The translations under genes and the position numbers were made by a program. This document shows, piece by piece, positions 1 to 64,000 of a stretch of DNA of 64,000 nucleotides (positions are counted from its first letter, which is position 1; each line of letters begins with the position of its first letter). The stretch is from positions 2,542,001 through 2,606,000 of the forward strand of contig NZ_CP134049.1 of NCBI RefSeq assembly GCF_031582965.1, given 5' to 3'. The notes beneath the pieces were generated by a model. The model saw only the letters and a list, made by a program, of their open reading frames with translations. It did not search any database and was not told the origin of the DNA. The stretch comes from Bacillus sp. NEB1478. GTDB taxonomy: Bacteria > Bacillota > Bacilli > Bacillales > Fictibacillaceae.

Positions 1-539
1 TTGCTATTATTACCAGATGGTGCGGGCTTAACTGGTGCTGTAGCTGATTGATCAAGCAAGTAGGCGTTGCTTACCCACCCATTAAGGGCACCGGATGTAA
101 TATTTGACCACTTGCCTTGTTCTTTTTGAACGGTTACGATTGTCCCGTTTCGTAATGATCCAATTGTGCTGTAATTAATGCTTGGTCCTTTTCTTACGTT
201 TAAAGATGTTGCTGTAACTTTAGCTTGTTTTACAGCAACTGGTTTAGAGGATTGAGCTGCACTTGTTTTAGAAGTTTTTAAGAATTCGGCACTCACCCAT
301 GCTCTGCCGCCATTAAAGGAAATGTTAGCCCATCCCTTTTCTGTTTTGTAAACCGTAACGGATGCCCCGCTTTTCAAAGACCCGATTTGTTTCCCTTTTA
401 AAGATGGCTCTGAACGAACATTTAAACTCGTTGCATTGACAGTTGCACTATTATCAGCAGTTGCAGGTACTGCCTTATACATAGAAAGAATTATGATTGC
501 ACATAAAAATAAGTTTACAACTTTCCCGGTTGTTTTCAC
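1..539 (-). CDS. SH3b-domain secreted wall protein, N-terminal part (runs off the window)
   Basis: The reading frame starts with GTG at 539-537 behind an AGGAG site nine bases upstream and is still open at base 1. The N-terminus (MKTTGKVVNLFLCAIIILS...) is a signal peptide with an Ala-rich cleavage region near residue 28. Two bacterial SH3b repeats follow (about residues 33-90 and 103-165), each with the LNVR...G..IG.L..G motif and a W..I...GWV ending. They are joined by a Ser/Lys/Ala linker, and a Pro-rich stretch begins at the window edge. In Bacillaceae such SH3b tandems usually target an N-acetylmuramoyl-L-alanine amidase or peptidase to the cell wall. The catalytic part would lie beyond base 1, so the enzyme type is unknown. 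Confidence 0.85.
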   Translation of the reverse strand, partial: MKTTGKVVNLFLCAIIILSMYKAVPATADNSATVNATSLNVRSEPSLKGKQIGSLKSGASVTVYKTEKGWANISFNGGRAWVSAEFLKTSKTSAAQSSKPVAVKQAKVTATSLNVRKGPSINYSTIGSLRNGTIVTVQKEQGKWSNITSGALNGWVSNAYLLDQSATAPVKPAPSGNNS

Positions 540-791
540 CCATTTCCACTCCTATATGTCGTCTTTTCTTGCTGTAAAGCTTATATCGTCAGTCTCCATT
601 GTTCATTAAGTGTTTTTTCGCCAAATAGAACAATTTTCCTTCTGCAAATTTTCCATCATTTCTACTTTTTTCTATAAATTTCTTGTTTTTTTGACATAAG
701 CAAATAGAAGGTAACAAAGGGCAAGAATAGAATAAATAGGGATATCATTTCCGAATCGAGATTTAATACACTGGAATAGGAGGGAAGGATT

Positions 792-1178
792 ATGAAGTGT
801 TTTTTCAATTTAAATGTTTTAAGCGCAGTTTTTGGATTTATCTTCTTCTGTACGATCGAACTTATGCTCAATACATACCGAATCAGCAATGCTGCAGGAT
901 TAAATATAGACCAATATGAAAGATTCAGTCCAATAATTTATATAACCTTTTTCGTTTTATCAACCATTCTATTACTGATCATCGAGAAGTATTGGATTGA
1001 TTTTAGAAAGACAAATTTTTGGGCTGTCGGTCTGTGGATTCCATATTTCCTCATCTTTATCGTTCTTTTTAACAATGTGCTTCCTTTTAAAGATCCTGCT
1101 GAGGTTCCAGGTCCAGGTGCTGGAATCCTGTTAATATTTTCGATTTTTTTCTATTATCGGAGCTGGAATGGGATTTAA
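792..1178 (+). CDS. small integral membrane protein, unknown function
   Basis: 128 residues, start ATG with a clean AGGAGG site eight bases upstream. Four hydrophobic stretches (about residues 8-27, 48-63, 78-95, 108-122) predict a four-helix membrane protein with a Pro/Gly-rich loop (DPAEVPGPGAG) before the last helix. I recognise no family. It stands alone and ends at a bidirectional terminator shared with the convergent HAD gene. The overlapping minus-strand frame at 662-889 has no ribosome binding site and is a shadow. Confidence 0.7.
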   Translation: MKCFFNLNVLSAVFGFIFFCTIELMLNTYRISNAAGLNIDQYERFSPIIYITFFVLSTILLLIIEKYWIDFRKTNFWAVGLWIPYFLIFIVLFNNVLPFKDPAEVPGPGAGILLIFSIFFYYRSWNGI

Positions 1179-1214
1179 AGCAAAAAATGAATCGATATAG
1201 TGTTTTAAGCAGAA

Positions 1215-1243
1215 AAAAACTGGCCTCATCAGAGCCAGTTTTT
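1215..1243. terminator. bidirectional rho-independent terminator
   Basis: AAAAACTGGC and GCCAGTTTTT pair around a nine-base loop, with A- and T-runs on either side. It lies between the convergent membrane-protein and HAD genes and can serve both. Confidence 0.85.
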
Positions 1244-1248
1244 CGTAT

Positions 1249-2025
1249 TTATATCAAACCGTAATGTTTTAAACCGTGGTAGATACCATCTTCATCTACT
1301 GATTTTGTTACATAATCCGCTGCTTCTTTTGCTTCTGAAAGACCGTTCCCCATTGCAATTCCGGTTCCGGCAGTTTTGAGCATTTCGATATCATTTAAAG
1401 CATCACCGAATGCATAAACGTTTTCTGGTTTCATGTTCATTTTTTTCATAAACGCTTCGATTCCTTTGGCTTTCGAACCGCCTGTTGGAAGGATATCTAG
1501 TGCATCCTCATGCCATCTGATAAAATCAAACGTTCCTTTGTAACCATCGCGATACCCTTTTTCATGCTGTTCCTGGCAAAATAAAAGAACTTGATAAACT
1601 TCATTTTCTTTATAATATGCAGGATGATAAGCGGGATAGGCAGGCATTAGATTAAACGTACAATTTTTAATTATGTCATGATTATCTGCATTGCATGTTG
1701 CCTGCTGATGATCTAAATACACAAGGGGATGACCTGCTTTGTCAGCTTCTATTTCTATTTTCGAAATGGCTTCAGTTGAAAGAGGAACCTTCTGGATCAC
1801 TTCATCCTTGAACACAACGTAAGATCCGTTGAAACTGACAAATGAATCAATGTTTAATTCATTTCGAATCGGTTCGAACATAAAAGGTCCACGACCAGTG
1901 GCAATCGCTACATGAACACCATTAGCAGTGAGCATTTGGATACTTTCTTTTGTGCTTTCAGGAATTTGTTTCTCATCATTTACAAGTGTTCCATCTATAT
2001 CAAAAAATACAATTTTATCGTTCAT
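1249..2025 (-). CDS. Cof-type HAD-IIB family phosphatase (YkrA-like)
   Basis: 258 residues, normal for Cof-type sugar-phosphate/flavin phosphatases. HAD motif I (FFDIDGTL, residues 7-14) carries both catalytic Asp residues. Motif II is ATGRG (residues 41-45), motif III the Lys in GGSKAKG, and motif IV GDALND (near residue 207). The C2B cap domain lies between motifs II and III. These enzymes dephosphorylate small phosphometabolites in the cytosol; the substrate cannot be read from the sequence. The layout resembles B. subtilis YkrA. It is monocistronic and the start ATG has an AGGAGA-type site. Confidence 0.88.
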   Translation of the reverse strand: MNDKIVFFDIDGTLVNDEKQIPESTKESIQMLTANGVHVAIATGRGPFMFEPIRNELNIDSFVSFNGSYVVFKDEVIQKVPLSTEAISKIEIEADKAGHPLVYLDHQQATCNADNHDIIKNCTFNLMPAYPAYHPAYYKENEVYQVLLFCQEQHEKGYRDGYKGTFDFIRWHEDALDILPTGGSKAKGIEAFMKKMNMKPENVYAFGDALNDIEMLKTAGTGIAMGNGLSEAKEAADYVTKSVDEDGIYHGLKHYGLI

Positions 2026-2106
2026 TTTTGCATCTTCTCCTGTTGTAAGACTTACCCTACCATAGTGGTACGATTCGTAGAAAAAGTCAAATGAATCGAT
2101 GCAGAT

Positions 2107-3039
2107 TTATTTATTAACTGTTTGATTAATCTTCAGAATCCCTTTTTCAGGCATAGATAATAAAAATACCGTTAATATAATGAGCATTCCGCCTGCTGAC
2201 TGATATGATCCAAATGAGGTTCCAAGCCAGATCACAGAAACGATTGTGGCCACTAAAGGTTCAGCACTTCCCAGCAGACTCGTCTCTGTTGATGTGATGT
2301 ATTTTAAACTGTGCAAATACAAATAAAATGGCAAAAGCGTACCAAACACCACTACAAAGGCAAGCATCCATAAGAGAGACGGAGACCACATTACTCCATC
2401 TGCCCCAGGCCGTGTCAAAATGGAGACGCCGAGTCCTCCAATAAACATCGCCCATCCTACTATAGCTGCAGAAGAATATTTCTTTAAAAGTCTAACTGGA
2501 TAAACGGTATAAACTGCAACTGAAATACCAGATAAAACACCCCAAAAGATAGCTTCCTTAGAAACGGTTATGTAGTTAAGTTTACCGTTTGTTAAAAGTA
2601 AGAACGTTCCCGTAAGTGCTATCAGAACAGCAATCCATTCTTTTCGCTTCGGCCACTTCAATACTTTTAATGCGAAATAGATTGTAATAAAAACCGGACC
2701 TAAAAATTGAAGAAGCGTTGCCGTAGGTGCATTTCCAGCCTCTATACTAAGAAAAAACGCAAGCTGTGCACCAATCATTCCTGTTAAGGAAAACACGACG
2801 AGATCTATACTGTCTCTTTTATTCTTCCATACTATAAACACGTTCGTCTTTATGGACAAAAGGCATAATAAAAGTACTCCAGCCATAACCATTCGAACAG
2901 ATACAAGCCATGTTGCTTCAATTGCTGAATGGGAAAAAATCCATTCTGCTGCATTTCCTGAAAATCCCCATAGTGATGCACCAGTTAAGGCTAATACGAT
3001 TCCTTTCCATCTGGAGGTTGTTTCATTTTGCACTACCAT
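2107..3039 (-). CDS. EamA (DMT-superfamily) transporter
   Basis: 310 residues with ten hydrophobic helices arranged as two EamA repeats (residues about 14-145 and 160-295). The first repeat begins with the typical ALTGASLWGFSGN, and the second contains ALLGSAEPLVATIVSVIWLG, the family's conserved 'EPL' segment. Members export amino acids or other metabolites through the cytoplasmic membrane; the substrate is not predictable. The start ATG lies after AAGGAGG. It is a single-gene unit facing a long intergenic region. Confidence 0.88.
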   Translation of the reverse strand: MVVQNETTSRWKGIVLALTGASLWGFSGNAAEWIFSHSAIEATWLVSVRMVMAGVLLLCLLSIKTNVFIVWKNKRDSIDLVVFSLTGMIGAQLAFFLSIEAGNAPTATLLQFLGPVFITIYFALKVLKWPKRKEWIAVLIALTGTFLLLTNGKLNYITVSKEAIFWGVLSGISVAVYTVYPVRLLKKYSSAAIVGWAMFIGGLGVSILTRPGADGVMWSPSLLWMLAFVVVFGTLLPFYLYLHSLKYITSTETSLLGSAEPLVATIVSVIWLGTSFGSYQSAGGMLIILTVFLLSMPEKGILKINQTVNK

Positions 3040-3331
3040 ATCCTCCTTACCATTTCTAATTTTTTCATGGATATACGATACTTTCTGTAAATCTCCTTTC
3101 TATTATAGTTTAGAGATTCTTTGAAGATATATATTTATTTGTAAAACGAACGAATAAATGTGATAAATACTATCCGATCTCATACAGAGATCGTTTTTTT
3201 ATAACTATAAGGGATATTTCAGCGGGAAATCTTCAAATCTCTGTCAGCTATCTGTTAATCAAGGTACAAACCCGACAAAATCATAGTGAAGGAGCCTATG
3301 GAGAATGAAGATTATCATTTGAGAGTTCGTA

Positions 3332-3463
3332 AATTATGTCTAATTCTAAATAATTAAGTCTCTTCGCTGATGAATTAGGTCTGAATTATTAAAATTAAGT
3401 CTCATTAAAGCAGAATTAAGTCTCATTAAGCAGAATTAAGTCTCATTTTAAATAATTAAGTCT
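3332..3463 (+). repeat. phased array, seven AATTAAGTCT decamers every 20-21 bp
   Basis: Decamers AATTAAGTCT (two with one change: AATTATGTCT and AATTAGGTCT) start at 3332, 3352, 3373, 3393, 3414, 3434 and 3454. The start-to-start distances are 20, 21, 20, 21, 20 and 20. Between decamers the sequence is looser (CATTAA(A)GCAG in the best-conserved units). The spacing equals two helical turns, so all copies face the same side of the DNA. Confidence 0.85.
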
Positions 3464-3525
3464 TTCTACAAATTTCGAACATCCACCGATATTACCCTCC
3501 CACTCGAATACACTTAAAATAAAGA

Positions 3526-3558
3526 AAAACACTGCGCAGGAAACCTGAACAGTGTTTT
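3526..3558. terminator. isolated stem-loop, possible terminator of an unseen small RNA
   Basis: AAAACACTG pairs with CAGTGTTTT, and an inner CAGG/CCTG stem closes an AAA loop. No gene ends here on either strand, so it may end a non-coding transcript or be a processing or structural element. Confidence 0.5.
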
Positions 3559-3644
3559 GTATGAAAATAAAAATAGGGGGATGATTTACTATACGAAAAA
3601 ACCAACAAGGTTGTGTAGGCAAATATCAAAATATGCGTATACCT

Positions 3645-3675
3645 ATATAAATATTTTCCAGTACATGCATATTTT
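3645..3675 (+). promoter_or_regulatory. possible sigma-G promoter of the SASP gene
   Basis: ATATA at 3645-3649 and CATATTTT from 3668 are 18 bases apart and partly match the sigma-G pattern (GHATR, 17-18 bp, CATWHTA). SASP genes of this class are sigma-G regulated in the forespore. The match is imperfect, so the position is tentative. Confidence 0.3.
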
Positions 3676-3717
3676 TGTAAAAGGTATACAAACTAGTATT
3701 ACAAGGAGGTGATACAT

Positions 3718-3924
3718 ATGGCACGTAACAACTCTAATAACGATTTATCAGTATCTGGAGCTTGGGCAGCATTAGAACAAATGAAGTATGAAATCGCTTC
3801 TGAATTTGGCGTACAGCTTGGTCCAGACACAACTTCCCGTATGAATGGATCAGTAGGTGGCGAAATCACTAAACGTCTCGTTCAAATGGCTGAACAGCAA
3901 CTTGGTGGCGGATACCGCCGCTAA
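3718..3924 (+). CDS. alpha/beta-type small acid-soluble spore protein
   Basis: 68 residues starting MARNNSNN. The start is the ATG at 3718, correctly spaced from AAGGAGGTG; an in-frame GTG at 3709 lies inside that Shine-Dalgarno and is not used. It carries both alpha/beta SASP signatures: the [10 protein letters not shown] segment, which contains the germination protease (GPR) cleavage site, and [21 protein letters not shown] at the C-terminal end. These proteins coat and protect DNA in the forespore core and are degraded by GPR at germination. The length is typical. It is a single gene followed by a terminator. Confidence 0.96.
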
Positions 3925-3947
3925 TCGCAATCGTAAAATGATGTTTG

Positions 3948-3979
3948 AAAAAGTCATCCCAAAAGAAGGATGACTTTTT
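3948..3979. terminator. bidirectional terminator (SASP / nuclease genes)
   Basis: AAAAAGTCATCC and GGATGACTTTTT form a 12-bp perfect stem with an eight-base loop between the convergent SASP and nuclease genes. Confidence 0.9.
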
Positions 3980-3993
3980 ATTTTGTACTTTAT

Positions 3994-6441
3994 TTATTTA
4001 ACTTTGTCTAACTTTACTTGAATCATAACAGGATCGTGGTCACTCGCCCTTCCGTGTTCTTCCATGAACTGCGAGTTGATATGAACGATATCTACTTTAG
4101 TCTTTTTAGCCATGTTGTTAGAGACAAGAATATGATCGAGCACCTGTGCGTTGCCTTGATAGGAATAAGTATATCGTTCTTTAAATGGGACTTCTTCAAT
4201 CATGCTCGTCATTTCATTGCCCTTCACAGTTTGAAGTGTTGGCGTGAACTCAAAGTCATTGAAATCCCCAAGTAATACCACTTTTGCATTCGGGTCTTCC
4301 TTTTTAACATCCTTCACAAAACCGTTTACGATACTAGCAATCTTCAACCTTTGTTCTTCACTCTTCAAAATAGGAGGCTGATTTTTTCCAAACAGCGGCT
4401 GATCTCCGCCTTTCGAGTTAAAGTGATTGCCAACGACGATCACACTTTCGCCTTTAAATAGGAATTGTGCTGCTAATGGTTTGCGGCTATCTTCAAATGC
4501 CGGGTTCGTTGGATCAATACGTCCTGGGTTTAGTGTCAGTTTTCCATCTGTAAAATGAACAGAATCTGTTGCTGAACCTTTTGTTGCTTCTGCAAGTGAC
4601 ACGCGCTCAGGGTTGTAAATGAATGCCACGCGAATGTTTCCGCCTGGAATTCCGCCATCCTTGCCATCCGCAGGAGCAATATCAGTGTATGCGTAAGTTG
4701 GACCGCCTTTTGCTTCGATTTCAGCGATTAACCGATCTGCACTTTCTTTTGCGTCTGTATAACCGTTATTCGTTGGTCCGTTTCCATCCTGCATCTCAAG
4801 TAAACCTACGATATCAGGAGCATCCAAGTTGTAAACAATCGATTCAGCAATACGGCTTACTTTCTCATCACTTGTTCCATCTTTTCCTTCTTCGTTAGCA
4901 GAGAAATTTTCAACATTGAAGCTGGCAATTGTAAGTTCTTTATGTTTCTGATGGAACTTTGTGATTTCACGTTTCGTTTTGCCTTCAACAAAGGTTGGCA
5001 GATCTTCCCGATTGGTTAATAGCTTATAGTTTGAGAACCCATAGCTCATTACCCCTTTAATTGACCCAAGGAAGAAGTCACCTGATTTAGCAACGAACGA
5101 TTCGTCGTTCATGTCCACAAAAATACGTTCGGGATTATAATCATTTGCAGTAATGTTTAAAGCACCTGATGTATTAAATTCTTTTTGCTTTCTCCAAAAG
5201 TCTGGAACAACTACAAGTTCCCCGTATTGCTGGGGTGCGATGACAGAAGGATTATTTACTTGTACAAGCATTCCTTCCATACTTTCATAAAAGTCAATTC
5301 CGTCTTCTTTCGGATCAAACAGCCCAAAATTATCATTATCGATGATCTCCGTTGGCTGCTGGCGACCGAACATGCCGATGATCGTAGCTCTAGGCAATGC
5401 TTGTCCTTCTGATAAAACTGTAATTGTTCCTCTATCAGCATTCAATTCTGTTACAGCAAGATCGGTTTTTAATTTATCAGAATAGCCATCGAGCACCCAC
5501 TCTTTGACTTGTCCGCTTACTTCAATTACATTTCCTTTTACTTGACCGTGATTTTTTTGGTAAACAAGAATTCCTTCAGACGTGTTTTCATCAGCATCTG
5601 GATGTAAGTCCTGCATATAAAAATTGCTGGAGTCTACTACATGTGTGACGACACCTTTAACACCTTCAACTGTTTTACCAGCAACAGGTGATTGATGGCT
5701 CGCTCCTTGGATGTCATGAATACGGAGTCCGGCTAAAGCGACTTGGTAGCTAAATGTTGCAATATCACTATTCTTCAAGCCTTCCTTAACACCTAATGCT
5801 TTAATGGTTGTATCTTCATTAATTGTAATTGGACTTGTGTATAATGTGCTGTCTATCGTAGGATCCGAACCATCCGTCGTGTAGTAGATTGATGTGTCGG
5901 CAGTTTCTGTAGCAAGTGAAATTGTTGATCCTATTGAAACAATTCCTACTTCAGGAGTAGCTGTAATATCTTCTACTTGTGGTTCTGCAGGTGTACTGTC
6001 AACAAAATGATATTCATCTGCATTTTTATGCCCAGGAACCGAAAAATAAGCGAGGAGGTCTCCTCTGATCTGAATCTTTTTCCCAAGGTTTTCAGGGTGA
6101 TCCGCTAAATTTAATTCAGTTCGTAAAGAAGTGTTAGGTAACTGAACGGGTAAAAGTTTCGTTTTATCTCTTTCATCTGGCGAATCTGCTAGTGCTAGAT
6201 TCGTATTCACAGAAAACGGCCCATCAAACTGATATGAAATGGTTGCACCACTTCCACCTTTTACAACTCCAACAATATAACCTTCCACGGTTTGATCCGA
6301 ACCTGTGTTGTTCGCTATGGCTTCACTGACGGTTAACACATCAGCTGCTTTTGCTGTTTGAGTCATGGGTAATACGAAGCTGAGAACCATTGCAAAAATT
6401 ATGAAAACATGAGTCAAAATTCTTGGTTTCTTCCTCACCAT
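3994..6441 (-). CDS. secreted multidomain nuclease (endonuclease/exonuclease/phosphatase family)
   Basis: 815 residues from the ATG at 6441 (MVRKKPRILTH...), which follows a TGGTGG site; an upstream in-frame ATG adds a non-signal extension and is unlikely. A signal peptide ends at QTAKA. Then come a YhcR-type OB-like domain (about 36-140), a chitobiase-C/FN3-like segment with STDGSDPT-type motif (about 150-230), an OB-fold nuclease-like region (about 240-480) and the C-terminal EEP domain (about 500-812). The EEP domain shows the metal/catalytic motifs NVENF, LLEMQD, GNHFNSKGG, LLGDFNDF and SDHDPV. B. subtilis YhcR is a Ca-dependent extracellular nuclease with related modules. This protein lacks a 5'-nucleotidase domain and an LPXTG anchor, so it is probably released. 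Likely role: degrading extracellular DNA/RNA for phosphate or nucleotides (inference). Confidence 0.85.
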   Translation of the reverse strand: MVRKKPRILTHVFIIFAMVLSFVLPMTQTAKAADVLTVSEAIANNTGSDQTVEGYIVGVVKGGSGATISYQFDGPFSVNTNLALADSPDERDKTKLLPVQLPNTSLRTELNLADHPENLGKKIQIRGDLLAYFSVPGHKNADEYHFVDSTPAEPQVEDITATPEVGIVSIGSTISLATETADTSIYYTTDGSDPTIDSTLYTSPITINEDTTIKALGVKEGLKNSDIATFSYQVALAGLRIHDIQGASHQSPVAGKTVEGVKGVVTHVVDSSNFYMQDLHPDADENTSEGILVYQKNHGQVKGNVIEVSGQVKEWVLDGYSDKLKTDLAVTELNADRGTITVLSEGQALPRATIIGMFGRQQPTEIIDNDNFGLFDPKEDGIDFYESMEGMLVQVNNPSVIAPQQYGELVVVPDFWRKQKEFNTSGALNITANDYNPERIFVDMNDESFVAKSGDFFLGSIKGVMSYGFSNYKLLTNREDLPTFVEGKTKREITKFHQKHKELTIASFNVENFSANEEGKDGTSDEKVSRIAESIVYNLDAPDIVGLLEMQDGNGPTNNGYTDAKESADRLIAEIEAKGGPTYAYTDIAPADGKDGGIPGGNIRVAFIYNPERVSLAEATKGSATDSVHFTDGKLTLNPGRIDPTNPAFEDSRKPLAAQFLFKGESVIVVGNHFNSKGGDQPLFGKNQPPILKSEEQRLKIASIVNGFVKDVKKEDPNAKVVLLGDFNDFEFTPTLQTVKGNEMTSMIEEVPFKERYTYSYQGNAQVLDHILVSNNMAKKTKVDIVHINSQFMEEHGRASDHDPVMIQVKLDKVK

Positions 6442-6656
6442 ATCGGTCCACCATCCTAAAATATTAGTTTGTAAATCGAAGTAATTCCATGAAAAATATA
6501 ACATAATCTGCGGTTGTTAATTGTAAGAATTATGTAAAAATAGTTAGAAAGACTTACAAAAAATTTACAAAATAGTACACATTTCTCATATAGAAACTTA
6601 TCGGCTGCTCAGACTTTACTTCAGCAATAGTAATACACCTTTAACTTCCTAAATTA

Positions 6657-6682
6657 AAAAGACTCCTGTTCTGGAGTCTTTA
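6657..6682 (-). terminator. terminator of the SRAP gene
   Basis: GACTCC and GGAGTC pair around a six-base loop, flanked by A- and T-runs, just after the stop of the minus-strand SRAP gene. Confidence 0.75.
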
Positions 6683-6690
6683 AATGGCTT

Positions 6691-7329
6691 CTATCTTTGT
6701 TTTGCGGGGCTTTCCAGTGTTACAGCTTCAGAAAAAAGAGTGAAATTACTTTGATCAATCAGATGTATTAATCTCTTTGTTTCAGCTGTTTTATTGAGCC
6801 ATTCTTCACCTTCATCCGGCAAAAACATTACAGGCATTCTGTCATGATAGTCTTCGATAGAGGCATTTGCTTTTTTTGTTAAAATAGAACAAGTGATTTT
6901 CTCTTCAGTTCTTCCATCCGATTCCTGTTTCCATCTCGACCATATTCCTGCAAAAGCAAACGGTCTTTTGTCCGGTAAGCAAAACAGATATGGCTGCTTC
7001 TTACTTCCTTCTTTTCTCCACTCATAAAATCCACTAGCCGGTATCAAACACCTTTTATTAATAAATGACTCTTTAAAACTTGGCTTTTCATTGACAGTTT
7101 CGCTTCGTGCATTGATGAGTTTATTGCCGATCTTTGGATCTTTCGCCCAGTTCGGAATGAGTCCCCATTGCATATTACCGGCTCTGTTTCCATCTTTACT
7201 TTTCACAATCGCAAGTATCTGCTGGCTCGGAGCAATATTGTATCGTTCTTCATAATCAAATTCATTGATCAAGTTAAAAGCATCAATGATTACATCCTTT
7301 TCGTAATAAAGCATATAACGGCCGCACAT
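6691..7329 (-). CDS. SRAP domain protein (YedK/HMCES family)
   Basis: 212 residues from the ATG at 7329, which follows AAGGAG at good spacing and places Cys at position 2 after Met removal (MCGRYM). SRAP proteins form a thiazolidine crosslink between this Cys and abasic sites in single-stranded DNA. The other active-site motifs are visible: INARSETV (Asn), SGFYEW (Glu) and YHDRMPV (His). A longer frame upstream would bury the Cys and is therefore rejected. B. subtilis homologues include YoaM and YoqW. It stands alone, divergent from the small membrane protein at 7403. Confidence 0.92.
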   Translation of the reverse strand: MCGRYMLYYEKDVIIDAFNLINEFDYEERYNIAPSQQILAIVKSKDGNRAGNMQWGLIPNWAKDPKIGNKLINARSETVNEKPSFKESFINKRCLIPASGFYEWRKEGSKKQPYLFCLPDKRPFAFAGIWSRWKQESDGRTEEKITCSILTKKANASIEDYHDRMPVMFLPDEGEEWLNKTAETKRLIHLIDQSNFTLFSEAVTLESPAKQR

Positions 7330-7402
7330 TGATATTCTCCTTTCCTGTAAAACGGATAAGAGCACAATTCCAGTAAAAACTATGTAACAGGAGGTGCTGT
7401 AC

Positions 7403-7642
7403 ATGAAAATTTCAAAACCTTTACTTATTTATATCATTCTTCTTTTAAGTATGTTAACCCTGCTGATTACAATAGATGTAATCGTAGGAACTCCGTTAGT
7501 GACAATCCTATACAGGTCGTTTTACTCTTTCTTCCGTTATGTGGACAGGATTGAATTTTTCCTCATCATCGTTTTGCTCATTTACCCGATCCTCCTATTT
7601 ATTTGGCAGATGTGGGTGAAGAAGAAGCAGCGAAATGCTTAA
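7403..7642 (+). CDS. small two-helix membrane protein, unknown function
   Basis: 79 residues from ATG 7403 behind AGGAGGTG; the GTG nine bases earlier lies in the Shine-Dalgarno. Hydrophobic helices at about residues 8-28 and 50-69, then a basic tail (WVKKKQRNA). Its last 44 bases overlap, tail to tail, the end of the germination permease gene on the other strand, so the two transcripts are mutually antisense there. No family recognised. Confidence 0.65.
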   Translation: MKISKPLLIYIILLLSMLTLLITIDVIVGTPLVTILYRSFYSFFRYVDRIEFFLIIVLLIYPILLFIWQMWVKKKQRNA

Positions 7643-8729
7643 GTTTCTTCTTTCTGATTAGAAAAATGATAATAAAGATAGAGGGCAGCACGACTTGAAA
7701 AGGAATATGAATAAAATGTGGGACAATTCTTAAACCCTCTCTTATATGTTCTACGAAGTTTGATGCAATCGCAACAGAAGAAATAACCGCTATAATTCCA
7801 ATCGGAGTTATGAGTGTTTTTTCATCCTTTACTTCAAATACATCTTGAGCCGCTTTTACTGCAACGTATAAAAAGATGGCTATCTTGAAGAAGCCCCCGA
7901 TAATCAGAGTGAATACTACCAGTGCGTCCATCCGCTGAATGAACTCTCCTAAATTGATTTTTGCAACTGCGGATAATAGCGGGAAATAGACATGAGTAGC
8001 AACATGACCTCCAAGAACCATGATATCCACCGCTATCGTACCGCTTAAAATTAGCCCGCTGACCAGCATCGCGAACAACCCTATTTTTAATGTTTTATTT
8101 TTGGATTTCACATATGGGAACAGCATCAGAAATACGACCATTTCACCAAATGGAAACGTTGGAGTTACAGGAAATGCCGCTTTTATGACAGGCACTAACC
8201 CCTGCCCTAAAAAAGGAAGTAAATAATTAAGATCCATTAAATCTGCCGAAAAAACGAGAACACCTAGTGTCAGTCCAAGCATTATCACAAGCGTAAAAAA
8301 AATCTCACCTGTTCTTACAAGGACTTCAAAGCCTAGTTTAAGAACATAAATGATTGTAGCGATCATTAGTGTATTGACGACAATGATTGGTGTTTGAACA
8401 AATACTGCTGATAAAAGCAAGCTTCCAAAGTCACGCAGCACCCTTGTTGCCAAGTAGAGAAAATAAAGCAAATAACAAAACCCTAAAGTTTTCCCGACAT
8501 ATTTACCGAACAAAACCTGAAGATACTGCGTAAGTGACATTTCAGGAAACTGTTTGGATAAATAATAATATCCCGTAAACATCACCATTCCTATAACCAT
8601 CCCCATCAAGATGGCTAACCACGCATCACGTCCCGCACTCATGCCGACTCCCACAAGAATAGCACTCCCGAGTTCGAACAAAACGATAATGATGAAATAT
8701 TGTTGAATATCAATCTTATACATTTTCAT
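7599..8729 (-). CDS. GerA-family spore germination receptor, permease (B) subunit
   Basis: 376 residues, about ten membrane helices, typical of the endospore germination permease family (APC superfamily), which forms the B subunit of nutrient germinant receptors in the spore inner membrane. Start ATG overlaps the stop of the C-subunit gene as ATGA. The gene order here is A-C-B, as in the B. subtilis gerK operon and unlike gerA and gerB (A-B-C). Operons of this type are normally sigma-G driven. The germinant recognised cannot be predicted. Confidence 0.93.
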   Translation of the reverse strand: MKMYKIDIQQYFIIIVLFELGSAILVGVGMSAGRDAWLAILMGMVIGMVMFTGYYYLSKQFPEMSLTQYLQVLFGKYVGKTLGFCYLLYFLYLATRVLRDFGSLLLSAVFVQTPIIVVNTLMIATIIYVLKLGFEVLVRTGEIFFTLVIMLGLTLGVLVFSADLMDLNYLLPFLGQGLVPVIKAAFPVTPTFPFGEMVVFLMLFPYVKSKNKTLKIGLFAMLVSGLILSGTIAVDIMVLGGHVATHVYFPLLSAVAKINLGEFIQRMDALVVFTLIIGGFFKIAIFLYVAVKAAQDVFEVKDEKTLITPIGIIAVISSVAIASNFVEHIREGLRIVPHFIHIPFQVVLPSIFIIIFLIRKKKLKHFAASSSPTSAK

Positions 8730-9943
8730 GATGGTCCTTCTTTCTTTTCAAATAAAAATGGTGATGTACGAATACCTGACCTTCTAATTCGAGATTCTAC
8801 GTGAACTTTTACTTTCATTTGAGGAAAGATACTTTCATAATTTTTACTATAAACGTTTAACCATTTCTTTGGATCTTCGCGATATAAAAGTTCTCCAAAT
8901 CCTAATACATCACTATTAAGTTTTTGTGAAGCATATACGCCTTTAACTATTTCATTCTTTATCACCTTGTTAAATGTGTTTTCAAGCTTGAAAATTTCAG
9001 CTTCGTTTTCCAGATTAACTGGACAGTTTACTTCGGCTATATTAGTCTCTGGGTAAACAGCCACTTTTATCTCAGGGATATCCCCTTCTGTTAAGGCTGA
9101 TAATGATGTTTTCGATCGTACTACTTCGATATTAACGGCACCTTTATAACCTTTACAGCCAACCGAGATGGCAGAGCTTTTAATTTTTCCTTTTATCCAA
9201 ACAACTCCCCTGGCTTCTGGTCCATCTATCCAGCCTTTTAATTTACCGTTTTTAAAAACGCCCATACCAGACAGCCTGATTCGTGCAGGGTCTCCAACTT
9301 CATAGTTTTTTGCAGTTACGGCGAGTTCCTTGTCCCCCACGATTTCGAGGCCGTTGATAAGAGGTTCACCGCCCTCATTAATAATTGACTGCAATACTTC
9401 GTTAATATCTTGCTGAAGATTTTCCCCCCAGTTTTCTTCTGTTATTCTTAAGATAGCCGCTACCTCATCAGAAGTTACTTTGTCAATCGCGGAAAAAGTT
9501 CTCAAAATTTTAGAAGGTGTTGTTCCTCTTGCAACGAGCACTTGTATCGTAGAACGAACCTCGGGATCCCGGGAAACCATATCGAGCGCTTGATAAATAC
9601 TGTCTTTCGCAAGCTTTTCACTGAGTACAAGCATCCTTGCGTGTGCAAAAAATAGACGGCGCGAAGTTTGTCTCGAAGCATTGCGAGTGGCTTCCATTAT
9701 GTTTTTACCTCTGCTTTCGTAAACAGTAAATACGGGTTGTTTTCCTCCTCCGGCCCCTGTAATACCTGGAGCCACTTCCGTCGGGTTTACGATTTGATAA
9801 CTTACGATTAAATCACCATTTTTTGCCACATTAATGCCCATTCCCATCACGATAGACAGTTCATCTAACTCATGCTGATCCCAGCACCCAGTCAACAATA
9901 ACAAACACAATGAAAAGAGAATGAAACGCTTCAAGATCTTCAT
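8726..9943 (-). CDS. GerA-family germination receptor, lipoprotein (C) subunit
   Basis: 405 residues. N-terminal lipoprotein signal peptide with lipobox LLTGC (Cys 20) followed by WDQHELDELSIVMGMGIN, the hallmark of GerC subunits. It would be diacylglycerylated and anchored to the spore inner membrane beside the A and B subunits. It overlaps both neighbours by ATGA (9940-9943 with the A gene, 8726-8729 with the B gene), indicating translational coupling and equal subunit production. Confidence 0.94.
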   Translation of the reverse strand: MKILKRFILFSLCLLLLTGCWDQHELDELSIVMGMGINVAKNGDLIVSYQIVNPTEVAPGITGAGGGKQPVFTVYESRGKNIMEATRNASRQTSRRLFFAHARMLVLSEKLAKDSIYQALDMVSRDPEVRSTIQVLVARGTTPSKILRTFSAIDKVTSDEVAAILRITEENWGENLQQDINEVLQSIINEGGEPLINGLEIVGDKELAVTAKNYEVGDPARIRLSGMGVFKNGKLKGWIDGPEARGVVWIKGKIKSSAISVGCKGYKGAVNIEVVRSKTSLSALTEGDIPEIKVAVYPETNIAEVNCPVNLENEAEIFKLENTFNKVIKNEIVKGVYASQKLNSDVLGFGELLYREDPKKWLNVYSKNYESIFPQMKVKVHVESRIRRSGIRTSPFLFEKKEGPS

Positions 9944-11622
9944 CTTGTCGTATCCTCCTCCCTTTTTTTCTTTACTGTATAAGGTGCTGTGCGCGTCTGA
10001 TTTTTTCTTGCCAGTTTCTCAGGCCGCTTCAGCAGCTGTGTAATTGGAAAACGGAATAAACTGTCTTTTAAATCCTGAACTTGCAATGGGGCAAACGGGC
10101 TTAAGTATGGATAACCAAATGACCTTAAGCTAGTAAGATGCGCTACGATAACAATCAATGCAAGAGTGAGTCCGTAAAAACCGAAAATAGAAGAGATCAG
10201 CATTAGCGGAAAACGTAATAAACGGGCAGAAGTAGCTACCGCAAATGATGGCACAGCAAAACTAGCTACCGCTGTAATTCCAACAACGATTACCATAACC
10301 GGAGACACAAGTCCTGCCTGAACTGCTGCTTGACCTAATACGAGTGCCCCAACAATCGAAACGGTAACCCCAACCGCACGCGGCATCCGAATACCAGCTT
10401 CACGCAAAATTTCAAATGTAAATTCCATTATCATTGCTTCGGCAAGTGCTGGAAAAGGAACTCCTTCCCGCTGAGCTGCAATACCAAAAAGCAGCGTTGT
10501 CGGTATCATCGCTTGATGGAAAGTGGTCAGAGCTATGTAAGTTGATGGAGCGATCAACGAGATGATGAAAACTGAAAATCGTAGCAGCCTTAAAAAGCTG
10601 CTGATGTCATACCTCATATAATAGTCTTCAGCAGATTGGAAGAACTGAATAAACTGCGTGGGGGCGATTAATGCAAACGGAGTGCCATTAACTAGAATTC
10701 CCACGCGTCCTTCTAAGATGTTTCCTGCAACAACATCTGGCCTTTCTGTATCAACCATCTGAGGAAAAACCGTAATTGTTTCATCTTGAATAAATTCTTC
10801 GAGCTGTCCTGATTCAATAATGGCATCCGTTTTTATTTGGTTGATCCGTTCTTTTACTTCTTTAATTAAGAGCGGATTTGCAATATTATCTAAGTAAACA
10901 ATCGCTATATCGGTTTTTGTGACCTCACCGACTACAAACTTTTCAATTCTTAAATCTGGTGACCTTACAATTCTTCGTATCATGGAAATATTCGTCTTTA
11001 TTGTTTCCGTAAACCCTTGTTTCGGACCGCGTATTACCACTTCTGTCGTAGGTTCTTCAATTCCTCTCGCTTTACCGCCGCATGTGCCTAGTTTAAGTCC
11101 CTTTTTACTTCCCTCAATCAGCAAGACACTTAACCCAGCTAATAAGGACTCGATTAATTCTTCTTCTGTTTCGACATCTGATACTTTTCCAATAGAAATC
11201 CCATTTTGCTTAATATAGTGAAGAGTGTGTTCGAATGATATCGTTCTTGTCCTTTTTACAGGTCTTAGAGCCAATAAAGGCTCGATAATAAATTCATTGA
11301 CTAGCACCGGATCATTCAATTCTTCTAAAAAAATTACTGCTGCCGTTACTTTTTGATTGTGGTTCATTTCAATTTCGAATTCTCTAATGATTAGATCCAG
11401 TGGATCTCCAAGCCGGGTTTTCAGCTGCCTGAACGTAGTGTTCAGCACAGGACTTAGCTTTCCTTCTTCAACAGTTTCATTGTTAGAATATTGTTCTGAA
11501 CTGCCATTATCTTCAGAATGGGAAGCTGAAGGAGAGAAAGGGCTGTCACCTATTTTATTGTTAGCAACCATTTCAGAAAGCTTTTGTGTCTTCATATAAG
11601 GACGTTTCCTTCTATTTCGCAT
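9940..11622 (-). CDS. GerA-family germination receptor, A subunit
   Basis: 560 residues from the ATG at 11622, six bases past AAGGCGG; the ATG two codons earlier abuts the Shine-Dalgarno. Long hydrophilic N-terminal region with a Ser/Asn/Glu-rich stretch (about residues 20-60), the soluble GerA N-domain (about 60-290), then several membrane helices. The family motif VGILVNGTPFALIAPTQF (about 310-327) and the PRAVGVTVSIVGALVLGQAAV segment (about 410-430) are both present. First gene of the A-C-B operon. Confidence 0.94.
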   Translation of the reverse strand: MRNRRKRPYMKTQKLSEMVANNKIGDSPFSPSASHSEDNGSSEQYSNNETVEEGKLSPVLNTTFRQLKTRLGDPLDLIIREFEIEMNHNQKVTAAVIFLEELNDPVLVNEFIIEPLLALRPVKRTRTISFEHTLHYIKQNGISIGKVSDVETEEELIESLLAGLSVLLIEGSKKGLKLGTCGGKARGIEEPTTEVVIRGPKQGFTETIKTNISMIRRIVRSPDLRIEKFVVGEVTKTDIAIVYLDNIANPLLIKEVKERINQIKTDAIIESGQLEEFIQDETITVFPQMVDTERPDVVAGNILEGRVGILVNGTPFALIAPTQFIQFFQSAEDYYMRYDISSFLRLLRFSVFIISLIAPSTYIALTTFHQAMIPTTLLFGIAAQREGVPFPALAEAMIMEFTFEILREAGIRMPRAVGVTVSIVGALVLGQAAVQAGLVSPVMVIVVGITAVASFAVPSFAVATSARLLRFPLMLISSIFGFYGLTLALIVIVAHLTSLRSFGYPYLSPFAPLQVQDLKDSLFRFPITQLLKRPEKLARKNQTRTAPYTVKKKREEDTTR

Positions 11623-11884
11623 AACCATCCGCCTTTTTCCAATCTTTTCTTATCATTTGCACATCAGCTTATGGTTATGTAAATGGATTCAAAGGAAGGT
11701 AATTAACAACCATCTCACTAGCAAAAAAATCAATAAAGGAACGATTAAAAAGGTTTACAAAAGACAGAACCAGAATCATCATGGCAGAAAGGTTTTCGAG
11801 GAATCGACGGGCTGTTGCTTGCATTACAAACAACGAATAGCGGTGACTAATTGCGGGGCAGAAGATAAAATCTATGAACCATAT

Positions 11885-11912
11885 AAAAAAGCCTCTGATA
11901 AGCATCAGAGGC
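11885..11912 (-). terminator. strong minus-strand terminator
   Basis: GCCTCTGAT and ATCAGAGGC pair perfectly; on the minus strand the stem is followed by six T. It probably ends the thioesterase transcript, about 130 bases after its stop. Confidence 0.8.
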
Positions 11913-11935
11913 TTGTAGGAACGTAACAAATTAAA

Positions 11936-11958
11936 GGCCAGGGTGCTGTATCCCTGGC
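11936..11958. other. second stem-loop downstream of the thioesterase gene
   Basis: GCCAGGG pairs with CCCTGGC around an eight-base loop. There is no T-run, so it is probably a 3'-UTR structure rather than a terminator. Confidence 0.5.
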
Positions 11959-12043
11959 TGGAAAAAGGTTAGCTTAATTATATCATCTTATTTCTTATTT
12001 GCGAATCTTTACACCGCGAAATTTCAAAAATAAATCTTTATAC

Positions 12044-12562
12044 TCAAATTATCTCCCAAGGCTTTTTCACACCGAATTCTTTTGCTAATTTTTTGCTTTC
12101 TTCACGCCGCTTTTTACGTGCAACTGCTCGTTCTGGAGCGTGTTGGTGCAGCCATTTCTCCTCCTCTGTCTGAGGTATGACTTTTGGCACAGGAGTAGGC
12201 TTTCCTTCCTCATCCAATGCAACAAAGGTTAAAAATGAGACTGCACAAACCTTACGCTCTCCAGATAATAGATTTTCAGCGATGACTTTTATGAAAACTT
12301 CCATGGATGTTGTCTTTGTCCATGTTACAAAAGATTCCAGACATACAGAATGTCCAACCTTTATTGGCTGAAGAAAATCAACTGAATCTGTTGAAGCCGT
12401 CACTACATTTTTTCGTGCATGCCGAATTGCCGAAATTGCTGCAACATCATCAATGTAAGCCATTAGTTTTCCGCCGAAAAGTGTTCCGTGATTGTTTGTA
12501 TCAGGCGGCAGTACAACAGAGGATTTAACCGTTCTGGATTCCATCACATATTTTTCATTCAT
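12044..12562 (-). CDS. ykhA: acyl-CoA thioesterase, hot-dog fold (YkhA-like)
   Basis: 172 residues, the length of the YciA/YkhA single-hot-dog acyl-CoA hydrolases. The family signature PPDTNNHGTLFGGKLMAYIDDVA (residues about 19-41) contains the catalytic Asn/His-Gly and the GG turn, and the Asp of the ASTDSVDFL segment follows. A basic tail (ARKKRREESKK) ends the protein. It hydrolyses acyl-CoA esters in the cytosol; chain-length preference is not readable. Single gene with its own ribosome binding site. Confidence 0.9.
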   Translation of the reverse strand: MNEKYVMESRTVKSSVVLPPDTNNHGTLFGGKLMAYIDDVAAISAIRHARKNVVTASTDSVDFLQPIKVGHSVCLESFVTWTKTTSMEVFIKVIAENLLSGERKVCAVSFLTFVALDEEGKPTPVPKVIPQTEEEKWLHQHAPERAVARKKRREESKKLAKEFGVKKPWEII

Positions 12563-12628
12563 TATTTCAAACTCCTATCCATTTTCAACATCATTATTAG
12601 TTTTTGATATTTTTCTTTGAAATATGGA

Positions 12629-12661
12629 AAGACCTCTGCTTGTACAACACACAGAGGTCTT
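12629..12661 (-). terminator. terminator of the 6-phosphogluconate dehydrogenase gene
   Basis: AGACCTCTG and CAGAGGTCT form a 9-bp stem just after the stop, with TTTCC following on the minus strand. Confidence 0.8.
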
Positions 12662-12674
12662 AGAATACAGTGAG

Positions 12675-13571
12675 TTATTTTTTAACGACAGCATGTCCGC
12701 CGAATTCATTTCGAAGAGCTGCTACCACTTTTCCGTGGAAAGTATCGTCTTCCAATGAACGGAATCGCATGAATTGAGAAAGAGCAATGACTGGAGCAGA
12801 AGCCTGATAATCAAGTGCAGCTTCGACTGTCCAGATCCCCTCGCCTGATGAATTCATCACTCCGCGAATATCTTCAAGTTTCGGCTGTTTGCTGAAAGCA
12901 TTCTCCATAAGCTCCATAAGCCAGCTTCTGATCACTGAACCATTGTTCCAAACTTTTGAAACCGCTTCGTAATCGTAATCAAAATCACTCTTGTCAAGGA
13001 TTTCAAATCCTTCACCGATTGCTTGCATCATGCCATACTCGATTCCGTTATGAACCATCTTTAGGAAATGTCCGCTTCCTGCACGACCAGTGATCATAAA
13101 TCCGTTCTCAACACAGATTTTCTCATAAAGTGGTGCAAGATAATTTACAGCCTCTTCGTCTCCGCCCATCATCGCGCAAAGTCCATGGCGAGCACCGTCT
13201 GTTCCGCCGCTCGTACCAACGTCTACAAAGTGGATTCCTTCTGCTTTCAGCTCTTCATAACGGCGTAATGTATGTTTGTACATGGAGTTCCCTGCATCAA
13301 TGATGATGTCACCTTCAGTCAGGTGTGGTTTAAGTTCACTGATTACTTTGTCTACGATTTCGCCGGCAGGTACAAGCAATATAACCGCTTTTTTCCCAGT
13401 AAAAGTGTTCGTAAGCTCTTCGATTGAGTTTACTCCTTTAACACCTTGAGAAGAAATCTCGCTAACTGTATCTTTATTAACGTCTGTCGCAATTACAGTA
13501 TATCCTTTGTCGTTCATGTTCAATGCCATATTAAAGCCCATTTTACCAAGGCCGATTAAACCGATTTCCAT
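12675..13571 (-). CDS. 6-phosphogluconate dehydrogenase, short (about 300-aa) decarboxylating type
   Basis: 298 residues from the ATG at 13571 (MEIGLIGLGKMG); the GTG four codons earlier overlaps the GGAG site. The Rossmann motif GLIGLGKMGFNMALN begins at residue 4. Substrate and catalytic motifs are DVGTSGGTDGA (about 118-128) and the Lys/Asn pair GSGHFLKMVHNGIEYG (about 164-179). A short all-helical C-domain replaces the longer tail of the 470-aa enzymes. This matches the YqeC/GndA-type short class, often NAD-dependent. Reaction: 6-phosphogluconate to ribulose 5-phosphate and CO2. No gluconate genes adjoin it. Confidence 0.9.
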   Translation of the reverse strand: MEIGLIGLGKMGFNMALNMNDKGYTVIATDVNKDTVSEISSQGVKGVNSIEELTNTFTGKKAVILLVPAGEIVDKVISELKPHLTEGDIIIDAGNSMYKHTLRRYEELKAEGIHFVDVGTSGGTDGARHGLCAMMGGDEEAVNYLAPLYEKICVENGFMITGRAGSGHFLKMVHNGIEYGMMQAIGEGFEILDKSDFDYDYEAVSKVWNNGSVIRSWLMELMENAFSKQPKLEDIRGVMNSSGEGIWTVEAALDYQASAPVIALSQFMRFRSLEDDTFHGKVVAALRNEFGGHAVVKK

Positions 13572-13984
13572 AGTATCAATCACTCCATTTTATGTATTTC
13601 TTACTTCTCGTATTATTCCACAAAATAAAGGCACTTAACCTCTACTTGCAACACTGTCTATTACATTATCGAAAAATCAATAAAAATACAATTATTTTAG
13701 GTATTTTCTCTAATTTACTAAAGGATTTTTATATTAATAACCATTAACCTATAACAAAAATCGGTTGTCCACATATCTTATTAAATTGATGTTTTTAGTT
13801 GAGCCATCATTTTTACTTATTTCCACAGTAATCCCCAATATTCCCACGTTAATTTAGATAATTCCACGCAACTCTAAATTAACCGATTTCCGACAAAAAA
13901 AGACCCAAAAGATTAAAAAATCGTCTTTTAGGTCATCGTCTTTATATTGCAGAATAAAATGGTGTCCATACCACAAATACAAAA
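13572..13984. other. 413-bp AT-rich intergenic region with a phased array
   Basis: No gene seen. The region holds the array at 13804-13893, an imperfect AAAAGA/TCTTTT hairpin at about 13900-13936, and then runs into the composite palindrome that forms the 3' end of degV. Confidence 0.6.
13804..13893 (-). repeat. phased array, CGTGGAATTA-type units every 19-21 bp
   Basis: On the plus strand, CCA(C/T) or CCG cores start at 13804, 13823, 13844, 13864 and 13883. Read on the minus strand the best units are CGTGGAATTATC.AAATTAA and CGTGGGAATATTGGGGATTA. These match the alternating units of the array at 17898-18010 closely, so the two are members of one sequence family in opposite orientation. Confidence 0.75.
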
Positions 13985-14018
13985 TCAGGGATTTTGTATT
14001 TGTATGGGGTCAGACCCC
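13973..14018. repeat. composite palindrome element, copy 1
   Basis: ACAAATACAAAATC (13973-13986) pairs with GATTTTGTATTTGT (13990-14003) around a three-base loop, followed two bases later by GGGGTCAGACCCC (14006-14018). The element overlaps the end of the degV reading frame and can act as a terminator-like hairpin. Confidence 0.85.
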
Positions 14019-14854
14019 TTGTACCATAGTATGCCCAGCGTGCCTGCGCCTACGTGTACGCCGATAGCTGGACTCAGTTTCCCTAAGTTTATCGTTATAT
14101 CCGGATACTTTTCTCGCAAATAAGCAGCCCACGTTTCTGCTTTTTCTGAAGATCCGCTGTAAACAACACTAACACCTTCTACAGGAGAGCGGTTTGCCGC
14201 TTCCTCAAATAGCCCTAATACCCGTGCTTCTGCTTTTTTCAGCGTTCTCACTTTTTCAAAAGGAACGAGGGAGCCATTATCAAACGTCAAAATCGGTTTA
14301 ATCTGCAGCAAATTCCCAACTAAAAAGCTTGCGCCGGACAATCTACCGCCTCGCCTTAGCTGCTCTAAGCTTCCAATACATACGAACCCATTTACCCGAT
14401 TTGCCGTTTCACGCAAAGATTCTGCTATTTCTTCTGGTCCAAGCCCTTCATCTTCGAGTTTTTTTCCTTTTAATAAAAGCTGCCTCATGGATTCTGAAAC
14501 AATTTTAGAATCTACAATATGAACAGGAAAATCGGCGGCTTCAGATCCAAGTCTCGAACCGTTTATCGTTCCACTGAATTTTTCAGAAACATGAATTGCT
14601 ATCGCACAGTCATAATTATGCTTTAACACTTCATAGAAATCGGAAAATTCACCAGGTGTAGGCTGACTTGTCTTTGGCAATTCATCACAGTCATCCAGCT
14701 TGTTATAAAACTCATCCGGAGTAATGTCCACTCCGTCTTTATAAATGGTTTCATTCATTAAAATGGATACAGGAATAACATGTACACCAAGTTGTTTCGC
14801 TTCTTCTGGCGTAATACAACTCGTGCTGTCTGTAACCCAAGCGATACGTGTCAT
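13985..14854 (-). CDS. DegV family fatty-acid-binding protein
   Basis: 289 residues with the DegV motifs: VTDSTSCITPEEAKQ at the N-terminus, DGVDITPDEFY, SQPTPGEF and the lipid-head-group segment SGTINGSR. DegV/FakB proteins bind a fatty acid and, with FakA kinase, supply acyl-phosphate for phospholipid synthesis. The last ten residues (GSDPIQIQNP) and the stop codon are encoded by the composite palindrome at 13973-14018, so the native C-terminus was replaced by repeat sequence. No fakA-like gene is adjacent. Confidence 0.9.
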   Translation of the reverse strand: MTRIAWVTDSTSCITPEEAKQLGVHVIPVSILMNETIYKDGVDITPDEFYNKLDDCDELPKTSQPTPGEFSDFYEVLKHNYDCAIAIHVSEKFSGTINGSRLGSEAADFPVHIVDSKIVSESMRQLLLKGKKLEDEGLGPEEIAESLRETANRVNGFVCIGSLEQLRRGGRLSGASFLVGNLLQIKPILTFDNGSLVPFEKVRTLKKAEARVLGLFEEAANRSPVEGVSVVYSGSSEKAETWAAYLREKYPDITINLGKLSPAIGVHVGAGTLGILWYKGSDPIQIQNP

Positions 14855-15028
14855 TCAATTTCCCCCTTTTTCTCTCTCTTCTATTGGCTATTTAGGAAAC
14901 AAAATCCTCTTTTGCCAATAAAAAATATTTACAATACTACAAAATTTTATATTTAAATAACTTAAATACTCTCACATGTATACACATTGGGTACTAGATA
15001 ATTTATACTAATAATAAAGTAATCGTAG

Positions 15029-15050
15029 TATAATCGAATGGTATTCGATT
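15029..15050 (+). promoter_or_regulatory. promoter -10 box overlapping a MarR-type operator
   Basis: TATAAT at 15029-15034 overlaps a perfect 19-bp palindrome AATCGAATGGTATTCGATT at 15032-15050, 37 bases before the marR-like start codon. Size and position suit a dimeric MarR regulator repressing its own gene. A -35 box is not clear. Confidence 0.7.
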
Positions 15051-15086
15051 TTTAAGTGGTGTACTGTAAGCTAAGGAGGCATTACT

Positions 15087-15530
15087 GTGAAAGTGTTAGT
15101 GGAAAAAACGAATATTTTAGTAGAAGTTGAGCGAATAGAAAAAGCGTTCTTAGAAATTATGGACGTAATCAAGCCTGAAATTTGGGAAGATGAAGAGATT
15201 ACCTCTACACAGTTTCAAATATTGAAAACACTTTCCACGCGTGACAAATGGACAGTCTCTGAAATCGCTGATGCCATGAAAGTACGTGCAAGTGCTACTA
15301 CTGTAATCATCGATCGTCTTGTAAAAAGAGGTTACGTTGACCGTTATCGTTCTGAACTAGATCGCAGAATCGTTTATGTTCATCTTAACCAAAGTGGTTT
15401 TGATAATTTTGAACGCATTCAAGAGAAAAGAAACGGAGTACTTCTCAAATACGTTTCTCAACTTACAGAAAAACAATTGACTGAAATGGTCAGCTGTATC
15501 GAACAACTTTCTTCCATTGTAAAAAACTAA
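15087..15530 (+). CDS. MarR family transcriptional regulator
   Basis: 147 residues; GTG start behind AAGGAGG. Winged HTH at about residues 45-110 (TVSEIADAMKVRASATTVIIDRL recognition region, then the wing YRSELDRRIVYVHL with the conserved D-R-R). Flanking helices form the dimer interface. The perfect palindrome at its -10 region suggests autorepression. No target gene lies in the same unit, so the ligand and regulon are unknown. Confidence 0.9.
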   Translation: MKVLVEKTNILVEVERIEKAFLEIMDVIKPEIWEDEEITSTQFQILKTLSTRDKWTVSEIADAMKVRASATTVIIDRLVKRGYVDRYRSELDRRIVYVHLNQSGFDNFERIQEKRNGVLLKYVSQLTEKQLTEMVSCIEQLSSIVKN

Positions 15531-15889
15531 TATTATTAAACCTATCCTAATAACTAATCGCAGCTTATTCCTACTAATTTATATAGATGGTTTAACACGT
15601 CTCTGAAAATGCGGCGTGTTTTTTTTATTCTTGTTCATAGGAAAACTGCGGTACTTTGGCTAGAAAAAGACTGCCGTATCCTTTGAAACGAAGGATCAGA
15701 AGCAGACTATATGTTCATTTTTATAAAGAGAGTATGTTTTCATTCATTTTATGTAAAATCAATGGAAAAGTAATAGCACTTTATTCAAACAAATTTCATG
15801 AAACACTAACATTTCTCCCATAATGTACGATATTAAATAAACAGAATAGTGCTAAAGGTTTACAATATCTCTAATTATGGGAGTCATAT
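15531..15889. other. 359-bp intergenic region, terminator only
   Basis: Contains the marR terminator at its start and the untranslated region of the WYL regulator at its end; I see no repeat or gene in between. Confidence 0.6.
15594..15627 (+). terminator. terminator of the MarR gene
   Basis: AACACG and CGTGTT form a short stem followed by an eight-T run. Confidence 0.75.
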
Positions 15890-16843
15890 ATGTCGAGAAT
15901 CAAAAGATTGGAAAGATTGTTGCTTTCCATAAATTCAAAAAAACATTTTACTTTAAAAGAATTAGCGGAGGAATTTCAAGTTTCTACCCGGACTATACAG
16001 CGTGATCTATTAAGTTTGATGGAGATGGGACTGCCTATTATTTCTGAGTTTGGACCTCATGGTGGATATCGTATGGTAAATGACCGTATTCTACCACCGA
16101 TCGGTTTCACGGAGATGGAGGCATCTGCTATCTTGTTTAGTTTGCAAACATTTGAAGAAGAAAGCTTTCCTTTTCAAATTCAGAGCCGTTCAGTTGCTAA
16201 TAAGCTTCTTCATTATCTCCCAGATGATGCAAAGGACAGCTGGAATGATGTACAAAAGCGATTATTCGTTCAGAAGCCTCTTCCAAAGCACAGCAATTTT
16301 GCACCAGTAATGCTTGAAGCAGCCATTAAACAAAAAATAGTGACGATTCACCATCAAGAAGAAGGTACTAAACTATACAGCAACATACAGCCTATAGGAA
16401 TTTATAGTGAAAATGGGGATTGGTACTGTCCAGCCTATTCCTATTCCCTTTCAGATTTTCATATTTTTTGTTTAAATGACGTCTTGAATGCTGTAATCAA
16501 CTTTGAACCAATGGAAGTGAAAGATTTTTCAGAGATTACGATCCATAATTGGGCAGCCGAAATCGTCCCTCGGTCTTTTTTGCATCTGGATGCTGATATT
16601 GAACCCGAAGGAATATCTTACTGTAAGTCGCATCCTTATTTGAAAACAATGTTAACGATTGATGAAAATGGTGCAGCGCATCTAAATGGACAAATTTTAT
16701 ACATGCATATAAAAAAGTTCGCTGAGTATTTGTGGATTTTAAAAGGAGACATCATTGTACATTCCCCGCAGGAAATCAGGCAATTACATATGCAATGGTC
16801 TGAAGAAATCTCACAAAAATATTCCACTTTGCTAAATATGTAA
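15890..16843 (+). CDS. YafY/DeoR-type HTH and WYL-domain regulator
   Basis: 317 residues. N-terminal HTH_11 domain (about 1-60: FTLKELAEEFQVSTRTIQRDLLSL). The middle WYL region is degenerate, with WYCPAYS in place of the usual W-Y-L-x-G/A-Y, and a C-terminal WCX-like domain follows (about 235-310). WYL domains sense small ligands or single-stranded nucleic acid. Start ATG after GGGAG. Monocistronic; its target is unknown. Confidence 0.85.
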   Translation: MSRIKRLERLLLSINSKKHFTLKELAEEFQVSTRTIQRDLLSLMEMGLPIISEFGPHGGYRMVNDRILPPIGFTEMEASAILFSLQTFEEESFPFQIQSRSVANKLLHYLPDDAKDSWNDVQKRLFVQKPLPKHSNFAPVMLEAAIKQKIVTIHHQEEGTKLYSNIQPIGIYSENGDWYCPAYSYSLSDFHIFCLNDVLNAVINFEPMEVKDFSEITIHNWAAEIVPRSFLHLDADIEPEGISYCKSHPYLKTMLTIDENGAAHLNGQILYMHIKKFAEYLWILKGDIIVHSPQEIRQLHMQWSEEISQKYSTLLNM

Positions 16844-16911
16844 TCTAATTGATACATAATTTCCGTCATTTGGGAGTATACTATAAGTAGTAAAGAAAAA
16901 GGGGGATAACT

Positions 16912-17100
16912 ATGGCTTTTTTTTCAAAACAACCTTCAGAGCCGATTCCAGACGTAGAAACAAAGGTATGGGCTTGCACAGGTGATGGCTGCACATGCTG
17001 GATGCGCGCTGATTATTCTTTGCAAAAAGAACCGCAATGTCCCATTTGTAAATCTGATATGAGTGAAGAAATTCGTATGCTTCCTGAACTCAAAAGCTAA
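16912..17100 (+). CDS. ydjO: cold-inducible YdjO-type zinc-ribbon protein
   Basis: 62 residues, RBS AAGGGGG. Cys residues at WACTGDGCTCWMR and CPICKSDM make a small zinc ribbon, the pattern of the Bacillus YdjO family, annotated as cold-inducible in B. subtilis. The biochemical role is unknown. Monocistronic with its own terminator. Confidence 0.88.
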   Translation: MAFFSKQPSEPIPDVETKVWACTGDGCTCWMRADYSLQKEPQCPICKSDMSEEIRMLPELKS

Positions 17101-17118
17101 TAACAGATAGATGAAGCG

Positions 17119-17145
17119 AGCCGGGTAAACACCCCCGGCTTTTTC
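17119..17145 (+). terminator. terminator of ydjO
   Basis: AGCCGGG/CCCGGCT stem followed by TTTTTC. Confidence 0.85.
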
Positions 17146-17207
17146 TATTTGTCTCTGCTCTATACCTCTTTCTGCTTATATTGTCGCTCCCGTCGTTTAT
17201 GTTAAGT

Positions 17208-17233
17208 GTTTATCTTTTAACAGATGCGGGTAC
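17208..17233 (+). promoter_or_regulatory. SigB-like general-stress promoter
   Basis: GTTTAT (17208-17213), a 14-base spacer and GGGTAC (17228-17233) match the sigma-B consensus GTTTAA-N12-15-GGGTAT, 37 bases before the ytxH-type start codon. YtxH-family genes of B. subtilis are general-stress genes, so the assignment is coherent. Confidence 0.7.
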
Positions 17234-17269
17234 GTTTTCTATACAAGTAAAAAAGGAGGAATAGATATT

Positions 17270-17827
17270 ATGCATAACGAAACAACAACTACTGCGACAG
17301 CCGAACCTGTTTTTACTCACTCAGATTATCAAACACAAGAAGCAGCGGAGAATAAAGGATCTGGATTTGCTACGGGACTCGTTCTTGGAGGACTAGCCGG
17401 TGCCGCTGCGGCTTTGCTATTAGCTCCGAAGAAAGGAAACGAACTGCGTGAAGACTTGCGCGATTCATCGATTAAGCTAAAAGAACGTACAATGCAAATG
17501 AAAGATGAGACAATGTTAAAAGCAAAACTCGGAAAAATGGATGCTAAAGATGGTGTTGATTCTATGAAAGAAAAATCAACCAATCTATCTGTTTCTGCTC
17601 GCCAGAAACTGCAAGAAGCTAAGAATAAAGCAAGTGAAATGAAGAAGGACACGAAAGATGCTGTAAATGAGGCAAAGGAAGAAGCGAAAAAAGATAACTA
17701 TTCTACGCAATCAACATCAACTTCCTCTAACGGTCTATCAGCAGCTCCCACATCATCAGTTACCGTAACTAAAACAGGAACTGATGAAACAGCGTACGCA
17801 AAAAAACAAAGTGATCTAAACAAATAA
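17270..17827 (+). CDS. YtxH domain general-stress protein
   Basis: 185 residues. A hydrophobic Gly/Ala-rich helix (FATGLVLGGLAGAAAALLLAP, about 35-55) is followed by KKGNELREDLRD, the YtxH signature. A long Lys/Glu/Ala amphipathic helix with LEA-like repeats (about 60-150) and a Ser/Thr-rich tail come next. Likely membrane-attached and stress-protective; the mechanism is not established. A SigB-like promoter sits upstream. Confidence 0.88.
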   Translation: MHNETTTTATAEPVFTHSDYQTQEAAENKGSGFATGLVLGGLAGAAAALLLAPKKGNELREDLRDSSIKLKERTMQMKDETMLKAKLGKMDAKDGVDSMKEKSTNLSVSARQKLQEAKNKASEMKKDTKDAVNEAKEEAKKDNYSTQSTSTSSNGLSAAPTSSVTVTKTGTDETAYAKKQSDLNK

Positions 17828-17836
17828 TCAATAAAT

Positions 17837-17890
17837 AAAAAGAGGATGACCCAAAAGAAGATCCATTAATCGATTGGGTCATTCTTTTTG
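17837..17890 (+). terminator. terminator of the ytxH-type gene
   Basis: ATGACCCAA and TTGGGTCAT pair within a longer imperfect stem, followed by TTCTTTTTG. Confidence 0.8.
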
Positions 17891-17897
17891 TCGAAAA

Positions 17898-18010
17898 ATC
17901 GAATAATTGTGAGTTACGTCGAATTATTGAAATTAGTGTGGATATAATGGTCGTTTCCGTGGAATTATCGAAATTAACGTGGATATAATGGACATTACCG
18001 TGGAATTAAA
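17898..18010 (+). repeat. phased array, GTGGAATTAT / GTGGATATAAT units every 20-21 bp
   Basis: Unit starts at 17898, 17918, 17938, 17959, 17979 and 18000 (distances 20, 20, 21, 20, 21). Units alternate between GTSGAATTAT and GTGGATATAATGG, giving a roughly 41-bp higher-order dimer that occurs twice almost unchanged. It lies between two terminators, so it is probably outside any transcript. Confidence 0.85.
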
Positions 18011-18038
18011 TAATATTGATAGCTTCGAATAACAAAAA

Positions 18039-18085
18039 ACGGCTCAAATAGGTTCATTTATCTATTTGAGTCGTCTCTTTTTTTC
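18039..18085. terminator. bidirectional terminator ending the P-type ATPase gene
   Basis: ACGGCTCAAATAG and CTATTTGAGTCGT pair over 13 positions with one G-T; A-run on one side and CTCTTTTTTT on the other. Confidence 0.85.
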
Positions 18086-18088
18086 TTA

Positions 18089-19957
18089 TTATCTTAATAA
18101 TCGAAGTCCGTTTAATATGACTAATATCGTGCTTCCCTCGTGTCCGACTACACCAAATGGCAGTGTTAGCACTTGAAAGAAATTCGCTCCAAGCAAGAGG
18201 CAAATGACTGAAACGGAAAAAATGATATTTTGCCTGACAATCTTCGAAAGACGTTCAGATAAGTTCATAGCATAGAGCAGTTTACTTAAATCATTTTTAA
18301 CTAGCACTACATTCGCTGTTTCAATTGCAGCATCACTGCCCATTCCCATTGCTACACCTATATCTGCAACAGCTAGAGCTGGAGCATCATTAACTCCGTC
18401 TCCTATCATGGCAACTATCGCTTGTTTATCTTTCCATTTTTTCAGTGTATTGACCTTATCCTCTGGCATACAAGAATAGCCGACCTCATCCACCTTTGCT
18501 AATTTGCCGATCTCCTCTGCTCCGCGTTTCGAATCACCAGTCAGCATTAAAGTTAAAATTTGTTTTTGCTGAAGAGCTTGAATGGCTTCAACACTTTCAT
18601 CACGAACAGAATCTCCAATAAGAAAATAACCTGCCAAAACTTTATCCGCTGTCACATACACAACAGTTTGCGCATTCACATCACCTTCTGCAAACACCTT
18701 AGAAAAAAGCTTTCTCTCTTCTTTATCAGTGATACCTGCAAGCTCACGGCTGCCTACACTCCATCTAATCCCATTCGCTATCGCTTTTACGCCTAAACCA
18801 GGAATATCCTCGTAGTCCGTTAACTCAACTTTATTTTCTTCTGCATTTACTTCCAGGATAGCTAAAATAGCCTTTGCCAATGGATGTGTGCTGTTTTTTT
18901 CAATAGCATATATAACCGGACGGATTTCTTCTTCTTTTAGTGAAGGGTGATTGAATACGGTTGTTTTCACCGTTGGATTTCCTTCAGTCAATGTTCCTGT
19001 TTTATCAAAAGCCATAACGTTTACACTTTTTATTTTTTCTAAGTAAATACCGCTCTTAAATAAAATCCCTTGTTTGGCTGCATTTGAAAGGGAAGCTAGT
19101 AAAGCAGGCATTGTAGAGGCAACAAGTGCACAAGGAGAAGCGACTACAAGCAAAACACATGCACGATAAAGAGATTCCGAATAACTCCAAAAACCAGCAG
19201 AACCGGGAACAATTACGGTTAAAGCTGCAGCCATTAGTACAAAAAGAACATATTTCGCCTCAAATTCTTCTATCTTACGCTGAACAGGAGGAGCTTCGTT
19301 TTGCGCTCTATGAACAAGATCGATCATTCTTTGAAAAACAGAATCTTTCATATACTTCGTCACGATAATTTCTAACAATCCTGATTGATTAAGCGTCCCA
19401 GCAAGCACTTTGGATTCTGGTTTAATTTCTTTTGCTGCAGCCTCACCAGTTAGAGCTGATTCATTTACAAATGAAGATCCCATCTGTACTATGCCGTCTG
19501 CGGGTATCCTTTCACCTGGCCGTACTTTTATCGTATCGCCTGGCTTTAAAGTCGAGGCATTTACCCTGACTTCTTTAGTTCCTGAAATAAGCATTGCTTC
19601 TTCAGGCTGCATGGAAATGAGCGCTTTAATTTCGCGATCGCTTTTTTGCAGTGTGTACATTTCAAGTGCACCAGAATAAGCAAAAATTAAAATGAGTGCA
19701 GCACCTTCTCCCCAGTAACCGATTGAAGCCGAACCAATTGCGGCTATCATCATCAGCAGTTCTACATTTAACCGTTTCTCTTCTAACGTTTGCTGAACGC
19801 CTTCAACCGCTTTCGCGTATCCGCCAAATAAAAAGGCAAGAATATAAAAAAGAACATAGTAAGGAGATTGTGAATATGTTTCCGTTAGCCAGGCTACAAG
19901 TATTAATGCGCCTGAGGTCGTTGCAAGAATAAGCTGTGCACGTGCAGAAAGCTCCAT
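18089..19957 (-). CDS. P1B-4-type heavy-metal exporting ATPase (ZosA/PfeT-like)
   Basis: 622 residues from the ATG at 19957 (MELSARAQ), seven bases past GAGGAGGG. It has the P-type core: TGE loop (SALTGEA), phosphorylation site FDKTGTLTEG, ATP-binding SxHPLA and the hinge GDGVNDAPAL. The membrane metal site is SPC (about 280-282) and the last helices carry HEGST, both diagnostic of P1B-4 transporters. There is no N-terminal heavy-metal-associated domain. Relatives include B. subtilis PfeT (formerly ZosA), an Fe(II) exporter. Substrate Fe/Co/Zn is inferred. I do not see a clear PerR box upstream, but there is a structured leader. Confidence 0.9.
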   Translation of the reverse strand: MELSARAQLILATTSGALILVAWLTETYSQSPYYVLFYILAFLFGGYAKAVEGVQQTLEEKRLNVELLMMIAAIGSASIGYWGEGAALILIFAYSGALEMYTLQKSDREIKALISMQPEEAMLISGTKEVRVNASTLKPGDTIKVRPGERIPADGIVQMGSSFVNESALTGEAAAKEIKPESKVLAGTLNQSGLLEIIVTKYMKDSVFQRMIDLVHRAQNEAPPVQRKIEEFEAKYVLFVLMAAALTVIVPGSAGFWSYSESLYRACVLLVVASPCALVASTMPALLASLSNAAKQGILFKSGIYLEKIKSVNVMAFDKTGTLTEGNPTVKTTVFNHPSLKEEEIRPVIYAIEKNSTHPLAKAILAILEVNAEENKVELTDYEDIPGLGVKAIANGIRWSVGSRELAGITDKEERKLFSKVFAEGDVNAQTVVYVTADKVLAGYFLIGDSVRDESVEAIQALQQKQILTLMLTGDSKRGAEEIGKLAKVDEVGYSCMPEDKVNTLKKWKDKQAIVAMIGDGVNDAPALAVADIGVAMGMGSDAAIETANVVLVKNDLSKLLYAMNLSERLSKIVRQNIIFSVSVICLLLGANFFQVLTLPFGVVGHEGSTILVILNGLRLLR

Positions 19958-20017
19958 CCGTATTCCCTCCTCATCGCTTCCTGAGAATAACAATCATCCT
20001 CAATACCCATATAAAAG

Positions 20018-20090
20018 TAGAAATGCTGCCGTCTCAATGACAGCAGCCTGAAAACTTTCCAATATTCGGTTCCTAGCCCTACTAGTTTAT
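20018..20090 (-). promoter_or_regulatory. structured 5' leader of the metal ATPase (possible attenuator or riboswitch)
   Basis: On the minus strand GCTGCTGTC and GACGGCAGC form a nine-pair stem with a short loop at about 20025-20047, followed by a pyrimidine-rich ATTTCTACTTTTAT. About 35 bases upstream is a GGGCTAGGAACCG segment. It is not a class I can name with confidence; the hairpin could act as an attenuator. Confidence 0.4.
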
Positions 20091-20293
20091 GTTCAATCTA
20101 ATAAAACGTGCTTATGAGTTATGTATTATTTTTTCATTATACCCCTAAAAAATGAGAAAAACTACTTCCTTAAGAAGCAGTCTAAACGATTACAAAGGTA
20201 AATTCCTTTTCTTAAAAACGACCACACTAAAGCTGAACAGTATTAGCGAGAAATACCTAATAAGACTCCAAGCAGAAACTAGTGTGAATTCAA

Positions 20294-20320
20294 GGGCTTT
20301 CAACCGAAAGCTCTTTTTTT
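20294..20320 (+). terminator. orphan plus-strand terminator
   Basis: AGGGCTTTC and GAAAGCTC pair around AACC and are followed by seven T. No coding gene ends here; it may end a small RNA transcribed from about 20100-20290. Confidence 0.75.
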
Positions 20321-20366
20321 GTCTGAACTTTTATATAGAGGGTAAACTGATAAAGATATATTAACT

Positions 20367-20396
20367 TTGTAAACGAATTGTAAATTATTCGTTACA
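20367..20396 (+). promoter_or_regulatory. possible PhoP-type direct repeats upstream of ykaA-pit
   Basis: On the minus strand two TTTACA hexamers are separated by five bases (11-bp period), with a further TTGTAACG copy beside them; PhoP binds TT(A/T/C)ACA repeats at this spacing. The location just upstream of a phosphate transporter promoter is suggestive only. Confidence 0.35.
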
Positions 20397-20408
20397 ATTC
20401 AATCTTTT

Positions 20409-20438
20409 TCGACAATGGCTCACATTTTTTTGTATAAT
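20409..20438 (+). promoter_or_regulatory. sigma-A promoter of ykaA-pit
   Basis: TCGACA (20409-20414), an 18-base spacer and TATAAT (20433-20438). Transcription would start near 20445, leaving a leader of about 80 bases. Confidence 0.7.
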
Positions 20439-20523
20439 GTGTTGGGTGGTAAAAAAAAGAGAAAATACTGCCAGCAATAAAGTTACAGAAAAAGGATTAA
20501 AGACATTTCTTTTGGAGGGTACT

Positions 20524-21141
20524 ATGTTTAACAAGAAAAAGGACAAGTTTTCTGTCATGCTACTGGATATTGCCAGCAACTTAAAGGAGTCTGCTGAATA
20601 TTTCCACGATTTTAAAATTAAGAACGAAAGTGATTTGCGTGAATTTGCAGATCGTTTAAAAGAACTTGAATCTAAAGGGGATTCCTTCGTTCATACAATT
20701 ATTTTAGAATTAAACAAGGTATTTATTACTCCCATCGAAAGAGAAGATATTCTTCAGCTTGCGATGACAATGGATGACATTTTAGATGGTATTGAACAGT
20801 CTTCTGCTCTTTTTGATATTTATGCGATCACAAATCCAGACGAATACATGGTGAAATTTGTTGAGAACATTAAATTATGTGCTGAAGAGATCCTGATCTC
20901 TGTTAATTTACTTGCTGATAAAAAATTAGTTGCTATGCGTGAACACGCAATTAGAGTGAAAGATTATGAATCAAGATGTGACGATCTTTATCGTGAAGCA
21001 CAGCGTCAATTATTTTCAACCGAAACTGATCCAATCAAAGTTATCAAGTATAAAGAAATGTACGAAGTGCTTGAAGGCATTGCCGACAGCTGCCAGAACG
21101 TTGCGAATACACTTGAATCTATCATCATGAAAAACGCGTAA
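20524..21141 (+). CDS. ykaA: DUF47 (PhoU-like) accessory protein of Pit, YkaA
   Basis: 205 residues from ATG 20524 behind TGGAGGG; the longer upstream frame has no site. All-helical PhoU-like fold with ELESKGDSFVHTI and EREDILQLAMTMDDILDGIE, the acidic metal-binding motifs of DUF47 proteins (about 40-90). DUF47 proteins are encoded next to Pit carriers across bacteria and are thought to control them. Three bases separate it from the pit frame, so the two are co-transcribed. Confidence 0.92.
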   Translation: MFNKKKDKFSVMLLDIASNLKESAEYFHDFKIKNESDLREFADRLKELESKGDSFVHTIILELNKVFITPIEREDILQLAMTMDDILDGIEQSSALFDIYAITNPDEYMVKFVENIKLCAEEILISVNLLADKKLVAMREHAIRVKDYESRCDDLYREAQRQLFSTETDPIKVIKYKEMYEVLEGIADSCQNVANTLESIIMKNA

Positions 21142-21153
21142 CGGGTGATCGGT

Positions 21154-22152
21154 ATGGATACAGTTTTACTAATAACTATACTCATTGTGGGATTTGCACT
21201 CGCGTTTGACTTTATCAACGGTTTTCATGATACAGCAAATGCCATTGCAACTTCTGTTTCAACAAAGGCATTAACACCAAGGAGAGCTATTATTTTAGCT
21301 GCTGTCATGAACTTTGTCGGGGCTATGACATTTACTGGTGTAGCGAAAACTATTTCGAAAGACATCGTCGACCCTTTCACTCTTCATAATGGGGATGTCG
21401 TTATTCTAGCAGCACTTATCGCAGCGATTGCTTGGAACTTAATCACATGGTATTACGGAATTCCAAGCAGTTCTTCACATGCGATCATTGGTTCCATTGC
21501 AGGTGCAGCGATTGCAGCTTCAGGATTTGACTCGCTGCATTACTCAGGTTTCATTAAAATTATCGAAGGCTTGCTTATCTCGCCTGTTTTAGCATTTGCC
21601 GTTGGTTTTGTTTTCTATTTAATTATCAAATCAATTTTCAAAAATGCTAATTTATCAAAAACTAACAATGGATTCCGCAAAGTACAAATTGTAACGGCGG
21701 CGTTCCAAGCTTATTCTCACGGAACGAACGACGCACAAAAAGCTATGGGGATCATTACAATGGCTCTAATTGCAAATGGTTATACAGACAGCACAGATAT
21801 TCAGACTTGGGTTCAAATTTCATGTGCGATTGCAATGGGACTTGGAACTTCAATTGGCGGATGGAAAATCATTAAAACAGTCGGCGGTAAAATCATGAAA
21901 ATCCGTCCTGTAAATGGAGTAGCCGCTGATTTAACTGGGGCATCTGTTATCTTGGGAGCATCTGCTCTTGGTATTCCAGTAAGTACAACACACGTTATTA
22001 CCTCTTCCATATTAGGGGTAGGTTCTTCTCATAGACTTAGAGGCGTTAAATGGGGAACGGCAAAAACGATGATTATTACTTGGTTCATCACACTTCCGAT
22101 CTCTGCTACATTAGCTGGATTAATTTATTTCGCGCTAAACTTAATTTTCTAA
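21154..22152 (+). CDS. pit: low-affinity inorganic phosphate transporter, PiT family
   Basis: 332 residues from ATG 21154 (MDTVLLI); a GTG three codons earlier is possible. Both inverted PiT signature repeats are present: GFALAFDFINGFHDTANAIATSV near the N-terminus and AYSHGTNDAQKAMGI near residue 190. Ten or so helices. It takes up metal-phosphate with protons across the cytoplasmic membrane. Second gene of the ykaA-pit unit, followed directly by a strong terminator. Confidence 0.95.
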   Translation: MDTVLLITILIVGFALAFDFINGFHDTANAIATSVSTKALTPRRAIILAAVMNFVGAMTFTGVAKTISKDIVDPFTLHNGDVVILAALIAAIAWNLITWYYGIPSSSSHAIIGSIAGAAIAASGFDSLHYSGFIKIIEGLLISPVLAFAVGFVFYLIIKSIFKNANLSKTNNGFRKVQIVTAAFQAYSHGTNDAQKAMGIITMALIANGYTDSTDIQTWVQISCAIAMGLGTSIGGWKIIKTVGGKIMKIRPVNGVAADLTGASVILGASALGIPVSTTHVITSSILGVGSSHRLRGVKWGTAKTMIITWFITLPISATLAGLIYFALNLIF

Positions 22153-22156
22153 TAAG

Positions 22157-22187
22157 AAAAAGCCAGGAACTGGAGTCCTGGCTTTTT
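22157..22187. terminator. bidirectional terminator (pit / SMP-30 gene)
   Basis: AAAAAGCCAGGA and TCCTGGCTTTTT form a 12-bp stem with a seven-base loop between convergent genes. Confidence 0.92.
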
Positions 22188-22188
22188 A

Positions 22189-23067
22189 CTATCCTTCAAA
22201 ATAATAATTACAGCTGCCTATACATTCCATTTTTACTCTAAATACGCCGCCTGCATGAGGGTATTTGACTAATTCTTCATCATTCGTACCTGTTCTGGCA
22301 GTTGTAATGTATAACTCATCAAGACTTTCACCGCCAAACGTACATGATGTCACATTTTTTGCTGGAACACAGATTTCGTCTATTTGTTCCCCTGTTTCAG
22401 GATTCCAGCGGGAAACTCTCGCACCGCCCCAATGAGCAATCCACAGCATTCCATCTTCATCAATCGTCATGCCATCCGGGTTGCCGACTCCCTGCGGAAA
22501 AGCAATAACATCTTCTGGATTCGTAATATTTCCTGTTTCGTTATCGTATTGATATCTTGTTACCTTTCTTGTAGGTGTATCAATCAAATACATATATCGA
22601 TGATCGGGTGACCAAGCGATACCGTTAGAAATCGTTAACTGACTGACTTTTTTCTCAACTGTTAGATCAGTATGTAAACAATAAAGAGACCCTTTCTCCT
22701 TTTCTTCATTCAGACTCATCGTACCTGCCCAAAAGCGGCCTTTAGGATCTACCTTTCCATCATTAAAGCGATTACCAAGCATATGACCTTCAGGATCAAC
22801 AATTTGTTCTAGTGAATATGTTTTCAGATTTAAAGAGTAGAAACCCTTTTCCATAGCAAGAATCAAACCGCCCGATTTTCTAAGAACTGCAGCTCCTACT
22901 AGCTGATCAAGCTGGATTTCTTTGTTGTCATTCGTGTTCGGATTATGAATGCATACTTTTTTATTCTGAATATCAACCCAGTAAAGCAGCTGATTTTCAC
23001 GATCCCAGCATGGTCCCTCCCCAAGTGTAGCTTTTGCATCAACGACAAGTTGAATTTCTTTTTTCAT
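22189..23067 (-). CDS. SMP-30/gluconolactonase/regucalcin-type lactonase
   Basis: 292 residues, six-bladed beta-propeller family. Metal-ligand segments are visible: LGEGPCWD (Glu near residue 17), NRFNDGKVDPKGRFWAGT (about 101-118), SNGIAWSPD (about 145) and NPDGMTIDEDGMLWIAHWGG (Asp near residue 198). Members hydrolyse sugar lactones such as gluconolactone to the acid. Start ATG behind TGAGGTG. Single gene; the nearby symporter is a separate unit on the same strand with a terminator between. Confidence 0.88.
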   Translation of the reverse strand: MKKEIQLVVDAKATLGEGPCWDRENQLLYWVDIQNKKVCIHNPNTNDNKEIQLDQLVGAAVLRKSGGLILAMEKGFYSLNLKTYSLEQIVDPEGHMLGNRFNDGKVDPKGRFWAGTMSLNEEKEKGSLYCLHTDLTVEKKVSQLTISNGIAWSPDHRYMYLIDTPTRKVTRYQYDNETGNITNPEDVIAFPQGVGNPDGMTIDEDGMLWIAHWGGARVSRWNPETGEQIDEICVPAKNVTSCTFGGESLDELYITTARTGTNDEELVKYPHAGGVFRVKMECIGSCNYYFEG

Positions 23068-23172
23068 AAAAATAACACCTCAATTCTAGTATTCGCTGCT
23101 TATCATTTCCCTCGTTTAATAAAATGAATGCATGATGAGAAGAAAACTTGGCTCTTTTGTGAAAAGAAGAAA

Positions 23173-23199
23173 CCCACCGTCTGTATTTCTGACGCTGGG
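23173..23199 (-). terminator. terminator of the symporter gene
   Basis: On the minus strand CCCAGCGTC and GACGGTGGG pair with one internal mismatch, followed by TTTCTTCTTTTC. Confidence 0.65.
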
Positions 23200-23217
23200 C
23201 ACCCTCAGGTAATTTTT

Positions 23218-24471
23218 TTATGCTCCCATTTTCTCTTGTTTGGAAGACGTTTTGTTCGTTAGCCAATTCTTTCCTTCGACAAGTCGTGCTGTCATCATGC
23301 TGGCTACGTTATCTCCAGTAGCATTTAACAGTGTTGCTGGAGGATCAATGATCGCAGAAATAGCTGCTATGATTGGAAGAGCTTCAACAGGAAATCCAAA
23401 TAAAGAGAGAATAAGCATCTCTGCAATTAGACCTCCTTGAGGGATCGCACCCATTACCATACCAACGAGCAGTGCAATCGCACCTACTAAAAGGTACGTG
23501 TTAAAACCTGAAAAATCCATTCCAAAAATACCAAACAAGAAGGTAATCTTCAATACTCCGCCGATAACGGAGCCATCCTTATGAAGAGTTGCACCAAGCG
23601 GAATGGTCGTTTCACTAATATCATAGGGAACCCCCATCTTTTTGGATGCTTCTAAGTTTACAGGAATGCTCGCCGCAGAACTGCACGTTGCTAGACTTGT
23701 AACAGATGGTGAGACCATGTTTTTCCAAAACGTGCGGATTCCGAGTTTCCCGTGTGCCATCCACGCATAAAGTGTAAAGAATCCAAAGAAATAAACGATC
23801 GAAAATGGATAATAAAACATAACTGCTCTAAAATAAGAACCTAATAAAGTTGGACCAAACTCACCTACTAGCGCTGCAAAATAAGCGCCAAGTCCAATTG
23901 GTGCATAATACATAACGTATTTAACCATCTGCAAAGTGACGGCACTTCCAGCGGTTAGAAAACCAGCAAGCGGCTTTCCTTTTTCACCTACTGCCGAAGT
24001 TGCGAGTCCAAGCAATACTGAGAAAAGAATGAGTGCCAACATGTTAGCACGGCTTAGCAGATCCACAAAATCGGGAACTGTTACTGTGCTGACGAGCTGT
24101 TCTCCAATTGATACTTTCTCACTTGCAGCATCAGGCTTAACAAGGTCAATCTTTACACCGTCAGCTGGCGGGAAAAATTTAATTGCTGCCATACTGACAA
24201 CAGCTGCCACAACTCCAGTAAATAAAAAGACCTTCATCATAGAACTGATAATCTTGCCAAATCGCTTTGCGCCTGCCATATTAGCGACACTCGACGAGAT
24301 GGAGAAGAAAACAAGGGGTACAACGATCATGAACATTACATTTAAAAATAAGTCCCCGAACGGTTTAAGTACAGTAGCCTTCTCTCCCATGACAGAGCCT
24401 ATTACACTTCCGATTGCGATGGAAATGAGCAGGATGATAGGCGAGCGATAGGCTTTCCATGTGTTTTTCAT
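23218..24471 (-). CDS. dicarboxylate/amino acid:cation symporter (DAACS/GltP family)
   Basis: 417 residues from the ATG at 24471 (MKNTWKAYRSP), after AGGGAGAG. About eight helices and two re-entrant hairpins. The Ser-rich hairpin-1 motif is present as SLATCSSAASIP (about 268-279). The TM7 motif, usually NMDGT, reads LHKDGS here, which marks a divergent subgroup, so glutamate/aspartate transport should not be assumed. Na+- or H+-driven uptake of an acidic solute is the general family role. Confidence 0.85.
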   Translation of the reverse strand: MKNTWKAYRSPIILLISIAIGSVIGSVMGEKATVLKPFGDLFLNVMFMIVVPLVFFSISSSVANMAGAKRFGKIISSMMKVFLFTGVVAAVVSMAAIKFFPPADGVKIDLVKPDAASEKVSIGEQLVSTVTVPDFVDLLSRANMLALILFSVLLGLATSAVGEKGKPLAGFLTAGSAVTLQMVKYVMYYAPIGLGAYFAALVGEFGPTLLGSYFRAVMFYYPFSIVYFFGFFTLYAWMAHGKLGIRTFWKNMVSPSVTSLATCSSAASIPVNLEASKKMGVPYDISETTIPLGATLHKDGSVIGGVLKITFLFGIFGMDFSGFNTYLLVGAIALLVGMVMGAIPQGGLIAEMLILSLFGFPVEALPIIAAISAIIDPPATLLNATGDNVASMMTARLVEGKNWLTNKTSSKQEKMGA

Positions 24472-24561
24472 AATAATACTCTCCCTTAATAATTTCATTG
24501 TTACTTTATATATTTTAAACGTAAAAAATTATTTTCATAGAGGTACTTTGAAAAATAGGAG

Positions 24562-24603
24562 AAAGGAGAGGGGGACAGACCCGGGTCTGTCCCCCTCTCC
24601 TTT
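24562..24603. repeat. perfect 42-bp palindrome, doubled GGGGACAGACCC element
   Basis: Two inverted GGGGGACAGACCC halves abut at 24582/24583 and are extended by AAAGGAGA/TCTCCTTT, making a perfect 21-bp stem without loop bases, followed by T-runs. It sits just after the proS stop and upstream of the symporter start, so it very probably terminates proS. Confidence 0.9.
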
Positions 24604-24631
24604 TTTTCACTTTTGGGTTCTTTTGTTACTT

Positions 24632-26062
24632 TTAGTAAGCTTTTGCCCAATAGACTAAGTGCTTTGCCTCTTTCTCGCAGCAAACGCATTGATCAGACAG
24701 CTTTTGTTGGACAAACGGCATACATCTGGAAGTTGCCCCTGTTTCATCTTTTATAAAGTCCTCACACACTTGGTCACCGCACCACATGGCTTTAATAAAA
24801 CCTGTATTTTCTTGAAGTGTTTCTTTAAATTCATCATACGTTTTTGCAATCGATGTTTTTTCTTCTCTATGTTTCAGCGCTTTTTCGTATAGGTTTTTCT
24901 GAATATCTGTCAGCAGCTTTTGCACTTGAGATTCTAAGTCACTCACAGACAAGGTTTGTTTTTCGCCGGTGTCTCTTCGAACGAGGATAACCTGTTTTTG
25001 CTCGATATCTCTTGGTCCCACTTCCAATCGGAGAGGTATTCCTTTCATTTCATACTCATTAAACTTCCAGCCTGGCTTTTTGTCACTTGCATCGATTTTG
25101 GTACGAATACTTCCTGAGAGTTGTTCTTTTAGTTTGTACGCATAATCGAGCACGCCTTCTTTATGCTGTGCAATTGGTATGATCATCAATTGAGTTGGTG
25201 CAATTTTTGGCGGTACTACAAGCCCTCTGTTATCACCATGAACCATGATCATGGCACCGATAATCCTCGTCGTAAAGCCCCAAGATGTTTGCTGCACGGT
25301 CTGCAGCTTACCTTCTCTGTTTGTAAAATCGATACCAAATGCCTTTGCAAATCCATCCCCTAGATGGTGAGAAGTACCTGACTGCAATGCTTTTCCATCA
25401 TGCATCAAACTTTCGATCGTGTACGTATACTTTGCTCCAGCAAATTTTTCTTTTTCCGTTTTTTGTCCTTTGATCACTGGCAGCGCTAAATATTCTTCAC
25501 AAAGCTCTGCGTATACATTAAGCATACGCACCGTTTCGTCGTGTGCATCCTCATCCGTTTCGTGGCACGTATGACCTTCTTGCCAAAGGAACTCAAGAGT
25601 TCGAAGGAATGGCCGTGTTGTCTTTTCCCATCTCACAACGTTTGACCACTGATTGTAAAGCTTTGGCAGGTCACGATAGGAGTGAATAATGTTTTTAAAA
25701 TGCTCAGCAAAAAGGACTTCAGAGGTTGGCCGAACACAGAGGCGTTCAGTTAGCTTTTCTTCTCCGCCATGTGTTACCCATGCCACTTCTGGTGCAAATC
25801 CTTCGATGTGATCCTTCTCTTTTTGGAGAAGACTCTCTGGAATAAAAAGCGGCATATAAACATTCTCATGCCCTGTTTTTTTAATTGCTTGATCAAGCTG
25901 CTGCTGGATGTTCTCCCAAATGGCGTATCCGTATGGCCGCAAAATCATGGAGCCGCGTACACTCGAATAGTCGATCAGCTCAGCCTTTGTAACAACATCG
26001 GTATACCATTGGGCAAAATCATCTTCCATACTTGTTACATCTTTTACAAATTCCTTCGTCAT
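24632..26062 (-). CDS. proS: prolyl-tRNA synthetase, short (archaeal/eukaryal-like, type 3)
   Basis: 476 residues, the length of the short ProS class that lacks the editing insertion of the 560-570-aa bacterial enzyme. Class II motif 2 region ([22 protein letters not shown], near residue 143) and motif 3 [10 protein letters not shown] are present. Then come the anticodon-binding domain (about 280-380) and a Cys-rich C-terminal domain (CEDFI...CMPF...[11 protein letters not shown]...AY-COOH). It charges tRNA-Pro. Many Bacilli carry this as a second, T-box-controlled ProS; whether a long form exists elsewhere cannot be seen here. Confidence 0.96.
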
Positions 26063-26189
26063 CTTCTAGCACCTCACAGTTTTTGATAAAGAAAACTTAG
26101 CTGACGCCTATCCTTATCCGTCAGCCTTAACTGCACTTATACTTTAAACCTTAACTTGTCACTGCGATGCTAATCACCGTGGAAACAAG

Positions 26190-26440
26190 CTATGCACTCC
26201 TAAAGTGTAAATAAAAAAGCCCTGCTCATCATTAGGGACCAAAATTTGGCGGTACCACCCTAATTCAAAGCAAAGCTTTACACTCTTTCATGATAACGGT
26301 TTTGAACCGCTGTTATCTTCTCGTTGATCAGATACAGAACTCAAAGGCAGGTTCGATTGGCAGTCAGTAGGAACTTTTCAGCATTTAGCTCCCTCTCTGG
26401 AAAAGACAAACACAACGTACTAATCCTCATCCATGTTTCG
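26190..26440 (-). promoter_or_regulatory. T-box leader of proS, specifier CCU (Pro)
   Basis: On the minus strand the leader starts with GATTAGTACG at about 26420. It continues through stem I with GAACCTGCCTTTGAGTT, where CCT is the predicted specifier. The hallmark AGGGTGGTACCGCC (about 26230-26245) follows and pairs as antiterminator (ATTAGGG with TCCCTAAT). The run AGGGCTTTTTTATT is the competing terminator. Uncharged tRNA-Pro would bind and allow proS expression. Confidence 0.93.
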
Positions 26441-26627
26441 ATTGTTGTTTTTGAAAATTATATAGAGTTTGGCATGATCTGTCAATTATTGATTTTGATA
26501 AGCTTCGAATCTCTTCGTCATCTTTGTTCTTACGGTACTCACGTATATACGCTCCAATCCTCAGAACTTTGCTTCCTCGACCTTCTCGCTTCTGAAAAAT
26601 CAATTTAATTTTTGAAAATTTCAAGGT

Positions 26628-26651
26628 GGGGACAGACCCGGGTCTGTCCCC
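26628..26651. repeat. 24-bp perfect palindrome GGGGACAGACCC/GGGTCTGTCCCC
   Basis: Same core as the 42-bp palindrome at 24562-24603, without its outer arms. It lies between the divergent proS leader and sleL; so the two copies flank the proS unit. Confidence 0.9.
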
Positions 26652-26714
26652 CTCCTACTCTCATATAATCTGCTTTTTTTAATATATTAGTTACAGGGAA
26701 AAGGAGGCGTTTGT

Positions 26715-28118
26715 ATGTACATTCATGTCGTTCAAGGCGGTGACTCACTTTGGAAGATTTCACAGCGGTATGGGGTAGGTATCAATTCTATCGTCAAAAC
26801 GAACGGACTTGAAAATCAAAATATTTTAGTAGTTGGTCAGGCTCTTGTTATTCCAAACGACTTTCCTATATACACCATACAATCCGGTGATACACTGAGT
26901 AATATTGCAGCGCGTTATGGCACTACTGTTACCAGTTTAATTGGCTGGAACAATATTCCCTTAGCCTCTGTTATTTATGTTGGCCAGGTGATTGATATTC
27001 CCATACATGTTGTAAAACAAGGTGAATCATTGTATACCATTGCGAATCGGTACGGAGAAACGGTAAAGGCTATTCAAACAGAAAATAAAATCACAAATCC
27101 AAACTTGATCTATCTTGGAACTAGACTTTCAATTCCTTACAATCGACCGGTAAAAGAAGTGAACGCGTATATTACAAACTTTGGAGCTGTAAATCAGGCG
27201 GAAGTAAGAAATGTTGGATCTTTCTTAACGTATATTACGCCTTTCAGTTATTCGATAACAAAGACTGGTGAGCTTATTTCTCTACAAGATGAAGGAGTCA
27301 TATCAGCCGCAAGAATAAATAGAGTTGCGCCGATTATGGGTGTAGCTAACATTGAGAACGAAGCATTCAATTCAGAATTAATAAAAACGGTTCTCGATAG
27401 TGAGAGTTTACAAGAAACGCTGTTAACAAACATTTTAAACACGATGCAGACTAAAGGCTTTAGAGGCGTAAACTTTGATTTTGAGTACGTTTATCCAGAG
27501 AATAAAGAAGACTACAACAACTTTTTAAAACGCGCTGTTGCAAAATTCAAACCTTTGGGCTATTCCGTCTCTACCGCAGTTGCTCCTAAATATAAAGAAG
27601 ATCAGCCCGGTTTACTGTATGAAGCACACGATTACAAAGCACATGGAGAAATTGTTGATTTTGTCGTCGTAATGACATATGAATGGGGATGGGCAGGGGG
27701 ACGTGCAATGGCGATTGCTCCACTGGATGAAGTAAGAAAAGTACTGGATTATACAGTAACAGTCATCCCTCGTGAAAAAATAATGATGGGAGTTCCGACA
27801 TATGGACGTGATTGGACATTGCCTTTTGTTCAAGGAACATTCGCTAGAACACTGAGCCCTGTAGCCGCTGTCAATCTCGCCGCACAAATGAAAGTAAATA
27901 TCGAGTTTGACGAAGGCGATGCCTCACCTTGGTTCAAATACACAGACTCGCAAGGTAAAGTGCACGAAGTTTGGTTTGAGGACGCGAGAAGTATGAAAGC
28001 AAAATATGAAACTGCCAAAGAATACGGGTTGCGCGGAGTAAGCTTCTGGGTGCTCGGCATACCATTCCCCCAGAATTGGCCTGTGATACGGGATCAGATG
28101 AGAGTGAGGAAGATCTGA
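26715..28118 (+). CDS. sleL: spore cortex-lytic N-acetylglucosaminidase (three LysM plus GH18)
   Basis: 467 residues; ATG after AAGGAGG. Three LysM repeats (about 3-48, 51-94, 97-142; each V..GDSLW.I..RYG-like) precede a GH18 domain (about 150-460). The catalytic segment is GVNFDFEYVYPE (Glu near residue 259), and the SFWVLGIPFPQNW end motif is present. B. subtilis YaaH and B. cereus/anthracis SleL have two LysM; the third here is a variant. The enzyme cuts cortex muropeptides during germination. No signal peptide, as usual for coat-located SleL. Likely mother-cell expressed (inference). Confidence 0.93.
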   Translation: MYIHVVQGGDSLWKISQRYGVGINSIVKTNGLENQNILVVGQALVIPNDFPIYTIQSGDTLSNIAARYGTTVTSLIGWNNIPLASVIYVGQVIDIPIHVVKQGESLYTIANRYGETVKAIQTENKITNPNLIYLGTRLSIPYNRPVKEVNAYITNFGAVNQAEVRNVGSFLTYITPFSYSITKTGELISLQDEGVISAARINRVAPIMGVANIENEAFNSELIKTVLDSESLQETLLTNILNTMQTKGFRGVNFDFEYVYPENKEDYNNFLKRAVAKFKPLGYSVSTAVAPKYKEDQPGLLYEAHDYKAHGEIVDFVVVMTYEWGWAGGRAMAIAPLDEVRKVLDYTVTVIPREKIMMGVPTYGRDWTLPFVQGTFARTLSPVAAVNLAAQMKVNIEFDEGDASPWFKYTDSQGKVHEVWFEDARSMKAKYETAKEYGLRGVSFWVLGIPFPQNWPVIRDQMRVRKI

Positions 28119-28199
28119 TAATAGATTTGAATATATTTTCTATATATACATTGAAGTTGTCCTCAAGTAGATGTCTAATTTTGTCGGATGATGTCATCT

Positions 28200-28294
28200 C
28201 GGGGATATATCGCCATTTTCCGTTGAATTATTGTAAAAATCCGTTGAATTATAGAGCTTTCTCGTGAGATTATTGCAGAAATTCGTTAGATTAT
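28200..28294 (+). repeat. phased array, CGTTGAATTAT units every 21 bp
   Basis: Unit starts at 28200 (CGGGGATATAT), 28221 (CGTTGAATTAT), 28242 (CGTTGAATTAT), 28263 (CGTGAGATTAT) and 28284 (CGTTAGATTAT): four successive distances of exactly 21. The bases between units are AT-rich and poorly conserved. Confidence 0.85.
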
Positions 28295-28444
28295 TTTATT
28301 TGGAGATCACCGTTCACTATCTTCAGACCTTAACTTGCTATTTTATTTTCCCTTCATTACATAAATGGTCTTTATTTATGAAATGTTGATCAGTTTTGAT
28401 TCAAAACTGTCCCTTATTTAAATAAAATCAGTGCATTGATGAAA

Positions 28445-28483
28445 AAAAGCCTGCAATCCAACTTAATCTGGATCGCAGGCTTT
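28445..28483 (-). terminator. terminator downstream of the sugar operon
   Basis: AAAAGCCTGCAATCCA pairs with TGGATCGCAGGCTTT (one mismatch); minus-strand T-run follows. Confidence 0.85.
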
Positions 28484-28492
28484 CTTAATAAA

Positions 28493-28552
28493 GGGGTGTG
28501 CACCCCACAAATACAAATCTGGTGATTTGTATTTTTAGGGGGTCAGACCCCC
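28493..28552. repeat. composite palindrome element, copy 2
   Basis: Three parts in a row: GGGGTG/CACCCC hairpin (28493-28506), ACAAATACAAATC paired with GATTTGTATTT (28507-28534), and GGGGGTCAGACCCCC (28538-28552). The last part ends ten bases from the isomerase stop codon. Confidence 0.85.
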
Positions 28553-28562
28553 TCCTTTTGTA

Positions 28563-29531
28563 CTAGACCCACCACATCTCTGTAGGCTGTTCGGCGATTA
28601 AAATAGACTGAAGGTTCTTCACCGCTCGAGTGAACCCTTCTTCGATCGACATGATAGGATCTTCATGTTCGATGCTTACCACATAGTCATAACCGTATGT
28701 ACGCAGCGCACTCATCATGTCAGACCAATCTTGAACAGAGTGGCCGCATCCAACAGAACGGAAGCTCCATGCACGTTTCTGTACAGCGCCGTATGGCTGC
28801 ATGTCCGTTAGACCGTACATGTTGATGTTGTCTTGATCCAAGTATGTGTCCTTCGCATGGAAATGATGGATCGCTCCAGCTTTTCCAAGGATTTTTATAG
28901 CAGCTACTGGATCGATGCCTTGCCACCAAAGATGAGAAGGATCTAAGTTAGCACCGATTGCGTCACACGTTTCCTCACGCAGTTTTAGCAAAGTATGCGG
29001 TGTGTGTACTAAGAAACCGCCGTGCAGTTCTAAGCCGATCTTCACACAATGATCTTTTGCAAACTGTCCCCATTTGCGCCAGTACGGGATCAGTTTCTCT
29101 TCCCATTGCCACTTCAGTACATCGCTGTATTCGTTCGGCCAAGGTGACACTGGCCAGTTCGGATACTTCGCACTCTCGGAATCACCTGGTACACCTGAGA
29201 AACAGTTTACGACAGGAATTTTCATCAGACTTGCCAGCTCCACAGTTTTTACAAACGTATCATGTGATTCTTTAGCAAATGCCTCATCAGGAGAAATCGG
29301 GTTTCCGTGACAGCTGAACGCTGAAATCGTCAGGCCGCGCTTTTCCACTTCATGCAGGTAAGAAGCTCGCTTTTCTTCGCTTTCCAGTAATTCGTCTAGT
29401 GGGCAGTGAGCGTTTCCAGGATAGTTTCCAGTCCCGATCTCAACCGCTTGAACCCCAGCTTCTTTTACGTAATCAAGCATTTCTGTAAATGTTTTTTGCG
29501 AAAAAAGAACTGTAAATACACCTAATTTCAT
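28563..29531 (-). CDS. TIM-barrel sugar isomerase/epimerase (AP_endonuc_2 fold)
   Basis: 322 residues of the xylose-isomerase-like TIM-barrel superfamily. Metal-site residues are visible as VEIGTGNY (Glu near 32), GLELHGG (Glu near 163), LDPSHLWWQG (Asp/His near 197), HFHAKDT (near 230) and SIEHEDP (Glu near 290). IolE/IolI-type isomerases and the catalytic subunits of 3-keto-glycoside beta-eliminases share this fold. Start overlaps the upstream oxidoreductase by ATGA. Last gene of the lacI-thuA operon; reaction on a keto-sugar is inferred from context. Confidence 0.88.
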   Translation of the reverse strand: MKLGVFTVLFSQKTFTEMLDYVKEAGVQAVEIGTGNYPGNAHCPLDELLESEEKRASYLHEVEKRGLTISAFSCHGNPISPDEAFAKESHDTFVKTVELASLMKIPVVNCFSGVPGDSESAKYPNWPVSPWPNEYSDVLKWQWEEKLIPYWRKWGQFAKDHCVKIGLELHGGFLVHTPHTLLKLREETCDAIGANLDPSHLWWQGIDPVAAIKILGKAGAIHHFHAKDTYLDQDNINMYGLTDMQPYGAVQKRAWSFRSVGCGHSVQDWSDMMSALRTYGYDYVVSIEHEDPIMSIEEGFTRAVKNLQSILIAEQPTEMWWV

Positions 29532-30589
29532 GCTTTTGTCACTCCTTTTTCATTCTGAAGCTGAATGCTTTTACCCATCAAACTGCTTGCGTAAATGCCT
29601 TCGATAATACGCGAAGTATTCATCGCCTCTTCAGCTTTTACTAAAGGTTCAGCTTGCCCTAAACAGCTTTCCACAAAGTTCAGTGCTTGTGGGATACCCG
29701 GATTGTCATCACCTGAGATCCAATCCGCTTTTGTCGTTGTCATCATGCCATTTTCCGCTTTATTCACTGCGAAAGGAAATACGTTAAGTCCGCCTCGGTC
29801 GCCAGAGATGCTCAACAGCTCGGCATCAGCAGGAATGTTTGCTGCCCACGACGTTTCAAACAAAACAGTCGCGCCATTTCCTAAACGGATATATGAAGTA
29901 ACATGATCATCCACTTCAAACGTTTCAGCATCAAATGAACCCCATTGGTTCACTTGCTCAGCTTCACGGCTTATTGTGTTATACGTTTGGCCGGAAACTT
30001 CAACCACCTTTGGATTTCCTAACAGCCAAAGCGTCAAATCCAGCAAGTGGCAGCCATAATCTATTAAACTTCCTCCGCCTTGAAGTTCTTTGTTTGTAAA
30101 AACTCCCCAGCCTGGTACCTTACGTCTTCTTAAAGCTTGTACACGAACTACTAGCGGATTGCCCACTTCTCCCGCTTCCATCACCCGTTTAGCAGCTTGA
30201 GATTCTTTCATAAAACGGTAATGATAAGCAATGGAAAGCACTTTTCCTGATCGTTTTTCAGCTTCGACCATCTCAGCACACTCTTCTACTGTCATAGCCA
30301 TCGGTTTTTCACAAAGCACGTGCTTACCTGCATCTAATGCGGCAACTGTGATCTCTTTATGAAACTTGTTCGGGGTACAAATGACAACCGCATCAACGTG
30401 GTCCCACATATCATGAAACGTCGTAAAATAGTTCGGTACGTGAAATTTTTCCGCGACACTTTTTGCCACTTCTACATTAACATCACTGATTGCTGTTATT
30501 TCAGCTTTGTCTCCAAGTTGTTGAAATGCCGGGATATGACGGCCTTGTGCAATGCCGCCAGCCCCGATTATGCCGATTCTTAACTTCAT
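29528..30589 (-). CDS. Gfo/Idh/MocA family oxidoreductase (second of two)
   Basis: 353 residues. Rossmann motif GIIGAGGIAQGRHIPA at the N-terminus, the catalytic-Lys motif CEKPMA (near residue 95) and the substrate-site GGSLIDYGCHLLDLTLWL (near 171). The family oxidises or reduces secondary hydroxyls of sugars with NAD(P). It shares only moderate identity with the next gene upstream, so the two probably act on different positions or substrates. Overlaps both neighbours by four bases (ATGA), indicating translational coupling. Confidence 0.92.
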   Translation of the reverse strand: MKLRIGIIGAGGIAQGRHIPAFQQLGDKAEITAISDVNVEVAKSVAEKFHVPNYFTTFHDMWDHVDAVVICTPNKFHKEITVAALDAGKHVLCEKPMAMTVEECAEMVEAEKRSGKVLSIAYHYRFMKESQAAKRVMEAGEVGNPLVVRVQALRRRKVPGWGVFTNKELQGGGSLIDYGCHLLDLTLWLLGNPKVVEVSGQTYNTISREAEQVNQWGSFDAETFEVDDHVTSYIRLGNGATVLFETSWAANIPADAELLSISGDRGGLNVFPFAVNKAENGMMTTTKADWISGDDNPGIPQALNFVESCLGQAEPLVKAEEAMNTSRIIEGIYASSLMGKSIQLQNEKGVTKA

Positions 30590-31620
30590 GCGTGAACACC
30601 CGTTTTTACTTTTTCGATGGTCTTCTTTTCGTTTGATTCAAGTGCCGCTAAAATAACAGCCAGTGAACGTTTTCCTTCTTCACCGGTGATTAACGGTGCA
30701 CTGCCTGATTCGATCGATTCAACAAAATGATCGACAACCTGGGAGTTTGATTGATTTTCATTCGTTTGAATTGCACCAAGCTCATAGCGGACAACAGATC
30801 CGTTTGTATACTGTGCTACAAGCGAGTATTTCGGATCATCTTCTAAACGAAGAATACCTTTTTCCCCATAAATGATGGTTGAGTTGTCTTCTTTCGCTGT
30901 GTATGACCAGCTAGCTGCCAGTGTACCGATGATTCCGTTTTCCGTTTTCAGCACACATACTGCCGTGTCGTCTACAGAAGCAAAATCTTTTGCACTCGTT
31001 TCAATGAATGAACCTACTTCAACGATTTCTTCACCAAGGATGTAACGCATGAGGTCTGTTTTATGAACGCCGAGGTCGCCCATCGCACCGATAAAAGCTT
31101 CATCCTTTTTAAAGAACCAGCTGTTCTTGCCATCAACGCTCCACCCTTCAGGTCCAGGGTGGCCAAAAGCTGTACGGAAGCTGTAAATCTTGCCAAGCTC
31201 ACCGCTCTCAATGATTTCACGAGCTTTTTGGTGAGCTGGAACAAAACGCTGGTTGTGGCCGATCATAAGTGTCTTGCCGCTTTTTTCTGCTGCATCAATC
31301 ATCTCTTCAGCTTCGGTTAATGAAGTTGCCATCGGCTTCTCACATAAAACATGCTTGCCTGCTTTTAATGCAGCTACAGAAATAGGAGCATGCAAATAGT
31401 TCGGCGTACAAACGCTAACCGCTTCCACTTCTTCAAACGCAAGTAGTTCGTTGTAGTCCGTGAAAATCTTTCCACCGTATTTTACATTGGCAGCTTCGGC
31501 ACGTTCTTTTACAACATCACAGACCGCAACGATTTCTACTTCATGATTGTTTGCATATTCCGGTAAGTGGCGGTGCTGAGCGATGCTTCCACATCCGATG
31601 ATCCCAACTTTTATTGTCAT
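30586..31620 (-). CDS. Gfo/Idh/MocA family oxidoreductase (first of two)
   Basis: 344 residues. GIIGCGSIAQHRHLPE nucleotide-binding motif, CEKPMATS (Lys near 96), and GAMGDLGVHKTDLMRYI with the conserved Asp/His pair (near 182). Family role as for its neighbour: NAD(P)-dependent sugar oxidation/reduction in the cytosol. Start ATG behind GAGGAGG. A dispersed repeat fills the 256-bp gap between it and thuA. Confidence 0.92.
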   Translation of the reverse strand: MTIKVGIIGCGSIAQHRHLPEYANNHEVEIVAVCDVVKERAEAANVKYGGKIFTDYNELLAFEEVEAVSVCTPNYLHAPISVAALKAGKHVLCEKPMATSLTEAEEMIDAAEKSGKTLMIGHNQRFVPAHQKAREIIESGELGKIYSFRTAFGHPGPEGWSVDGKNSWFFKKDEAFIGAMGDLGVHKTDLMRYILGEEIVEVGSFIETSAKDFASVDDTAVCVLKTENGIIGTLAASWSYTAKEDNSTIIYGEKGILRLEDDPKYSLVAQYTNGSVVRYELGAIQTNENQSNSQVVDHFVESIESGSAPLITGEEGKRSLAVILAALESNEKKTIEKVKTGVHA

Positions 31621-31710
31621 AATTAGTTCCTCCTCATAATCTTGGTTAATATTTTATTGGACTGTTTTTTTAGAGATTGTTGTTTTAACAGGCTTTTAAC
31701 ACAATTAGAT

Positions 31711-31842
31711 GAAAAGTTGATTGGAGTGCAAGGCGCGAGACTCCTTTGGGAGCAGAGACAGGTGAGACACAACCGGCGCAAAGCGCAAGGTGGCTCACCG
31801 CACGCCCCTCGGAAAGTGAGCATCCTGGAACGGAAATCAACC
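31711..31842 (-). repeat. 132-bp dispersed repeat with GTTGATT inverted ends (copy A)
   Basis: Ends are GAAAAGTTGATTGGAGTGCAAG and the complement of GGTTGATTTCCGTTCCAGG. Inside are GCTCACCGCACGCCCC and CGGAAAGTGAGCATCCTGG. Read on the minus strand it aligns with the copy at 45885-46068 at both ends and differs in the middle. It is GC-richer than its surroundings and sits inside the sugar operon. Confidence 0.88.
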
Positions 31843-31876
31843 TCACCTTTTTGGGTTAATGTACAAAAACATCCTT

Positions 31877-32599
31877 TTATTTTGCTGCAATTGCTTCTAG
31901 CGGCTTAGCATTGCCGTAAACAGGTGCTGCACTTCCAGATGGAGCTAAGAATGACACTGCGTTCGTGATTACTTTTTGAACGTCTTTGTTGTGATAAGTC
32001 GGGTATGTTTCATGTCCCGGACGGAAGTAAAAAATCTTTCCTTTTCCGCGGTTATATGCACAACCGCTGCGGAACACTTCTCCGCCTTCAAACCAGCTGA
32101 CAAAAACCAAATCGTCTGGAGTTGGAATATCAAAATGCTCACCATACATCTCTTCTTTTTCAAGTTCGATGTATTCACCAAGACCTGTTGCAACAGGATG
32201 GCTCGGATTCACAATCCAGATGCGTTCTTTCTCATCCGCTTCACGCCACTTAAGATCACATGATGTTCCCATCAGCTTTTTGAAGATTTTAGAAAAATGT
32301 CCTGAGTGGAGAACGAGCAGTCCCATACCTTCTAAAACACGCTGATGTACTTTATTTACAATCTCATCATTTACTTCGTCATGTGCAAGATGTCCCCACC
32401 AAACTAATACGTCTGTACTGTTAAGAACTTCATCTGTCAATCCATGCTGAGCGTCATCTAATGTAGCAGTTCTTACATCGTGGCCGGCATTCTCTAGAAA
32501 TTCCGCAATCGCTCCATGAATTCCTTTTGGATAAATTTCTCTTACTGTCGGGTTCTTTTGCTCATGGCGGTTTTCGTTCCATACTGTTACTTTAATCAT
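31877..32599 (-). CDS. ThuA domain protein (trehalose-utilisation type)
   Basis: 240 residues, ThuA-like glutamine-amidotransferase fold: VTVWNEN at the N-terminus, [14 protein letters not shown] (about 63-76), [12 protein letters not shown] (about 93-104) and the C-terminal [15 protein letters not shown] (about 195-209). In Sinorhizobium ThuA works with ThuB, a Gfo/Idh/MocA dehydrogenase, in 3-keto-trehalose metabolism; here two such dehydrogenases follow. Start ATG after AGGAGG. Two LacI-type operators lie 20-46 bases upstream. Confidence 0.9.
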
Positions 32600-32618
32600 C
32601 TGATATCCTCCTAAAATT

Positions 32619-32645
32619 GTAAGCGTTTTACGTAAACGTTTACGT
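32619..32645 (-). promoter_or_regulatory. tandem LacI-type operators before thuA
   Basis: ACGTAAACGTTTACGT (32630-32645, perfect 16-bp palindrome) is joined to GTAAGCGTTTTAC (32619-32631, imperfect). The same GTAAACGTTTAC core occurs in front of lacI. The second site also resembles a catabolite-responsive element with two mismatches. Confidence 0.85.
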
Positions 32646-32684
32646 TATTTACAAATAAAAATGAAGCGGACGTTATGATCAGTT

Positions 32685-33698
32685 TTACTTTGTACGTAAA
32701 TCACTGACAGACTGCCTCTCTACGATCGTAAATGGCATGAAACGACTTTCTGCTTCTTTTTCTTTACCTTTAATCAATTTCACTAAAATTTCTCCTGCTG
32801 ATTGTCCCATCTCTTTTAACGGTTGTGAGACTGTTGTCAGCGCTGGATAACACATCTCTGCGATCTTTAAATTATCATATCCGATAATCGACAATTCTTC
32901 GGGCACCCGAATACCTAACTGATGTGCAGCTGCCATTGCACCTATTGCCATTTCATCACTTGCTGCAAATAGAGCAGTCATATGCTGCAATTTTTCAAGC
33001 AGCAATGGCAGTGATTCTTTCCCGTTTTGAAAACGGTAGCCTTCATTTGAAGTCATATGCTGATCCGAAAAATCCAGTCCATGTTTCTCTAGTGCATCTT
33101 GAAATCCTTTCATCCTTGGAACTCCAGCGATTGGGTCGTCAAAACTTCCTCCGATCATACCGATCTGCTTGTGACCTTTTTGAATTAAATATTCCGTTGC
33201 ACGAAAAGCTCCTTCATAATCGTTCACTCGGACAAATGGCAGGTCGAACTGTGAGCCGGTCGATACTAGAACAACAGGCACTTGCATTTCCTGAAAGATT
33301 TTATAGTATTCTTCCTTCACATTTTCGCTGGCAAAAATAACGCCGTCTACTCTTTTTTCCTGAAGCAGCCGCAGATATTTAACCGTACGCTTTCCGCTTG
33401 ATGTGGTGTTGCACACGATAACACTGAATCCTCCGTCATGCGCGGCATTCTCTACACCTTCTAACACCTCGGATGAAAGCATACCCGACACTTCCGGAAA
33501 CAAGACCCCGATCGTCTGAGTCCTTTTGTTGATCAGTCCCCTAGCGATCGCATTTGGCTGATAGCCCAGTGCTTCAATGGCTTCTTGCACTTTCTTTTTC
33601 GTGTCTTCGGTATAGCCTGGCAATCCGTTTACGATGCGGGAAACCGTTGCAATTGAAACATTTGCATATTTGGCTACATCTTTAATGGTTGGATTCAA
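32685..33698 (-). CDS. LacI family repressor of the thuA sugar operon
   Basis: 337 residues. HTH and hinge at 1-60 (IKDVAKYANVSIATVSRIVNG, then YQPNAIARGL), followed by the periplasmic-binding-type effector domain (VDGVIFAS, GHKQIGMIGG, ALFAASDEMAIGAM, LSIIGYDNLKIAEM, LTTVSQPL). First gene of the transcription unit, 86 bases from thuA, with matching GTAAACGTTTAC operators before lacI and before thuA, so autoregulation and operon control are likely. The inducer is probably the sugar or a keto-derivative (inference). Confidence 0.93.
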   Translation of the reverse strand: MNPTIKDVAKYANVSIATVSRIVNGLPGYTEDTKKKVQEAIEALGYQPNAIARGLINKRTQTIGVLFPEVSGMLSSEVLEGVENAAHDGGFSVIVCNTTSSGKRTVKYLRLLQEKRVDGVIFASENVKEEYYKIFQEMQVPVVLVSTGSQFDLPFVRVNDYEGAFRATEYLIQKGHKQIGMIGGSFDDPIAGVPRMKGFQDALEKHGLDFSDQHMTSNEGYRFQNGKESLPLLLEKLQHMTALFAASDEMAIGAMAAAHQLGIRVPEELSIIGYDNLKIAEMCYPALTTVSQPLKEMGQSAGEILVKLIKGKEKEAESRFMPFTIVERQSVSDLRTK

Positions 33699-33722
33699 AA
33701 CATCAACCTGCTTTCTAGTTAC

Positions 33723-33775
33723 GTAAACGTTTACATTTACACTTTCAATCTATCAGCGCTAACAAGAAAAGTCAA
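33723..33775 (-). promoter_or_regulatory. lacI promoter with operator at the start site
   Basis: Minus strand TTGACT (33775-33770), 17-base spacer, TAGATT (33752-33747), then the GTAAACGTTTAC operator (33734-33723) covering roughly +6 to +17. A repressor bound there would block initiation or promoter escape. Confidence 0.8.
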
Positions 33776-33849
33776 TTACAAATTAATTAAAAAAGATTAC
33801 TAATCAAAAAAAAGGGAAAAGACTAGTATTATGAAATGGAGGTCCTTCG

Positions 33850-34938
33850 ATGTGGTATCAGCATTCATTTTTTAAATATGCAGCCGGAGCAGTACTTTTG
33901 CTCACTATTCTATTTTTATTGGGAAAAATCGATTATCTCTTAGACTTCCTTTATCTTGTCATTTCAAGCGTGTTTTTTCCGTTATTTATCGCTGGCATTT
34001 TGTATTATTTACTGCGGCCGTTGATCCGCCGCCTCATTCGGCATAAAGTACCAAAGCTGCTCGCGATTTCAATTGTTTTTCTCATCTTGATTATGGCAAT
34101 TTCCGGACTTTCAACAGTGGCAGTACCCGTAATAAGCGATCAGATGTCAAATATCACAAATGATTTCCCGAAAAAAATCGGAGAAGCTACTGAAAAGACT
34201 GGAACAATGATAACCGGAAAAAACAAATCGTTTATCGATAGTACAAAAGTGACGAAGATCGCCACAAAAAGGCTTGAAAAATTTACAAGTTCTATTTCTA
34301 AAGATGTCATTTCACTCATCACCACTCTGACGAACATAGCGCTTGTCTTACTTGTCGTCCCTTTTATTCTGTTCTACTTGTTAATGGACGATCACAAATT
34401 CTTCAATTATTTTTTGCGGCTTGCTCCAAAGCACCATGAACACGATATCTCAGCGATTTTAAGAGATATTGATTCTACTTTATCTTCTTACATAAAGGGG
34501 CAGCTGCTCGTTGCTCTCTTTGTAGGTATTTTCATGTATCTCGGCTACTTGTTAATCGGACTTAAGTTCGCATTAGTTCTCGCTCTTTTTGCTGTGGTGA
34601 CGAATGTTATCCCATTTTTAGGTCCTTTTATCGGGGTTTTCCCTGCACTGCTGGTGGGGCTCATTCAAGATCCTTTCATGGCAATAAAAGTTGCTCTTGT
34701 CACATTAGTCGTTCAGCAAGTGGAAGGAAATATCCTATCACCTCAAATTATGGGGAAACAGCTTCGAATACATCCTCTTACCATTATTTTAGTCGTTTTG
34801 ATGGCTGGAGCTGCGTTTGGTTTTATCGGACTATTACTCGCTATTCCAACTTATGCTGTAACAAAAACGATCATCAGCAATCTTTACCGAATCTATCTAT
34901 TATACAATCCGCCCGAGACGAGAAGTGATTTACTATAA
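33850..34938 (+). CDS. AI-2E family (PerM-type) membrane transporter
   Basis: 362 residues, about eight helices: two near the N-terminus, a soluble middle segment (about 95-165), then the conserved IKGQLLVALFVGIFMYLGYLLIGLKFALVLALFAVVTNVIPFLGPFIG region (about 217-265). AI-2E family members include YdbI/YueF/YtvI of B. subtilis; proposed roles range from autoinducer export to Na+/H+ antiport, so the substrate is open. ATG follows GGAGG. Six bases separate it from the DUF1206 gene. Confidence 0.88.
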   Translation: MWYQHSFFKYAAGAVLLLTILFLLGKIDYLLDFLYLVISSVFFPLFIAGILYYLLRPLIRRLIRHKVPKLLAISIVFLILIMAISGLSTVAVPVISDQMSNITNDFPKKIGEATEKTGTMITGKNKSFIDSTKVTKIATKRLEKFTSSISKDVISLITTLTNIALVLLVVPFILFYLLMDDHKFFNYFLRLAPKHHEHDISAILRDIDSTLSSYIKGQLLVALFVGIFMYLGYLLIGLKFALVLALFAVVTNVIPFLGPFIGVFPALLVGLIQDPFMAIKVALVTLVVQQVEGNILSPQIMGKQLRIHPLTIILVVLMAGAAFGFIGLLLAIPTYAVTKTIISNLYRIYLLYNPPETRSDLL

Positions 34939-34944
34939 AGGATA

Positions 34945-35823
34945 ATGATAAAAAGGAGAAGCGATCTCACCGTGAAACAGCCTTTTGTAAAAGAATTAAC
35001 TTTAAAGGATAAAATAAACAATAAATTAAAACCTTACAGACCATGGGTACATCGCTTTGCCCGAATCGGGTACCTGTCAAAAGGTATTGTTTATGTAGTA
35101 ATTGGGATACTTTCCTTGCTTATGTCGATTGGCAAACACCCGAATGAAGCAAGTTCACAAGGTGCTCTTTATACGATTGCAAAACAGCCATTCGGACCTG
35201 TTTTATTAATAATACTGGCAGTCGGTTTAAGTGCTTATGCCTTTTGGCAGCTCGTTAAAGTTGTTTTTGACCCGGAATGCTCGAATCATCATTGGAAAAG
35301 GTGGTTTAACAGACTTGGCTACTTGATCATCGCAGGCATTTATACCGCTTTGTGCGTCAGTGCACTTCGCATTTTGTTCCGTGCCAGAGCAGAGTCCTCT
35401 GATAAAAAGTACCAAGTGCTATCGGCAAAAATGCTTGCGCAGCCGTTCGGACAAACCCTTATTGCACTTGCCGGCTTGATCATTGGGATTATAGGAATTG
35501 TATTTTTAGTACGGGCAATATCGTTCAAATTCAAAAAAAATCTGAAGAAGAATGAAATGAACAAGGAAGAATGGAAATGGAGCGGATATATCGGTACGTT
35601 TGGGATTGGCGCCCGCGGTATCGTGTTCATGATTATCGCATTTTTCCTTATTAGAACAGCTTGGCAGGCTGACCCAGGGGAAACAAAAGGGTTGGACGGA
35701 GCCCTCGCTGAACTCCTCACAAAGCCATTTGGTCCGATATTATTGGCCATCGTTTCTCTTGGATTCATGGCATATGGTGTATTCATGTTTGCAAGTGCCA
35801 GATACAGGCGATTGAAAAACTAA
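34945..35823 (+). CDS. DUF1206 domain membrane protein
   Basis: 292 residues with three repeats of two helices each (about 35-100, 118-190, 208-285), each starting with an R-x-G-Y/A-x-x-K/R-G-I-V-Y/F segment (IGYLSKGIVYVVIG, LGYLIIAGIY, IGARGIVFMIIAF) and containing a KPFG/QPFG loop. Function is unknown. The start is uncertain: ATG 34945 has a weak AAAGGA, GTG 34972 has GGAG too far upstream. Co-transcribed with the AI-2E gene. Confidence 0.8.
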   Translation: MIKRRSDLTVKQPFVKELTLKDKINNKLKPYRPWVHRFARIGYLSKGIVYVVIGILSLLMSIGKHPNEASSQGALYTIAKQPFGPVLLIILAVGLSAYAFWQLVKVVFDPECSNHHWKRWFNRLGYLIIAGIYTALCVSALRILFRARAESSDKKYQVLSAKMLAQPFGQTLIALAGLIIGIIGIVFLVRAISFKFKKNLKKNEMNKEEWKWSGYIGTFGIGARGIVFMIIAFFLIRTAWQADPGETKGLDGALAELLTKPFGPILLAIVSLGFMAYGVFMFASARYRRLKN

Positions 35824-35853
35824 AACCCTTGTCTCGTAAATGAGCAAGGGTTT
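35823..35853. terminator. bidirectional terminator
   Basis: AAAACCCTTG and CAAGGGTTT pair between the convergent DUF1206 and VOC genes. Confidence 0.85.
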
Positions 35854-35860
35854 CTTCTAA

Positions 35861-36292
35861 TTAAAAACTTATCATGGCACCCCGTTCATCAAAAACAGAA
35901 TCAGGATTCCAGGCAACTTCCCAAAGATTGTTTTCCGGATCAGCGAAATAAGCGATCCTTCCTCCCCAAAAAGCGTTATATGGTTCTTTTAATATTTTCC
36001 CATTTGCCATTTTAATGTGTTCCACTATTGCATCTACCTGATCTGGCTTATCGACATTAATTGCAAGCGATATATTTTTATAAGCCGTTGGTGAAGAAGT
36101 TATCTCAATGCCTGCATCTCGTGTTAGGTCTTCGATAGGATACAACGAAAGCAACACACCCACTGTCTTAAAAACAGCATACTTATCGGAACTAATCGGT
36201 GTCTCTTCCCATCCTAGTTTTTGATAAAAAGAACGTAATACTGGTAAGTTGAAAGCTCCAATCGTTATTAAGCTTACTCTTGCTGGAACCAT
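35861..36292 (-). CDS. VOC (glyoxalase/bleomycin-resistance) superfamily protein
   Basis: 143 residues. Two beta-alpha-beta-beta-beta modules: LITIGAFNLPVLRSFYQKLGWEE at the N-terminus, and AYFADPENNLWEVAWNPD at the C-terminus with the family's metal-type Glu. Lyase, dioxygenase or antibiotic-binding roles all occur in the family. It lies 15 bases downstream of the MFS exporter gene with its own AGGAGG, so co-transcription is likely and a shared detoxification role possible. Confidence 0.85.
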   Translation of the reverse strand: MVPARVSLITIGAFNLPVLRSFYQKLGWEETPISSDKYAVFKTVGVLLSLYPIEDLTRDAGIEITSSPTAYKNISLAINVDKPDQVDAIVEHIKMANGKILKEPYNAFWGGRIAYFADPENNLWEVAWNPDSVFDERGAMISF

Positions 36293-36307
36293 CTTTCCTT
36301 CCTCCTT

Positions 36308-37549
36308 TTATTTATCATCCATCGACCATTCTGCAAGCTTTTTGTCAGTTGGCAGCATAACGGTTAATAATCCGAGCAACGGTAAGAAACTGACGAGCAG
36401 CATTGTGTGCGAAATACTTGTAATGTCAGCAATTTTCCCAAGCACGACTGAACCGAGAGCTCCCATACCAAAAGCGAGTCCGACAATCAAACCGGAAACC
36501 ATCCCGATTCTCCCCGGTACAAGTTCTTGTGCGTACACAACGGTTACCGAGAAGCTAGTGTTAAGGATAAAACCGATTACGAAAAATAATGGGAAGATTG
36601 CCCATAGCCCGACATGCGGCAATAGAAGTGCAAGTGGCGCAGTTCCGATCATCGACCAGAAGATCATGTTCCTTTTTCCTAATCTGTCTGAGATCGGTCC
36701 GCCGAAAAAGGTTCCCAGCACACCAGCGGCCATAAAGACGAAAATGTACACTTGCGCCTGGCGGATGGTCAGTCCGTAATCATGAATCAAGTAAAATTGA
36801 TAATAGTTGCCGATTCCTGAAAAATACCAAGAACGGGCAAAGACTAAGAAAACGAGCAATCCCATGGCGGCTATGACTTGATTTTTGCGCTTCTTATTAA
36901 TCGCCTTCTTCTCCCCGGTTTGCTTTTTCACACGCGGAAAATGAACAAGCTGTTTTGAGTACCAGCCCGAAACGAAAAACAATACAAAAATAGCTATTGC
37001 CGCAAAAGATGTAAACCATACAGCTCCAAACTGACCAAGTGGAACAAAAACTAGAGCAGTCATAATAGGAGCTAGAGACGATCCTGAGTTGCCTCCTACT
37101 TGATAAATGGACTGTGCTAAGCCTCGCCGATTCCCAGCTGCCATATAGGCGACACGTGAACCTTCAGGATGAAAGACTGCAGAGCCAAGTCCGATTCCAA
37201 TAACGGAAATGATAATCAGATAAAAGGAATCCGCATACGCGATTCCTAGCATTCCTATTAAACTAGCCATCATACCAAACGGCAGCAAGTAAGGAGACGT
37301 AGTCTTATCGGTGTACCACCCGACAACCGGCTGCATGATAGATGAAGTGATATTAAGCGTGAACGCAATCCATCCTAGCTGTGTGAAAGTGAGCCCCATC
37401 GACTTCTCCAGAATGGGGAATATAGCAGGAATAACAGCCTGCATAGAGTCATTAAGCATATGTACAAAACTAATAGCAAAAAGGATAGCGTAAATGGTTT
37501 TTTGTTCAGAAGATCCTGGTATTGCTGGTTTGCTAGTCGATACAGCCAT
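36308..37549 (-). CDS. MFS exporter, fosmidomycin-resistance (Fsr)-like
   Basis: 413 residues from the ATG at 37549 (MAVSTSKP), seven bases past AGAAGGA; the longer frame has no good site. Twelve helices with a hydrophilic loop near residue 210 (KKQTGEKKAINKKRK). SFVHMLNDSMQAVIPAIFPILEKSMGLTFTQLGWI and the HPEGSRVAYMA segment are typical of the Fsr/YfnC-type subgroup. Proton-driven drug or metabolite efflux is the expected role; the substrate is unknown. Confidence 0.88.
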   Translation of the reverse strand: MAVSTSKPAIPGSSEQKTIYAILFAISFVHMLNDSMQAVIPAIFPILEKSMGLTFTQLGWIAFTLNITSSIMQPVVGWYTDKTTSPYLLPFGMMASLIGMLGIAYADSFYLIIISVIGIGLGSAVFHPEGSRVAYMAAGNRRGLAQSIYQVGGNSGSSLAPIMTALVFVPLGQFGAVWFTSFAAIAIFVLFFVSGWYSKQLVHFPRVKKQTGEKKAINKKRKNQVIAAMGLLVFLVFARSWYFSGIGNYYQFYLIHDYGLTIRQAQVYIFVFMAAGVLGTFFGGPISDRLGKRNMIFWSMIGTAPLALLLPHVGLWAIFPLFFVIGFILNTSFSVTVVYAQELVPGRIGMVSGLIVGLAFGMGALGSVVLGKIADITSISHTMLLVSFLPLLGLLTVMLPTDKKLAEWSMDDK

Positions 37550-37647
37550 GCTGCATTCCTTCTTTCTCTTTTTCATCTCTTAAAAACCTGAAACTATTTA
37601 TCTACAAATAGTACCATATCAAGATGGGAATTTTCTAAAAATTAGGC

Positions 37648-37685
37648 TGGGAAATAAATTGTAGGGGGTCTGACCCCATTTCCCA
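37648..37685. repeat. GGGGTCTGACCCC palindrome nested in an outer hairpin
   Basis: Core GGGGTCTGACCCC at 37665-37677 with outer arms TGGGAAAT (37648-37655) and ATTTCCCA (37678-37685). It lies between the MFS promoter side and the clpP terminator. Confidence 0.85.
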
Positions 37686-37693
37686 ACGTAAAT

Positions 37694-37722
37694 AGCCAGC
37701 CCGGTTTCTTGCCGGGCTGGCT
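37694..37722 (-). terminator. terminator of the ClpP operon
   Basis: AGCCAGCCCGG and CCGGGCTGGCT form an 11-bp GC-rich stem 27 bases past the clpP stop. Confidence 0.8.
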
Positions 37723-37748
37723 TCATTTTCAACTTTAATTACATACAA

Positions 37749-38330
37749 TTAAATCTTATCGATGACTTTGTCGATGATTCCGTATTTTAATGCTTGTTCT
37801 GCAGACATGAAGTAATCGCGATCTGTATCTTTTTCTACTTTTTCGATCGGCTGGCCAGAGCGGTCTGAGATAATTTTATTCAATAGTTCGCGTGTTTGGA
37901 GAATTCGTTTTGCATGAATCGCCATATCTGTTGCCTGTCCTTGTGTGCCTCCAAGCGGCTGGTGAATCATCACCTCTGCGTTTGGAAGAGCATAACGTTT
38001 CCCTTCCGCCCCTGCCACTAACAGTACAGCGCCCATTGATGCAGCCATTCCGATACAAATCGTCGAAACATCTGGTTTGATGTATTGAATGGTGTCATAA
38101 ATAGCCAGACCTGCTGTCACACTTCCGCCCGGTGAATTGATATAGATTGCAATGTCCTTGTCAGGATCTTCAGCCGCTAAGAAAAGAAGCTGTGCCACGA
38201 TAGAATTTGCGACATTATCATCGATTGCACTGCCTAACATAATAATACGATCCTTTAATAGTCTGGAGTAAATATCATATGAACGTTCTCCACGATTTGT
38301 GGATTCAACGACCATTGGGATTAAGTTCAT
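37749..38330 (-). CDS. clpP: ATP-dependent Clp protease proteolytic subunit (likely a paralogue)
   Basis: 193 residues. Catalytic triad visible: Ser in GMAASMGA (about 98), His in VMIHQPLGG (about 123), Asp in KDTDRDYFM (about 172). The N-terminal [19 protein letters not shown] is the usual processing region, and the handle helix with [15 protein letters not shown] is intact. It differs from the highly conserved Bacillus housekeeping ClpP at several places ([12 protein letters not shown], short C-terminus DKVIDKI) and is third in an ArsR-led operon, so it looks like a second, regulated ClpP. It needs a ClpX/ClpC partner, none of which is encoded here. Confidence 0.92.
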
Positions 38331-38345
38331 CTTGTTTCCTCCTTA

Positions 38346-38555
38346 TTATGCCGCGATTGCCATCGGGCTAGTGTTTGTTGTATGAGGTACACTTATTTTA
38401 CCAAATCCTGAAGTAATGAATATAATCGTTGCCGGCTGCTCCTGATTGTCAGAACCATCGATCTGCACTTCTTTTTTCATTGGAATTACGGTTGTTTCTT
38501 CCAGATTTTGATCCGGTTTAATCGGTGTGACTGTACTTCTCTGTTCCTTCTTCAC
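38346..38555 (-). CDS. 69-aa protein with ssrA-like C-terminus, between ArsR and ClpP
   Basis: 69 residues, no family recognised. N-terminal half is hydrophilic (KKEQRSTVTPIKPDQ...); the C-terminal half contains TIIFITSGFGKISVPHTT and ends in SPMAIAA. The last residues resemble the -ALAA end of the Bacillus tmRNA tag that ClpXP recognises. Its start overlaps the ArsR stop by ATGA, and the ClpP start follows 15 bases after its stop, with the clpP ribosome binding site between. Tight coupling suggests it works with, or is a substrate of, the ClpP encoded next. Confidence 0.7.
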   Translation of the reverse strand: MKKEQRSTVTPIKPDQNLEETTVIPMKKEVQIDGSDNQEQPATIIFITSGFGKISVPHTTNTSPMAIAA

Positions 38556-39154
38556 GCTGTGCCGCCTCCTTCTGGTTTTGGGTACATCGCCATTGAAACA
38601 TGAAACGTTCTGGAATCAGTTTGTTTAGGATCGTGATGTTTTTTGATCAGTTCAGTGAGCATGTTCGAATAATCTTGTAAAAATTCTTGCCGTTCAGCTA
38701 AACCAGCTAGCGAAATCTCCAGCTCCATAACAGCACTTGGAACTTGTTCCTCCTCTGTTTGTTCCATGAGGGAAACTGCATCCCGCTTTACTTTTTCAGT
38801 AAAAGCTAAAATATGTGCAAGAGCGGTTTGGTCTTGCAGCTTTCTTACTTGTTCTTGTGAGAGACCAAGCGAATCAGATAAAAGGAACGACTTTCCAACA
38901 CTTCTATAAAGTACTTCCACAAGATTCCTTACATTCCTTGTTCCAGCACGAACGACGAGCCCTGCTTTTTCAAGTGTCTTTAGATGATAGTTCACCTTTT
39001 GAGCGGAATCGTTCATTTGTTTTGAAAGCTCTGTCGCAGATCTAGGTTCCTTTAACAAGCTTATGATTTCTGATCTGACGGGATGCAGAAGTGCAGCAGC
39101 CTGTTCAGGTTCTGAGACGATAAACGTTTCTGGCACCGTTTGATTCCTTTTCAC
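38552..39154 (-). CDS. ArsR-type HTH regulator, first gene of the ClpP operon
   Basis: 200 residues. Winged HTH at about 20-80 (AALLHPVRSEIISLLKEPRSATELSKQMNDSAQKVNYHLKTLEKAGLVV, ArsR/SmtB style), then a helical domain of about 110 residues of unknown role containing Glu-rich segments. No metal-binding Cys cluster, so it is not a metal sensor of the classical kind. The promoter carries tandem ACGTAA-N10-TTACGT palindromes over the -10 region, arguing for autoregulation of the whole operon. Confidence 0.85.
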   Translation of the reverse strand: MKRNQTVPETFIVSEPEQAAALLHPVRSEIISLLKEPRSATELSKQMNDSAQKVNYHLKTLEKAGLVVRAGTRNVRNLVEVLYRSVGKSFLLSDSLGLSQEQVRKLQDQTALAHILAFTEKVKRDAVSLMEQTEEEQVPSAVMELEISLAGLAERQEFLQDYSNMLTELIKKHHDPKQTDSRTFHVSMAMYPKPEGGGTA

Positions 39155-39189
39155 TCACATCACCTCACAATACAGCATTTATGTTCCAA

Positions 39190-39247
39190 ACGTAAAAATA
39201 ATCTTTTACGTAAAATTATTTTATTACGTTACACTTCATTTTGTCAA
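39190..39247 (-). promoter_or_regulatory. ClpP-operon promoter with two overlapping operators
   Basis: Minus strand TTGACA (39247-39242), 18-base spacer, TAAAAT (39223-39218). Two 22-bp palindromes of the form ACGTAA-N10-TTACGT occupy 39208-39229 and 39190-39211, sharing one ACGT. The first covers the -10 box. Position and symmetry fit autorepression by the ArsR-type regulator. Confidence 0.85.
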
Positions 39248-39304
39248 AGATTTACACAAAATATACGTTAGCCTAAATATTGGGATAAATTTCAAGCAGA
39301 TGTT

Positions 39305-39394
39305 GCAGGATTTTCTTGCAGACACAGAAGCAGCATATTCCGCGGCTCACCTTACCTCTAGTGGAAATCGAGCACGAGTAAGCGGAAATCAACC
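39305..39394 (-). repeat. dispersed GTTGATT repeat, truncated copy C
   Basis: On the minus strand it starts GTGGTTGATTTCCGC and includes GGTGAGCCGCGG and GTCTGCAAGAAAATCCTGC, aligning with the first half of the 45885-46068 copy. The far end is missing. Confidence 0.75.
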
Positions 39395-39445
39395 ACTTCT
39401 AAGAACAATATCGGTTACCAAAAAAGCTTAAAAAATTAACAAAAA

Positions 39446-39476
39446 AAACAGGCTGCACATAAATGAACCGCCTGTC
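39446..39476 (-). terminator. terminator of the small membrane-protein gene
   Basis: ACAGGC/GCCTGT stem followed on the minus strand by an eight-T run. Confidence 0.65.
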
Positions 39477-39486
39477 TTCACAAAAT

Positions 39487-39726
39487 TTATAGCATTGGTA
39501 TGGCACCGAGTATGAAAAAAATTCCTGCCATAACGAGGTTAAACCAAAATTCAGTTTTTTGCTTAAACATTTTTCTTTCCAAAGCGCGAAAAGAAAAAAT
39601 GACCATTAAGATCCCAAACAACACGGTAGGGTTCTCCCAATGCTTGCCGTTGTAAATCGCCAGCAACAAACCTATGAACATGAGTACCATTTCTACGTAA
39701 ACCCAACGTTTTGGACGTTTTTTCAT
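39487..39726 (-). CDS. small membrane protein downstream of the thi operon
   Basis: 79 residues from the ATG at 39726 (MKKRPKRWVYVEMV), after a GGGGG stretch; an earlier frame runs through the thi terminator and is rejected. Three hydrophobic segments (about 11-23, 31-47, 62-77) with a basic loop. No family recognised. The hairpin between it and thiW probably separates it from the thiamine operon, although some read-through would add it as a fifth gene. Confidence 0.65.
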   Translation of the reverse strand: MKKRPKRWVYVEMVLMFIGLLLAIYNGKHWENPTVLFGILMVIFSFRALERKMFKQKTEFWFNLVMAGIFFILGAIPML

Positions 39727-39730
39727 ATCG

Positions 39731-39784
39731 AAAAAGGCCCCCTTTTCACCGTATGATAGTAAACAGTGTACGGTGAGGAGGCCT
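39731..39784 (-). terminator. thi operon terminator or processing hairpin
   Basis: AGGCC...TCACCGTA pairs with TACGGTGA...GGCCT, followed by TTTTTC on the minus strand, 16 bases past the thiW stop. Confidence 0.75.
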
Positions 39785-39799
39785 ATTCTGTGCATATCC

Positions 39800-40318
39800 T
39801 TACACAGAAGTTTTGCGTGATTCGCTTTGCAATTTCATTATAGCTTTATTTTTAAGGACGATACGTAAAATAAACAGCCCGATCAGTCCGCCTGCAAATG
39901 AACTTGTTAGAAATGGAAGGATGAAGAAAAAGGCTCCCGTTTTTGCACCCAGAAAGATAGATGCAATCGGAACAGCAACTAATGCGCCGATTATACCTGT
40001 TCCAATCCATTCTCCAATCGCTGCTGAAAGTAATGACTTTCTTTTCTTATAAAAATATCCTGCTAAACACGCACCGATCATTCCACCAGGAAAAGCGAGC
40101 AATGATCCAACACCTAAAATATTCCGCAGCAGCCCGATTGCAAAAGCGATAACAACTGCAGGAAGCGGTCCTAAAATAACTCCTGCTATGACATTAATTG
40201 CATGTTGGACAGGAAACGCCTTCGCTGCTCCTGCAGGAATCCATAGTAAATGAGATGAAAGTGTACCGATCGCAACGAACATGGCCATCATTGTGAGCTT
40301 TTGAACAGAAAACCTCAA
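39800..40318 (-). CDS. thiW: ThiW, S component of an ECF thiazole/thiamine transporter
   Basis: 172 residues, five to six helices, with AGAAKAFPVQHAINVIAGVILGPLPAVVIAF (about 29-59), the ThiW signature. ThiW is the substrate-binding component proposed to bring in the thiazole precursor through an energy-coupling-factor transporter; the shared A and T components are not in this window. Last gene of the riboswitch-controlled salvage operon, three bases after thiE. Confidence 0.9.
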   Translation of the reverse strand: MRFSVQKLTMMAMFVAIGTLSSHLLWIPAGAAKAFPVQHAINVIAGVILGPLPAVVIAFAIGLLRNILGVGSLLAFPGGMIGACLAGYFYKKRKSLLSAAIGEWIGTGIIGALVAVPIASIFLGAKTGAFFFILPFLTSSFAGGLIGLFILRIVLKNKAIMKLQSESRKTSV

Positions 40319-40321
40319 TTT

Positions 40322-40993
40322 TTATCCCCTCTTTGCTTTTAAAATGATTGAGAGTAATTCTTTAGATGCTCGTTTTGGATCAGCAGATAAAGTGATTGCA
40401 GATATGATCGCAGCACCATCAGCCCCTGCTGTAATTGTCTCAGACGTATTTTCTATGGAGATTCCACCAATAGCAACAAGTGGGATTGAGATGCCATTGT
40501 CTTGAAGTTCTTTAAAGATCCCAGTTCCTACTGGCTCTTCTGCGTCAGGCTTTGTGGATGTGGCAAAAATAGGACCTACACCAACATAATCCGCTCCACG
40601 TTCTGCAGCATCTTTCGCTTCAGTCAATGTATGCGCAGATATCCCTAGAATCTTCTCCTTCGTTTCTTTCCTGATCACATCGAGATTTCCATCGGTCTGC
40701 CCAACGTGGAGACCATCGGCATCTACAGCTTTCATTAATTCCAGATCATCGTTCACAATAAAAAGAACGTCATTTTCCTTACATAGATTCTTTGCATATA
40801 ATGCCATCTCAAACTGCTTGTCTCCCGTTACGGCATTCTCCCCTTTTTCACGGTACTGAAAGGTGGTAATGCCACCATCTATCGCTTCTTTTACGATTCT
40901 TTTAAAATCGTCAGGGCCCTCACAATTCATCGTACCTGCTACAAAATAAAGAGATAGTTTTTGTGCGAGTTCTTCTTGCATTAAATTCGCCAT
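40322..40993 (-). CDS. thiE: thiamine-phosphate synthase
   Basis: 223 residues from the ATG at 40993, eight bases past AAGGAG, overlapping the thiM stop by one base (TAATG). TIM barrel with TFQYREKG, FIVNDDLELM, GLHVGQTDG, DYVGVGPIFATSTKPDA and VAIGGIS, all classical ThiE substrate-site motifs. It joins HMP-pyrophosphate and thiazole phosphate to thiamine monophosphate in the cytosol. Confidence 0.97.
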   Translation of the reverse strand: MANLMQEELAQKLSLYFVAGTMNCEGPDDFKRIVKEAIDGGITTFQYREKGENAVTGDKQFEMALYAKNLCKENDVLFIVNDDLELMKAVDADGLHVGQTDGNLDVIRKETKEKILGISAHTLTEAKDAAERGADYVGVGPIFATSTKPDAEEPVGTGIFKELQDNGISIPLVAIGGISIENTSETITAGADGAAIISAITLSADPKRASKELLSIILKAKRG

Positions 40994-41883
40994 TACTGTT
41001 TCTCCTTCACATTCTGCAGTTCTTTCCAATTGATCGTCCCATCTAAAATCGATTCTGTTGTCTCTAAAGAATATAATTCATCCAACAAGTTTTGCTGAAA
41101 GCTTCCAGGTCCTTTGGCCGTTTGGACTGCTGCTTCTGCTGCTTTAGTCAGCATCAAGATCGCTAAAGCTGTTCTTTCTAAAAGTGAGAGGCTTGTAGTC
41201 AATCCAGCCTTATGATTCGCTTGATAAAGTGCAGTCATGGAAGTCGCAAAGCAACCTGTACCTGTGACAAGTGAAAGCATTGGATGACCGTGGGATAGTT
41301 CAATAACCGTTTCTCCATCTGTAATCACATCCGTTTCACCTGTCATGGCAATGATGCATCCAGTACGTTTTGCTGCCGTAATCGCCAGCTCTGCAAGACC
41401 GCCTTCAGCGAATTCCAGGTCACCGTCAACTCCCCTGCCTTCCCAGCTTAGCCCCGCTAAAAACTTCATCTCTGCTGCATTCCCGCAAATTGTCAGAATT
41501 GTTTGGGGACTGACCCCCTTCAATTCTGAATATTCCGTTAATAATGTTTTGACGGTTTCTTGACGAAATGCGGATAATCCTACTCCTACAGGATCGAGAA
41601 CAACAGGCACTCCTGAATGCATTGCTTTTCTCAATGCTAGAACCATAGATTTTGCTGTCGCTTCTTCTAAAGTTCCAATATTAAGGACAAGTGCATCTGA
41701 TACGGCAACAGCATCTTCTACTTCACATGCATCGTGCACCATCATCGGACTTCCGCCAGCAGCAAGAACACCGTTCGCCAAGAAATTCATCGTTACATTA
41801 TTCGTGATGTGATGAACGAGTGAACGTCCATTTCTTACTTGTTCTATAAACGTCCTCCACTCTTGCACTCTATCTTTGGTCAT
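40993..41883 (-). CDS. thiM: hydroxyethylthiazole kinase with an in-frame repeat-derived insertion
   Basis: 296 residues from the ATG at 41883, seven bases past AGGAGG. Ribokinase-like fold with LVHHITNNVTMNFLANG, ASPMM-like GGSPMMVHD, LDPVGVG, GNAAE and VTGTGC (catalytic Cys region). Relative to what I recall of B. subtilis ThiM there are about eight or nine extra residues before GNAAE, in the segment SELKGVSPQTIL. That segment is encoded by the GGGGTCAGTCCCC palindrome at 41506-41518. The catalytic motifs are intact, so it is probably active. It phosphorylates salvaged thiazole alcohol. Overlaps thiD by 14 bases. Confidence 0.93.
   Translation of the reverse strand: MTKDRVQEWRTFIEQVRNGRSLVHHITNNVTMNFLANGVLAAGGSPMMVHDACEVEDAVAVSDALVLNIGTLEEATAKSMVLALRKAMHSGVPVVLDPVGVGLSAFRQETVKTLLTEYSELKGVSPQTILTICGNAAEMKFLAGLSWEGRGVDGDLEFAEGGLAELAITAAKRTGCIIAMTGETDVITDGETVIELSHGHPMLSLVTGTGCFATSMTALYQANHKAGLTTSLSLLERTALAILMLTKAAEAAVQTAKGPGSFQQNLLDELYSLETTESILDGTINWKELQNVKEKQ
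41506..41518. repeat. GGGG-ACTGA-CCCC palindrome inside thiM
   Basis: Same core as the intergenic GGGGTCWGACCCC family with one changed base, flanked by AATTGAA / AAACAATT arms. It is read in frame as KGVSPQ. Confidence 0.8.
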
Positions 41884-42694
41884 GTCCAATCCTCCTAAAA
41901 GCAAAATGATTTACCGGGCCGTGTCCTGTTCCAACATCAATTCCATGCTCAATCGCGGTTTGAATATACTTTTTAGCTCTTTCTATTGCACTTTCAACCG
42001 TTTTCCCGTAAGCAAGTTCAGCTGTCAATGCAGCTGAGAACGTACAGCCTGTCCCGTGCGTATTTTTTGTCTCCACTCGTTTATCCGTCAGTTCCCAAAT
42101 TTCCACACCATCATAAATAAAATCGGTCACGATCTCTTCTTCATCCATATGACCGCCCTTGATCACCACATAATCTGCTCCTTGATCAAACAAGATACGT
42201 GAAGCTTCCATTTTTGCTTCTGTACTGGTTATATCGATTCCGGTAAGTGCTTCTGCTTCTGGAATATTAGGTGTGACGATTTTAGCTAACGGCAGCATGT
42301 ATTTTTGCATCGCTTCCAAAGCTTCCTCTCCTAGTAATTCAGCTCCGCCTTTTGCAATCATAACGGGATCAACAACGACGTTTTTCCAGCCGAATTTTTG
42401 AATATAATAGGCTATTCTTTCAATATACTCACCTGAGAATAGCATCCCCGTTTTCAATGCGTCTGGTGTTAAGTCGCTTCCTATAGATGTCAGTTGTTTT
42501 TCCAGTCCTTCCAAAGGAACAGGGTACACCCCTTGTACGCCTGTCGTGTTTTGTGCAGTAATGGCAGTAATAACCGACATACCGTAAACACCGAATTCCT
42601 GAAACGTTTTGAGATCCGCCTGAATTCCAGCTCCACCGCCACTGTCAGACCCGGCAATCGTAAGTGCCTTGCACACCTTTATTAATTGTCCCAT
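41870..42694 (-). CDS. thiD: HMP/HMP-phosphate kinase
   Basis: 274 residues, ATG after GAGGAGG. Motifs ALTIAGSDSGGGAGIQADLKTF (residues 9-30), VVDPVMIAKGG (about 115) and NTHGTGCTFSAALTAELA (about 213) are diagnostic of ThiD. It phosphorylates hydroxymethylpyrimidine twice to the pyrophosphate used by ThiE. First gene after the TPP riboswitch, so thiD-M-E-W expression is shut off by excess thiamine pyrophosphate. Confidence 0.96.
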   Translation of the reverse strand: MGQLIKVCKALTIAGSDSGGGAGIQADLKTFQEFGVYGMSVITAITAQNTTGVQGVYPVPLEGLEKQLTSIGSDLTPDALKTGMLFSGEYIERIAYYIQKFGWKNVVVDPVMIAKGGAELLGEEALEAMQKYMLPLAKIVTPNIPEAEALTGIDITSTEAKMEASRILFDQGADYVVIKGGHMDEEEIVTDFIYDGVEIWELTDKRVETKNTHGTGCTFSAALTAELAYGKTVESAIERAKKYIQTAIEHGIDVGTGHGPVNHFAFRRIGHDQR

Positions 42695-42736
42695 ACCTCA
42701 TCCTCCTCTTTTTCTCATTCATCGAATTCACAAAAA

Positions 42737-42905
42737 AACAAAAAACCACCCGCAACAGTCAGCGGGTGGCAGTTAAAGTTATATCCGAGCTACAAATATC
42801 CTTTAGGTTCCACGCCGCTTCCCTACGCCAGAATTATCCGGATCAGGTTCAAAGGGTCAAAGGAAATTTCCTTCTCTCAGCTCAAAACCGTGAGCACCCC
42901 TAGCG
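42737..42905 (-). promoter_or_regulatory. TPP riboswitch with terminator
   Basis: The minus strand shows the thi-box aptamer (about 42904-42806): GGGGTGCTCACGG, AGCTGAGA, then GACCCTTTGAACCTGATC...GGCGTAGGGAAGCG. A CCACCCGC/GCGGGTGG terminator with a T-run (42769-42737) follows, 40 bases before thiD. Transcription-termination control by thiamine pyrophosphate is expected. Confidence 0.97.
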
Positions 42906-42931
42906 AAAAATGTTTATATTGATTTATATCA

Positions 42932-42961
42932 ATCCTACTAACACTGCACGCTTATTGTCAA
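42932..42961 (-). promoter_or_regulatory. sigma-A promoter of the thi operon
   Basis: TTGACA (42961-42956), 18-base spacer, TAGGAT (42937-42932), placing the start about 20 bases before the aptamer. Confidence 0.6.
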
Positions 42962-43190
42962 ACGATTTTAGCAAATTGCAGTTTTCATGTGTTTAAGCAT
43001 CCCCTAATACGGGGAAATAGTAAGTAACACCAGCTATACAAAACAAACACAAAAAAATAACAATTGTAACAAATTCTAGAAAAAGGCAATACAAGTGACA
43101 AAAAATAACAAACAACTTCCAAAAGGTGGTGAAGAAACAGTACTTTCGAATTAATGTCATAATTTTTTTCAGAATTTTCAAATAAAATGG

Positions 43191-43219
43191 TTGTCAGTTA
43201 GCACCTTGCTCAGTATACT
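43191..43219 (+). promoter_or_regulatory. sigma-A promoter of the IDEAL gene
   Basis: TTGTCA (43191-43196), 17-base spacer, TATACT (43214-43219). The rest of the 42962-43279 stretch shows no gene or repeat. Confidence 0.75.
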
Positions 43220-43279
43220 AATAGAAACCTAGAAACCATAAAAAATGGATAGGGAGATAATCTTAAGGAGGGAATCAGG

Positions 43280-43510
43280 ATGAAAGACAAGAATACTTCT
43301 TTTAACAAAAACCAAAACGAAATGGTTCAGTACAAACAACAAAAAAGAGACCCATTTTCCTTCAGCCTCATTGCCCAGATGGTACTAGACGAAGCTCTTC
43401 ACAAATATTATCACGAGTATTATGAGAGAGAAATCAACAATGCCTTGGATGCAAAAGATAAAGATCGTTTTATGAAGCTAACGAAAGAATACCAAGCTTT
43501 CCTCGCTTAA
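43280..43510 (+). CDS. IDEAL domain protein
   Basis: 76 residues, AAGGAGGG site. The C-terminal half (AQMVLDEALHKYYHEYYEREINNALDAKDKDRFMKLTKEY) is the IDEAL domain, a short helical module found in Bacillus ComK-regulator-like and small cytosolic proteins; here the LDE-A-L core is conserved but the literal I-D-E-A-L string reads I-N-N-A-L. Function unknown. Single gene with its own promoter and terminator. Confidence 0.85.
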   Translation: MKDKNTSFNKNQNEMVQYKQQKRDPFSFSLIAQMVLDEALHKYYHEYYEREINNALDAKDKDRFMKLTKEYQAFLA

Positions 43511-43557
43511 GGCTTGAACGAAGGTTAATCAATCACTAAAGGTTAACCAAAAAGCCA

Positions 43558-43612
43558 AAACACCCTTTGAACAGCACGGAATAAAGATCCTGCTGCAGAG
43601 GGTGTTTGTGAC
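43558..43612 (+). terminator. terminator of the IDEAL gene
   Basis: AAACACCCT pairs with AGGGTGTTT with an inner GCAC/CTGC region; T-run follows. Confidence 0.7.
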
Positions 43613-43647
43613 GTCACAGCCTGTTATCACATTTTTAAATCAAATAA

Positions 43648-44568
43648 TTAAGACATCGATGTCGGGGATTCCGGCTTTTTCTTTTGCCTATTTTTTCTTC
43701 TCCAAATAAAATAAACAATCACAGCCATTATCAGCCAAAGTGGTGCCAGACCGATCAAAGCAACGATAATAAAGGACACGGCAGAAACAAAGAAATTTAC
43801 AGTCTCCATAAATAGCTTTTTCGTTTTCTTCCACGTGTTTAACTCTTCGGTTTGAAGTTTTTCTGCTTTCAAGTTTTTAACGCCAAAGTTAATCGTAACC
43901 GTTGAATAATCACTTTGGTTTTTTAGAAAGTTCAGCCGCCCTTGAATTTGTTCAATCTCCTCTTGAACATTAGCAAGATCAGACGATATTTTTAATAAGT
44001 CTTCCGTTCGTTTTGCATCTTTCATAAAAGTCTCTAATCGATCCCTGACCTGTTCTTTCGCTTTTAGACGAGAAGCTAAATCAACATATTCTTCTGTTAC
44101 ATCTTCCCCGCTTACTCTTTCATTCGGAGTTCCTTTGCTTAAGCTTTTAACTTGCTTTAGAAAGGGACGAAATTCGTTCATCGGAATTCTCGCTACGATC
44201 CTTCCATCCTCATAGCCTGCCTCACCAGTATTGGTATTCGATTCAACAATATAGCCGCCTTTATCTTCGACCATCGTTCTGACGTTCTCCATCGAATGTT
44301 GAAGCTTTTCTACTTTTATGCTTACATCTGCATTGTAGATTACTTTCCGCTGATCTTTTATGCTTTCAGCTGATTTTCCCTCACCTGAATTCTTTGTATC
44401 TGATTCTGCTTTATCACTGTTTTCAAGTGATTTACTTTCCGCTATTTTCCCGCTAGAAGATCCTCCAGCTTCATCCATCGATTTTTCAGCTGATTTTTCA
44501 CCAGAACTGCAGGCTGCTAAAAAAAGCAAGACACAAAGAAACACCCCTGCTTTCCATTTTTTCCACAT
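43648..44568 (-). CDS. DUF4349 lipoprotein
   Basis: 306 residues from the ATG at 44568 (MWKKWKAGVF), nine bases past AGGGGG. Lipobox LFLAAC (Cys 20), then a Ser/Glu/Lys-rich linker (to about residue 75). The DUF4349 domain (about 80-290: YNADVSIKVEKLQHSMENV, GYIVES, ARIPMNEF) has a coiled-coil segment (about 180-225) and a C-terminal membrane helix (VALIGLAPLWLIMAVIVYF) with a basic tail. The protein is thus anchored at both ends. Function of the family is unknown; it is probably an envelope protein. Confidence 0.88.
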   Translation of the reverse strand: MWKKWKAGVFLCVLLFLAACSSGEKSAEKSMDEAGGSSSGKIAESKSLENSDKAESDTKNSGEGKSAESIKDQRKVIYNADVSIKVEKLQHSMENVRTMVEDKGGYIVESNTNTGEAGYEDGRIVARIPMNEFRPFLKQVKSLSKGTPNERVSGEDVTEEYVDLASRLKAKEQVRDRLETFMKDAKRTEDLLKISSDLANVQEEIEQIQGRLNFLKNQSDYSTVTINFGVKNLKAEKLQTEELNTWKKTKKLFMETVNFFVSAVSFIIVALIGLAPLWLIMAVIVYFIWRRKNRQKKKPESPTSMS

Positions 44569-44761
44569 ATCGTAAATCCCCCTTTTATATATAGACGTTT
44601 TTTCCAAATAAAGGTTTCAAACCGCTGAAGCTATCCATTCCAGTTAATTTTTCCAATGTATAAATTATGTTAGAATAGAGATTAATAGTAAGTGTTTTGA
44701 AATAAACTCGATCTATGCTAGTATGTACAAGGTTGAGTAAGTGTTTTACTGGAGGAATAGC

Positions 44762-45802
44762 ATGTCAATGATAGGAAGAAATGATCCCTGTGTGTGCGGC
44801 AGCGGAAAAAAATATAAAAAATGTTGTCTTCATAAAGAAGAACAAACGCGCGAAGTCTCTTTTCATCAAGAGGGATTGATAAAATACGCACTTGAGAACT
44901 ACCAAGCTGAATTAGCAGCCCGTACTTCTGAATATGTAAAAGAATATCCTGTTGCAAAGGATCAAACACAAACATATGCAAATATTGCAGTATGCTGGGA
45001 AGTCTTTTGCTCAAAAGTAAGAGACAACAGAACACCCGTTGAACTTTATGCGGAGAAAGTAAAAGGCTCTGTTAAGCCTGAAGTAGCTAAGATTATTTCT
45101 GGCTGGACGGAAACACTGCCATCTCTTTATAAAGTAATGGAACAAAAAACTGGCTTTATCTTCACTGTCCAAGATGTTTGGACGGGTGAAACATTTGATG
45201 TAACAGTTAATGCGGCTGAAAAGCCAAAAATAGATAGTGTTTTGCTTGGTACACTCGTTTCAAACGGCGTGAATTATGAATATTATGTAGGTTATGTAGA
45301 AATGCCATCTTCAGAATTGCCGCCATTAAAAGAAGCGATCGAAAGGCTCGATCCTAGCAGTGACCCGAAGGAAATTTTCAAAACAAAGTTCCCAGCTGTT
45401 CTTCAGCTTTCTTTGATCGATATTTCAAATGGCGTACCAAAACCGCAATCAGAATCTACGGAAACTGAAAAAGCTTCTGAATCTCATAACCTTGCTGAAA
45501 CTGAAGCTGGGCAGAAAACAATTGAGAAAGATGACAAGTACACCGCAGTGTTAGATCTTTTAAATTCCACTTCGGAAGCTGAAGTTTCTCAGCAAGCTGA
45601 AAAGCTTTGGTACAATTACATCTCAGAAACTAAGCCGACTATACGAAAAGAAGAGATTTATGCTGCAGCACTTGAGTATCTGGCTTCAAAAGATATTGCT
45701 GGCATTGACGCAACACAATCCGAAATCGCTAAAAAGTATGGTGTATCACCAGGCAGCCTTTCGTCACGCTACCGTGAAATGAAAGAAACATTAAATGTGT
45801 AA
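44762..45802 (+). CDS. SEC-C zinc-motif protein with C-terminal HTH
   Basis: 346 residues from ATG 44762, seven bases past GGAGGAA. The N-terminal SEC-C motif RNDPCVCGSGKKYKKCC (residues 5-21) is the zinc-binding element first seen at the SecA C-terminus. A middle domain of unknown fold (about 60-225), an acidic Ser/Glu linker and a C-terminal helical region ending in an HTH-like QSEIAKKYGVSPGSLSSRYREM (about 318-340) follow. The HTH suggests nucleic-acid binding (inference). Monocistronic. Confidence 0.85.
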   Translation: MSMIGRNDPCVCGSGKKYKKCCLHKEEQTREVSFHQEGLIKYALENYQAELAARTSEYVKEYPVAKDQTQTYANIAVCWEVFCSKVRDNRTPVELYAEKVKGSVKPEVAKIISGWTETLPSLYKVMEQKTGFIFTVQDVWTGETFDVTVNAAEKPKIDSVLLGTLVSNGVNYEYYVGYVEMPSSELPPLKEAIERLDPSSDPKEIFKTKFPAVLQLSLIDISNGVPKPQSESTETEKASESHNLAETEAGQKTIEKDDKYTAVLDLLNSTSEAEVSQQAEKLWYNYISETKPTIRKEEIYAAALEYLASKDIAGIDATQSEIAKKYGVSPGSLSSRYREMKETLNV

Positions 45803-45816
45803 GAATGAACCTATTC

Positions 45817-45846
45817 CCCGTCAGGATTTCCCTGGCGGGTTTTTTA
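45817..45846 (+). terminator. terminator of the SEC-C gene
   Basis: CCCGTCAGG/CCTGGCGGG stem with six T. Confidence 0.88.
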
Positions 45847-45884
45847 TTTAGGCTGTTTTCGCAATCTTTGTTGCTCTTGGAAGT

Positions 45885-46068
45885 GGTTGATTTCCGTTAC
45901 AGGATGCTCGCTTTCCACGGGGCGTGCGGTGAGCCACGGTGAAAGACATATGAAGTACTTCCTCCTGCGTCTGCAAGAAATCCTGCCGAAGTGGGCTTCC
46001 TCGTCGCATGCCTTGCGAGAAGTATATTCAGGTGGCTGGCACGCACCTTGCACTCCAATCAACTTTTC
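45885..46068 (+). repeat. 184-bp dispersed repeat with GTTGATT inverted ends (copy B)
   Basis: Begins GGTTGATTTCCGTTACAGG, includes GCTCGCTTTCCACGGGGCG and GTGCGGTGAGCC, and ends CACTCCAATCAACTTTTC. Its outer parts match copy A (31711-31842, opposite orientation). The central part carries CCTGCGTCTGCAAGAAATCC shared with copy C. Frames through it on both strands are not genes. Confidence 0.88.
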
Positions 46069-46221
46069 AATGAAGAGGATAAACAATATGCGCCAAAAAC
46101 AACAATCTTTAAGTAAAACAGCCTTTATTTATCAGTCATCCTGAATGAAAAAGATTGATTTTTGAGCAATTTGTAATATGCTCAATATAGCAAGATTTTT
46201 CCATATGTTGGAGGAGTAAAA

Positions 46222-47229
46222 ATGACTAGTTTATTCGCAGAAAAAGAAATAACTTTTAAGGGAAAAAATCAGCTATGCGGGACTCTTACAATCCCGGCTG
46301 AACTTAGTGAAAATGACAAATTGCCTGCTGTTTTATTCATTTCCGGTTCCGGACCACTGGATCGAAACGCAAACGGTCCAAAAGGCAAATTTCAATTGAA
46401 TGTGTACAAAGAGCTTGCCGAGTATATTACAGCACTAGGCTTCATAACGCTCCGGTTCGACAAACGAGGAACAGGAAAAAGCGAGGGGGACTTCATTTCA
46501 ACTGGGTTTTGGGATTTTGTCGATGATGCTGAAAATGCGTTCCTTTACCTTAATAACTGTCCTGAAGTAGACCCTGACAAAATCATTGTACTCGGTCATA
46601 GTGAAGGAACGATCATTGGAACTGCCCTTTCGGAAAGGCAGCCTATTAATGGTTTAATGCTGCTTTCGGGCGGCGTCGGTAATTTAGATGAATTTACAAC
46701 ACACCAAAGAAAATTAGCATATCAAGAATTACGAAGTTCAAAAGGTCTGAAAGGGATTCTTTTGAGACTGTTAATTAATGAAGAAAAACAAGAAACCAAA
46801 AATAGAAAACTGATGCAAAAAATGTTTGCCTCAAATAAGGATGTATACAAGATTCTATTTTTTATAAAACAACCTGTAAAATGGATGAAAGAACATTTTG
46901 CTTATGATACTAGAGCCGCCTTGAGAAAAGTAACATGTCCTGTTCTAGCCATATTTGGTGACAAGGATCCTCTTGTAGACACTGATTTCCTGAAAGAATT
47001 ACGTACACTTGTAAAAGGAGATTACGAGACTCATATTATTAAAAATATGGAACATGGATTCCGTGTACAGACTGAGGAAATGACTATTTTAAAGATGAAA
47101 AAGCTGCTCAAGATTCTTCCTTCTCGCCCGTTGCACCAAGAAGGTCTGGATGCCTTGTCAATTTGGCTTCATGATCATTATTTAAACGACACTGATTTTC
47201 AACAAAGTTTAGTTGATATAAGCAAATAA
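46222..47229 (+). CDS. alpha/beta hydrolase
   Basis: 335 residues, GGAGGAG site. Oxyanion region FISGSGPLDRNANG (about 42-55), nucleophile elbow GHSEGT (Ser near 129), acid FGDKDPLVD (about 252-260) and catalytic His in MEHGFR (about 277). The SGSGP(L/Q)DRN motif occurs in a group of acyl-esterase/peptidase-like proteins. Cytosolic; the substrate is unknown. Single gene. Confidence 0.88.
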   Translation: MTSLFAEKEITFKGKNQLCGTLTIPAELSENDKLPAVLFISGSGPLDRNANGPKGKFQLNVYKELAEYITALGFITLRFDKRGTGKSEGDFISTGFWDFVDDAENAFLYLNNCPEVDPDKIIVLGHSEGTIIGTALSERQPINGLMLLSGGVGNLDEFTTHQRKLAYQELRSSKGLKGILLRLLINEEKQETKNRKLMQKMFASNKDVYKILFFIKQPVKWMKEHFAYDTRAALRKVTCPVLAIFGDKDPLVDTDFLKELRTLVKGDYETHIIKNMEHGFRVQTEEMTILKMKKLLKILPSRPLHQEGLDALSIWLHDHYLNDTDFQQSLVDISK

Positions 47230-47242
47230 TCATCTCACGGAA

Positions 47243-47268
47243 AAAAGACCCGATAGCCGGGTCTTTTC
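47243..47268. terminator. bidirectional terminator
   Basis: AAAAGACCCG/CGGGTCTTTT stem between convergent hydrolase and permease genes; it is directly adjacent to the permease stop. Confidence 0.88.
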
Positions 47269-47272
47269 TTTT

Positions 47273-48619
47273 TTATTTTACTTCAATACTTGCAGAAGCA
47301 TTATTCTTTGAACTTTCGCCACGCTGCAGCCAATAATAAAGCGGCAATCCCGCAACCGTTATGAGTATAGCAGTTAAACTATCAAACGGGTCATTGAGGA
47401 TCGTTGCCCCAACGATATATACTGAGCCTAAAATGGCGAAAATCGGAACGACCGGGAACAGCGGTACACTATACACACGTGCTTTCCCTTTGTGTCGTTT
47501 CCTCAATTTGAAAACCGCGTAAAAAGCGAAAATATAAAAGATATAAACAGCAAAAATAGCCATTTCTGATAAATAATCTGGATTTGTTACAATCATCATG
47601 AATACTGCGATCACTACTTGCAAATAAGTCGCTGCAATCGGCGTTCCGTGTTTTTCACTAACTTTGCTGAAAATAGCTGCAAAAGGCAGCTGATTGCGTT
47701 CAGCCATCGCGAAAGGCACCCGCGGAATCGTCAGGATCTTCCCATTTAAACAGCCAAAAATGGAGACAGCTATACCAACAGCGATCAACTTTCCTCCGAG
47801 TGGTCCAAAAAGAACCACAGCAGCACTTGCTGCAGAGTTTTCCCCAAGTTTTACGATTTCAGATGCTGGCAAAATATGCAATAAGGCAATATTTACTGAA
47901 AGATAAGCGACCATTACAATAAGAATTCCACCAATGATTGCTTTCGGCAAAGTTTTACCAGGATTCTTCATTTCTCCTGCTACAAAGCCGACCATTAGCC
48001 AGCCATCATATGCGAATAATGTTGCGAGTATCGCTGCACCCATACTGATTTCGGCAACTGAACCACTCGGCGAGCTTAGAATTTGTTCATTTCCATTGGT
48101 CACCCCGAATATTGCGATCAATGCAATGGGAATCAGTTTTCCAAGGGTAAATATGTTTTGCACGAAGCCGCCATATTTAGTCCCTAAATTATTAACAATC
48201 GTTAAAAAAAGAACAGTCGCTATCCCTATCCAAGGCCCCAACTGTTTTTCCCAGGAAAACAAATTGGTGAGCAAAGAGCCAAAATATAAGCCAAGGGCAC
48301 CGATCACGGCAGGGCCGTATATGACCGTTTGCACCCAGCCGCTTAAATAACCCCATAGTTTTCCGTATACTTCTTCCATATACACATAAAGACCGCCCGT
48401 TTTTGGGATTTGAGTTGCAACTTCCGCGATTGTTAATCCGCCGGCTAATGTGATCAAGCCGCCAAGAGCCCAAGCGAGAAGCGCCAATGATGAATCCCCT
48501 GTGTATTCGAGGACACTGCCAGGTTTCATGAAAATGCCTGATCCAATTACCGTTCCAATTACGATGGACATGGCTACAGAAAGCCCAATGTCTTTTTTCA
48601 ATGCTGCTTCTTGATTCAT
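47273..48619 (-). CDS. APC-family amino acid permease (SteT-like)
   Basis: 448 residues from the ATG at 48619 (MNQEAALKKDIG), ten bases past AAGGAG; the longer frame lacks a site. Twelve helices. Helix 1 carries the unwound GSGIFMKPG motif, and AEVATQIPKTGGLYVYMEEVYG follows, as in L-type (LAT-like) exchangers such as B. subtilis SteT, a serine/threonine exchanger. Substrate by analogy only. Confidence 0.87.
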   Translation of the reverse strand: MNQEAALKKDIGLSVAMSIVIGTVIGSGIFMKPGSVLEYTGDSSLALLAWALGGLITLAGGLTIAEVATQIPKTGGLYVYMEEVYGKLWGYLSGWVQTVIYGPAVIGALGLYFGSLLTNLFSWEKQLGPWIGIATVLFLTIVNNLGTKYGGFVQNIFTLGKLIPIALIAIFGVTNGNEQILSSPSGSVAEISMGAAILATLFAYDGWLMVGFVAGEMKNPGKTLPKAIIGGILIVMVAYLSVNIALLHILPASEIVKLGENSAASAAVVLFGPLGGKLIAVGIAVSIFGCLNGKILTIPRVPFAMAERNQLPFAAIFSKVSEKHGTPIAATYLQVVIAVFMMIVTNPDYLSEMAIFAVYIFYIFAFYAVFKLRKRHKGKARVYSVPLFPVVPIFAILGSVYIVGATILNDPFDSLTAILITVAGLPLYYWLQRGESSKNNASASIEVK

Positions 48620-48773
48620 GCTGTGTCCACTCCTTAGGAAACAATTGTCTCTTTTTGTCCATCTGAAAAAGACTAGTGTCACTTTACCATAAACATTACA
48701 TACATGTCACTACTTGCCAAAATAGACAGGCAATTCAGTTTTTTGAAAGGGTTTACTGTCTGGATCAGCTTGA

Positions 48774-48947
48774 TCAAAGCTCGTTTCTCCTTCTTAACTG
48801 TTTTTTAATGAAAGCTTTTTCCATGATGGAGTTAAGTTGTTTTTCAAGCTCCTTTTTTTCTTCTGGATTTGCTGCTGCTCGAATGTTCTTCTTCAGCTCT
48901 TTGATTACGAACTTTTCTTCAGACGAAAAATGAGAAGATTGAAGCAC
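48774..48947 (-). CDS. 57-aa helical small protein
   Basis: GTG start at 48947-48945 preceded by AGAGGTG eight bases upstream; stop at 48776-48774. The product (MLQSSHFSSEEKFVIKELKK...) is highly charged and helical, with a KELKKNIRAAANPEEKKELEKQ-type core and a basic end (KKQLRRRNEL). Codon use and composition look like a real gene, whereas the plus-strand frame opposite (48676-48933) is Ser/Phe-rich and has no site. No family recognised. It lies upstream of, and on the same strand as, the permease. Confidence 0.65.
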   Translation of the reverse strand: MLQSSHFSSEEKFVIKELKKNIRAAANPEEKKELEKQLNSIMEKAFIKKQLRRRNEL

Positions 48948-49120
48948 AAGAAATCACCTCTCTTCTATAGATGTTATGTGAATTTACATATAACAATAGA
49001 ATATTCCATAATTTATTAATAATCAGAATCTGCGTTATATTTTCTAACACGAAAATTATCATGTAAAAAATTCCAAATTTTCCTTGTCTTATATAAATTA
49101 TGATGGTAATATCTTACTTA

Positions 49121-49145
49121 ACAGTACCGTGCATTAAACAGTACC
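49121..49145 (+). promoter_or_regulatory. direct repeat ACAGTACC before padR, possible operator
   Basis: ACAGTACC at 49121-49128 and again at 49138-49145, 24 bases before the padR start. The 17-bp period and the position suit autoregulation, but PadR boxes are usually inverted repeats. Confidence 0.4.
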
Positions 49146-49168
49146 TAGTAAAGTGGTGATGTATATCA

Positions 49169-49480
49169 ATGAATGTTCAATTTAAAAAAGGAGTCCTTGA
49201 ACTATGTGTACTCGTATTAACTTCAAAAAAAGACCGCTATGGATACGAACTCGTTGAAGAAATCTCCAAGAAATTCATGATTTCCGAAGGCACGATCTAT
49301 CCCCTGGTCAGACGGCTAACGAAAGATGGCTTGTTTTCCACTTACCTTATGGAATCATCTGAAGGACCGCCAAGAAAATACTACAAAATTACCGATGAGG
49401 GTATTAAGGTCAAAGAAAAATTAGTGCAGGAATGGCAGGAGTTCACAAAAGGCGTTGGCGAAATGCTGGAGGAGGAATAA
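49169..49480 (+). CDS. PadR family transcriptional regulator
   Basis: 103 residues. Winged [53 protein letters not shown] and the wing [11 protein letters not shown] are the standard PadR signature; the short C-terminal helix (about 80-103) dimerises. First gene of a PadR / HAAS(DUF1700) / DUF4097 set, a widespread Firmicute arrangement in which PadR controls the two envelope-associated genes. Confidence 0.94.
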
Positions 49481-49485
49481 AAAAA

Positions 49486-50034
49486 TTGAACAGAAAAACG
49501 TATTTAGAAGCGTTAAAAAGAGAGATTAGTACGTTACCTATAAACGAGCAAACAGAAGTACTGGAAGATTATGAAGAACATTTTGAAATGGCGGGTGAAA
49601 GCGGCAGGTCTGATGAAGATATCATCAGAGGATTGGGCTCTCCTCGCAAAATAGCAAAAGAATTGCTTGCCCAAACGGAAATTGCGAAAGCAGCTGAAAA
49701 TCCATCCTTAAGCAGTGTCACCAAAGCGGTTTTTGCATCGGTAGGTCTTGGTTTGTTCAACTTGATTTTCGTGCTGGCACCTTTCCTAGTCATGATTATC
49801 ATTCCGATTGCATTGATCATTATCGCAGCTGTTTTTTTAAGTTCACCTATTATTCTATTAATACAAGAAGGATTTACAACCTCCTTTTTGACTAACATTT
49901 TCTTGATTATGGGCTTTATTGGCATCGGACTTTTATTCATTATTTTTGCGATTAAAGTTTTCAAACTCTTTTATAAAGTCATACTGAGTTATCTAAATTT
50001 CAACCTTAGCATCGTAAGGAGGAACCACTCATGA
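49486..50034 (+). CDS. DUF1700 (HAAS) membrane protein
   Basis: 182 residues from the TTG at 49486 (MNRKTYLEALKREI), ten bases past GGAGGAGG; the in-frame upstream extension overlaps padR out of frame and is rejected. The N-terminal helical HAAS module (INEQTEVLEDYEEHFEMAGESGRSDEDIIRGLGSPRKIAKEL, about 16-57) precedes three to four membrane helices. It partners DUF4097 proteins in signalling across the membrane; the mechanism is not established. Start lies five bases after the padR stop; overlaps the next gene by ATGA. Confidence 0.9.
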   Translation: MNRKTYLEALKREISTLPINEQTEVLEDYEEHFEMAGESGRSDEDIIRGLGSPRKIAKELLAQTEIAKAAENPSLSSVTKAVFASVGLGLFNLIFVLAPFLVMIIIPIALIIIAAVFLSSPIILLIQEGFTTSFLTNIFLIMGFIGIGLLFIIFAIKVFKLFYKVILSYLNFNLSIVRRNHS

Positions 50035-50786
50035 ATGTAAAAAGAATTTTACGTATTGCCATTATTTTAATCGGGCTTGCTATCGCTGGTAATGCTGTTT
50101 TATTTTTGATAGGGAAATCCCCTTTCAACTCAGCAAAAGTTGATCAAAAGCGACTGATAGACTCTGGAAGTATTACCGATATCAAAGTCTCATCAAACAT
50201 TAGTGATGTTAAAATTATTCCGAACGACAGTGAAAAAATCGAAGTTCATATGAGAGGCAGAAGCACGAATATGAACACTGATAATGTTGAGCTGGCAGTA
50301 AAACAAAATGGGAACAAACTTACCATTCATACAGCTCATAAAAAGCCGCGTTTTCTTGTGGTTTTTAACGATTATGATTTACTGATTAAAATGCCGAATA
50401 AGGATTTTAAAAAATTAACTGTGAAAACAGATGCAGCTGAAATAAATCTGAAAGAAATTTCCGCGCACCATTTTTATCTAAATTCAGATGTTGGTGACAT
50501 CACCCTGCATAATGTTAACGGAAAGATCAACGCTGAATCTGACGTTGGAGATATGAATATGTATGTTGATGAAATTACAAAAGATATTACCGCTAAATCT
50601 AATGTAGGAGACATTTCCGTTATTACAAAGAACGCACCCAAAAACTTGCAAACTCATTTGAAAAATAATCTTGGCGATGAAACAGTGGAACTGCCTAACG
50701 AGAAAAATGGCATGATAGGTACAGGCGGCCCATTAGTATCGATGATATCTGATGTTGGGGATCTGACACTTTCATTACAAAAATAA
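50031..50786 (+). CDS. DUF4097 beta-helix-like envelope protein
   Basis: 251 residues. One N-terminal membrane helix (about 5-25), then repeated short beta segments with the DUF4097 pattern (DVGDITLHNVNGKINAESDVGDMNMYVDEI...SNVGDISV...SDVGDLTL), predicted to stack as an extracytoplasmic beta-solenoid. Related to the YvlB family. Last gene of the PadR operon; ATGA overlap with DUF1700 shows translational coupling. Confidence 0.9.
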   Translation: MNVKRILRIAIILIGLAIAGNAVLFLIGKSPFNSAKVDQKRLIDSGSITDIKVSSNISDVKIIPNDSEKIEVHMRGRSTNMNTDNVELAVKQNGNKLTIHTAHKKPRFLVVFNDYDLLIKMPNKDFKKLTVKTDAAEINLKEISAHHFYLNSDVGDITLHNVNGKINAESDVGDMNMYVDEITKDITAKSNVGDISVITKNAPKNLQTHLKNNLGDETVELPNEKNGMIGTGGPLVSMISDVGDLTLSLQK

Positions 50787-50800
50787 ATATCAGAACATTA

Positions 50801-50835
50801 AGACCTCCTATGTATTGATTAGGAGGTCTATTTTA
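50801..50835 (+). terminator. terminator of the PadR operon
   Basis: AGACCTCCT/AGGAGGTCT stem, 11-base loop, followed by ATTTTA. Confidence 0.85.
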
Positions 50836-50848
50836 CATAAGTATGAAG

Positions 50849-51634
50849 TTAATTTTTTTCAGATTGAGTAGTTTCAGAGGATGCAATAACGATTTTAACA
50901 CCTTGCTGTTCTAGAGCGGTCAAGTGATCGCGTGGGGATTCTTCATCCGTAATAATGACATCTAAATTCGTTATTGGACCAACATGTGCAAATGCGTTAA
51001 CTCCCACTTTATAATGAGGGAATAAGCCAACTCGTTTACGTGATATTTTCTCTACTGCGTTCATAAAAGAAGCCACTTCCGGTGTTGCTGTGGTAATGCC
51101 GCGCTCTGAGATTCCTCCACCAGTAACAAACGCCAAATCAAATGTAAACTGACGAACGGCATTTGTTGCTAGAGCATCCGTCATGTTTCCAGAGTTCTTC
51201 ACTTTTCCTCCGATTACATACACATCAACATTCTCTCTCTCCCGAAGAAAATCCGCTGTAACTAAAGAGTTTGTCACGATCGTAAGCGGTATATTCGGGA
51301 GATGTTTCAGCAGCTCGTGATACATTCCTCCGCCACTCATAAAAATGGTGTCTCTTTCTTTTATCCAGTTTACCGCTTCTCGTGCAATGGCTCTTTCATA
51401 TTTGGATCCTTCTCCAAAGCGGATAGCATTAGGCGAAGGTCCCTTTCGAACTTCAGTTACAGGAATCGCGCCGCCATGTGTGCGTTTGAGCAGACCGTTA
51501 TCTTCCATAGACGATAAATCCCTGCGTATGGAATCGATTGAAACCTGGAGTGCTTCTGATAACTCTTTGGCAAGAACTCGACCTTCATTTTTAAGCAATT
51601 CTAAGATCTTTTCTCTTCTTTCCTCAGAAAACAT
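50849..51634 (-). CDS. DeoR family transcriptional regulator
   Basis: 261 residues. HTH_DeoR at 6-58 (RREKILELLKNEGRVLAKELSEALQVSIDSIRRDLSSMEDNGLLKRTHGGA) and a DeoRC sugar-phosphate sensor domain (about 78-240: IKERDTIFMSGG, TNSL, VYVIGGKV, AFVTGGGI, ITDEESP). Such repressors usually control a sugar or nucleoside catabolic operon, but no such operon is adjacent, so its target is elsewhere. Monocistronic, transcribed away from the array at 51815-51903. Confidence 0.9.
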   Translation of the reverse strand: MFSEERREKILELLKNEGRVLAKELSEALQVSIDSIRRDLSSMEDNGLLKRTHGGAIPVTEVRKGPSPNAIRFGEGSKYERAIAREAVNWIKERDTIFMSGGGMYHELLKHLPNIPLTIVTNSLVTADFLRERENVDVYVIGGKVKNSGNMTDALATNAVRQFTFDLAFVTGGGISERGITTATPEVASFMNAVEKISRKRVGLFPHYKVGVNAFAHVGPITNLDVIITDEESPRDHLTALEQQGVKIVIASSETTQSEKN

Positions 51635-51756
51635 GATAATTTTCCTCCATTACCTCTTATTTCCACGTGGTATATCCATCATATGCCAGATTATGCTTGT
51701 TTGTCAAAATAAATATGCATGTTTTTTCTGTATTTTTCATTTTTTATGATAAAAAA

Positions 51757-51792
51757 GGCATAAAAAAGCGTTATTTAATGCTTTTTTATGCC
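51757..51792. terminator. long AT-rich stem-loop upstream of the DeoR gene
   Basis: GGCATAAAAAAGC and GCTTTTTTATGCC are a perfect 13-bp inverted repeat with a ten-base loop. Flanking A/T-runs make it terminator-like; it may stop read-through into the deoR-type gene. Confidence 0.6.
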
Positions 51793-51814
51793 TGTTTATT
51801 TGAGACAGAATTAT

Positions 51815-51903
51815 TTCCACACTTATTTTGATATTTACACAAAAATTGATATTAATTCCATGTAAATGGACTTCAATACCACATTAATGCCCAAGAAAAC
51901 CAC
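51815..51903 (-). repeat. phased array, GTGGAA-type units every 20-21 bp
   Basis: Plus-strand TTCCAC, TTACAC, TTCCAT, TACCAC and AACCAC start at 51815, 51835, 51856, 51877 and 51898 (distances 20, 21, 21, 21). Read on the minus strand these are the same G-T-G-G starts as in the arrays at 13804 and 17898, but the rest of each unit has diverged. Confidence 0.7.
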
Positions 51904-51945
51904 GACTCGACAATCTTTGACAAGCTTACGATGCAACTGTCTTAC

Positions 51946-51991
51946 TGACAAATACAAATCCTCGATTTGTATTTGTCAGGGGTCTGTCCCC
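51946..51991. repeat. composite palindrome element, copy 3
   Basis: TGACAAATACAAATC (51946-51960) and GATTTGTATTTGTCA (51964-51978) are a perfect 15-bp inverted repeat, followed immediately by GGGGTCTGTCCCC (51979-51991). It ends six bases from the stop of the MazG-like gene and can terminate it. Confidence 0.88.
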
Positions 51992-51997
51992 CCACGC

Positions 51998-52321
51998 TCA
52001 GTCTTCTACCTTCACCAGGAACAGTCTTTCTTTGTAGCCACCGTGCTTCTTTACTTTCTCTTTACGGATTTCTTCCATCTCTCGAATGCTGAGCTGACGA
52101 AGCCTCGATAACTCTATGAGCATCTCGTACAGTCCAGCCAATTCTTCTACCGCATCAATTTCCCGTCTTGCATCTCTGAACTCTTTCACACCTTCGATCA
52201 ATTTTTTCTTTAGTTCACTTTCAAACTCTTTATCTCCTAAAATACGAAACGTTCCTTTTTTTCCAGCTTGTTCAAGCAGCTCTGGAATTTTATCACGGAC
52301 TAATTTATTATAATAAGCCAT
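51998..52321 (-). CDS. MazG-like nucleoside triphosphate pyrophosphohydrolase
   Basis: 107 residues. NKLVRDKIPELLEQAGKKG at the N-terminus, then two helices with acidic metal-binding residues (EFESELKKKLIEGVKEF and REIDAVEELAGLYEMLIELSRL, EExxE/ExxD type). This is the phosphoribosyl-ATP pyrophosphohydrolase-like all-alpha NTP-PPase family, which hydrolyses (often damaged) NTPs to NMP and PPi. Single gene. Confidence 0.85.
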   Translation of the reverse strand: MAYYNKLVRDKIPELLEQAGKKGTFRILGDKEFESELKKKLIEGVKEFRDARREIDAVEELAGLYEMLIELSRLRQLSIREMEEIRKEKVKKHGGYKERLFLVKVED

Positions 52322-52381
52322 GTTCTTTTTTCCCTTCTAACAAATTCATTTATATCAGAACCTAATTCATCAGTACTAGCA

Positions 52382-53419
52382 CTAACTTCCATTTACATTT
52401 TTAATAGATACAACCCCTAAAAACACTAGAGCGATCGTGCCGAATAACGGATATAAATAATGAAGCAGCTCCGAATATCCAACTTGGCTTAGTAAATAGC
52501 TGCCTGCCAATAAGGATATCAAAATGAGGTTGTTTGATAGTCTCATGTTTTTCTGAAGGGATCCGGCAAGCCCAAACAGGTTTCCAATTAGCGTGGAAAA
52601 GATCTCCCCAAAGATTACGAAAATAAAAATATAATGAACAGTTACACCCAGCCCCCCAACGATCTCTGCAATAGGAATATCGTAGCTTAATACTCTCGGA
52701 ACAGAATAAAGCACATACTGACTGTTTAATAGAATAAATGTCAGCCCTAATCCGCCAAGAAAACCTCCCCATTTGATAACCGACTCATCCTCTGCTTCCC
52801 TTGATAAAGGTACCAATACAGCTTGCGCCAATGTTAAGTTAAAAGCTGCATATGAAAAAGGGCTGAGGATCCATCTCCATTCCCTTGTAAAGTCATCAGC
52901 AAGAAATAGGTGTCTTGTTGCCGAAAAATCAAATAGTGAAATAGACAAGACGATCGAAAACAATACCATAACAGGAACAATCAATGAGTTGGTCCAAAGG
53001 ATACCTTGAATACCTTTTTTCATTACAATATACGTTATGATTACCGTTACAATTACTCCTGCTTGAAATGGGAGCTGCAGCTGTTCGCGAAACAAAGCAC
53101 CTGTCCCAGAGAGCATCACGCCTGTTACACCGAAGAGCATAATGAGCATCAGCAAGTTTACTACTTTGGATACAGCCGCTCCGAACAAGTAACGATTCAT
53201 TTCATCAAACGAGTAAATATTAATTCTTCTAGCAATAATCATCAGTTTTGTACCAATCATGATAAATAAAAAGCCGCTGATTAAAATTCCAGCAAATCCG
53301 GCAGAACCGTATTTAGTAAAAAACTCAACAATTTCCCTTCCTGTAGCGAAACCAGCACCCACCACAGTGCCGATGTAAGTGGCGGCAATCTGCAATATTT
53401 GTTTCGTCCGACCACTCAT
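52382..53419 (-). CDS. ykvI: YkvI family membrane protein
   Basis: 345 residues, ten to eleven helices. The N-terminus IAATYIGTVVGAGFATGREIVEFFTKYG (about 11-38) is the signature of the YkvI family, distant relatives of APC-superfamily transporters with a broken first helix at VGAGFATG. No substrate is known. ATG follows AGGTGAGGG. Monocistronic. Confidence 0.88.
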   Translation of the reverse strand: MSGRTKQILQIAATYIGTVVGAGFATGREIVEFFTKYGSAGFAGILISGFLFIMIGTKLMIIARRINIYSFDEMNRYLFGAAVSKVVNLLMLIMLFGVTGVMLSGTGALFREQLQLPFQAGVIVTVIITYIVMKKGIQGILWTNSLIVPVMVLFSIVLSISLFDFSATRHLFLADDFTREWRWILSPFSYAAFNLTLAQAVLVPLSREAEDESVIKWGGFLGGLGLTFILLNSQYVLYSVPRVLSYDIPIAEIVGGLGVTVHYIFIFVIFGEIFSTLIGNLFGLAGSLQKNMRLSNNLILISLLAGSYLLSQVGYSELLHYLYPLFGTIALVFLGVVSIKNVNGS

Positions 53420-53661
53420 ACCCTCACCTCCATGGCTATATCTTTACAAACATATGCATGGACAAGATTTTTAGAAGAAAAATCAGAAGCAAGAAGGTCG
53501 TGGAAGTAAAGTTTCGAGAAAACAACGAGCAAGTTTTACACAAAACTGCAAGTTGCAGCGAGTAATTACAGTTGCACACAAAATTGATGTTTTGATTCGC
53601 AGCTTATCAATGAACAAAATAAAACAGCAAGGATTTCTCCTCGCTGCTTCCATTTTTTTTA

Positions 53662-54780
53662 TTAAACTTCAACTGGCTGAAGGGTTTCTTTTGTTATGAC
53701 GCGATTTTTTCCAAGCCGTTTAGCCGCGTATAAACTATTATCTGCCCCTTCAAAAAATGCCTGTTTGTGCATACCTAAACGATAGGTTTGCAGACCAATA
53801 CTGATCGTAATCTGTTCCTTCATTACTTCAGGATGGACAACATCTTCAACAGCCATTCTGACATTTTCCAATACGGTAAACGCCTGCTCTTCAAAGACAT
53901 CATTCAGAATAACAACGAATTCTTCACCGCCGTATCGAGCTGTAAAATCATCGTTCGATACATTTTCTTTAATCGTATGGGCAATCCGTTTTAAAATCAA
54001 ATCACCTGCACCATGCCCATATGTATCATTTATTTTCTTAAAGTTATCGATATCAATTACCGCTAAATGAAATGGATTCTGAAACGTTTCTGCCTGCAGA
54101 ATCAACACATCCAAATATTCATAAAAAGCCATGTGGTTGTAAAGTCCGGTTAGAGCATCGGTCTTCACTTGTTTTTCCATAATCGTCGATTTCACCATAA
54201 GCTCCTGATGCTCTGCTTGTGCCTTTTTCAAATCTTCCCAAATTTCATAGCCTCGCTGCATGATTCCGATACAAACAAGTGTAGAAGTCAGTAAAATGCA
54301 TGTCATCGACAATTGATCCATCATATCATTTAACTGGCTGATGATCGGATGAAACGCAGAAAGAGCCAGATATATAAATAGAGAAATAGAAAACGCCAGC
54401 CAAACTTTTTTCTTTTCAAAATAAATGGTTGAAATCAGCATGGGAAAGAACAGACAAGCATACATCACATTTATTTCTGAATGCACAGCTACTAAAATGC
54501 CTGCAATCAAGCTCGCAGATCCAATAACAATATAATCTATGTAATTAGTTCTCTTTCGGTAAGCCCATTCTGCAATAAGCGTGACAAAAGATAAGAGAGC
54601 AGTTGGTACAATTATAAAAATCAATAAAAATTCCTTAAACGGTCTATCAGTTAATAAGCTGTTTAAGCCTTCTACGCACACAGAGACAAAAATGATGACC
54701 CAAAAAAAATTTAATATTTTCCGGTTCCAAGCAACATGGCTAAAGTGTGCAGGCAGGCGTGTATTCCCCAAAGCATTCAC
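53662..54780 (-). CDS. membrane-bound GGDEF diguanylate cyclase
   Basis: 372 residues. Six hydrophobic helices (about 25-185), a short coiled-coil linker, then a GGDEF domain (about 208-365) starting DALTGLYNHMAFYEYL, with active site RYGGEEF and FKKINDTYGHGAGD for GTP/metal binding. The catalytic motif is intact, so c-di-GMP synthesis from two GTP is expected. The inhibitory I-site (RxxD five residues before GGEEF) is replaced by SNDD, so product inhibition is probably absent. Confidence 0.93.
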   Translation of the reverse strand: MNALGNTRLPAHFSHVAWNRKILNFFWVIIFVSVCVEGLNSLLTDRPFKEFLLIFIIVPTALLSFVTLIAEWAYRKRTNYIDYIVIGSASLIAGILVAVHSEINVMYACLFFPMLISTIYFEKKKVWLAFSISLFIYLALSAFHPIISQLNDMMDQLSMTCILLTSTLVCIGIMQRGYEIWEDLKKAQAEHQELMVKSTIMEKQVKTDALTGLYNHMAFYEYLDVLILQAETFQNPFHLAVIDIDNFKKINDTYGHGAGDLILKRIAHTIKENVSNDDFTARYGGEEFVVILNDVFEEQAFTVLENVRMAVEDVVHPEVMKEQITISIGLQTYRLGMHKQAFFEGADNSLYAAKRLGKNRVITKETLQPVEV

Positions 54781-54904
54781 CCCATCTACCTATTCCAAAC
54801 TAATTATAACATTTATTTCCTAATCTCAATGAAATTCTTTTTGGTAGATGACTCTTTTTTCTAGTTCTATGTGACATATCTATTAAGCATTGTTTAAAGG
54901 CATT

Positions 54905-55013
54905 GTTGATTGTAGGGAAATCTGCGATACTCCTGCCGTAAGGTCTGGCATTACCACTCTAGCGAAAGTATGGAACGAACTCGACTGTTCTACCTCCAAA
55001 GGAAGTGGATTTG
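54905..55013 (+). repeat. possible degenerate copy of the GTTGATT repeat
   Basis: GTTGATTGTAGGGAAATCTG-type start and ACTCCTGCCGTAAGG resemble the GTTGATTGGAGTGCAAGG...ACTCCTTTGGGAGC end of copy A, but the rest does not align clearly. Confidence 0.35.
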
Positions 55014-55036
55014 ATCCAGAGCCCCCAAAACTAAAA

Positions 55037-55065
55037 AGCACAGCCGTTTCGTAAACAGCTGTGCT
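55037..55065 (-). terminator. terminator of the 93-aa gene
   Basis: AGCACAGC/GCTGTGCT stem with minus-strand TTTTT. Confidence 0.85.
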
Positions 55066-55074
55066 GAGAATTTT

Positions 55075-55356
55075 TTATTTAAGCTTAATTCGTTTTTTCT
55101 TCGGTAACTTATCGAGAAGCCAGCCTCTGCCTACTTCACAAAATCGGATCGGCATTTCTAATGTAGCCAGTATCTTATCCTTTCCATGAATGGTGAGCAG
55201 TCCTGTCTCATCATTCACTTGATCGACTACGGCATTTTCGGTGTTAGAAAGAGGAAACGTCCATTTGTTATTACCAGAGTCCTTAATCTTGATCATTCTT
55301 CCATCATAAGATACTTTGTGGCAATGTGGAGGCAAGCCCAACGTGATTTTGTTCAT
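55075..55356 (-). CDS. 93-aa hypothetical protein
   Basis: Starts at ATG 55356 (MNKITLGLPPHCHKVSYDG), 11 bases past GGGAGG. Predicted small beta-rich protein with a basic end (DKLPKKKRIKLK). No family recognised. The regular strand pattern and the strong flanking signals (ribosome binding site, terminator) support it as a real gene. Confidence 0.65.
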   Translation of the reverse strand: MNKITLGLPPHCHKVSYDGRMIKIKDSGNNKWTFPLSNTENAVVDQVNDETGLLTIHGKDKILATLEMPIRFCEVGRGWLLDKLPKKKRIKLK

Positions 55357-55565
55357 TGCATTTCTTTCCTCCCTTTCCGGATTTGTTTCATTGTAACAGA
55401 AACCGTGCATGTCTGACTTATTATTTTTTAAATTTTTTGACTATTTAACACATTTGAAACAAAAGTTCTAAAAAATAGGAGGACAACCCCTGACATTAGC
55501 CAATTCGTATTGCTTTTTGCGTGCATATACTAAACTTAGCGAGAGATGAGGGAGGATTTAGTGGA

Positions 55566-55979
55566 GTGGAGAAAATTTCTATGTTTTATAACATGGCAGT
55601 GATTGCGTTAGGTGCTATTTCAAGTTATCTTTTCGGAACATCTAGCTTGTTATTTAAAACACTTGTATTGTTTGTCGTTTTAGATTATTTAACAGGGATG
55701 GCTTCTTCGGCTTATGAAGGAAAACTAAACAGTAAGATAGGTTTTAAAGGAATACTCAAAAAAGTAATGATATTTGCAATTGTAGCCATAGCCCATTCTC
55801 TCGATCAACTGACTGGCGGCAACATCATCAAAACCGCCACCATTTTTTTCTATTTATCAAATGAGCTGTTATCCATGATTGAAAATGCCGGCAGGTTAAA
55901 CGTTCCCATTCCTCCGTTCATAAAAAATGCCGTTTCCCTGTTAAGACAGAAAAGCGGCAACCAAAATAAAGATGATTAA
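55566..55979 (+). CDS. phage-holin-family membrane protein
   Basis: 137 residues from the GTG at 55566, ten bases past GGAGG; the ATG at 55581 is an alternative. Three to four helices and the KTLVLFVVLDYLTGMASSAYEGKLNSKIGFKGILKKV stretch (about 32-68), typical of the toxin-secretion/phage-lysis holin family (Phage_holin_4_1). There is no neighbouring endolysin or phage gene, so it is a domesticated or stand-alone holin. Its last four bases overlap the FlgM-like stop on the other strand. Confidence 0.85.
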   Translation: MEKISMFYNMAVIALGAISSYLFGTSSLLFKTLVLFVVLDYLTGMASSAYEGKLNSKIGFKGILKKVMIFAIVAIAHSLDQLTGGNIIKTATIFFYLSNELLSMIENAGRLNVPIPPFIKNAVSLLRQKSGNQNKDD

Positions 55980-56233
55980 GTTGTGTAGAATTGTGAAATC
56001 TTTTTAGCGATCGATTGTGCATCAATCTGGTAGTCTCCAGATTCGATGCGCTTTTTTATATCTAAAAGTTTCTTTTCTCTTATGTTTAATTGTGCATTCT
56101 CATTTAAGGCTTTTGCTTCATTCGATATGTATAGATCATCTTTGGCAAATGAAGGTGGTTTAACTGAAGGCTGCTGATACATTTTATTTACATCATATTT
56201 CCGCTGCACCGGTTGCTGTCCATCAATTCTCAT
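55976..56233 (-). CDS. FlgM-like anti-sigma factor, outside a flagellar operon
   Basis: 85 residues. The C-terminal half shows the FlgM pattern: DDLYISNEAKAL, then a helix with R..K..DIKKRIESGDYQIDAQSIAKKISQFY, equivalent to the I-x-x-G-x-Y-x-(V/I)-D-A-x-x-I-A-x-x-(I/M)-x-x-F-Y end that binds sigma-28 (SigD). FlgM is normally encoded with yvyF/flgN/flgK; here it follows an unrelated 85-aa gene by ATGA overlap. Either the genome's FlgM has moved or this is a paralogue. Confidence 0.8.
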   Translation of the reverse strand: MRIDGQQPVQRKYDVNKMYQQPSVKPPSFAKDDLYISNEAKALNENAQLNIREKKLLDIKKRIESGDYQIDAQSIAKKISQFYTT

Positions 56234-56487
56234 GATATCACCTCTCCTGCTTGGTTAATCGTTCCTAGCCATTTCCATTGTCCATCAGAATCCAGGTTGT
56301 CTAATAATCTCATAAACAAATCCTGTCCATAAGTATCCCATTTCACTTCAAATTCAAACCCATTTTCTTTGTCTTTGCAAAAAGAATGAATCCATTGAGA
56401 AGTAAACAAGTATGGCGTAAATTGTTCAAAGTCCAACAGATGATTCTCTAACCATTGGATAACATCCTCGTGTGAAAGTTTCTGCAT
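56230..56487 (-). CDS. 85-aa protein coupled to the FlgM-like gene
   Basis: MQKLSHEDVIQWLENHLLDFEQF... : helical N-terminus, then a Trp/Phe-rich beta region (FEFEVKWDTYGQDLFMRLLDNLDSDGQWKWLGTI). No family recognised. Its stop overlaps the start of the FlgM-like gene (ATGA), so the two are made together. The start ATG follows AAAGGACGAA. A possible partner or modulator of the FlgM-like protein (inference). Confidence 0.65.
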   Translation of the reverse strand: MQKLSHEDVIQWLENHLLDFEQFTPYLFTSQWIHSFCKDKENGFEFEVKWDTYGQDLFMRLLDNLDSDGQWKWLGTINQAGEVIS

Positions 56488-56717
56488 CTTAATTCGTCCT
56501 TTGTCTTTTGTTCGTCATTACCTGTAAATATATCTTTCGACCCCCTCATATGCTTTATGAGGATAGCAGAAAAATATTTACAAAAATTTCAAACGTTGTC
56601 ATGTTCTTTCTATTTGGTGACTTTCCCATAAATGCTCTGTTGTTAAACCTCTTTTCTTTAAAGTATCCTGTTTAGAAGACTATAATAAGATGACAAATAT
56701 ATATAAAGGGTGTTTTT

Positions 56718-58010
56718 ATGAGATTAACTTTTTCATCTCTGCAATGGATGGTTTTTATACTCGCCGGAAGTCTTGTAGCACCTATTGCAATTGGTGCTGC
56801 ATTCGGAATGTCACAAGCTGAAACGGCAGAACTTTTGCAGCGTTCTTTTTTCATTATAGGAATCTCTGGTATTCTGCAAGTTCTGTTTGGACATAAACTA
56901 CCTATTAATGAAGGACCTGCCGGTTTATGGTGGGGTGTCTTTACAGTGTATGCGGGAATCGTAGCATCAGGGGCTCTGACAGCGGCAAATGGTCTTCAGC
57001 AATTAACTGCTGGGATGCTCATTAGCGGGGTTCTATTTTTCCTTCTTGGTATATTTCGAATAATCACTTACGTCCGTGGGTTGTTTACTCCGCTGGTTAC
57101 AGGCACCTATCTCATTCTGCTCGTATCACAGTTAAGCGGATCTTTTATAAAAGGGATGCTTGGAATCGGTTATCTACAAGAAAAAGCAGATTCCAAAGTA
57201 GCAATTGCTTCACTTTTTATTCTTGTTCTTTCGATTGTTTTAGGAAAATCCACTGTCCGTTGGCTAAGAAGTTATTCTATCCTTATTGCCTTACTTCTTG
57301 GTTGGGGACTTTTCAAGGTCCTGCATATAACAAAAGAACCGATGGAATCCGCAAAACTAGTTTCCTTTCCAGAATGGTTTGCCTGGGGTACTCCCGAACT
57401 ATCAGGAGGAGCAATTCTAACTTCACTATTTGTAGGAATGCTTTTATTGACTAACATGGTCGCAAGTATCAATGTGGTTGAAAAAGCGTATGATTCCGAG
57501 AACGAAAATTATGAACCCGTTAACTACAATCGGTCATCCGTTATGATGGGATTAAACACCTGGATTGCCGGACTGTTCTCAGCTGTCGCAAGTGTACCAA
57601 TTTCCGGTGCGTCAGGCTTTATATTAACAACAAAAATGTTTAGCCGTGCAGCTTTCTTGCTCGGAAACCTATTAATTATTATCATCAGTTTTTTCCCTAC
57701 GCTCACCTTTTTCTTTGCCGGAATACCTGCACCAGTTGGATATGCAACGATTTTCCTGCCTTTCTCAAGTATGATCGGATTGGCGTTCAGAGAGTACAAA
57801 ACAGAATTACATTCAGATAAAAATCTCTTCATCATTAGTACATCACTAATGGTCGGGATCGGCAGTTTGTTCATCCCTGCAGCCGCTTTAAAAGATTGGC
57901 CGAGTATTATCGTCACCCTTTTAAGCAATGGACTGATTATGGGAATGCTCACTTGCATTGCTTTAGAGCAGTTTTACAAACGAAGAAAATCGAGAAAGAG
58001 TGAACATTAA
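56718..58010 (+). CDS. NCS2 nucleobase:cation symporter (YwdJ-like)
   Basis: 430 residues, about 12-14 helices. Nucleobase-transporter motifs include GIGYLQ-region, NMVASINVVEKAYD and GASGFILTTKMFSRAAF, the latter equivalent to the Q/N-x-G-x(4)-T signature region but lacking its usual NTxxFSQNxG form. It is therefore a divergent purine/pyrimidine permease like B. subtilis YwdJ. No purine-catabolic genes are adjacent. Confidence 0.82.
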   Translation: MRLTFSSLQWMVFILAGSLVAPIAIGAAFGMSQAETAELLQRSFFIIGISGILQVLFGHKLPINEGPAGLWWGVFTVYAGIVASGALTAANGLQQLTAGMLISGVLFFLLGIFRIITYVRGLFTPLVTGTYLILLVSQLSGSFIKGMLGIGYLQEKADSKVAIASLFILVLSIVLGKSTVRWLRSYSILIALLLGWGLFKVLHITKEPMESAKLVSFPEWFAWGTPELSGGAILTSLFVGMLLLTNMVASINVVEKAYDSENENYEPVNYNRSSVMMGLNTWIAGLFSAVASVPISGASGFILTTKMFSRAAFLLGNLLIIIISFFPTLTFFFAGIPAPVGYATIFLPFSSMIGLAFREYKTELHSDKNLFIISTSLMVGIGSLFIPAAALKDWPSIIVTLLSNGLIMGMLTCIALEQFYKRRKSRKSEH

Positions 58011-58035
58011 GCTCCCTGAACACCGGGAGCTTTTT
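58009..58035. terminator. bidirectional terminator
   Basis: AGCTCCC/GGGAGCT stem with T-run between convergent genes. Confidence 0.88.
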
Positions 58036-58036
58036 C

Positions 58037-58921
58037 TTATTTTGCTGGAGATGTATTCACCGGTAGTTCTTTGTAGAATAGTTGAATGGCTTCTATTAAC
58101 TTTTCTTCATGATCGTACATCATTAAATGGATTGTTCCGGAAATAATAATTGTTTTGCAGTAAGGCAGTACTTTTGAAACTTTTCCAAGAAATTCTTTTG
58201 TCTTTTCTAGATGACCTTCTTGTTCTGCTGGTAAAAAGAGAACAGGGCATTTCACTTTTTCGTACCAAGTCAAAAAGTCCACATAATATAATTCAGAAAT
58301 GATTTTCTCCAGCGTTTCTCTTTTTGTGCGAGGTCCAACCTTACCGTTTTTTTTAATACGGGGCTCATATTGTTCAACGTAAAAAGCTCTCGATTCATTC
58401 CAAGGTTCCCAGTTATCACGGTAAAATTGCTTGTAAGCTTCAACAGATTCGTAATCAGAATCAAATTGATCTTTAAATTTCGCTAAATGTTCTTCTAAAG
58501 TCTCTTCATACAAGCCATTATCACCGGTGTTATTTATCATTGCACCATCACATTGAACGAGGGACAAAACTCGGTCTTTCCGGTTTGAAGCATAATAGAG
58601 CCCAACCATGCATCCATATGAACTTCCAACAAGATGAGCCTTATTTACTTTAAAATGGTCTAAAACGGTATCCAGGTCTTTTGCCGTATCTTCAAAAGTG
58701 TACCCTTCTTCTGGTTGATCAGATTTTCCGTGCCCTCGCAAATCATAAGTGATGACCCGATGATTTTGAATGAAATGCTTGATTACGGGTTGCCACAATT
58801 GGGCAATACCGCCTAAATAATGAAGAAATATTATTGGCTCTCCTGTACCTCCGTGGTCATATGCTGTAATTTTTGTTCCGTCTGAAGATAGTAAATCATA
58901 TCTATCCGATGTGATGTCCAT
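58037..58921 (-). CDS. alpha/beta hydrolase
   Basis: 294 residues. Oxyanion region IIFLHYLGG (about 29-37), YDLRGHGKSD (about 60-69), nucleophile VGSSYGCMVG (Ser near 98), acid LPAEQEGHLEK region and His in SGTIHLMM (about 268). Typical of small esterase/lactonase-type hydrolases. The start ATG abuts the stop of the upstream MazG-like gene (TAAATG), so the two are translationally coupled. Confidence 0.87.
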   Translation of the reverse strand: MDITSDRYDLLSSDGTKITAYDHGGTGEPIIFLHYLGGIAQLWQPVIKHFIQNHRVITYDLRGHGKSDQPEEGYTFEDTAKDLDTVLDHFKVNKAHLVGSSYGCMVGLYYASNRKDRVLSLVQCDGAMINNTGDNGLYEETLEEHLAKFKDQFDSDYESVEAYKQFYRDNWEPWNESRAFYVEQYEPRIKKNGKVGPRTKRETLEKIISELYYVDFLTWYEKVKCPVLFLPAEQEGHLEKTKEFLGKVSKVLPYCKTIIISGTIHLMMYDHEEKLIEAIQLFYKELPVNTSPAK

Positions 58922-59317
58922 TTATTTGACCTCCTCTTTCATTCTTTTTTGCAGGTTAGTCTTTGTTCGATTATTGATTTCTTGAAGCTTGTTTAAAATA
59001 TCTTCTTCTATATCCCTTTCAAAAAACGTTGCAAATTTACATAAATACGCGATACAATCAGCGATTTCTTTCCCTATTTCTTCAGACACTTCACGTTTAG
59101 CAAACAAGAAGGCTTCTTCTTTATCCAGACCTTTTTCAATCATTTCATATTCGTAATTCATCATTTTTCTCAATTCTTCTGCTATTTCAGCGATTTCTGT
59201 CGTTAAGAGCATGTGGTTTAGCAGCAATGATTCTCTAGAATCACCGGAGTTTTCTGTACTGATTTCCCATCCTTTCTCTTTTTGAAATCGTTCAAGTTTT
59301 TCATGTAAGTTTTTCAT
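58922..59317 (-). CDS. MazG-like NTP pyrophosphohydrolase
   Basis: 131 residues, all helical. The acidic metal-binding motif EIAEIAEELRKM (EExxE type, about 42-53) and the later EEIGKEIADCIAYLCKFA (ExxD type, about 80-97) define the MazG-like fold. Likely a house-cleaning enzyme for non-canonical nucleotides. First gene of a two-gene unit with the alpha/beta hydrolase. Confidence 0.87.
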   Translation of the reverse strand: MKNLHEKLERFQKEKGWEISTENSGDSRESLLLNHMLLTTEIAEIAEELRKMMNYEYEMIEKGLDKEEAFLFAKREVSEEIGKEIADCIAYLCKFATFFERDIEEDILNKLQEINNRTKTNLQKRMKEEVK

Positions 59318-59427
59318 GATCTAGTAACCTCCGTCTTTCCATTCTGTAAATCTTCTTCTCCAATTCTTTGTTTCCTTCCATTCAAGTATAAATTTTGCTA
59401 TAATTTTACAAAAATATGGAGGTGCTT

Positions 59428-59976
59428 ATGGAACATAAGACAGCAGATCGGCCTAATTGGAAAAGAGTTATTGAAAGATCGTTTGAAGTAGTAGATAGAG
59501 AAGATTCATGTTTTAAGGGAAAAGTAACGGCTATTCATCTAAAAAAGGTTTCTGATCCACTCGTTGTCAATTACAAAGATCGAGATGTTCGTATAGCCGA
59601 TACAGGATATACATGGTTTCAGCACTTTCCTGAAGGAAAAAAATACGCGGTCACAACGATTCTTGATCAAAATGGAGAAATCGTTCAATGGTATATTGAT
59701 ATGTGCAGAGATCACGGGGTGAATGAAGACGGAGTTCCGTGGTATTTAGATCTTTATTTAGATATTGTTATCCTTCCTGACAACCAAATTTTCGTACTGG
59801 ATGATAACGAACTTATGGATGCATACAGGAAAGGCGATATTACTGAGAAAGAGGTAAAATTAGCCAAGGAAACAGCAGAGGATATTATCAATAATTTCAA
59901 CGATGGGAAATTCCTAGATTTAGATGTATGCAAAAAACACGCTTCGGAATGGCATTGTGAAAAAAAGTTTCTTTAA
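59428..59976 (+). CDS. DUF402 nucleoside di/triphosphatase-like protein
   Basis: 182 residues from ATG 59428, five bases past GGAGG; the ATG at 59416 overlaps that site. DUF402 core: DTGYTWFQHFPEGKKYAVTTILDQNGEIVQWYIDMC, YLDLYLDIVILPDNQIFVLDDNEL and ITEKEVKLAKETA, with the Asp/Glu residues that bind metal in the Ntdp/FomD family. B. subtilis YgaC belongs here. Probably a nucleotide phosphatase; the substrate is unproven. Confidence 0.87.
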   Translation: MEHKTADRPNWKRVIERSFEVVDREDSCFKGKVTAIHLKKVSDPLVVNYKDRDVRIADTGYTWFQHFPEGKKYAVTTILDQNGEIVQWYIDMCRDHGVNEDGVPWYLDLYLDIVILPDNQIFVLDDNELMDAYRKGDITEKEVKLAKETAEDIINNFNDGKFLDLDVCKKHASEWHCEKKFL

Positions 59977-59983
59977 ATATACG

Positions 59984-60012
59984 AAAACCAGAGGCCCGTT
60001 ACCTCTGGTTTA
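59984..60012. terminator. bidirectional terminator
   Basis: AAAACCAGAGG/CCTCTGGTTT stem just before the stop of the convergent 77-aa gene. Confidence 0.85.
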
Positions 60013-60015
60013 TTT

Positions 60016-60249
60016 TTAATTGATAGGTTTGTTTTTCCTTAAAAAGCGCAAAGCATCTTCTACTTCATCTAATACTTGTGATCCCAATATACTTTCTTCT
60101 TCATCTAAATATGTGACTTGAAAATAACCACTGTCACCTTGAGGAACATATCTAATCCTTACAAGTTCTCTCTGTTTATCTTCCTCAATCCAAAACTCCA
60201 ATTCTTGTTCTGGATTTTGCATAAGTTTTTCTATTTGATCATTTTCCAT
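60016..60249 (-). CDS. 77-aa acidic hypothetical protein
   Basis: MENDQIEKLMQNPEQELEFWIEE...: very acidic, with predicted beta strands (LVRIRYVP, YFQVTYLD) and a C-terminal helix. GGAG lies ten bases before the ATG. No family recognised. Confidence 0.65.
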   Translation of the reverse strand: MENDQIEKLMQNPEQELEFWIEEDKQRELVRIRYVPQGDSGYFQVTYLDEEESILGSQVLDEVEDALRFLRKNKPIN

Positions 60250-60361
60250 GTTTAAATGACTCCTCTAACTCTCATGAATGTTTTGTCCATTATTTTCCCC
60301 TAAATCAAATCCTCTAAACCATTAGCAATATCCGACATTTCCTGGGGAATATTGACTTTAT

Positions 60362-61006
60362 CTATTGAATAAATTGGGAAGAACTGATCCATTTCGTCAA
60401 AACTTCCTCAGTACCCACAATTTCCGCGAACTCTTTATTTAGGTGAGACAAAGCTGTTTCATGCACTTCTTGAGCGGAGTATCGTCTCCCATCATAAGAA
60501 ACCATTCCAAATGCGGCTGTTGCGTCATGGACTACACAAACATCATATCCTAAATTAGCAGCCATTCGAGCCGTAGTAGAAACACAATGACTCGTTGTCA
60601 GTCCCACAATCACTAAAAGTTCAATACCTTTTTTGTCTAATTCTTCTTTCAAACTCGTTCCAATAAACGCACTGTTTACGCTTTTAATAAAAAGCGGTTC
60701 ATTTTCTTTCGGTTCGAACCCTGTTTTCAGCTGATAACCTAATTTTGCAGGATGAAGCGGTGCACTTTCATTTTCAGACTGATGCTGAACATGAAAAATA
60801 GGCCGTTTAGCATTTCTGAATGCATCCATTAACGAAAGCATATTCACTTCTGCATATGGATTATTTCGTTTTCCCCAAAAATCAACATCTTCAAATCCTT
60901 TTTGAACATCAATGATTAATAGGCACGCTTTTTTCACAGTTTTGTTAGACTCCTTTATAAAAAAATGATGTTGAATCACCTTTCTTTTAATTTTCGTCAT
61001 CTCCAT
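60362..61006 (-). CDS. isochorismatase-like cysteine hydrolase
   Basis: 214 residues; ATG after AAGGA. Catalytic triad: Asp in LLIDVQKGF (about 34), Lys in FIKSVNSAF (about 108), Cys in TTSHCVSTTARMA (about 141), with the cis-peptide VGLTTSHC segment. Members hydrolyse amide or vinyl-ether bonds (nicotinamidase, isochorismatase and others). A 25-residue basic N-terminal extension precedes the fold and may be a mis-chosen start. Specificity unknown. Confidence 0.88.
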   Translation of the reverse strand: MEMTKIKRKVIQHHFFIKESNKTVKKACLLIIDVQKGFEDVDFWGKRNNPYAEVNMLSLMDAFRNAKRPIFHVQHQSENESAPLHPAKLGYQLKTGFEPKENEPLFIKSVNSAFIGTSLKEELDKKGIELLVIVGLTTSHCVSTTARMAANLGYDVCVVHDATAAFGMVSYDGRRYSAQEVHETALSHLNKEFAEIVGTEEVLTKWISSSQFIQ

Positions 61007-61086
61007 CCAATTTCCTTCCGTAATATTCTTCCTTCTGATCTCATAATCTTAGAAAAGGACAAGTTAAGTTTAGTGGCAGGAGGCAA

Positions 61087-61731
61087 ATGATGGATGATTT
61101 CGGAAGTTGGATGATCCGCTTTATCGTGTTAGGAATCAGCCTTGCTGTTCCTGTTGGTCCAATAAAATTAGAAATGATTAAGCGGGGGTTAAGCAGAGGG
61201 TTTTGGCATTCATGGCTTGTAGGATTAGGAGCTGTAACAGCAGACTTCTTTTTCATGTTTTGTATTTTTATAGGTTTAACACCCTTTTTACAACTTGAAA
61301 TCATTCAAATTATAATGCTTTCAATAGGTACTTTAATGCTTTTATATTTAGGAACTACAACTATAAAAGCATCATTCGAAAAGAGAGCTTTACTAGTATT
61401 AGATGAAGCCCCACCTGCTCAAACACCATATTGGACAGGCTTTCTTCTAGCATTAATGAACCCATTAAATTTTGTGTTCTGGTTTGGTATATATGGAGGT
61501 ACCCTGCAAAGTCTTCCAGATGAATTTGGACACATTGCAACTGGTTTTTTAAGCTGTTTTATCATAGTAGGTATCGTTTTATGGAATGTTAACGTTGCCT
61601 TTACTGTTCACTTTTTTCGAACCCTTATTAATGAGACTGCCGTCCGGTGGCTTATGCTCTTTGCAGGCACTGGTTTATTGGGATTTGCGTTACATCTTGG
61701 AATAAAATTAATTAATATATCCATGCCGTAA
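61087..61731 (+). CDS. LysE/RhtB family amino-acid exporter
   Basis: 214 residues, six helices. The signature PVGPIKLEMIKRGLSRGFWHSWLVGLGAVTADFFFM (about 21-56) and the GFLLALMNPLNFVFW segment (about 118-132) define the family. Exports amino acids or related metabolites. Two adjacent ATG codons (61087, 61090) follow AGGAGG; the second has better spacing. Single gene with terminator. Confidence 0.9.
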   Translation: MMDDFGSWMIRFIVLGISLAVPVGPIKLEMIKRGLSRGFWHSWLVGLGAVTADFFFMFCIFIGLTPFLQLEIIQIIMLSIGTLMLLYLGTTTIKASFEKRALLVLDEAPPAQTPYWTGFLLALMNPLNFVFWFGIYGGTLQSLPDEFGHIATGFLSCFIIVGIVLWNVNVAFTVHFFRTLINETAVRWLMLFAGTGLLGFALHLGIKLINISMP

Positions 61732-61751
61732 TGCCTCTCCAGAAATAAAAA

Positions 61752-61785
61752 AACACTAAAACCTTTCTAAGTTTTAGTGTCCCTT
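61752..61785. terminator. bidirectional terminator
   Basis: ACACTAAAAC/GTTTTAGTGT stem with A- and T-runs between convergent genes. Confidence 0.82.
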
Positions 61786-61807
61786 TATCGAATAATCTAT
61801 CTTGTTT

Positions 61808-62536
61808 TTACTTTTCGTATTTCTCCCTGTCTAATTGTCGATCCTCTTCTTCATCGAGCTCTTCTTCATACTTCTCATGTTTTCGGTTCTGCACTACTTC
61901 CACATTTTTACCTGTGATATCTGTTGTAACAAAACCTTCATATGCCTCCACATATCCATCATCATCATCAGAGTCTTCATACATAGCATTGTAATCTTCT
62001 TTTTCAGGATCTTCGAAATCAGAAGGCGTCTCACTCGTTCCGTATTGAGCTACGGATTGCCAAGTATCTTCGGAATCAAAAAAAGTGGCGTCTTTATCAT
62101 CATTACTTCGTTTAGAATAATCGGGTCCTGCTACATTTTCTTCTGCAGGCCGATCATCTGATGAATGCTGCCCCGGGCTATGTTCTTTACAATATAATGT
62201 GGACGGCACAACTTCTAATCGTTCCTTAGGAATATCATCACCGCAAGTTTTGCAAACCCCATACTTGCCTCTTTCAATACTCATAAGTGCCGTATCGATG
62301 TCTTCGAGTTCTTTTTCGTGCAAATCGTTGATCGCAATATCTTTTTCACGCTCAAATAGCTCTGTGCCTAAATCTGCCGGATGGTTATCATAACTCGATA
62401 ATTCCCCTGTTGATTCTTTTGGAAATTCAGAATCGATTCCAAACGAGTCGTTTCTTTCGCGCATCCCTTTTATCTCTTCTTTTCGTGACTTTAATATTTG
62501 TTTAAAATGTTCAATTTCTTTATTTGTTAATGTCAT
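61808..62536 (-). CDS. yteA: YteA/DksA-type zinc-finger protein
   Basis: 242 residues. N-terminal coiled coil (about 1-95), a DksA/TraR C4 zinc finger as YGVCKTCGDDIPKERLEVVPSTLYCKEH (about 92-119; Cys-x2-Cys and a third Cys with a His in place of the fourth), then a long acidic tail (Asp/Glu-rich, about 130-242). Same length and order as B. subtilis YteA. DksA-like proteins act on RNA polymerase, but for YteA this is inference. A SigB-like promoter precedes it. Confidence 0.9.
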   Translation of the reverse strand: MTLTNKEIEHFKQILKSRKEEIKGMRERNDSFGIDSEFPKESTGELSSYDNHPADLGTELFEREKDIAINDLHEKELEDIDTALMSIERGKYGVCKTCGDDIPKERLEVVPSTLYCKEHSPGQHSSDDRPAEENVAGPDYSKRSNDDKDATFFDSEDTWQSVAQYGTSETPSDFEDPEKEDYNAMYEDSDDDDGYVEAYEGFVTTDITGKNVEVVQNRKHEKYEEELDEEEDRQLDREKYEK

Positions 62537-62848
62537 AATTCAAACTCCCTTCCTACGTCCGTATACCATTTCATACCCGTTTTACTAAGAAATTATCCAT
62601 CCCGTGTATTTTGTACAATACGAGTAGATGCTATACTTTATCTCACCACCGTTCATTAAGAATCAGCCGTTTGGACAAATACAAAATTTATAATTGGAAG
62701 GTCTCTTTTTTACTAAATATCAATGGTTTAAACGTTCATCTAAAAAAATATGTAAAAATGTGTTGAAAAATCTCTTTTTTTCCAAGTTTTTGTAAGGTAT
62801 GCTTATATTATCTTTATTGAAGCACTAGTAAGAAAGGCGGTGTGAAAT
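62537..62848. other. 312-bp divergent intergenic region
   Basis: Contains the possible SigB site and a single GGACAAATACAAAAT half-site at about 62674-62688 resembling the composite palindrome's left arm. Nothing else stands out. Confidence 0.5.
62573..62598 (-). promoter_or_regulatory. possible SigB promoter of yteA
   Basis: Minus strand GGATAA (62598-62593), 14-base spacer, GGGTAT (62578-62573). The -10 box is a perfect sigma-B match, the -35 box four of six. Confidence 0.45.
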
Positions 62849-64000
62849 ATGACGCTGTATAAGCAGTTTGAGCGACGATTACTAAAAAATTATATACTTG
62901 GTTCAACAGCAGCCGTTCTTGGAGTAGGTGGCGTCTTTTTATTTACTACACTGCGTTTTTCATGGAAAGAAATTTTAATAATCGGCAGTATACTATTCCT
63001 TTCAAGTATCTTTATGTTTTCATTGGAATACTTATTTTTTCATATGCACACTGCTGTTTTCCGTTCATATTATTCCAAAAAGATTCCTTCTATCCAATTG
63101 GCGGAAAAAGTTTATTTTCATGCTCATCATTTCCCTGTACGGACAGTAAAACGGATATTAGGACCGCACTTATTCGGTTTGTCTATTCCAGCCATTGTTT
63201 TAACTGCTGCTGCTATAAAAATTGACTTTTTATCTTTGCCATACTACTATATTTATCTTGCATCACTTGGAGCTATTCTAGTTGCCGGTATGCACGCGAT
63301 CATCGAATTCTTTTTGACTACAAAAGCAGTTCAGCCTATTTTAAAAGATATACTGAACCGGACATTAAAAGATCATGGTGTCACACTGTCACTCGCTTCT
63401 TCCAGACATATATCCATTCAGCGAAAAATTCAGTGGAGTACCCTTTTTATTGGAACATTTCCGCTTCTTCTTTTTGCACTTGCAAATCAAGTACGTCTTT
63501 ATCAAATTTCAGGACCTATTAATAGTTCCTACTGGAGCTGGGCTTTGTTTGTTCTCATTATCGGAATCTCTTTTGCGATTTACGGGGCTTATCTTCTATT
63601 TAAAGATATTCAACAGCCAATGAACGAACTGCAGGCAGGTATGTATGAAGTTAGAACCGGCAACAGCAATGCCAAAGTTGATGACCTCTACTCAGATGAA
63701 TTTTCAAAGCTGATTAAAGGGTTTAACCATATGGGACGGGCTATCCAATCGCGTGACCAAGAAAACAAACAGCTTCTGGAAAGTTTTTTCGCAACGATGG
63801 CTGCAACATTGGACGCAAGAGATCCTTATACAGCTGGTCATAGTTTGCGAGTAGCTGATTATGCAATGAAAATCGGGCAGATGGCTGGTCTTCCTTTCCA
63901 GCAGCTTTTGCAGTTAAGGAAAGCAGCTCTTCTTCATGATATCGGCAAGATCGGCATTCCTGATATGATTCTTCTAAAAGAAGATCAATTAACGGATAAT
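62849..64000 (+). CDS. membrane sensor HD-GYP c-di-GMP phosphodiesterase (truncated by window end)
   Basis: Open from ATG 62849 (MTLYKQFERRLLKN; GGCGGTG seven bases upstream) to the window edge, 384 codons so far. Six hydrophobic segments (about 18-37, 45-67, 113-130, 138-157, 203-220, 231-250), a HAMP-like linker (about 252-305), then the start of an HD-GYP domain. DARDPYTAGHSLRVADYA carries the first His, and LRKAALLHDIGKIGIP (about 355-370) carries the HD metal dyad. HD-GYP enzymes hydrolyse c-di-GMP; the GYP motif itself lies beyond the window, so activity is inferred. With the GGDEF protein at 53.7 kb both halves of c-di-GMP turnover are represented. Confidence 0.88.
   Translation, partial: MTLYKQFERRLLKNYILGSTAAVLGVGGVFLFTTLRFSWKEILIIGSILFLSSIFMFSLEYLFFHMHTAVFRSYYSKKIPSIQLAEKVYFHAHHFPVRTVKRILGPHLFGLSIPAIVLTAAAIKIDFLSLPYYYIYLASLGAILVAGMHAIIEFFLTTKAVQPILKDILNRTLKDHGVTLSLASSRHISIQRKIQWSTLFIGTFPLLLFALANQVRLYQISGPINSSYWSWALFVLIIGISFAIYGAYLLFKDIQQPMNELQAGMYEVRTGNSNAKVDDLYSDEFSKLIKGFNHMGRAIQSRDQENKQLLESFFATMAATLDARDPYTAGHSLRVADYAMKIGQMAGLPFQQLLQLRKAALLHDIGKIGIPDMILLKEDQLTDN

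Follow-up and report, generated by a model that had tools for sequence, protein, structure and literature searches.

The genome of Bacillus sp. NEB1478 is a single contig of 3.93 Mb, and the window, that is the whole stretch of 64,000 nucleotides analysed here, corresponds to its positions 2542001-2606000. The focal array is located between two convergent genes, the ORFs at 17270-17827 (+) and 18089-19993 (-), and the intervening DNA contains, in order, a hairpin, a leader, five direct-repeat units (17917-18018), a short tail and a second hairpin (Table 1). The unit cores are spaced by 20, 21, 20 and 21 bp. Analysis with TRF returned a period of 41 (2.2 copies, score 135) and a period of 21 (3.2 copies, score 78), and the unit-chain score of the array was 84.8 against a threshold of 18. 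An earlier note on this DNA had listed six unit starts. Those at 17918, 17938, 17959, 17979 and 18000 were recovered, whereas the one at 17898 (ATCGAATAATT) is better read as leader. The same note placed the array between two terminators, and this description holds: a consensus terminator scanner detected the right hairpin and missed the left one, but both fold beyond their shuffled counterparts.

Table 1. Features of the focal locus and other elements of the window (positions are those of the window).
Feature	Position	Strand	Remarks
Left hairpin/terminator (GATGACCCAAAAG..)	17840..17888		RNA fold -19.8 kcal/mol, z -4.2
Leader	17889..17916	+	TGTCG at 17889-17893, at -28 from first unit core (17917)
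Unit 1 (CGTCGAATTA..)	17917..17936	+	20 bp
Unit 2 (TGTGGATATA..)	17937..17957	+	21 bp
Unit 3 (CGTGGAATTA..)	17958..17977	+	20 bp
Unit 4 (CGTGGATATA..)	17978..17998	+	21 bp
Unit 5 (CGTGGAATTAAATAA..)	17999..18018	+	Last unit
A-type tail (ATAGCTTC..)	18019..18038	+	Short at the focal locus
Right hairpin/terminator (GGCTCAAAT..ATTTGAGTC)	18039..18074		z -8.9, consensus scanner
Array of a different family (AATTAAGTCTCATTAAGCAG unit; AGACTTAATT-type on - strand)	3332..3463	-	Period 20
A-type CGTGG array	13807..13873	-	3 units; genome 2555807-2555873
Degenerate array (CGTTGAATTA-type)	28195..28283	+	21 bp; leader TGTCGGATGATGTCATCT
Degenerate CGTGG array	51801..51909	-	5 units; leader ending TGTCGAGT
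T-box leader	26231-26442	-	Rfam gathering match
TPP riboswitch	42803-42911	-	Rfam gathering match
GGGGTCTGACCCC-like palindrome	28520-28560; 51960-51995		Near gene ends

Copies that have the leader, array, tail and hairpins of this locus in common are referred to as A-type. Sequences resembling the left hairpin were also seen next to further A-type arrays (at about 959k, 1152k, 2270k and 2488k of the genome), and in many of the other copies a longer stretch separates the array from the next hairpin. Four further arrays had been proposed in the window, near 3332, 13804, 28200 and 51815. All four exist, and the last three are of the CGTGG type or decayed forms of it, but the unit of the array at 3332 is unrelated. 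The leader of this array is TTCGAAATTTGTAGAAAGACT, and a sister copy at genome position 2096992 has TGTCGAATTTTGTAGGAAGACT. The window also contains a T-box leader, a TPP riboswitch and a dispersed palindrome near gene ends (Table 1); the palindrome was seen again at about 195.6k, 3473k and 3589k of the genome, followed there by CAATTTATTTCCCTT. A search of 50,697 phage and 72,556 plasmid records with the focal array gave no match, and a phage or plasmid origin of the piece was discarded.

The focal array was next considered as RNA. Its folding is weaker than that of shuffled sequence whichever strand is taken (z +1.8 and +1.3), and no Rfam family covers it, in line with the earlier view that this is not an mRNA element. 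An element acting at the RNA level, be it an sRNA, a sponge or a protein-binding transcript, would account for repeats that are polar and flanked by terminators; given the poor folding, the lack of an Rfam family and a 20/21-nt lock that RNA does not need, such an element is extremely improbable. A period of 20-21 bp cannot serve translation either, and a coding repeat was rejected since neither 20 nor 41 bp is a multiple of 3.

The abundance of such arrays was quantified with a unit-chain scan (score of at least 18) of 1,504,020 bases of the NEB1478 genome. The scan returned 59 CGTGG-type arrays, while the same scan returned none in the reversed sequence and one in the complemented sequence; the scanned bases were partly collected around blastn matches, and four contiguous regions (1.25 Mb) account for 32 of the 59 arrays. 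The focal array itself gave 42 blastn matches in the genome, counting itself, with identities of 74-100%, and the pattern CGTGGN{14,17}CGTGG occurred 132 times against 17 for its reversed control. The elements thus form a genome-wide class beyond chance, as had been suggested. CGTGG pairs on the same strand were found 58 times at 20 bp and 57 times at 21 bp, and once each at 19 and 22 bp. Pairs on opposite strands averaged 0.5 per distance, with no paired inverted units. This lock is indicative of units that all lie on one face of the DNA, again as proposed. Among the spacings of the 59 arrays, 108 were 21 bp, 78 were 20 bp and two were 22 bp. The sums of two successive steps (n = 129) were mostly 41 (72), but also 42 (35), 40 (19) and 43 (3), so the alternation of 20 and 21 is common without being strict. 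The commonest array size was five units (28 of 59).

The period was also assayed independently of any unit sequence, by scoring self-similarity at fixed lags of 12-44 in 558 intergenic regions of NEB1478 (191 kb). Twelve loci were detected at lag 20 and 24 at lag 21, none of the remaining lags between 12 and 39 had more than two, and the signals at lags 40-42 were doubles of 20-21. Markov controls gave at most 0.2 per lag. Note that two loci scored at lag 21 are not arrays, one being an Ala-rich ORF (257763) and the other a divergent region (70987); they are included in the totals of 12 and 24 and were left out of the placement and GC-recurrence counts given below. In 935 coding ORFs of NEB1478 every lag was a multiple of 3 apart from one at 35, with none at 20, and no repetition was found by the lag test in 55 intergenic regions of E. 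coli (150 kb).

Inspection by eye of the loci from the lag test showed about ten unit dialects beneath this one period, at least four of them without visible resemblance to one another. The dialects CGTGGAATTA, CTCGTTGGATTATG, CTCGGTGGATTAT, GTCTGGAATTA, CGCGAGATTA and TGGTAGGATT may in part be mutual relatives, and a CGTG.A core is common to several dialects. The pair AGACTTAATT and AGACTCAATT (the kind to which the array at 3332 belongs), TATGGCGCGCTTATTTTCCG and TTTTTGTTTGATT show no visible likeness to these six. The GC-rich family with the 20-bp unit TATGGCGCGCTTATTTTCCG was observed at 3636277, 3402934 and 235650, one copy lying just downstream of an rrn operon. The period and the architecture are therefore shared throughout; unit sequences are alike inside each family and differ between families. 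The GTGGAATTA core that the earlier note took as the defining feature cannot be retained as such, as unit sequences vary between arrays within the genome and across species. For the same reason, it is unlikely that all arrays are bound by a single protein with strict sequence specificity.

Base composition within the CGTGG units was then examined. In 20-bp units, positions 5-10 and 14-19 have a GC content of 0-9%, and in 21-bp units positions 5-10 and 16-19 have 0-14%, the AT blocks thus occupying both halves of the unit. At positions 6, 7 and 16 within the AT stretches A and T are about equally frequent, and this near-equality at GC-poor positions suggests reading through the minor groove on one face. 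Recurrence of GC at a lag of 10-11 within units was weak (permutation p of 0.04, 0.007 and 0.08 for 7, 24 and 20 arrays). The alternation of AT-rich blocks with GC-containing ones could also point to intrinsically curved DNA that acts without a specific protein. However, a wedge model predicted no excess of curvature over dinucleotide shuffles (32 arrays; mean z 0.2, median -0.2). Phased A-tract curvature was rejected on this result, and curvature alone is a highly improbable explanation.

The arrays are polar, with a leader of one-turn TGTCG steps running into the two-turn units. Of the 59 arrays, 31 have TGTCG in the 70 bp ahead of the first unit and four have it downstream, compared with 3.3% of random intergenic 70-mers. 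Its positions clustered at -29 to -27 (nine cases), -18 (11) and -8 (19), approximately one helical turn apart. Two hairpins were considered as possible ends of the element: GACTCAAA and GACCCAAA have an array no more than 350 bp away in seven of 12 and one of two cases, respectively, with one more at 432 bp. Both also occur away from arrays, which weakens them as element ends.

Placement relative to genes was determined with both detectors combined, using ORFs defined by a simple longest-ORF rule. An array was present in 50 of the 558 intergenic regions (1.25 Mb), namely in 24 of 86 convergent (28%), 22 of 353 tandem (6%) and four of 119 divergent regions (3%). Convergent regions are over-represented (they supply 24 of the 50 regions with an array but 15.4% of the intergenic bases; p = 6e-8) and divergent regions are under-represented (p = 0.01). 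Extrapolation would give about 150 array regions in the whole genome. The arrays are dispersed over many loci, and neighbours differ in length and strand. Any bias of orientation with respect to replication was weak at best in a hand count. Six rrn operons were seen, and in five of these an array follows at no more than about 1 kb past a motif close to the 3' end of the 23S gene, the array belonging to another dialect in one case; four of the six lie in pieces first collected for array matches, and at three rrn ends a lag of 22 or 23 scores as well. The sixth operon leads into a cluster of 14 tRNA genes, and the end of this operon was not reached.

This distribution bears on two rival explanations. 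In the first, the arrays would be gyrase or topoisomerase sites comparable to enterobacterial BIME-2, relieving positive supercoils downstream of busy operons. The positions behind rrn operons and between convergent genes would suit this role, as would the length of about 130 bp covered by the leader and five units; predicted curvature is not raised, however, and the cores are conserved beyond the needs of a wrapper that reads shape, which leaves this explanation distinctly unlikely. In the second, each unit family would be the operator array of an ordinary sequence-specific regulator, for example a LytTR-type protein on direct repeats with a two-turn step, or a DnaA-like factor. The CGTG.A core shared by several dialects and two LytTR-domain matches in the genome speak for such regulators, but promoter-side (divergent) regions are avoided (3% against 28% of convergent regions) and the unit types outnumber the two LytTR proteins found. 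As regards DnaA, the consensus of the DnaA box is TTATNCACA and CGTGGATAA resembles its reverse; the box nevertheless needs A where the CGTGG units have G, and a DnaA box cluster was discarded as the reversed CGTGG units end in CCACG and not in CACA. Operators are, on balance, an unlikely explanation.

A role as a segregation site had also been raised. Beyond the geometry nothing was found in its favour. Arrays are sparser at 1.80-2.14 Mb of NEB1478, a region which contains a dif-like match with several mismatches and holds five array regions in 340 kb, compared with 19 and 21 per approximately 420 kb elsewhere, but inspection by eye of the CGTGG matches listed for the relative G005 showed no gap of this kind.

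The occurrence of the arrays in relatives was then studied. A related dialect was found in 42 stretches of sequence records, 35 from Fictibacillus and seven scattered singletons. The lag test was applied to ten 80-kb blocks at arbitrary positions in other genomes of the order, several of these genomes having been picked for pattern matches, and lag 20 or 21 was detected in seven of the ten blocks (23 counts), all other lags up to 39 giving four counts. The positive blocks come from three Fictibacillus genomes, two of the same family and two of another family, and different units again share the 20-21-bp period in them. The blocks of G380, G039 and G042 showed no arrays, although G380 has one elsewhere. 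Of 397 genomes of the order, 23 had matches to a generalised core pattern, and these 23 fall into 11 of the 135 genera. Fictibacillus accounted for nine of the 23, with zero control matches in these genomes. Outside Fictibacillus there were 57 matches in 14 genomes compared with 28 reversed-control matches in 12 genomes, an excess of about twofold, and with half as many control matches the core pattern alone is weak evidence there. By eye, several other families clearly have arrays, whereas the matches of G169 and G198 do not form arrays, and in G017 CGTGG pairs were no more frequent than in the control (3 against 25). The presence of arrays in relatives is thus supported. Neither outcome that the earlier note gave as refuting its reading was observed, namely arrays of equal score in shuffled sequence or a lack of arrays in the rest of the genome and its relatives. 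Two other observations were made in these genomes. Loci L014 and L031 of G024, from another genus of the family, have CGTGCATATATCGAAATTAT arrays after a hairpin-like stretch, GGGGTGTCCC..GGGGCATCC, and in G003, G001 and G008 the CGTGG pair pattern also caught a palindromic CGTGGAATCTACAGATTCCACG-like motif that is distinct from the arrays.

At the focal locus itself, a CGTGG-type array was present in none of 15 readable orthologous loci, G012 being left out for a contig break and G017 also being left out, and the unit-chain score was at most 11.2 (threshold 18). In G014, G009 and G016 the lag-21 scores at this locus were 11.6-12.8, under the threshold of 16. Most relatives have a short bidirectional terminator in place of the array, and NEB1478 differs from them across the whole terminator region; no very close relative with an empty site was among them. 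The focal cassette was therefore probably gained in the lineage of NEB1478. Arrays at other loci are older than this one. Six orthologous groups of loci from Fictibacillus species (class II) were aligned; they were partly ascertained, having been chosen by a pattern of one unit pair and grouped by eye from shared flanks. In these groups the share of comparisons with a difference is 2% for CGTGGAT, 35% for the spacer and 0-13% for the leader TGTCG, and for the flank that precedes the leader it is mostly 40-73%.

The fate of individual positions was followed in 63 orthologous slots, comparing NEB1478 with the 80-kb blocks of three relatives. Both genomes had an array in six slots, only the relative in nine, only NEB1478 in six and neither in 42 (p = 0.028); the six NEB1478-only slots were partly inspected and one NEB1478 slot was counted with two relatives. 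Before correction the counts were 8, 7, 6 and 42 (p = 0.0024), and the change results from moving two coding repeats (257764, Ala-rich, and 215827, acidic) to the class without an array in NEB1478. Control lags gave 0 of 63. Where both genomes have an array, their units are not the same, some being related dialects (for example CTCGCGGGATTATG against CTCGGTGGATTATG) and others without resemblance. A strict count in contiguous NEB1478 regions gave four of 11 slots shared, with two more holding another dialect, and orientation agreed in two of the four strictly shared slots. A looser count, which found an NEB1478 array within 1.2 kb at 24 of 47 loci (65 tested), is biased because many NEB1478 pieces were collected around its arrays. 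Persistence of the slot with turnover of the code, supported rather than proven by these comparisons, would be the most unusual property of the arrays.

The main rival explanation, to be weighed here, is that the arrays are mobile or selfish interspersed repeats of the BOX or STAR kind, terminator-array-terminator cassettes that were copied wherever insertion downstream of genes was tolerated. The period would in that case stem from the copying mechanism or from the binding geometry of a transposition protein, without any host function. The focal array does look new, given its absence from the 15 orthologous loci, and the A-type copies share modules and remain 74-100% identical in blastn. BOX, RUP, SPRITE and IS elements are likewise described as over-represented between convergent pneumococcal genes, an enrichment interpreted there as a possible sign of parasitic mobility (PMC3049150). 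Mobility alone, however, does not readily provide for one period beneath about ten dialects, at least four of them unrelated by eye, for orthologous slots that tend to remain occupied by different units, or for constrained cores that adjoin free spacers. We regard this explanation as less likely than not.

By description, the arrays are interspersed intergenic repeats whose nearest kinds are STAR and BOX, both of which fail on period and core. STAR elements of Staphylococcus are similar in that direct repeats between genes combine a conserved core with locus-specific spacers and vary in copy number. The arrays here fall into many families, whereas the account consulted describes a single STAR unit family with loci differing per species, a 14-bp GC-rich core, T(G/A/T)TGTTG(G/T)GGCCC(C/A), spacers no shorter than 40 bp, units of approximately 50 nt and a function reported as unknown, and it mentions no helical lock (PMC3532100). 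With units of 20-21 bp that lack the STAR core, the arrays were not assigned to STAR. The boxB units of BOX are about 45 bp long. BOX of Streptococcus pneumoniae is described as a composite of boxA, a boxB array of variable number and boxC, with predicted RNA folding and enrichment between convergent genes (PMC3049150). The arrays here consist only of direct repeats with a period of 20-21 bp and fold below chance as RNA, and BOX was rejected by description.

Other multicopy repeats were compared in the same way. REP/BIME elements of enterobacteria are also multicopy and extragenic, are placed at transcription-unit ends and are bound by gyrase or IHF. They are, however, described as palindromic repeats of 20-40 bp, and they were rejected on the lack of opposite-strand CGTGG pairing, the flanking hairpins here looking like terminators. 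CRISPR arrays have near-identical longer repeats with unique spacers of similar length and were rejected too, since the whole unit is 20-21 bp and both its core and its AT-biased spacer are degenerate. The repeat of parC from pSK41 is 20 bp long. The parC and tubC arrays of plasmids are likewise tandem direct repeats and are bound by an oligomerising protein, but such a centromere is described beside a par operon, while the arrays here occupy many dispersed loci and have no linked gene known (PMC5016525). In Beggiatoaceae, most TAACTGA repeats are described as preceding a start codon (PMC4679880). Many arrays of the present kind would be missed by a published survey of satellites in prokaryotes which, as far as its method is described, asked for four copies of a decamer (PMC6749651). 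The literature searched, that is outside subscription journals and in the parts available, yielded no description of such arrays, and within this scope the earlier suggestion of an undescribed class stands.

The most likely interpretation of these data, to which we give a probability of about 0.5, is that the arrays are phased platforms for a cooperative, sequence-tolerant protein that binds or wraps DNA at the 3' ends of genes. A protein oligomerising along or around the DNA with a two-turn step would explain the phase, the number of units and the tolerance of sequence. The element would consist of a polar TGTCG leader followed by, usually, four to six direct repeats two helical turns apart, often between terminators at gene 3' ends. 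Nucleation would take place at the leader, and the resulting oligomer would grip one face of the DNA or wrap it, so that a local nucleoprotein structure may form where transcription units end and act as a structural or topological insulator. The phase lock, the polarity, the bias towards gene ends, the different units under one period and the lack of RNA structure in the focal array come from the computations, whereas protein binding, wrapping and insulation are what we infer.

The best named candidate for the binder is RemA, although this identification is rather unlikely to be correct. In the published description RemA forms an octameric ring, has a LytTR-related fold and binds repetitive DNA of low conservation; its homodimer resembles the DNA-binding domain of AgrA, four DNA pieces fit one ring, and arginines 50, 51 and 53 are tied to DNA binding (PMC8481266). 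Its footprint in B. subtilis comprises periodic AT-rich protections of 7 bp with 3-bp gaps, for which wrapping around the ring was proposed (PMC8481266). NEB1478 encodes a RemA protein (PF04025, 2240832-2241050, 123.6 bits) that aligns over 72 residues with the solved Geobacillus ring protein and retains R50, R51 and R53. A second gene of the RemA family (PF04025) was observed at 3926563-3926784 (47.1 bits). In a control search RemA was also found in B. subtilis, Synechococcus and Thermotoga, and its presence therefore says little. Furthermore, the known RemA sites are described as activating regions upstream of promoters (PMC8481266), whereas the arrays here lie mostly at gene ends, have a period of 20-21 bp and show cores that are conserved inside each family. 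A near-constant protein does not easily explain the conservation of CGTGG within a family together with its complete change between families.

A more far-reaching form of the platform reading, which we put forward tentatively, is that the arrays are phase-coded wrapping sites in which geometry is selected, the unit code turns over and the slot persists, with approximately 100-200 per genome. They might then be a bacterial counterpart of sequence-tolerant nucleosome positioning, marking and insulating the ends of transcription units across the order, a proposal that we hold with similar reserve. Protein p6 of phage phi29, described as reading bendability at a fixed 24-bp step, is a precedent (PMC10899789). 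If confirmed, a reading defined by period and free of code would be categorically new.

If the platform reading is true, these bacteria would have a class of intergenic element that is defined by its period and tends to escape motif and repeat searches. It would point to an unrecognised DNA-organising protein, or to a new role of RemA, where transcription units end, and the topological marking of bacterial gene ends would become testable by phase-shift constructs.
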